Shown: positions 1-36,670 of the stretch, in pieces | Position numbering within the stretch: position 1 is the stretch's first letter | How the letters are laid out: each line of letters begins with the position of its first letter | Position numbers and translations under genes: made by a program | The notes under the pieces: model-generated | What the model was told of the DNA's origin: nothing | The model's input: only the letters and a program-made list of their open reading frames with translations | The model's database searches: none | Assembly: GCA_009602725.1 (NCBI GenBank) | Contig: WELB01000080.1 | Coordinates: 4,565-41,234 of the forward strand | Source: Spirogloea muscicola | Lineage: Eukaryota; Streptophyta; Zygnematophyceae; Spirogloeales; Spirogloeaceae | Direction of reading: 5' to 3' | Length of the DNA: 36,670 nt

Positions 1-146
1 ATAATACGGAGACCTAATCTAAGGTACCTAAGATGACATTAGTACCCACGGGTGAGCACAAACAAATCTGACAAGCTAACTTGGGGAGCTGGAGCGCCGC
101 CACGAAAGCCGGAGGCCTGACTTAGAGCGCGCCCTGCACGTTGATG
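1..146. repeat. Dispersed repeat, copy 1 of a long pair
   Basis: This stretch is nearly the same as 16430-16585. Both run through the marks GTACCCA, GAGCACAAACAAA, ACAAGCTAACTTGGGGAGCT, GGAGCGCCGCCACGAAAG and CCCTGCACGTTG in the same order. The second copy carries a small internal duplication (a repeated GACTTAGA). The window begins inside this copy, so its left edge is unknown. I see no coding potential, terminal inverted repeats or target-site duplication, so the type of element is open. Confidence 0.8.
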
Positions 147-244
147 AAGAGCCAATGCTTGCGAGCGCTGCAAACTAAGCGAGAGCCGCATTCTATAATA
201 TGCAACTGAAGGAGAGAGAAAGAAGTGGCTCTGCCAATGGGGGC

Positions 245-360
245 AAGGGCTGTGAAAAGCCAGCCCGAAAAGAATTGACAAAGGGAGGGAAACTCTTCCA
301 GTCGAGGCAATGGCTGTGATATTTTGAGTGGAAAGCCAGCCCAGAGATGACGGACAAAGA
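245..360. repeat. Two degenerate hairpin-core repeats
   Basis: Two copies of the dispersed core lie in the forward sense near 248-283 and 325-356. Each has GGGCTG or a relative, a short loop, CCAGCCC, and then an A-rich tail ending in a form of GAATTGACA or GATGACGGACA. They are more worn than the copies near 745 and 17760. No gene is visible here on either strand. Confidence 0.6.
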
Positions 361-606
361 GGTCTGTGAAGCACGGAGGGAGGTGGAGGCGGCTCCACCT
401 GCGGGGGCAGAGGCTGTCTTGTGGGCTGTATTGTGCCACTTACTGCTGTCTTGTGGGCGCCCGAAGCAGCACAACATGGGCAAATGAGTGAGAAAGCGGG
501 CTCTCAGCAATGGCTGAGAAGGCCGGCCAAATGCTTACAAGTAAATGTGTGGTGAATCCAGGCTAACGTGCAGCCGAAGAAGGCTGGGCAGCTCAGGGCC
601 TCTACG

Positions 607-660
607 TCATTCTTTTTCGGGCTGGTTGTTCCAGCCCCTATTCTCAATGGGCGAGCACTT
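607..660 (-). repeat. Hairpin-core repeat, reverse orientation
   Basis: The core is read on the minus strand. CATTCTTTTTCGGGCTGG is followed by a five-base loop, then CCAGCCCC, then TATTCTCAATGGGCGAGCAC. The two CCAGCCC arms can pair. The same arrangement recurs at 1362-1425 (minus) and 17286-17345 (plus), with the conserved flank GCTCGCCCATTGAGGAT on one side and AAAGAATG on the other. Confidence 0.75.
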
Positions 661-734
661 TCTTCTACGTAGTCCTGCGTCAGCAGTCAGAGATGGAGGA
701 GGGAGGGAGGGTGGCGCTACCGCGGGGAATAGTA

Positions 735-967
735 GAGCTCGCCCATAGAGAAGAGGGGCTGGCAAAGCCAACCCAAAAAGAATGGACAATGTCCAAAGCC
801 AAAGAAAGAAGTGCCGGAAAAGGACTACACTACAAAGCACGAGACGGAGTGTAGGGTAGATGTAGTTGGAGACGGTGTGTAGTGGAGACGGTGCGGAGGG
901 AGATGCAGATTGATGCTCAGTATCCACGTGTGAGCAACAGCAGATCAGAGTAACTCGAAGCAGGGGG
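735..967 (+). repeat. Full-length dispersed repeat unit (copy A)
   Basis: About 230 bases, starting at GCTCGCCCATAGAGAAGAGG, then a GGGCTGGC/GCCAACCC hairpin, AAAAAGAATGGACAATGTCC, AAAGCCAAAGAAAG, GGACTACACTAC, and ending near CAGTATCCACGTGTGAGCAAC. The same blocks in the same order occur at 16104-16337 and 17742-17925, so this is a defined non-coding unit. I see no ORF or direct-repeat flanks, so I call it a dispersed repeat and not a named transposon. Confidence 0.8.
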
Positions 968-1361
968 TTGGAACAGCAGCCCTGTGCTTTAGCAGCTCCA
1001 TACCTTGTGGGAGGCCGGCGGGCCCTGCGGCTGTGCCAAGTGGCCCAGGAGGGGCCGCCTGACGGTGGCTGACGGGGAGCATGACGTCAGGCGCACTTCG
1101 CCAGCTGCCGTTACCCCCGGCGGGACGGTTCTAGGCTTGGAGGCGACACGGGCTGCCATGCACGGCGGGCTCATCGGCGCCGCTGGGCCCCGCCTCGCGG
1201 CCTTGCGGGCCGCGAGGGCGGCGGCCGCGAGCTGACGGCGTAGAGGGACATTCATCTTCGCTGGCTTGAGCGCAGGCACTGCTAGGGCGAAGCAGTGGCT
1301 CGGTTAGAGAGGACCATGTCCGACCCTTTTGTCGCGCTTTTTGGATGCCCGAACCGTCACG

Positions 1362-1425
1362 TCATTCTTTTTTGGGCTGGCTTGTCCAGCCCCTATCCTC
1401 AATGGGCGAGCCCTTTCTTCTCACG
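1362..1425 (-). repeat. Hairpin-core repeat inside the duplicated Hsp110 upstream region
   Basis: CATTCTTTTTTGGGCTGG, a short loop, CCAGCCCC and ATCCTCAATGGGCGAGC match the unit at 607-660 closely. It lies within the decayed duplicate of the Hsp110 5' region, and no counterpart is visible in the intact copy around 3350-3500. It may therefore have inserted after the duplication (inference). Confidence 0.75.
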
Positions 1426-1488
1426 TTGAGCGGGGCTCGACTTCTGCAGATAACACAGTGATGTCAGCCTCCCGTCAAGGGAAGATAC

Positions 1489-1935
1489 TGCGAATCCGCG
1501 GATCCTTCTGCAGCTGGAGACTGCTGCGCCAAGCAACTACACATGCATTCGTGGTTGTTGCCGGATGGAGTTTCGCGTATGTGCAGATTGCTTCAGTGAC
1601 CGGCCTGTGCAGGGTTTGTATGTAGGTAGGAAGAGTGTTACTGTTTGGTACCAGAATCTTCCCTTTGCGAGATCGCCCGTTCGAGAGCCAGCGCCCGCCG
1701 GCGGCGGCGGCAGCGGCGGGAGTTCTCGCGGGGGCACCGCGACGTCGGGAGGCGCCAGCGCTGCCAGGATGAACGCGGCGGCAAACTGTAGTGCGTACTG
1801 AGTCATGGAGGGCCTGATGGACAAGTACAAAGACAAGCACACTGACAGCGCGGCGGGAATCGAGGCGGGGTACAAGCGCAGCATCGTGGTGGCGGCGCAG
1901 CAGCGCGGCCTCGTCGTGGTGCTCAGCGACCCCTT
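1489..1935 (+). pseudogene. Decayed duplicate of the Hsp110 5' end
   Basis: Three blocks match the intact Hsp110 locus in order. 1491-1540 matches 3505-3556 (GGATCCTTCTGCAG, GGAGACTG, AAGCAACTA). 1650-1712 matches 3685-3740 (GCGAGATCGCC, CAGCGCCCGC). 1855-1930 matches 3838-3912, which is coding sequence. Translated from an ATG at 1805, the last block gives GIEAGYKRSIVVAAQQRG and VVVLSD, aligning without gaps to GIDVGNESGIVAVARQRG and DVVLND of the real protein (about 14 of 25 identical). After the block the ORF runs into unrelated residues and stops at 2054. Only the first tenth or less of the ATPase domain is present, so this is a fragment and not a working chaperone. A weaker match further upstream (about 1140-1175 against 3147-3182) suggests a longer original duplication. 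Confidence 0.75.
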
Positions 1936-2595
1936 ATGGCTGGCGGCCAGACCCTGGCAGGAACTGGACGCTGCAATTGCCGATAGTGGCCGCCGGCAGT
2001 CGGCAGTGTACTTTCGCAGCGACTGCATTGCTGCGGCATGGCAGCATCGATTTTGACCAGGGCTTTAGGGAGGATAGCCTGCGACAGAGCTGCCCCTACG
2101 GGCAGTCAGTTTGCTCAAAGCCTCCGCCACCCGCGGTACGGCGATTTGGCACGGTTGCAAGGGTGGCTTGCTCCTCCGGTGTAGGCCTTTCTGCAGGCAG
2201 ACTACCATGCAGGCAGCAAAGCGTGCACAAACGTACGGGCAGCACAGGGGTGGCACCAGCACTATACCTTCAAAGGACATAGTCAACCTAATCAGGGGCC
2301 TAGAATGTAGAAGGAAGAGCTTTCCTAATGGGGTTCAGGCCTTGATAAGAAGGAACCTGTCCACAGAGAAGTAGCTCAGAAAGGAAGGCAGGTGGTGTGC
2401 AACAAAATGTGGGAGGCCAACCAAGCCAGTCCGATATTCAGGCAAAAGCTAATGCAAAGACTGGGTCTATGTAAGGCGAAGCTTTACTGAAGGGGGCTAG
2501 GTAAGATTGTGAGACTTCAGCACCCACGAGTGAGCACAGACATAGAAAGTACTCGAAGAAAGTGCAACCAGTAGGGCTAGACGAAACAGCGCTTC

Positions 2596-2965
2596 ACGAG
2601 GGGGCTAGGGCTGTGAAGGTCAGCCCTCAAAATGAATGACAAGGTAAAGAAAAGAGAAGCGAAGAGAAGCAGCTCTTTCAAAAGGAGCGAGGGCTGTGCA
2701 AAGCCAGCCCACAACAAAATAAACCCAAACTATTTAGGAGGTGGAGGTCAAGGAGGCGAGTCTTCAGAAGTCTGAAGAGTCCCAGAGTCTTGGAGGAGAT
2801 TTGGCTGCTTGTGTCAAAGGACGGCTGTGAAAATGGAACAGCTCTTTCGAGATAAGGCGATGGCTGTGAGAGGCAAGCCCAAATTCAAGAGAAAGTGCTC
2901 GCCCATTGAGGATGGGGAAAAAATTCAAGAGCTCTTCCAAAGGGGCGAGGGCTGTCAAAGGCCAA
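2596..2965. repeat. Cluster of degenerate hairpin-core repeats
   Basis: Several worn units lie together. GGGCTGTGAAGGTCAGCCC is near 2608, GGGCTGTGCAAAGCCAGCCC near 2691, GCTCGCCCATTGAGGATGGG near 2899, and two copies of an AGAGCTCTTTC-like block occur. They share the marks of the units at 735 and 17286 but are broken up. The surrounding 2060-3500 holds no gene I can support on either strand. Confidence 0.55.
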
Positions 2966-3414
2966 AACTTGCACAGCTATGCAAAGAGACTACAGCGAAT
3001 GGGACCTCAGTAAAGCAATTGAGCTCCTGCTTCAGAGGACGGCACGGCGCCGTGACAAGTGGCTAGTGAATGAGGCGTGAGCGGAAGTACTGCCGACTTG
3101 GAGATGACGGGGCCGTGAGTTGGGCTGGTCAGCCGAGAGCCAACGGCGTAGGCGACACAGGCCGCCATGCAGGGCGGCCTCAGCCGCAGTGCTCGGCCCC
3201 GGTCCCGCCACGCTGGGCCGCCACGTCGGGGCAACGTCGAGCCGACGGAGTTGAGGACCCGCGACCGCTCACTCGGGCGCATGCAGGCCCCTGGGGCCAA
3301 GCGCTACGCGAGGGTGGGCGGGCCATGCAAGGTGCCCTCGCCTCCCATGACGTCGCGCTATTAAACCCCAGGGCTTCCCATTCCGTTTCGTTAAGTCCTG
3401 CCAGCGTCCGGCAG

Positions 3415-3424
3415 CTTCCAGAAG
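3415..3424 (+). promoter_or_regulatory. Possible heat-shock element core
   Basis: CTTCCAGAAG contains TTCnnGAA, the core dimer of a heat-shock factor site, about 400 bases before the Hsp110 start. Only this one clear pair is visible, whereas working sites usually have three or more alternating GAA/TTC units. The assignment rests on gene context and is weak. Confidence 0.25.
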
Positions 3425-3821
3425 CCCCTGCAAGCCCGCCCGCGCCCGTGGGTCTGATAACTCTGCACACGTACCGTATTGTTGGCCTCTTTGAATGGCC
3501 AACCCCGCGAATCCTCGGATCCTTGTGCAGCCGGAGACTGGTGACGCCGAGCAACTATCTCCTCAGGCGTGGTGAATTGCGTCGGAAGTCCGTACATTGG
3601 TAGATACCTGTAGTGACCCCCCCTGTGCCGGGGTTCTGAAGAGGGGCGAGGGGAAGGGGGGTTGCGGATTTGCAGCCGGCCCCCACTCCCCCGCGAGATC
3701 GCCAGTGTCAGGTCCAGCGCCCGCGCTCGGCGGCGGCGCGCGCGGCGCGATTTGCGGCGACCTCGGCGCCGCGAGTGGCGGAGGCGGCGGCGGCGGCGGG
3801 AGGCGCGAGAGGGCGGGCAAG

Positions 3822-6800
3822 ATGAGCGTGGTGGGGATAGATGTGGGGAACGAGAGCGGGATCGTGGCGGTGGCGCGGCAGCGCGGCATCGATGTGGTGC
3901 TCAACGACGAGAGCAAGCGCGAGACGCCGAACATGGTGTCGTTCGGCGACCGGCAGCGGCTGCTGGGCGTCTCGGCCGCCGGCGCGGCGATGATGAACCC
4001 CCGCAACACCGTCTCGCAGATCAAGCGCCTGCTGGGCATGCGCTTCGCCGACGCCGACGTGCAGCGCGACCTGGCGCAGCTGCCCTTCGCCGTCGTCGAG
4101 GGCCCCGGCGGCGAGGCGCTGGTGCAGGTGCAGTACATGGGCGAGCGCCGGACGTTCACGCCGACGGCGCTGCTGGGCATGGTGCTCTCGCAGCTCAAGG
4201 CCATCGGGGAGCGCAACCTGGGCACCAAGGTCGTGGACTGCGTCATCGGCGTGCCCGTCTACCTCACGGACGCGCAGCGCCGCACGTACCTGGAGGCCGC
4301 CGAGATCGCCGGCCTCCACCCGCTGCGCCTCATGCACGACACCACCGCCGCCGCGCTGGCATACGGCATCTACAAGACCGATCTGCCGGAGGCGGACCCC
4401 ATCCAGGTCGCCTTCGTCGACGTCGGCCACTCCGTCATGCAGGTCTGCGTCGCGTCCTTCAAGAAGGGCCAGCTCAAGGTCCTGGCGCACACGTTCGACC
4501 GCAACCTGGGCGGCCGCGACTTCGACGAGGTGCTCTTCGCCCATTTTGCCGACCGCTTCCAAGACGAGTACCAGATGGACGTGCGCAGCAACCCGCGCGC
4601 CAGCCTCCGGCTCCGGGCGGCGTGCGAGAAGATGAAGAAGATGCTGTCGGCCAACCCGGAGGCGCCGCTCAACATCGAGTGCCTCATGGACGAGAAGGAC
4701 GTCAAGGGCCACATGTCGCGGGACGTGTTCCTGGAGCTCTCGCAGCCGCTCATGGCTCGCGTGCAGGAGCCCTGCTTTCGGGCCCTGCATGACGCGGGCA
4801 TCACCCCGGACAAGCTCTTTGCCGTCGAGGTCGTGGGCTCCGGCTCTCGCGTTCCTGCCATCATGAAGGCCCTGGCTGAGATCTTCCAGCGCGAACCCAG
4901 CCGCACCATGAACTCCAGCGAAGCTGTTGCCCGCGGCTGCGCCCTGCAGTGCGCTATGCTCAGCCCGACCTTCAAAGTCCGGGACTTTGAGGTGTGCCCC
5001 CTTACTCCACCACTTCGGATGTCAGAAGCAACCCATTCTGTTCTGTGTGCATATTGCACTCACTGCATCCAGCTGATTGTCACGCAAAGGGCTGATTTAT
5101 TCTAAACACATAGCTATGCCCGTAAGTTGGGTCCACTGCATGGCATGCATAGGCATGCGCACTCTCAGCCTGCGATGTGCCTCTCATGCAAGCTAGACTC
5201 AGGGGCTGTACCAAGGACAACAACCTGAACTACACAGGCTGTTTGTAGTAGGGCATGGGTGGAGCAGGAGGGGCGAGATGGGAGGGGTTTTAGCATTGGC
5301 CCGTGGATACCATTCATTGACAAGGATTGAGTATAAATGTAAATCATGAACACAGTGCCTGATTGTACTCTCAACTCCAGGTGCAAGATGTATTCCCATT
5401 TTCCATTGCGCTGTCCTGGAAGTCGCCCAGTGCTGAGGCGGGCAACAAGGAGCCCGTGTCCACAGAGGTGGTCTTCCCACGCGGCAACAGCATTCCAAGT
5501 TCGAAGCTGCTGACCTTCATTAGGTCTGAGCAGTTCACAATTGAGGCCTTGTATGCAGAACCCTCCGAGCTCCCTGAAGGAGCACCCACAAAGATTGGCA
5601 CATTCACGGTGAGTATATCAAGTCAAGCTTTGGAATTTTGCATAGCTGTGTAGTTCATTATTTTCTAAGACACTCCTGTAGGTTCACAGTATCACTTATA
5701 ATTACTTACAGTACCAAAGCATACATGCATACAGGTAGGGCCATTCCAGCCCAGCAAGCCAGACGTCAGGCCCAAGCTGAAGGTCAAAGTCAAGCTAAAT
5801 CTCCATGGCATCCTTGTTGTGGAGTCTGCGACGGTATAGTTCTCATACTCATTGCCGGGCTATTTGAGCTTGAGTCTGTTAGTATGCGCCTCCCACTATT
5901 GTGGACAAGTCAGCAAACAGCAAGTCACCACTTGCTGTTCTGCTGATTTCCACAGTGGCTTGTATGGTTTGAGCACCAACTAACTACCAGTCCTTTTGGT
6001 TAGTCATGAAGCATGCTGAGCAACATTAAGTAGCCAGCTCCTGTCATTACATGCCTGACGATGTAAGTTCTCAGAATTGTTAAGCAATCTGATAAGCACG
6101 CCGGCATTATGTGCAGCTTATTGAAGAGGAGGAGTCTGCTGCATCAAAGGATGGTGCGCCAATGGACATGGACAGCAAGGACGAGTCTGTGATGGCCGAT
6201 GGGCTGAGGGAGGAGGCAGCTGCAGTTGAAAGTGACACAGCACAAGCCACCCAGCCGGCTGCGCCCTCGGAGAACGGCGTCACACCAATGGATCAGGGCA
6301 ACGATCCGGCGACTGTCAAAGTGAGTATGGGGCACTTTGGCTCGTAACAGCTGCTATGGACTTTCTCTGATTATCATGGTATTGGAAGGCAGAGAGCAGC
6401 TAAGCAGACCTATGATTGCTAAGTGCATCACGAGTGCATTATGGATCCTGTAAGAACTGGATCAGAACCATCATGTATAGTCTGGGCCTTCACTGTAACC
6501 ACTGATTGCTGGATAGAATTAAAATCTCACACGCTGATCTCAACTGGCCTGATCCACCCGTCAGCCGGAGGCTGCAAAGAAGAAAAAGGTCCGGAGGGTG
6601 GACGTGCCTGTGGTGGCAGAGGTCATGGGAGGGTACACGCCTGCCGAGCTCCAGAATGCTGTAGAGAAAGAGCTGGAGATGGCATTGCAGGACCGCGTTA
6701 TGGAGGAGACCAAGGACAGGAAGAATGCTGTTGAGGCTTACGTGTACGACATGAGGAACAAGGCATGTTCTTAATCATGTGTTTTTGTGGGCTTGCTGAA

Positions 6801-8628
6801 TGACATGATTTGTCTTCTGGAATGCTGTGCACTTCTCAGTACGATATGTGCAGAGGCACACACTTATTTTTAAGAGCCATTTCCAATACAGCAATGTCAA
6901 ACTTGCAACATTTGCTTGTTGTGCTTTATGCCCTGCTATCATCTCCTTTGGTGCTGCAAGTGAGTGATGCATGTGGGGCTTCACAATGTCTTGGCAGCTC
7001 TATGACAAGCTCCAAGACTATGTTACGGATGCTGAGAAGGAGACCCTGACATCGAAGCTCCAGGAGACAGAAGACTGGTTGTATGAAGATGGTGAGGATG
7101 AGAAGAAGAGCGTGTACATTGCTCGGCTTGCAGATCTCAAAAAGGTAAGCAGGATAAGTCCTGCTATGATGCTGCTCAAAATTGTCCCTTTGGAGACATT
7201 GGCCATTGTTCAAATTGGCCCCAGTATTTGCTGCTGCTGCAGGTCATATTTTGCTTAATATATCTCATGAAGGCAAGCAGGATAATTTCTGCTACGATGC
7301 TGCCCAGAACTGTCCCTTTGCGGACACTAGTGATTGTTTAAGTTGGACCCCAGTATTTGCTGCTGCTGCAGGTCATAGTATGGGAATGAGGCATTTCTTT
7401 TTAGATCAACTAGAGTCTTGCCAGAGCATGCAGTGCATGTCAAGCGCAGTTTGTCAGCTTCTGTACAATCTGAGTGTATCTTGTCATCAGTGTTGTAATA
7501 GCATTTTCGCTTCTTTGTCGTACATGAGACTCCACGTTCTTCGCTTTGTATATTGAGAGGCTCTGTGTCATCTGTGGCGGCAGTTGGGCGATCCTATTGA
7601 GCAGCGCAGGATGGAGGAGGAGTTGAGGGGGCCAGCGTTGGAGCAGCTGACTCACTCAATTAACAGCTTCCGGGAGGCAGCAACATCTTCGGATGCAAAA
7701 TATGACCACATTGACTCTGGCGAGAAGCAGAAGGTGAGAGTAGAGCAGCCTCAGTCAGGCAACTTTTCTGGGTTGAGGGAGAGTTCTCAATGAAAGAGCT
7801 GTCAAGATGCTATTATTCAGAAGCAACAGCTCTGATGTCACCTTTACTTAACAGCGGGCAGCTCAAGACACCTGCTGGTCCTTCCATCAGAGGGGCCATT
7901 CCCTCGTCAGCTTCAGTTGGTCAATTTATACTAGCTGCATTGTCGTCTGTTGAGCTTTACTTGGGCTCACCATGCAATAGTAGCTGCACTTACTCACTAT
8001 TTTATGCCCTCGCTTAATGTTGCAGGTCTTGGATGAATGCAACAAAGCCGAGGAGTGGCTTAAGGACAAGCTGCAGCAGCAGTCTGGACTGCCAAAAACT
8101 GCAACCCCAGCTGTCCTATCAGAGGATATGAGAAAGAAGTTGGAGACGCTCGATCGGTAGGCACTTCAATGCCCTCTTTGCTTATTGCTTATGTCAATTG
8201 CAGGCCGAGTTGGATGGAGCTGCAGGGCTTGCTTGTTGATTCCCATCCTGACTCAAGGTGCAGAAGATGACGGCATGTTGCTCGTCGGCCATGTGGCTAT
8301 TCGAATTTATTAGACAGCATCGCTGAGCATGTTGTGTGATTGTTGACGCTGTTCAATTGATTTGGTGGGTCGCAGCTTTTGCAAGCCAATTATGTTGCGG
8401 TCGAAGCCGGTTGTGAAGGCCCCACCGCCGCCCCCCCCGGCTGCAGATGCCAAGCCTAAGAATGGCCCTGAAGATGCTTCTGCTGCTGGCGACTCGACCG
8501 GTCCATCTCCTCCTCCGCTGCAGCCGCAGCCCGCCTCAGCAGCAGCTGAGGATGCGATGGACACAGACTCGCTGAATCGCAAGGCTGATGCTCCTTTGGA
8601 TGGAAAAGACGACACAATGGAACCATGA
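3822..8628 (+). CDS. HSP110: Hsp110/HSPA4-type Hsp70-family chaperone
   Basis: Nine exons: 3822-4991, 5381-5608, 5735-5833, 6117-6320, 6565-6762, 6998-7144, 7584-7733, 8026-8156, 8376-8628, giving 859 residues. Exon 1 encodes the ATPase domain, opening MSVVGIDVGNESG (Hsp110 form, not the GIDLGTTNS of Hsp70) and ending near VVGSGSRVPAI. A beta substrate domain follows (VQDVFPFSIALSW), then an acidic loop (about 500-567, EEEESAASKDG), a helical lid (YVYDMRNKLYDKL, EKKSVYIARL), RFCKPIM and a Pro/Ala-rich tail. Hsp110s are nucleotide-exchange factors and holdases for Hsp70. There is no signal peptide or ER-retention tail, so a cytosolic site is likely. Intron 5 (6763-6997) begins with GC. The frame is open upstream to 3597, which would add 75 low-complexity residues. 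I chose 3822 because family similarity starts there. Confidence 0.93.
7144..7377 (+). repeat. Tandem duplication inside Hsp110 intron 6, copying the splice donor
   Basis: Unit 1 (7144-7248) and unit 2 (7272-7377) are offset by 128 bases. They share the order GCAGGATAA, TGCTATGATGCTGC or its variant, TGTCCCTTTG, GGACAC/GAGACAT, and CCAGTATTTGCTGCTGCTGC then AGGTCATA. Unit 1 begins with the working donor GGTAAGC. Unit 2 begins with GGCAAGC, a GC-type copy of the same donor. No exon sequence was duplicated. Confidence 0.85.
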
Positions 8629-9750
8629 TGGGAGCTTGCGTGTCATTTTGATAGTAGAGGCAGATGGCCTTTTAGATGCAATGAGTGCTCCAGCGAGTCT
8701 ATGGGACTCCATCTGGACGTTCTTGCGCAGGGCAGGGTTGTGTGATGTGGTGGCGGGTCAGCTGATGCTATTTGGCATGTACTATGGAAGCGTGCAAAGC
8801 AACAGCATCCAGCAATTTTTCTGTTTACACTTGACGCATAGACTGCAGACGCCACCCAAGTGTATACTTCCCAGTAGTGGCGATTTGATGACATGCACTG
8901 GCCAAGGTCCTGTGCTTCTCAACACACCATCGATTCTTGATTTCAGCGCCCTCTGGCATCTTTGTGCACTAGACGCCATGTTCTGTGCCTTGATCCTGTC
9001 CGAGGCCATGCAGGTGGAGGACTGAGGTCGACCCACACTCTTTCATGGCTGTATTCTGCTGCGTTGGCACTGTGGGCGGCTGCCACCGGGAGGACAGCAC
9101 CAAGCTGCACACGGTCATGCAGGGTCATGTCAATGATTCTCGTCACTATGCGTCCCCTTTGCAGGCGTCTTTCTTCTTCTTCTTCCTCTGCAGGTAGCTG
9201 TTGGGCATAGTACAAACAGGTCTTCGCAATAATGAATTTTCATGTCAAGCAGTAGATTTTACAACGCAAAAGTTGCTGCTCAGAGACCCCTGTGAAGGTA
9301 GCTAATACCCCTGGGAGATCCTCGGTTATATCTCACATATGTGACAGAATGCGAAGCCCCAGCATCTCGGTATCCCAAGAAGATAGACTCCACGAAGCAC
9401 ATGTGAATAACATTCAGAGCTTATCACAAGTTTCACCTTGTGTCACGTGATCAGAATTAGTCCCCTCTCAGCAGCTAGCGATATCACTACATTGCATGAG
9501 GCCTTTAGACGATGACAAAGATGTCGCCAAGGAAGGAGCCAAGCTTCTTCAGGAAACCAGCCAAATTTCTGTTGGAACATCCTCGCAGGTGCCGATTGAC
9601 GAGCTAGCGCGGGGACCAATATGAATATCATAACAATATGGCAGATTAGATCTGCTTCTTGACAGAGTACCCCATCATATGGATGCCGTTGCTGCCTGCC
9701 AGGCGATAATGTACTGAAATGCTACGAGCATAAGTAAGCCGTCAATAAAA
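8629..9750. other. Intergenic region between Hsp110 and MCM3
   Basis: The 3' flank of Hsp110 and spacer. Short ORFs occur on both strands, but none shows a recognisable domain, a splice pattern or codon use like the neighbouring exons. I found no convincing RNA gene and no copy of the dispersed hairpin repeat here. Confidence 0.5.
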
Positions 9751-9757
9751 GAACGGA

Positions 9758-9788
9758 TGATCACGGGTAAGTGTTTGATCATGGGTAA
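9758..9788 (+). repeat. Two direct copies of TGATCAYGGGTAA
   Basis: TGATCACGGGTAA at 9758-9770 is followed by TGATCATGGGTAA at 9776-9788, a spacing of 18 bases start to start. They sit just before the palindrome at 9801 and upstream of the E2F-like sites of MCM3. A repeated protein-binding site is possible but not shown. Confidence 0.6.
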
Positions 9789-9800
9789 TTTACGACGAGG

Positions 9801-9824
9801 TGTGAAGCTCAATTGAGCTTCACA
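9801..9824. promoter_or_regulatory. Perfect 24-base palindrome upstream of MCM3
   Basis: TGTGAAGCTCAA is followed directly by its exact reverse complement TTGAGCTTCACA, with no spacer. It lies about 420 bases before the MCM3 start. It could bind a dimeric regulator or form a cruciform. Nothing in the sequence shows which. Confidence 0.5.
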
Positions 9825-9884
9825 AACGGCAGATTGTCGAGGATTGCCTGCTCTGGGACTGTCGTTGTGGAGACCAACACTTCT

Positions 9885-10037
9885 GGCGCGAAGCGGCAAC
9901 AGCGGGCGATTTGAAGCGAAGGGGCCCGTCCATCAGCCGTCGATGTCAAGGATCGACGGAATGTGGCTGCGGCGGGGTTCGCGCCAAGAAGCTGGCGCGA
10001 ACCGCGCCACCTGCGAGGCCGCCCCTTGGCGCCAAGG
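9885..10037 (+). promoter_or_regulatory. Cluster of E2F-like sites in the MCM3 promoter
   Basis: GGCGCGAA occurs at 9885-9892. GTTCGCGCC (9977-9985) and its reverse complement GGCGCGAAC (9994-10002) form an inverted pair with an eight-base spacer. CCTTGGCGCCAAGG at 10024-10037 is a perfect palindrome containing TTGGCGCC. E2F/DP factors bind TTTSSCGC-type sites, and MCM genes are classical E2F targets at the G1/S transition in plants and animals. The position, 210-360 bases before the start codon, fits this role. Confidence 0.6.
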
Positions 10038-10046
10038 CCAGGTTCT

Positions 10047-10119
10047 GCTCCAACCTCCCTCCTCTCCCCCTCCACTTCGCTCCACCCTCTTCTCTGCCTC
10101 TCGCTCCCTCTCCCTCTAG
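10047..10119 (+). promoter_or_regulatory. Pyrimidine-rich tract before MCM3
   Basis: About 70 bases consist almost wholly of C and T, ending in CTCTAG. It could be a plant-type Y patch near the transcription start. It could also be the polypyrimidine tract of an intron in the 5' leader, with the acceptor AG at 10118-10119. The sequence alone does not decide. Confidence 0.4.
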
Positions 10120-10244
10120 CCTTGTTTTCGTCCGGCTTCCCGTGCCATCCGTCTCCCTATCCCCGAAGGCCACGTCCACGGCGCGGTAGCGGGCTGCGTC
10201 GCTGCGGCGCAGGAGTCCGGCGGCTGCGGCGCCGTGCCGCCGCC

Positions 10245-15189
<4,945 letters not shown>

Positions 15190-15842
15190 GACATCTGTGC
15201 ACTTATAACGGATGTGCTTACATGAATTGATCCCGAAAAGGGAATACTGTCACGCTGACCAAGTATCAGCTGGCTCAATGAGTACTTGGGGCTATGCTCC
15301 CGGGATATGGCCACTGTTCATTATCTCTTCTGGGCAGGCTCTCAGAGCCATCGCCTTCTACTGGAAGCGTCTTTCCCTCACTGTTTAAGATAACACTCGG
15401 CCTCACCAAAGAGTGCCGCCCTTGTCATATTTGTGTTGATTAATCCTTATTGAAGCTGTCAAAAGGATGATCGTCCAAGTGCATGCTAGCATCTGTGCAG
15501 ACTCTCTTCTCATTGCAAGCTCATGTCCAGTAGAGTCCTTTCATTACGTTCTCATGATTCTGGCTGTTGAGTAGGGGCCTTCTCGGCGGCAAGGCAGCCC
15601 CTCATCAAGTGCACGATGACAACACACCACCCACCATCAAGAAGATGAGGCGGCGCATCCTTGACCAGGGCGTGGTTAATATATCTCAATCACGTTGCAC
15701 AGACCACCACACTGCACAGATCACCACACTGCACACGCAGTTCCCTGCTAGAGCTTCTGGCGAGCAGCATGTGGAGACGCAGTGAGCTTCGAGGGAAGCA
15801 GGCTCTTAAGTACAGAACAATGTGGCTCTCCCAAAGGAAGAA
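15190..15842. other. Intergenic region after MCM3, with one unexplained coding-like patch
   Basis: This is mostly non-coding. Around 15573-15690 a plus-strand reading opens after TTGAGTAG and gives GGKAAPHQVHDDN and TIKKMRRRILDQG, which have exon-like composition. I do not recognise it and could not join it to any neighbouring exon. It may be a relic of a lost gene or chance. Confidence 0.3.
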
Positions 15843-16025
15843 GTTGCTCGCGCAATAAGGGCAAGGGCTGTGAACAGCCAGCTCGAACGGTACTGACAAT
15901 TTGTTATTGCCTAGCCCCAATGGGATGGCGCACACCGAATGAGCCGGGAAGCATTAATACAGGAAAGCGCGGCCAAATTGACTGACGGCTGTGAGAGGCC
16001 AGCCCAAAAGAATGGACAATACAAG
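15843..16025. repeat. Degenerate hairpin-core repeats
   Basis: Two worn units: GGGCTGTGAACAGCCAGCTC near 15865 with a GACAATTTG tail, and GGCCAGCCCAAAAGAATGGACAAT near 15998. Between them lies AGAAAGCGCGGCCAAATTGACTG-like sequence that recurs at 18459-18482, so parts of this block are themselves shared within the repeat-rich region. Confidence 0.55.
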
Positions 16026-16087
16026 CAAGCAATCGCCCTGACGAAAGTCAGAGGCTGCACAGAAGAGTGACAAGCTTTGCCGGTAGA

Positions 16088-16178
16088 AGAAGAGAAGTGC
16101 TCGCCCATAGAGAAGAGTGGCTGGCAAAGCCAGCCCTAAAAGCCAGCCCTCTTCTCTACGGGCGAGCACTTCTCTTCT
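16088..16178. repeat. Long inverted repeat with near-perfect arms
   Basis: The left arm 16088-16124 (AGAAGAGAAGTGCTCGCCC...) pairs with the right arm 16143-16178 (...GGGCGAGCACTTCTCTTCT). The arms are 37 and 36 bases, with one mismatch and one bulge, and the loop is 18 bases. The arms are two copies of the 5' half of the dispersed unit in opposite senses. A nested GGCTGG/CCAGCC hairpin sits at the inner edge. The transcript or single strand would fold strongly. Confidence 0.85.
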
Positions 16179-16337
16179 AAAAAGAATGGACAATGTCCAA
16201 AGCCAGACAAAGAGGAGCCAGAAAAAGAAAGTAGATGAGGACTACACTACAATACACTGCAAAAGGAGACGATGCAGAGGGAAGCTCAGTACCCACGAGT
16301 GAGCAACATCAGGTCTGAGTAGCTCGCTGCAGGGAGA
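16104..16337 (+). repeat. Full-length dispersed repeat unit (copy B)
   Basis: Same block order as 735-967: GCTCGCCCATAGAGAAGAG, GGCTGGCAAAGCCAGCCC, AAAAAGAATGGACAATGTCC, AAAGCCAGACAAAGA, GGACTACACTAC, then CTCAGTACCCACGAGTGAGC and AACATCAGGTC. It is extended by the inverted copy of its own first part (see 16088-16178). Confidence 0.8.
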
Positions 16338-16429
16338 AAGAGAAGGCGTGGGGCGCATGAAATGAAATGGAGGCCAATTCAAGCCGATACATTGTTCAGG
16401 CAGAGTCTAGGGCAAAGTAAACAGGGCTA

Positions 16430-16585
16430 CATAATCGTGAGACCTAAACTAAGGTGCCTAAGGTGACATCAGTACCCACTGCTGAGCACAAACAAACCCG
16501 ACAAGCTAACTTGGGGAGCTGGAGCGCCGCCACGAAAGCCGGAGGCCTGACTTAGAAGAAGACTTAGAGCGCCCTGCACGTTGCA
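16430..16585. repeat. Dispersed repeat, copy 2 of a long pair
   Basis: This is a near-identical copy of 1-146, in the same sense and about 16.4 kb away. It differs by scattered substitutions and a short internal duplication near 16552-16566. It directly follows a full-length hairpin-type unit, so the two families may be parts of one larger element. Confidence 0.8.
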
Positions 16586-16660
16586 GGGAAAGAAGCACTC
16601 CGCCGGGACCCAGAGGCGGCGGCCATACCTGCTCGCCCTGTGGAAGAAGGTGCTTGCCCA

Positions 16661-16700
16661 TTGAGGATAGGGAAGGGCGATTGAGGATAGGGAAGGGCGA
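16661..16700 (+). repeat. Exact tandem repeat, 2 x 20 bases
   Basis: The 20-base unit TTGAGGATAGGGAAGGGCGA occurs twice head to tail with no difference. Its start, the TTGAGGATAGGG found in the hairpin repeat flank CCCATTGAGGATAGGGG, shows that it arose from the dispersed element. Confidence 0.85.
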
Positions 16701-17285
16701 TTGCAGTGATTGGGCAGCCAAAGAATAAAGGTGAGTTTAAATAGAGACAGGGCTCGTACGACCAATGCTCGCATCGAGCGCCACGGCAAGCGAGGCGTCA
16801 GTGCGGTGGGGGAGCGGGAGCTGCCCCCGGCGAAGGTCTGGTCATCTCATAGCCCATCTTCCAGTACACAATCACTTATGAGTTCTGTGCGGCCAGCAAC
16901 GCGGGCGACCATACATGTTCACATATGGAATACTGTTCGGCTATCAACGCAGGCGAGAGTCGAACCTCACACCGGTAAATTGAAGTGTGGATACCCTACG
17001 AACCAATGCCAATCAGGAACACAAGTCTCAGAAACACAAGTTCACCGTGAGTGCAGAACACGCCTATATACCCACGTGTGGCGACCTGACAGGGTGATTA
17101 GCAAGGCACAATGGCGGGGGGGATGCGAGCACAGAAATGAGAGAAGGGCTCGCCCATTGATGATACAGAACTGGAGTGTGTATGGCTTTCCCCTTCTCTG
17201 GGCTGGCCTCTCCCAGCCACCGCCTTCTCCTGGAAGCGTCTTTCTTCAAGGTACTGGAAAGGCACAGCACGGGGCCAACAAGAAA

Positions 17286-17345
17286 GGGCTCGCCCATTGA
17301 GGTTAGGGGCTGGAAAAGCCAGCCCAAAAAAGAATGAACAGATTA
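17286..17345 (+). repeat. Hairpin-core repeat, forward orientation
   Basis: GGGCTCGCCCATTGAGG, TTAGGGGCTGG, AAAA, GCCAGCCC and AAAAAAGAATGAACA follow in order. This is the reverse complement of the arrangement at 607-660 and 1362-1425 and the cleanest plus-strand copy of the short form. Confidence 0.8.
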
Positions 17346-17741
17346 CGAGAAGGGGCCAGGGGAAGCGCTAAGATGAACAAGCACAGAATGAAACAAAGCA
17401 GCTACTAACCAATCAGTAACCCCTGCAAAGCAGCCGCAAATCAGAGATGCTAGGCTTCTGGAAGTGGGTCCCCTGGCCAGAGCCAGAGGCAGCAGCGAGG
17501 GCTCTGCCGTCCCGCCAAAGAGGTAAGAATATAATGCGCCGGCTATGGCTGCTGCCTCAGCTCAGGGTCTCGGCGGAGTGCCTCTTTCCCAGCTTCGAGT
17601 TATTCTGACTTGCTGTTGCTCACTCGTGGAGCATCCATCTGCATCATTTTGTGTCCTGGTGTGTGTTTTTTCTTTACGGCACCGTTTTGCGGCCTTTGGA
17701 CATTGTCTTATTCTCTAGGCTGGCTCTGCTGGTGAAAGTGC

Positions 17742-17925
17742 TCGCCCATAGAGAAGAGGGGGCTGGCAAAGCCAGCCCCAAAAAGATTGGACAATGTCCA
17801 AAGCCAAAGAAAGAGTTGCTGAAAAGGACTACACTACCAACCACGGCAAAACGACGATGCCAAGGAAAGCTCAGTACCCGCGAGTGAGCAACATCAGGTC
17901 GGAATAGCTTGCTGCAGGGAACGAG
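17742..17925 (+). repeat. Full-length dispersed repeat unit (copy C)
   Basis: GCTCGCCCATAGAGAAGAGG, a perfect GGGGCTGGC AAA GCCAGCCCC hairpin, AAAAAGATTGGACAATGTCC, AAAGCCAAAGAAAG, GGACTACACTACC, then CTCAGTACCCGCGAGTGAGC and AACATCAGGTCGGA. It matches copies A and B in order and spacing and is slightly shorter. Confidence 0.85.
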
Positions 17926-18067
17926 GCACTCCGTCTGCTAGCCCCTCTCGAGCAATTTCTTGAAGACAACCAATTCCAACGGGGCCAACCGTTTTCCAAG
18001 GTGCCAGTGGATTAGCGAGATAGGGCGGATCTAAGAGGGCAAAAGCGGTCTCTACACCCACCCTCTG

Positions 18068-18515
18068 ACCTTGGGCTGCCTTTTCACAGCCCTTGCCCCC
18101 ATTGGGAGAGCAGAAGAAGTAACACTTCCAAGGGGACAAGGGCTGCGAAAAGCCAGCCCAAAAAGAAATTGACAGAGGTTCGGAGGGGCCTACAAGCGTT
18201 TAGCAGCTACTAAGGGGCCTGAAGATGCTATGTCAGAACAGGGGGAGGATAGATCACTCAGTAGTTACGAGTAAGGAGCCTCAGATCTGACAGACTAGCT
18301 GCCGGAAAACTATCCCCCTGACGAAAGCCGGAGGCTGCAGCGAGAGCACGGCCAGCACGCAGATGCAGAGCGTGGGCCATGGACCGCTGAAGGGATACTG
18401 ACAAGAGAGAGCCACTTCTTCTGACCCGCTTGGACCTTTAAACCTTTGTTGCTTTCTTAAGAAAGCGCGGCCAGATTGACTGGTGGCTGGGAGAGGCCAG
18501 CCCAAAAGAGTGGAC
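18068..18515. repeat. Mixed-orientation hairpin-core repeats
   Basis: A reverse copy (CTTGGGCTGCCTTTTCACAG then CCCTTGCCCCCATTGGG) starts near 18071. A forward copy (GGGCTGCGAAAAGCCAGCCC, AAAAAGAAATTGACAG) is near 18142. ACGAAAGCCGGAGGCTGC, shared with 102, 16041 and 16532, is at 18321. A further forward copy (GGCCAGCCCAAAAGAGTGGACA) is near 18495. Confidence 0.65.
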
Positions 18516-19692
18516 AAGGTCTGAAGGAGCCGGAGTGCTAAATGATAAGACTTTCTTGGCATTGCAGCCACATCCCATTTCCCCGCCCCATTCCTTCTTC
18601 GCGCCTGGGCTCAAAAATCTGCTCGTCCTTACAGTTGCAGCAGCAAACGCGGGCCCATGAGCAGCAGGCAGTATAGGCTTATCTCTTTCTTGCCCACCTT
18701 TGCTCTATCCCAAGGACTACAGTCTAGGCGGGAAGATTGACACTCCTTGTAACACAGAGAAATAAGACGAGTTGATGTTGTACCAATTGGCACCTCGTCA
18801 ATGGTCATGCAAAATATGATAGCAGTCATTGTGACTGGCCAGCCCAGAAATGTATGAACAAATGGGCCACAAAAGCGGCGTAGCACACAGCGACTCAAGT
18901 GGCCACTGGGTGCTCAATATCTCCTAGTGAGCAGCCGCTGGTTATAGAAACTAGTCTCCTGCCAGCCAGATTGACGACCTAGCAAGGCAATTTGCCTACT
19001 GTGGCGCTCAAATTGCAGGACTAGAAGCAAGGTGAGATATTTCTATCAAGGGGCAGCTTCTCTACAATGCCAGGCACAAGACTAAAGAATAAAGAGCAGG
19101 GTCAGGAGGCGCCACATCAGCAGGTGGCAAGCACTCACAACCCCCTGCCATCGAAGCATATACAGCACCTATGCAACAGATAAAATGAGGACCAACTGTG
19201 GCAGCTCCAAGGCACCTGATGCTGCTGAAGTGCCTCCCTCAGAGCGGATGGTACATATACATAGCTTGTCTCAAACTTTCTGCATGCATCCGGGGAACAC
19301 CAACGGTTGCTACGCGGGGCCCTCTTTTGAGGTGCTGTGCGTGGAGCTCCTCAGAACAATGGCTGCTCTTCGCAAACCCATGTCATATGTCGACAAGCTA
19401 AGCTCAGCTTTTAATCTTGCCTGTTATCACCTCTGCCGCAACCCAATCCTCAGAGACGACAGTATGCAATGATGACTTGCCCTCAATGGCTGTGTTCAGT
19501 GGACAATTGCAAGGTGCCACGTGGTGCATGGATCTCTTTGTGCCAAGCCCTCACTGGCGCATTTGCCATACTGACAACATGCATTGCCAAGCTAGCGACA
19601 GCTGCAGTTGTCACACTTATCCACGCCTGCAACTTGTTTCTCAGAATAATGGACCGCGACAATGATCTGCCCCAATTGACTCTATGGACCAT
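18516..19692. other. Non-coding stretch downstream of RPS14
   Basis: This holds the 3' flank of the minus-strand RPS14 gene and the end of the repeat block; a last worn GGCCAGCCCAGAAATG core is near 18838. ORFs of 60-120 codons are present on both strands but show no domain, no family likeness and no supporting splice pattern. No RNA gene was recognised. Confidence 0.5.
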
Positions 19693-20870
<1,178 letters not shown>

Positions 20871-21587
20871 NNNNNNNNNNNNNNNNNNNNNNNNNNNNNN
20901 NNNNNNNNNNNNNNNNNNNNNNNNNNNNNNNNNNNNNNNNNNNNNNNNNNNNNNNNNNNNNNNNNNNNNNNNNNNNNNNNNNNNNNNNNNNNNNNNNNNN
21001 NNNNNNNNNNNNNNNNNNNNNNNNNNNNNNNNNNNNNNNNNNNNNNNNNNNNNNNNNNNNNNNNNNNNNNNNNNNNNNNNNNNNNNNNNNNNNNNNNNNN
21101 NNNNNNNNNNNNNNNNNNNNNNNNNNNNNNNNNNNNNNNNNNNNNNNNNNNNNNNNNNNNNNNNNNNNNNNNNNNNNNNNNNNNNNNNNNNNNNNNNNNN
21201 NNNNNNNNNNNNNNNNNNNNNNNNNNNNNNNNNNNNNNNNNNNNNNNNNNNNNNNNNNNNNNNNNNNNNNNNNNNNNNNNNNNNNNNNNNNNNNNNNNNN
21301 NNNNNNNNNNNNNNNNNNNNNNNNNNNNNNNNNNNNNNNNNNNNNNNNNNNNNNNNNNNNNNNNNNNNNNNNNNNNNNNNNNNNNNNNNNNNNNNNNNNN
21401 NNNNNNNNNNNNNNNNNNNNNNNNNNNNNNNNNNNNNNNNNNNNNNNNNNNNNNNNNNNNNNNNNNNNNNNNNNNNNNNNNNNNNNNNNNNNNNNNNNNN
21501 NNNNNNNNNNNNNNNNNNNNNNNNNNNNNNNNNNNNNNNNNNNNNNNNNNNNNNNNNNNNNNNNNNNNNNNNNNNNNGCGCGGCGGG
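20871..21587. other. Assembly gap (717 N)
   Basis: A run of N flanked by very GC-rich sequence. It hides the start of RPS14 (minus), the start of Mfd (plus) and their shared promoter region. Its length may be an estimate, so reading frames should not be carried across it. Confidence 0.99.
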
Positions 21588-24500
21588 CTTGCCAGCAGCG
21601 GGCTCCATCGCCGGCGGCGGCGCCTGGCCTCCGGAGAAGCTGCGGCAGGTCCTCCCGGGCTGCTCCGCGAGCCAGCCGCAGGCCGCCTGCCACTGCCGCC
21701 GGCCATGGGGCCGCCCGTCTTGGGCCTGGCCGCCGCCGTTGCTGGCGGCGCCTGCGCCAGGACGCCGTCGTGAGCTCCACTACGGCGTCTCGAGACCGCT
21801 GCAGACCGGCGGCGCTCGCCTCCCGCGGCCATGGCTGGACGCTGCGCCCAGAGGCCTCTCGGTGCGCGCGGCGGACCCCAGCACCAGCAATGGGGCAGCC
21901 AGGCGCTCTTTCGCGCTGGCGACTGGCGTCCGGAAGGCCACCGCCGCCAAGCCTCTGGAGCGCCCGCCGCCGCCGCATCCGCCGCCGTCGCCGCCGCCGC
22001 AGCCGCAGAAGCAGCAGCAGCAGCAGCAGCCTCTGTCAAGACAGCGGCATGGGACCTCAGCGGACCCGTTGCTGGAGGGCGTCGCCCGAGACAACGCCGA
22101 CGATCCCAATGGCAAAGACCTACCGAGGCCGGCGAGCTACCTCACGGCAGGGGCCAGCAGCAGCGGCGGCGGCGGCGGCGGCAGCATCCCCAGAGACGCG
22201 CTGGCGGTCATACGGCAGCAGCTGGAGACGCAGGCCGGCGACAGCAAGGGCTACTTTGACAAGCCCCTGGTGGCTGACGAGGCTGCGCGGCTGCGGCAGA
22301 AGTTCAGGGAGCGCCGCAATAAGGGCCTCGAGGTCTCACCGTTTGATACTACAATCCTCTGGGAAAGTGGAAGAAGATGAGAAAGAGAAGTAGTCTTAAG
22401 TACTTCTAATTTACACGAGAGCTTGTGTAGCTGCAGCGACAGCAGAGCTGGCGTGAGGTGCATGCATGCCTCCGTGGTGAGAAGCAGCGGATCGCTGCAG
22501 GCGTTGCTGTCCAGCTTTCTGTAAGCTCATGCACGAGTTGGCACATCTTCTGTGATCTCACAGGACCTGCGGGGCCGGCTGAGCAAGCAGCGCGGCGAGG
22601 AGATCCGGCCCAGCAGCGAGGGCGGTGGCGAGATCAGCTATGCCGTCGACCCTGAGAAGCTCATACCCGGCGAGTTTGTGGTGCACAAGCGCGTCGGCAT
22701 CGGCAAGTTCGTGTGCGTCAAGTCCGAGGTGCCGGCGGGCAAGGGCAAGCCCGTGAAGATGCTGTACATCAAGTACGCCGACGGCATGGCCAAGCTGCGC
22801 GCTAAGCAGGCGCACCGCCTCCTCTACCGCTTCCGCTCGTGAGCACCGCTCTGCTCATTCCACGAGGCCAGTGAGCTGCCGAAGCTGCCTCTGCACGTGC
22901 CACAGCCTGCCATAATTCTCAACAAGTGAAGCACAAGCACAGTCTATACGTCTTGTGCCGCTGCTTGTGGAGCTCGCTTGACTGAAAAGCGACCGGCCTC
23001 TGGCACATTGAGCTGGCAGGCCAGGGGAGCGGGGCCGTGCTCCAGCGCTCAGCAAGCTGAGCGATACTTCATCGTGGGAGAAGCGCAAGAACAAGGGCAA
23101 GGTGGCCATACAGCGACTTGTTGTTGACATGATGGAGCTGTACGTGCACCGCCTGAAGCAGCGGCGGCCCCCATACCAGAAGCATGCCAAGGCCATGGTG
23201 TCGTTTGCTGCATCCTTCCCGTACAGCCCTACCCCTGACCAGGCCCAGGTATGGCCAGCCGCCCTCACTGTCCAATTTTACTGGGACATCTTTGATGAGC
23301 TTTGTCAGATGCTTTTATATCTAGACGTACTCATGGAAGGCACTCAAGTTACTTGAGAGCCGATTATCATGGCGATATCTGCCTACCATTTCTATATTAG
23401 CATCATCATCGATGCCCTTCACTCTTGTCAGTTCACAAAACTGTCATATAGTCAAGACAATTTGGAAGTTGCTGAAGCACTGCTAATGGAGAGGGGTTTG
23501 CAGAGCTGCTTTATTTGGCTGTAGCAGTGTAATACGTCCTTTCTTGTGCACAGGCCTTTGTTGATGTGGAGGGCGACATGACTGACCGTGACACGCCCAT
23601 GGACCGGCTCATCTGTGGAGACGTTGGCTTTGGCAAGACGGAGGTGGCGATGCGCGCCATCTACCGCGCCATTCTGGACCGGCGGCAGGTCATGGTCCTC
23701 GCGCCAACCACGGTGCTGGCGAAGCAGCACTTCCACACCATCTCCGAGCGCATGCTGCCCCACGGCGACGTCCAAGTGCGCCTCCTCAGCCGCTTCCAGG
23801 TCAGCCACAATGAGCACCAACCGCTTCTCGTGTAGCAGGCAGTCAGGATGTTGTGTGGCAACCGGCCAAGTTGTTGCTATACACCATCCAGACCTTGTAC
23901 GCCTCGTTCCCTCGCTCTCTAAAGGAGAGCAAGAATTGCCATCTGCTCACCCTACGCCAGTTGTTCTCGCCTTGCAGAAAGAGAGCGAGAGGAGGGAGGT
24001 CATAAAGGGAATCCAGGACGGGAGCCTGCACGTTGTAGTGGGGACGCATGCTCTGCTGGGCAGTCAGATTCGGTACCACAACCTCGGCCTTCTCGTTGTC
24101 GACGAGGAGCAGGTCTACCAAAACCCTCACTCTGGGGCTGGCAAGCATGGTCCATGCTTGCAGCCTCGAGCGCACAATTTTTTTTAAACAATTCAGCAAT
24201 AAAGAGTAATGGCACTTGGCTCCTAGAGTTGCTTCTTCAGTGGTGGACTAGAGCAGGTAGATTAGCTAACCAATACCCAGGCTTGAGAATGCTCTTGTTC
24301 ACACAAGCATGGCTGATGTGTGCTGGTAAAGCATGATGCAGAGATTTGGGGTGCGGCAGAAGGAGAAGATCACCTCCCTCAAGACGACTGTAGACGTGCT
24401 CACGCTATCAGCAACCCCCATCCCTCGCACTCTCCACATGGCACTCAATGGCTTCCGTGATGCAAGGTCTGCAAGTCGTCTCAGCCTCACAAGTCGTTGT

Positions 24501-27419
24501 AGAAATCTGCGTCTTGCTCTCTCGGCGTGAACGCATGGCACATCGTGTCCTCTGGGGTTTAAGATGTCCACATTCATTCGTACCTTAATGTGAATGCTCG
24601 CAAGTTTTGTTGCCAGCCTGATAACAACGCCGCCGCCAGAGAGACGGCCAATCAGGACGCACCTGCACGAGTTCAGCTGGGACAAGGTCAAGGAGGCCAT
24701 TCAAGCGGAGCTGGATCGCAAGGGCCAGATCTTCTATGTCGTGCCTCGCATCAAGGGTATAGCAACCTCTTCATTCTTCTTATTGATGCAGATAATCATC
24801 CACTGTATTCCAGCAAGCTTTGATGTCCTGACTGTGAAGAATCAGCTGGTACTACTTCCAATGGGTACAGTGTGATAGCTCTTTCTCTTGCCAGGCATCG
24901 AAGAGACACGAGCCAGACTTGAGGCACAGTTTGAGAATGTCAGCATCGCTGTAGCACATGGTCAGGTACTGCAAGCTGCCCCGCTGTGCCTGCTGCTACC
25001 AGCTCATTGCAGTCCTGTGCCTGACAATGACAATTTTGACCTTAAGTGTTCAAGTGAAGCAGCTTGCATCCCAAGTCTGCATCTTGCCGGTTCTACCCAG
25101 CCACACTTCTAAAAGCTGAACTTGCCTTTGTGATGCAGCAAAGTTCAGAGGAGCTGGAGGAGGCGATGGAGGAGTTCTCTGAGGGTAAGACGGACATGCT
25201 CCTGTGTACGAGTATCATTGAGAGTGGGCTGGACATCTCCACAGTCAACACGATTGTTATTGAGGACATTCACCTATTTGGGCTCGCCCAACTGTACCAG
25301 GTTCGCATCCTACCGCACACCCAGAAAGTGCTGGTGCTGATGATGCAGCAGGGTGCAGACTAGGTATTGATGTGGTCACGTACTCAGCACACACAAGGGT
25401 CCTATCAGCCTGTTGGTGCACCTACGAATCTGCACAATCAGATATTGGATGACCCTGCAGTGATCACATTACAATATCACCTATCTCAAGCCTATCCTCA
25501 CAATAGAAACTCAGCGACTAGGTACATGCAAATGTCTCTTTACATCTGGCAACGTCTTGCAGCTGCGAGGACGGGTTGGCCGAGCTGATCAGGAGGCGCA
25601 CGCATACATGTTCCACCCTCCTAAGGACCTCCTCACAGATGAAGCACTGGTACTACTGTACAACTTTGCTAGGAACAATGTCAATTTCACCTTGGTGTGA
25701 TCTTCAGCATCTCACAATATCTTGCAAATTTGTGAAAAGCTTAGTGTGAGCAAGTGAGCAACCTGCATTCTGGTGTCTGAGATCTTGTGTGGGGGTCTGC
25801 AAGGGATTGAGGATCCTGCTGGCTTGCGGTTGCGCAGGAGAGGCTGGTTGCTCTGGAGGAGTGCTGTGGCCTGGGCCAGGGTTTCCAGCTTGCGGAGAGG
25901 GACATGGCCATCCGTGGCATCGGTAACGTGTTTGGTGAGAAACAGAGCGGCGACATGGCCAAGATTGGCGTGGATTTGTACCTTGAGATGCTGTATGAGG
26001 GCCTCTCCAAGGTGCGAAGGCCTGGAAAATGGCCTGTGCATGGCTACTTGGATCCATCCTCTAGCATGCAAGCTTTCTTTGTCCGGGGAGCTTGATTCGT
26101 GATCAAAAGTATCAGTGCGAGCACTGCTTGCTCTCACAGCACGAGCTGCTGAATGTGCTGGTTTCCTCTGCTGCAGGTGGAGCAGCAAAATCTTCCGCGG
26201 CTCAACTTCGAGGATGTGAAGGTATACTTGTAGTTCATTCTTAAGCTTGGAAGCTGGACTGTTGGCTGCACAGCAGGGTCCTATATGCGGACACCAGTTT
26301 GCCAGAAGCTCTGATGGCTTGATTAGATTGTCTTCTTAGCAGTTTGTGAAGGTGCGTCAATCACCATGACTTGGTATGTGTAAGAACTATCAGAAAGTAG
26401 CTTAAAGTGTCCTGACTGCGACATTTTCTATCAAGTGCAGCTGGACATTGAGGTGGATTCGCACATCCCCAGTGAGTACATCCCGGACTTGGCAATGAGG
26501 GAGAAAGTTGTACAGGATGCGGAGAAGGCCGCTGGTGAGGGCATGCGAGCCCTCATGCTCTTCACCGACCGCCTGCGGGATAATTTTGGCAGGGAGCCCC
26601 TTTCCGTAGAGGTGACTCGTCTCCCCTAAGCACGACATTGCAAACGCCTGCTTGCCAAAGTGCACTCCTGCACTGAAACAGTTTTGTTGCCAACCTTCAA
26701 TTTTTTGGTCGTCTCAGCCCGAGGCCTCAGGCCTTCCGCAGCTTTTGTTCACACTGCTCACTGCAATATGTATTTGTGACTCGTTTTTCTCCGAGCGGAA
26801 TGCAAAAAGTTACTGGCGGCGCTCTGATGCACAGGGTTCGTCTCTTTGCACGTTTCAGATGCTGCTCAAGACGCTGTACGTGCGACGAATCGCAGCTGAC
26901 CTGGGCATCGGCCACATCTCGGTCAAGGGCAAGACCATCATTATGGGAACGGAGATGGAGGATGAGGCCTTCGAGATGCTGAGCAATGCAATGGAGAGCG
27001 ACTCCCTGCGCGGCTTCCTGTCCTACCACGACGGGCGGATAGAGGTTCGAGCAGCAGACTTATTCTAGGCCCCAAGACCCCAGACCTAGTCCCCAAATCC
27101 TCAGTCCTATCAGCCCGGCACCCATGGAGATGCTTTGTTCTGGGCTCAGCAAGGCCACACGTTCCATGATCTTAGCTGTTTCTCTTCTCCCGTGTCCTTA
27201 GAAACGAGGTTTGGCGGCAGGTTGTGCAGCACCCTGAGGAAGGCCAATGATCGTTGGGTCCTGAGGCTGAGGTCCCTCGCCTTCTGCGTTCTGCCTGTGT
27301 GCGGTTCTTTGCAGCTGCAGGGCCTCATTGGCCTCCCGCCCGACCGCCAACTCGAGCGCGTGTTCAGCTGCCTCGCCGACATGCGCAACGGCCTCCCCTC
27401 CTTCGTCAGATACATTTGA
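21588..27419 (+). CDS. MFD: Mfd-type transcription-repair coupling helicase, plant form, 5' partial
   Basis: Exons: 21588-22332 (partial), 22564-22838, 23053-23248, 23554-23799, 23978-24112, 24342-24466, 24617-24756, 24895-24965, 25139-25300, 25563-25649, 25838-26011, 26177-26221, 26441-26611, 26859-27044, 27315-27419. In order: a low-complexity N-terminus; a CarD-like RNA polymerase-binding domain ([23 protein letters not shown]); helicase motifs GDVGFGKTE (I), [10 protein letters not shown] (Ia), DEEQ (II), LSATPIPRT (III), FYVVPRIKG (IV), [10 protein letters not shown] (V) and [10 protein letters not shown] (VI, across an intron); the RecG-like translocation region; and a C-terminal domain ending SFVRYI, like plant LPALIKY. 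Mfd removes RNA polymerase stalled at DNA damage. The UvrB-like module of bacterial Mfd is absent, as in plants. A plastid location is inferred from the family and from [19 protein letters not shown] in the Arg/Ala-rich leader. No in-frame ATG lies between the gap and the conserved part, so the start is in the gap. Confidence 0.93.
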
Positions 27420-27921
27420 AGGACGCTTGGGCCTCGCTGGTGGCTGGAGGACCGAGCTCGTCGCCGCCTTGCTCGCAATTTGCAGCAGCAGAGATGCTCC
27501 CCTTCCGCAGGCGGCCATTCGCAGGCGGCCATTGGGCAATACAGCACAGTTAGCAAAGCAACTAGTACATACCCTCCCACTGCGTTGCGCTCTTCTGCAT
27601 GGCGATTACGAATGCTGGTGCTGAGAGCCTCAGGAATGTTGCCTCTCGATGTCACAAGCACACGACAATTAGCGTCTCGCTTCTCAGCCTGTCCCCCAGA
27701 CTGCGCGCTGAGCCGGAGGAGGGGGTGAAGGAGGCCAGAGCTAGGGTGAGAAGGTTAGGGTTGGGCCCGGCTTGGGGCTGCTGGGAATTTAGGGCACGGC
27801 GCCGGGCCTGGGATAGCCCGTCCTTCCGCGCCGGCCTATGCTCGGGCGCGCCGGCGGCGGCGGCTGNCCGCCGCTGCCGCCTGACGCCGCGCCGCCGGCG
27901 ACGGCGCCTGCGTCGCCGCAG
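27420..27921. other. Spacer between Mfd and the pyruvate carrier gene
   Basis: This should hold the 3' end of Mfd and the promoter and first exon of the next gene. It includes a small tandem repeat (GCAGGCGGCCATT twice, 27507-27534) and a single N at 27867 in very GC-rich sequence. I could not identify an exon that would precede the carrier exon at 27922 in the right phase. Confidence 0.5.
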
Positions 27922-28657
27922 TCCACTTCTGGGCGCCGACGTTCAAGTGGGGCATCTCGTTCGCCAACATCGCCGACTTTGCCAAGCCGCCGGAGAAGAT
28001 CTCGCTCCCCCAGCAGTGCGGTGGGCGCCCACGTCCCGTCCCGACGTCCCGCCGAGCGCCGCAAGCCCGGCTTAAACCCTGCGAGGCCAAAATCTCGCCA
28101 GCCTGGGCTGCGTCTCCTTGCCCTCGGCCAGCCAGGAGCAGCTGCAGCGCCATGGCCGGCTGCTGCCACTCGCCAAGTCCGGCTTGCCGCTGCGGCTTTC
28201 CCTGCCTAGCGCCTGAGCGTTGCTACGGTTTGGGTTGCATGTATTGGCGCTTGAGTAAGTGAGCGATGAGTTTGCTGGGTTCCTCCACCTGAGACTTCGC
28301 GTCGGCATTGTGTGCCTTGCTTCCAGCCGTGACGGCGACCGGCGTCATCTGGTCGCGGTACAGCATGGTCATCATCCCGGTCTGCTGAAAACGGCTCCCT
28401 TCACCACCGGACTGTGTCATGCAATTGGATGCCCTGCAGCACGCTCGCTTGCTGCCCATGCAGCTGGGTGCTTGCGCTCTCTCGTGTGCCTTGCGTCTAT
28501 GTAGAGTCGCATTGTCTGGTCAACTATGGCCGTACATGCCTGGCCTTCGGTAATGTTTGTGCCGATTTCTGATCAACAGAAGAATTGGAATCTCCTATCA
28601 GTGAACGTCTTCATGGCCGGGACAGGCTTGTACCAGCTTCAACGCAAGCTGATGTGA
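27922..28657 (+). CDS. MPC2: Mitochondrial pyruvate carrier subunit (MPC2-like), first exon missing
   Basis: Three exons are clear: 27922-28020, 28327-28379 and 28580-28657. They read HFWAPTFKWGISFANIADFA, KPPEKISLPQQ, CAVTATGVIWSRYSMVIIP and KNWNLLSVNVFMAGTGLYQL then QRKLM-stop. This matches plant MPC2 almost throughout (HFWAPTFKWGIS, IWSRYSMVI, NWNLFSVNV). MPC1/MPC2 heterodimers carry pyruvate across the inner mitochondrial membrane to pyruvate dehydrogenase. Residues include the usual membrane helices and short loops. The first visible exon begins at phase 1 after CCGCAG, so at least one upstream exon (equivalent to plant W-HPAGPKT) is needed. An in-frame TGA at 27894 rules out simple extension. 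The C-terminus is shorter than in plants. A GTGAGC at the stop leaves room for one more intron. Confidence 0.9.
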
Positions 28658-29960
28658 GCACATGCGACCTTGGCTGAGGCTGTGTATTGATGGCCCATTG
28701 CACATCTAGGAGCTTTGACCTTCATGAGCAATTACGGCCTCATCTGCCTGCATGGTCGTTGAAGCTGCACATGGCCATGGCAGCTGCCGTCGCTGTGATT
28801 CTTCAGAAGCATCACCTGATCAGCTGCATGTCCATCCTGAAGCAAATTGGTAGCCATGTTCCAGGTATGAGTATGGCGGTGGAAAAGACGCGACTCCGGC
28901 CACTCAATTGAATGTTTGACATCTCCCTTGCACAAGGGATGATGTTGCTGAGTTGCAGCATGACACGACACTGCCAATGTGTCTCTGGGCCATTCAGCTG
29001 CTATGGAAGCTGCTACTAGCCCATGTGATACATCCTAAGATATGACAAAGTATCTGACCACCATTTATCAGGTCTAAGCGGTCATGGTGACAAGCGAGTT
29101 CTATTGGGTCCTGCAAATCTGCTATTTCACCTAATGCGTGTCACAGCAACAACCTTGAAGTGATGTTATTGGTCTGTTACTTGGAAAGCATATCTCCATG
29201 GATGAGCATTGCTTATGTGATAGAATTAGCAACTATACCAGCATGTGCTACGACAGCTTCAAGAACTGAGAATACAAGAGATTGGACTGAACCATGCAGT
29301 TGCTTTTAGCCAGCAGCTATCCTCAGGCCAAAATGTGACCCAGAGATACATCGCCATTAAGGCAAGTGGTCTGTTATTGCATGATGTGGATTCAAGAAGG
29401 GAGGACCTTTGGACCTCCATCTGACTCGACAAGCCAGAAGTACGTCCAGTGTTATGCCAACATCGTCGTGACTCTGATGGGAGCAGTGGGAAAGGTGACC
29501 CTTGCCCAAGCTAAGCGTTGGTTGCCTCTACTTGTCAAGCACATCGGCTTCATAGGGCCAGTGAGCCGAGCGCAAGACTGTCACACTTGTACGTTCTGTA
29601 AAAGTGCCTAACTGTTGCATAAGCTTCGCTTAGCTACCTGACTGTCTGTCAGGACTATGTGGCGTGTTGCGAAGGACAGGGAGGGGGGAAAGGCGCGTGC
29701 ATAGTGCCAGGAGGCGTCTGGCGGGGGGACTGACAAAGTGGTTGAAGGGAAGCCAACAAAGTTTGTGATTCTCATTTCAACAGATCCCTGTCAACTTGAC
29801 GATGTGCAGGGCTGACCATGCAAGCTGCAGCTCGAAACTTGCATCTAGGGCGGGACGTTCTTGGTGCAGACCCATGTGTGATGGCCAGATAGGCAAGAAG
29901 CTTGTAACTTGCGATGCCCTGGCTCTCATTTCGAGAAGCTTGAGGAAGGCCACTCCAGGA
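28658..29960. other. Convergent intergenic region
   Basis: The 3' flanks of the carrier gene (plus) and the transcription factor (minus) meet here. ORFs of up to about 80 codons show no domain or family likeness, and I see no RNA gene or dispersed repeat copy. Confidence 0.5.
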
Positions 29961-31466
29961 TTAGCGTCGAATGTACATCTTGCGCACAGAGCTGAGGAAG
30001 AACTCCCAAGACTCATCTCCCAAGAGAATCATGTCCCCATCCTTGTCCTGCAGTCGCACAAAATAAATCAGGCAGTTTGCTTTGAGACATGCTTCTACAT
30101 CCAAAATTGATTAAAGTATGCCCCCACATTGGCTGCTGTGGTCAGACAGTAAAAGGAGAACATTATGTATATGTGCTCAACTATTGCAGTGTAGATATAA
30201 CAGCCCACAAGCTAAGAATAGCCGAAGACATTCTTGGTCTCTCCATCTGTGCAAGTACCTGGTATACCACGGACGTGCCTTCGGTGACAGAGAGGAGCGC
30301 TTCGCGGAGCTCATTGGTAGAGTGGAAGCGTGAGAGGTCCACGGACACACCAAAGGGGGACCCCTCCACGAAGCACTTGACCCTGTGGCCCTGCTGAGTC
30401 CCGTCACCACCATCTGACCGAGGTCCCTCGTCGCTGGTGTGCGACTGGCTGCCGCCGCCGCCGCCGCCCGGCGGGGCAGCCAGACTGGCGAGCCCAGCCG
30501 GGGGGCCTCCTTGCTGTGAAAACATGCCGCCTGGCGCTGCATCAACGTCAGCGACACCTTGTGCCTGCTGCTGCGGCTGCTGCAGGTGGGCAGGCTGCGG
30601 CGGCTGTGACTGCTGCTGCAAGGAGTGCAGCTGCTGCTGCTGCTGCTGCTGCTGCGTCGTGGACACCAGTTGAGGCTGCGGTTGCTGCTGCTGCTGCTTG
30701 TCCATCTGCGGGAGCAAGAAGGCGCCTGTGTCCGATGCTGGGCCTGGGTGGCCAAATTTCTTGCCGGGCGACGGCAGTCCCAGGAGCGTGTCCTCCGTGA
30801 GGCCGAGCTGCTGGGCTGCCCGTCTGCATGGACCAAGTGTACAGCCCCAGTCAATGACCAGCGGCCGATTGGTCGCTTACCAAGAATTACATGAAGAGTC
30901 TGTAGCAACAAACCCACGTACTTCCGTGCTGAGTTGGGCTATCCAAGCTGATGTAATGGCAGCAGGCAAGCACCACTGTGCAGGCATCTGTGGTGGCATG
31001 CTGCCTCACTCTTCTCTTTGCTACTCAGATGAGAAAATTGGCAGCGACAGGCAGTGTGCAGAAAGGCAGAAGAGGTGACTAGATGTCCATGTCACACAGG
31101 CAGCGTGCCCCTGGCGACTCTTCACCTATAGCTCTCGCTGTCAAAGGCTTCGGCGGCTGGCCGCTTGCGGCTGGGATCTGCTGATACGGGGCCTCTGAGT
31201 GGAACCTGCATGCCTTGCTGACCCTGCACAACGGCACGAAGATGGTCATCAGCTTGTGGTTGCTCAAGAACAGGGTGCACCACCAAGCTGGCGGAAGCAT
31301 ATGCACATCACATGCTACTGGAAAGCAACTATTATGTATCCAACAGCAGATGGACATCAGACAGAAGGCCACACCGGTAACGAGTCCAGGATGGACCGAT
31401 TAAAAGCTGCTTGCACTCCGCTCCCGCCAACGGCGGCTCCAAGGGATGACTGCTGCTGGAGTAGCA

Positions 31467-31501
<35 letters not shown>

Positions 31502-31632
31502 ATGAATGACGCCAGAGACGACACAAACTGGTCTCGAGTCTGTGCACCTTCGCTGCCTCCACCGCTCAGCGCCTGTTTCATATGGTCGTATGGCTGCTGC
31601 ATTGCCTGCTGCGCCGCCTGCTGGTGCTGTTG

Positions 31633-31669
<37 letters not shown>

Positions 31670-34600
31670 AGCAGCTGCTGTTGCTGGAGGAGCATGCCAA
31701 CCTGCGACGACCCAAGGAGCTGCATGACCTGCGATACAGTGGCTGGATTGGATGCCAGCTGCGCCAGCAGCGCCGCTGGGACCGGCGCCCCCTGCTCACC
31801 CCGTTCCAGCTCCACGCCAAAGAGCTTCGTGTTGCTGAAGAAGAGGGCGAGATGCAAAGGGATGCGAGCACGACTTGTTAGGCTGGACATGCTGCATCTG
31901 GCTTGGGAGTGAGCACCACTGCAGCTTATGTCTGAGCGAGGTGAATATCTCGGTCGAAGTCTGAATTGACACTTCATTGCGTGCAAGTGTAAGCAGCAGA
32001 GCTATGGTAGAGGAAGATCTGCATGCCTGGCTGTATCATCAAGCTGCTTTCCGGGTGTCCCTGCTTGAGAAGCAGGGGACATGAGGCCATTGGCCAGGCG
32101 CATGGCATCCTCGTGGCTCATCCCAGCAAGGCTCCCAAGTGCCGAGTTGCCTCCGACGCGGTTAGCAATGCCATGAACCCACGACGAGGGATCCTGCGCA
32201 CAAAGTGACTACTGAAGCTTTCAATGTCTGGAGCTTCAGCAGGTATAGGTATTTGTAACCCTGGTGATGAAGAATACATATCCATCAAGTTGCTCAAGCA
32301 CAAGCTCCTTAGATGTGGAGACAATGATGGCAAGCAATTAACTCAAGAGGTCCGCAAACAAAGTAGCAGCAGAAGTAGAACCCGTCGGAGCCCACCTGCG
32401 CCTGCTGATCGGATGACGGCGTGGGTGGTGTTATGAGCGCTAAGGGCCGCTGCAGCGATGTGGACGTGGTCTGGAACGAGCTCTGCCGTTGCCAGCTGCG
32501 AGCACCGGCCGTGCCGCCGCCGGATGATCCATCCCCAGTTCCTGAGGGTGAGGGCTGGAAGCCTGCAGCTGGCCTCCTCTTGAAGCCTGGACGCAACGAA
32601 CGTTCATTACAGTCATCCATCATCATTGACTTATTCATTACATCATTAATTACAGTGACTTGGAAAGAGCTACATTAGGGTCAATATGAGCAAGCTAAGA
32701 TAATAGTGGCAGGTGGAAGTTGCTCACCTATGTACAGCTCTTGATTCTCGCCCTTCTCAAAGAGGACGATGTCTCCCGGCACCAGCAGCTTCTCTTTCAC
32801 AAAGCGACTCCAGCCCTTTGTCAAAACGTAGCTCTGGCTGCTATTCCAGTACGAATAGCGGAAGCGCCAGTGCTTCCCAATCTCGTCTTCAAATGAGAGC
32901 GTCTGAAATAGCAGAGTGACGACAATTGCATGAGTTGTTATGAATAGAAGGACACAGTGCAACTACATTGAGCACTCAACGTTGTTTACATCATCTGGCA
33001 ACTTCAGGCAACTCAATGATGCTTCATCGACAGTACCGCATGCACTTTGCCATCACTCCCTGTTTGGTGCACAGCCTACACCCACTGAAGTGAATACTAA
33101 CGGAGAGTCTAAGAGCATGAGTGCTGGGGCGTTCTAAGAAGTCGAACACATGCAACCAAATGAACACTTGCCACTTATCTGACAACAACTTCCTTGACAT
33201 GATTACAGATCAGGCGACTCAAGACTGCTCTATCAAGTGAAGCAGCATACATCGACGCAAAAACCTTCCACCCGATGTACAGAGTACGACCACTGTATAA
33301 TATAAGAACATGAACAGGCCAGCAACTCTACGTGAACATACTGCAAGACCAGGATGAGCAAAAGAAGGAGGAATGCGGCTGCTGTATAGTAAAGTATCGG
33401 CTAAAGGATGAGCAAGGAGAGCTAAGCCACTTGCCTGTGCAGGAGTTGTGCTGGTGAGGTCAAGAGGAAAGCATCTCTCTGCGTGCTGTTTGGGGATGAC
33501 CAGCCGGTTCAACTTCCCAACGTCACTTGGAGTGACCTGCTTCTCAAAGAGAGGCTCCCGAAAGCCTGACCGGGAAGGATCACTCCCACCTGCTCCACTC
33601 GCAGGAGCTCGCGAGCGCGCCGCATCATCTGATGGCGCAAAGCCTGACATGAGCTTGCTCTGCTCGAGCTCCTCGTCATACGTGTGTCTCCGAAGCATGT
33701 CCACGATCTGCTCCAAAGGGCCAAGCAAGCAGGTCATGCCAAGGGGACAGGCGACTTGATGCATTGTCCTCAATAGCTCGATCGGAGGTTGACACTGCCA
33801 AATGCAGTCGTATTACCCTACACAAGCATATCTGACAAATGGACATCCTTCACTGTGAATGCGGGCTTGTTAGTTAGTTGGTCAGCCTCGTGTCAGACCT
33901 GCTCCTTCGTGTGCGACCGGATGAAAGCTCCCTCAGGGTCGGACTCGCGGACGGGCCGGAAGTTGGTCATCGCATCGCGGCCCCGGAACTTGATGGCAGC
34001 GCGGTCATAGGCCTTGGCGGCCGCCTCCTCGCTGTTGAACGTGCCGAGCCACACGCGCATGTGCTTCTCGTAGATCTGCGCCCCCCACCTGCCATTGGGC
34101 TGGGGCACCACCCCGCGGTACTGCGAGGAGCACAGCCGGTTGGGCTCGCTGGCATTCAGCGAGCCCCCGTGGAGGTCAGTGCCTGCACCGCCTTCCTCGT
34201 CGGCGGCATCCCTGCCCTCCTCGCTGCCCTCTGTGCCGCCGTCCACCTTCCTAGCTTTGCCAGACTTCTGCTTCTTGCCCCAGGCCTTCTTCCCTGCAGG
34301 GCTTCCGTCGCCGTTGACGTCCTCCTTCTTCACGGCCTGGACCTTGGCTGGCTCGCTGCCTGCAATGCCCGCACCATTGCCAGCCGCCCCAGCAGTGCCC
34401 CCTTGCCCGTTGAGGAGAGCGCCGGTCACAGCAGCTTCCAGCGCCGCCGCCATCAGAGTGGGTCCTCCTTGGACCCCCTCCGGAGCCAGAACGTGCGCAC
34501 TTCCCTCGCCCATGGACTGCATTGCTGCTCCTTGCTCACCAAGGCCAGCTCCCTCCTCTGGATGACCTTCTGCTGCGGCTTCAATGGCACCACTCTCATG

Positions 34601-35101
34601 AGCAGCCTTGTCAGTGCCATCTGCATCATTCCTCTCTGCCGGTTCTGCGCTAACGCCAAGGGCATCTGCAGCTGTTGCAAAGGATGGCGATGGTTCGGGC
34701 TTGTCCGAGGTGCTCCGGGGCTCAACGACTCTGGGGCTGAGCCTCCCGACTCGCCGAAACGCGCCACCGCCCTCCGCACCCTGGCTCAAGGAGGCCAAGA
34801 CGCCCGCCCCGACCTCCATCTCTGGGAGGCCCATAGACCGATCTTCCAAGGAGGTGGCTCCCATGGCTACTGCTGCCGCCGACCAGCTCTGCAGCTCTGC
34901 CGCTGCCAGCGACGCTGGCGAGAGAGGGCCAGCCTTCTCGCCTTCGCTGGGGGCCTCTGCAGGCTGCCTCTCCTGCAGCTTGTCGACGCCTTCTCCGTCA
35001 GAGCCCGATTCACAGTCCCAAGGGCTAAGTCTGACAATGACGGGGGGAGCTCCGGTGCCCGGCCCGTTGCACTGCACAACCAGGCTTTGCAAGGCTGACA
35101 C
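29961..35101 (-). CDS. AP2-B3-PB1 transcription factor (RAV-like DNA-binding half, ARF-like C-terminus)
   Basis: Exons on the minus strand: 35101-33899, 33707-33435, 32902-32728, 32586-32396, 32193-32027, 31834-31375, 31223-31126, 30823-30259, 30047-29961. From the ATG at 35101 this gives 1072 residues. An AP2 domain (about 327-382: [37 protein letters not shown]) is followed by the RAV linker [18 protein letters not shown] and a B3 domain (about 452-551: [40 protein letters not shown]). Then come KLFGV (673-677, the repression motif of plant RAVs), glutamine-rich tracts, and a PB1 domain (about 1002-1069: [20 protein letters not shown], then [17 protein letters not shown]). The PB1 has both the basic lysine face and the acidic D-x-D-x-D/GD face, so head-to-tail oligomers are possible. 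Phases agree at all eight junctions, and two introns (33434 and 32026) have GC donors. It is a nuclear regulator with targets unknown. The start is uncertain (see 35260-35837). Confidence 0.85.
30615..31700 (-). repeat. CAG-repeat tracts coding for polyglutamine
   Basis: Runs of CTG on the plus strand at about 30629-30655, 30683-30700, 31465-31497 and 31638-31668 read as CAG on the coding strand. They give Q stretches of about 5 to 14 residues in two exons of the transcription factor. Such tracts vary in length between strains. In class A auxin response factors a Q-rich middle region activates transcription. Confidence 0.85.
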
Positions 35102-35259
35102 TGGGAAGCGCTCGCCATCCTTCGGCTCCTGCGCTCACCGCCAAGCCATCCCGATCAACAACAAGATCTGGCCACAGAGCATGCTGGATACTTGTCTAGT
35201 GAGGCTAAGTGATCCATCACAAAGCTGCTCCCGGGCCAAGGCTCAGGCATGCACAGCAC

Positions 35260-35837
35260 CTGCTGTATCACTGTGCCGCGGACCCTGTCTGAAGTGGCCG
35301 TGTGCGGCGCGAGCTTCACTTTCACGCGCTTTCCAACTGGCCAGGCAGCCGGTAGATTCTTTGGGTTGCTCCCAAGAAGCAGCTCCAGGTCCTCAGTCAG
35401 CTCTGCTGCAAGCTGGCTGCGGAGCGACGGCACACCGCTCCAGATCTGGCCTTTGTTGCCGCCCTCAGGTAGCCTAGGGCGCGCATCTGCCTCCGGGCCA
35501 CCGTCTTCGTTGACCCCGAGATGGCCGCCGGCTGCAGTGCTCTCATTGAAAGGCTCTTCGCCCATGAGCTGGCTGCTCTTTCGACCCGTGCTCGGCTTCA
35601 GCTGCTGCTGCTCAACGTGGCCATCCAGGGGACTCAAGGCTGCAGCCTGGCTTGTGACTGCAGCGTGTGGCGCCTTGATGCTCAAGAGCAATTCGGGCGG
35701 CAGACAGCTGGCTTCCTGCTCTTTGTGGGTGCTTGTCGACCTCTTAGCCTCGGGGTCGACGAGCTTCAGAGCGGGAAGGAGCGCAGGTGAGAAGCTGTCC
35801 CGCATGGGCATCCCGACACCCGAGCAGACCAAGTCGC
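35260..35837 (-). CDS. Probable upstream exon of the AP2-B3-PB1 gene
   Basis: On the minus strand a clear acceptor (CTTTCCGCAG) opens a 578-base exon that reads without a stop (DLVCSGVGMPMRDSFSPALL ... WPVGKRVKVKLAPHTATSD) up to a donor CAG/GTGCTG at 35259. Spliced to an acceptor at 35072 (GTTGTGCAG), the frame continues into the AP2 exon as [27 protein letters not shown], replacing the first ten residues counted from 35101. The joined segment GKRVKVKL...RGTVIQQ...VIVRLSPWD resembles a small beta-barrel of agenet or tudor kind (weak inference). It could instead be the end of a separate gene. The first exon with the true ATG was not found. Confidence 0.5.
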
Positions 35838-36521
35838 CTGCGGAAAGGCAAGAGATACATTGCTGGCACTGATAGCAGCGCAAGTGCAAAACATCTGACG
35901 ACCTTCGTGGCAAGGACTGTGGCCAAGTCGAAAACCGGACTTCAAGGCACCACCACCTCTTAATCAGCACCAAAGCCTTGGCACAATTGCTGGGGCTTAT
36001 CCTGCGAAGCTCTTCCAACACCACCTCACTCAAAACTCTAACACCACCTCAGTCAAAGGGAAAGGCTTCTCACATCCTCCACGAAGTTTGCACTGGGCCA
36101 CAGCCTTGCGTCTAGCTGCCAGATGTCTGGCAGCTCCACCACCAGTCCCAGTCCCTCATCACTTTCACAAATAGCTGGACACAACACATCAGCACAACAT
36201 TGGAGCTCAGCCTCTGCCACTCTCCTCCGCTGCCCCTTTGAGCCACAAATGTGCGCTGCTCAGCGGGCGTCGCCTCGAGTATCACTACACGGAGGCTGGT
36301 AGCCGAGTGCAGACTTCAGCAGACAAGCCTCCATGCATCTTGCCAACAACCTCAATGCCCACTCCCTCATTGCACTGAGTTTCGTGACACGAGGGTCTGC
36401 TGCAGGTGGAGCGGACTATCAAGCAGCCGCTGCTGCTGACGAGCTTTCTCAAGGTTAGCTCACCTGTTCCTCATGCCCTGACAGCACAGCTCTGAGAAGC
36501 ACGAGCAGCGCTCGGCTGCCA
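35838..36521. other. 5' flank of the transcription factor with unresolved coding-like patches
   Basis: On the minus strand 36165-36074 reads GLGLVVELPDIWQLDARLWP then SANFVED up to a donor GAT/GTGAGA. It could be an earlier exon of the transcription factor. On the plus strand 36406-36453 is bounded by CTGCAG and GTTAGC and is open in more than one frame, so a divergent gene may begin here. Neither is supported by homology I recognise. Confidence 0.3.

Positions 36522-36670
<149 letters not shown>

Follow-up and report, generated by a model that had tools for sequence, protein, structure and literature searches.

We asked what kind of protein is encoded by a minus-strand gene near one end of the window, that is, the whole stretch of 36,670 nucleotides analysed here (Spirogloea muscicola, contig WELB01000080.1, positions 4,565 to 41,234). 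The gene joins AP2 and B3 domains, the pair typical of RAV transcription factors, to a C-terminal PB1 domain resembling that of auxin response factors (ARFs) and Aux/IAA proteins. An initial annotation, made from the letters of the DNA, had read it as a RAV-ARF hybrid in a chlorophyte-type alga. From the sequence comparisons described below, we put the probability at about 0.8 that this is a streptophyte-algal gene for a RAV transcription factor with PB1, present as one of three duplicated copies.

Gene structure and genomic copies

Reading from position 35119, the exons join into a spliced frame of 1078 residues that passes through nine coding exons and ends with a TAA at 29961 (Table 1). All eight introns end in AG. 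Six of them start with GT and two (introns 2 and 5) with GC; one of these two has the unusual donor GCATGC, and support for both GC-AG introns comes from conservation alone.

When the whole genome (153,112,186 bases in 471 contigs) was searched with the PB1 of the window, six matches were obtained at E ≤ 1, corresponding to the two PB1 exons in each of three gene copies. The two further copies, on contigs C49 and C136, have the same exons and domains as the gene in the window. In each of the three, the spliced frame is uninterrupted, the splice dinucleotides are common to all three at every one of the eight introns, and each of the nine exons is either equal in length among the copies or differs by a multiple of three. 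Specifically, exon 6 measures 460, 451, and 451 nucleotides and exon 8 measures 565, 574, and 595, with the seven other exons identical in length; intron lengths vary freely (e.g., 532, 472, and 480 for intron 2). The proposal of one spliced gene running from AP2 through the RAV linker, B3, KLFGV, and a Q-rich middle to PB1, with phase maintained across eight introns, was thus borne out by the Pfam matches and the three-copy exon conservation, both in its domain order and in its splicing.

Substitution rates among the three copies (Nei-Gojobori) were low at non-synonymous sites throughout the gene, with dN of 0.022-0.024 vs dS of 0.15-0.19. Within PB1, dN was 0-0.006 vs dS of 0.27-0.30, the underlying counts being 0-1 non-synonymous changes on 164 sites and 11-12 synonymous changes on 49. 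For B3, there were 0-1 non-synonymous changes on ~250 sites and 6-12 synonymous changes on ~68. Judged by these counts, PB1 is under strong purifying selection, and the gene has the pattern, known from genome comparison alone, of a single coding unit under constraint.

The 5' end of the gene required revision. A start at 35101 had been assumed, but the frame is open as far as 35134, and the earliest ATG in it lies at 34864. Counting from 35119, codons 1-95, of which 85 lie upstream of this ATG, gave dN of 0.014-0.034 vs dS of 0.19-0.21. Because the codons before ATG 34864 evolve like coding sequence, this stretch is probably coding, and a further 5' exon probably lies upstream of the modelled gene. 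The open frame at 35158-36048 was rejected as the N-terminal exon: it gave no Pfam match at E ≤ 0.01, and the frame of one copy differs. Upstream of the model, the longest open stretch spans 297, 217, and 236 codons in the three copies, and the C49 stretch is in a different frame.

Roughly 15 kb of the window, starting at about 21.6-21.8 kb and reaching 36.5 kb, aligns collinearly with the C49 and C136 copies at ~87% identity. With 39.5 kb taken from each contig, collinearity breaks at ~21.7 kb of the window; below the break and within the 39.5 kb, the window found no more same-strand matches in C136, whereas in C49 it matched at 19393-20866 and in short pieces. The copies thus have one segment in common that ends at a break, and the collinearity does not extend across the whole window. 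S. muscicola is described as a zygnematophyte with a whole-genome triplication (cf. PMC9065682, cited in part). Three copies that are collinear over ~15 kb up to this break, and the GRAS matches given below, would fit such a host, and the copies are probably homeologous duplicates. At its end, the window terminates with 29 G and 120 T, and directly beyond it at least 2766 bases are N.

Table 1. Coordinates of the gene, its predicted parts, and the candidate ARF segments (positions are those of the window except in the last line)
Feature	Position	Strand	Basis
PB1-bearing RAV gene (AP2-B3-PB1), predicted	29961..35119	-	exon joining, Pfam, three-copy comparison
Exon 1	35121-33899	-	spliced frame; 35121 is an arbitrary cut, reading from 35119
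AP2 domain, exon 1	33980..34123	-	PF00847, residues 333-380
Exon 2, RAV linker and first part of B3	33435..33707	-	spliced frame, solved-structure matches
Exon 3, most of remaining B3 with WNSSQS loop	32728..32902	-	PF02362, 86.7 bits
Exon 4	32586-32396	-	spliced frame
Exon 5	32193-32027	-	spliced frame
Exon 6, start of Q-rich middle, holds KLFGV	31834-31375	-	spliced frame
KLFGV, putative B3 repression (BRD) motif, exon 6	31813..31827	-	sequence; same in all three copies
Q-rich middle, exons 6-8	30500..31834	-	tract lengths vary among three copies
Exon 7, Q-rich middle	31223-31126	-	spliced frame
Exon 8, Q-rich, then first part of PB1	30823-30259	-	spliced frame
PB1 first part (HRVKCF...VVYQ), end of exon 8	30259..30387	-	Pfam, structure matches, genome search
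Intron 8, divides PB1	30048..30258	-	GT-AG in all three copies
Exon 9, second part of PB1 with acidic stretch, and stop	29961..30047	-	PF02309; IAA4 and ARF5 PB1
ARF PB1-like segments (candidate)	L027:6747-6929, L028:6653-6835, L029:6527-6709		by eye

Domain content of the predicted protein

In Pfam searches of the spliced protein, AP2 (PF00847) scored 35.1 bits, only just over its cut-off of 33.3, and it is followed by B3 (PF02362, residues 461-561), at 86.7 bits vs a cut-off of 30.1. Compared with solved structures, the AP2 domain and linker matched TEM1 (7et4) at 9.7e-41. The B3 domain matched RAV1 at 1e-41 and NGA1 at 2.1e-41; its best ARF match had an E-value of 1.1e-17, with ARF1 at 4.3e-15 and VAL1 at 1.1e-12. 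Given the RAV1 and NGA1 matches and its WNSSQS loop, a feature described as characteristic of RAV B3 domains (PMC6797205, cited in part), this B3 is by sequence RAV-type, not ARF or ABI3-like. In ARFs, the B3 domain sits in a DD/AD scaffold; no match to the ancillary domain (AD, PF06507) was found up to E 10 in the spliced protein. The R/KLFGV motif, present here as KLFGV, is given as the BRD (PMC10272232, cited in part).

The C-terminal domain is, as had been proposed, a PB1 of the ARF/Aux-IAA type. In the whole protein, AUX_IAA (PF02309) scored 25.9 bits vs a cut-off of 22.7 at residues 1047-1076, a match of 30 residues that covers profile positions 181-210 only, in the second half of PB1; when the PB1 piece alone was searched, the score was 42.7 bits over two stretches. 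The nearest solved structures were IAA4 (2.4e-7), ARF5 (3.8e-6), and IAA17 (4.1e-5), followed by weak matches to ARF7 (0.0056), Cdc24 (0.026), and NBR1 (0.71). The domain bears both a basic patch and an acidic stretch. Among the profiles that the initial annotation had named, PF00847, PF02362, and PF02309 all scored over their cut-offs, but the general PB1 model PF00564 gave nothing up to E 10 in the spliced protein.

Host lineage, ARF loci, and possible partners of PB1

A genome-wide profile search placed the ARF ancillary domain at three loci, on C17, C33, and C147; at each of them, two pieces passed the cut-off. A weak B3 match adjoins each of these loci, with only the one on C33 being over the cut-off. 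A seventh PF06507 match, at C49:403503 (E 0.736), was under the cut-off and was taken as chance. Genome-wide, GRAS gave 92 matches at E ≤ 0.001, counted exon by exon. Because its own genome holds three ARF loci and many GRAS matches, the host is, on this sequence evidence, a streptophyte.

At the ARF loci, we found by eye a 61-residue PB1-like segment, which is a candidate part of the ARF gene. Pfam assigned the segment to no family. A profile built from its three copies matched the PB1 of ARF7 (4nj6) at 2.7e-6, with three other matches at E of at least 0.26, and hhalign of the ARF segment against the RAV PB1 profile gave a probability of 37.7% and an E-value of 0.00034. The IAA4 and IAA17 scores of a further profile were set aside as partly circular, since that profile itself contained IAA4 pieces. 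The 4nj6 chain is an engineered mutant with alanines at acidic positions. The acidic stretch of a PB1 domain is called OPCA; in an alignment made by eye, ARF5 VDYESDVLLVGDDPW aligns with AAHNGTLQIVGNEPW, AAHNGTLQFVGNEPW, and AAHNGNLQFVGNEPW of the segments, and four of the five acidic positions of ARF5 are gone in all three copies. The segment nonetheless evolves under constraint (dN 0.014-0.055, dS 0.22-0.46). Over the whole genome, PF02309 at E ≤ 10 gave three matches from three candidates, which are the three RAV copies only; this search, which goes exon by exon after a loose initial screen, missed the ARF PB1-like segments too, so that it leaves the absence of Aux/IAA proteins unproven.

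These results bear on other explanations of the locus. The chlorophyte-type host that had been assumed is rejected given the ancillary-domain matches at three loci together with the GRAS matches, and we consider a chlorophyte RAV-ARF hybrid, with its bearing on the origin of ARFs outside streptophytes, to be extremely improbable. RAV and ARF B3 domains, moreover, are reported in streptophytes only (PMC11685440, cited in part). Chlorophytes are said to lack RAV and LBD genes (PMC10272232, cited in part). Very improbable, too, is the idea that the locus is two adjoining genes read as one, the first encoding a RAV with AP2 and B3 and the other a Q-rich protein with PB1. Charophytes are reported to have PB1 proteins that carry no DNA-binding domain, most of them grouping with the proto-RAVs (PMC5873896, cited in part), and the single-gene model is known from genomic sequence alone, but a single frame spans the nine exons, whose splice sites and lengths are conserved in all three copies, and KnRAV of Klebsormidium is described with the same domain order (PMC6797205, PMC10272232, both cited in part).

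If the gene is a single PB1-bearing RAV, its PB1 might chiefly partner ARFs or other PB1 proteins instead of serving RAV self-assembly. We regard this as unlikely, even though RAV PB1s commonly bind algal ARF PB1s in yeast two-hybrid tests (PMC11685440, section 10) and the ARF PB1-like segment in this genome is short of most acidic residues, since the PB1 of KnRAV oligomerises alone (PMC6797205, cited in part), that of Marchantia MpRAV shows strong self-interaction (PMC11685440, cited in part), and the PB1 in the window has basic and acidic stretches both. Another proposal, which we hold to be speculative and rather doubtful, is that the ARFs of this alga no longer have the acidic face of PB1. 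In that case, only the RAV PB1 would have two faces, so that RAV could chain with itself and cap or recruit ARFs one way, an Aux/IAA-like role without auxin. If this were true, RAV would be the sole holder of the acidic face among these PB1s and could supply it in RAV-ARF contacts. The widespread homotypic interaction profile published for algal ARF PB1s in yeast tests, and the use in these tests of S. muscicola AB-class ARFs described as full-length, from DBD to PB1 (PMC11685440, section 10), count against such one-way pairing.

Proposed action and comparison with known systems

For the PB1-bearing RAV that we favor, a mode of action can be proposed by analogy with characterised relatives. 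AP2 and B3 would jointly bind a bipartite CAACA...CACCTG-type site. PB1, through its basic patch and acidic stretch, would join molecules head to tail, thereby placing several on clustered sites, and KLFGV would recruit a TOPLESS-type co-repressor, making repression the default output. However, KnRAV, which was reported to bind CCTG motifs of the KnLBD1 promoter, raised reporter activity in leaf co-infiltration (PMC10272232, cited in part). This rise argues against repression pure and simple and warns that the protein may act as an activator in some contexts.

The gene provides a clean genomic example of a PB1-bearing RAV, a layout missing from vascular-plant RAVs, and it fits the published view that B3, BRD, and PB1 are common to RAV and ARF. 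Its three copies allow a selection test on PB1. With the RAV PB1 and the acid-poor ARF PB1-like segment in one genome, one-way RAV-ARF pairing also becomes testable.

The hybrid had been thought possibly undescribed. Its B3 is RAV-type by sequence and no ancillary domain was found in the spliced protein, and the AP2-B3-PB1 layout has already been published for streptophyte algae; the gene is a further example of it, not a new invention. Charophyte proteins of this layout were named proto-RAV in 2018 (PMC5873896, cited in part). In the portion of PMC11685440 cited here, PB1-bearing RAVs are described as kept in bryophytes and streptophyte algae and not in tracheophytes.

The closest known system is KnRAV of Klebsormidium nitens (kfl00094_0070), which binds an AP2/B3 bipartite element and whose PB1 forms oligomers by SEC-MALLS (PMC6797205, cited in part). 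KnRAV and other proto-RAVs likewise have AP2, a WNSSQS B3, R/KLFGV, and an ARF/Aux-IAA PB1 (PMC6797205, PMC10272232, PMC5873896, all cited in part). KnRAV, which was compared by its description, comes from another lineage; here there are three copies, and there are long Q-rich tracts, a difference known from the side of this gene alone. The land-plant proteins RAV1, TEM1, and NGA1 align closely to the AP2 domain and linker (TEM1) and to the B3 domain (RAV1, NGA1, and TEM1). To our knowledge, NGA1 lacks AP2. Unlike this gene, tracheophyte RAVs are without PB1 (PMC6797205, PMC11685440, both cited in part). Aux/IAA proteins include the closest match to this PB1 by sequence among solved structures, IAA4, but DNA-binding domains are present here. 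Finally, ARFs have a Q-rich middle and share with this gene the B3 fold, a KLFG-type motif, and PB1, whereas the protein predicted here has AP2 in addition and a B3 that is RAV-type.

Copies of the RAV gene and the end of the window

We observed that about 15 kb of the window (about 21600-36500) is collinear, at about 87% identity, with the contigs carrying the two further RAV copies, C49 and C136. Beyond this block the collinearity breaks; window 19393-20866 matches C49 at 93% and has no match in the stretch of C136 fetched. The glutamine tracts, encoded by CAG/CTG repeats, and the exon lengths vary among the three copies.

Window 36522-36670 consists of 29 G followed by 120 T, and the contig reads N immediately afterwards. 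This run is probably an assembly artefact, because the 9.5 kb retrieved around the C49 copy and the 9.5 kb around the C136 copy contain no T run of at least 20.

Other open frames and B3 matches

The open frame on the strand opposite the HSP70 frame also had a Pfam match, to NAD-GH, which is probably spurious and due to its antisense position. Further B3 matches in the assembly lie on contigs C208, C133 and C107 and on C256, C234 and C168, the last being below the cut-off; grouped by score alone, these may represent two sets of three.

Features of the window and of L027-L029, the stretches holding the ARF loci
Feature	Position	Strand	Match
HSP70 open frame	window 3576-5102	+	Pfam, 433 bits, residues 85-481
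Open frame, partial MCM P-loop domain	window 12295-12996	+	43.8 bits
CAG/CTG repeats (glutamine tracts)	window 30565-30655, 31467-31497, 31606-31686		
PB1-like segment, ARF loci	L027:6747-6929; L028:6653-6835; L029:6527-6709		

PB1-like segment of the ARF loci

The PB1-like segment of the three ARF loci is under constraint. When aligned by eye with the acidic stretch of the ARF5 PB1, the segment has lost 4 of the 5 acidic positions at all three loci.
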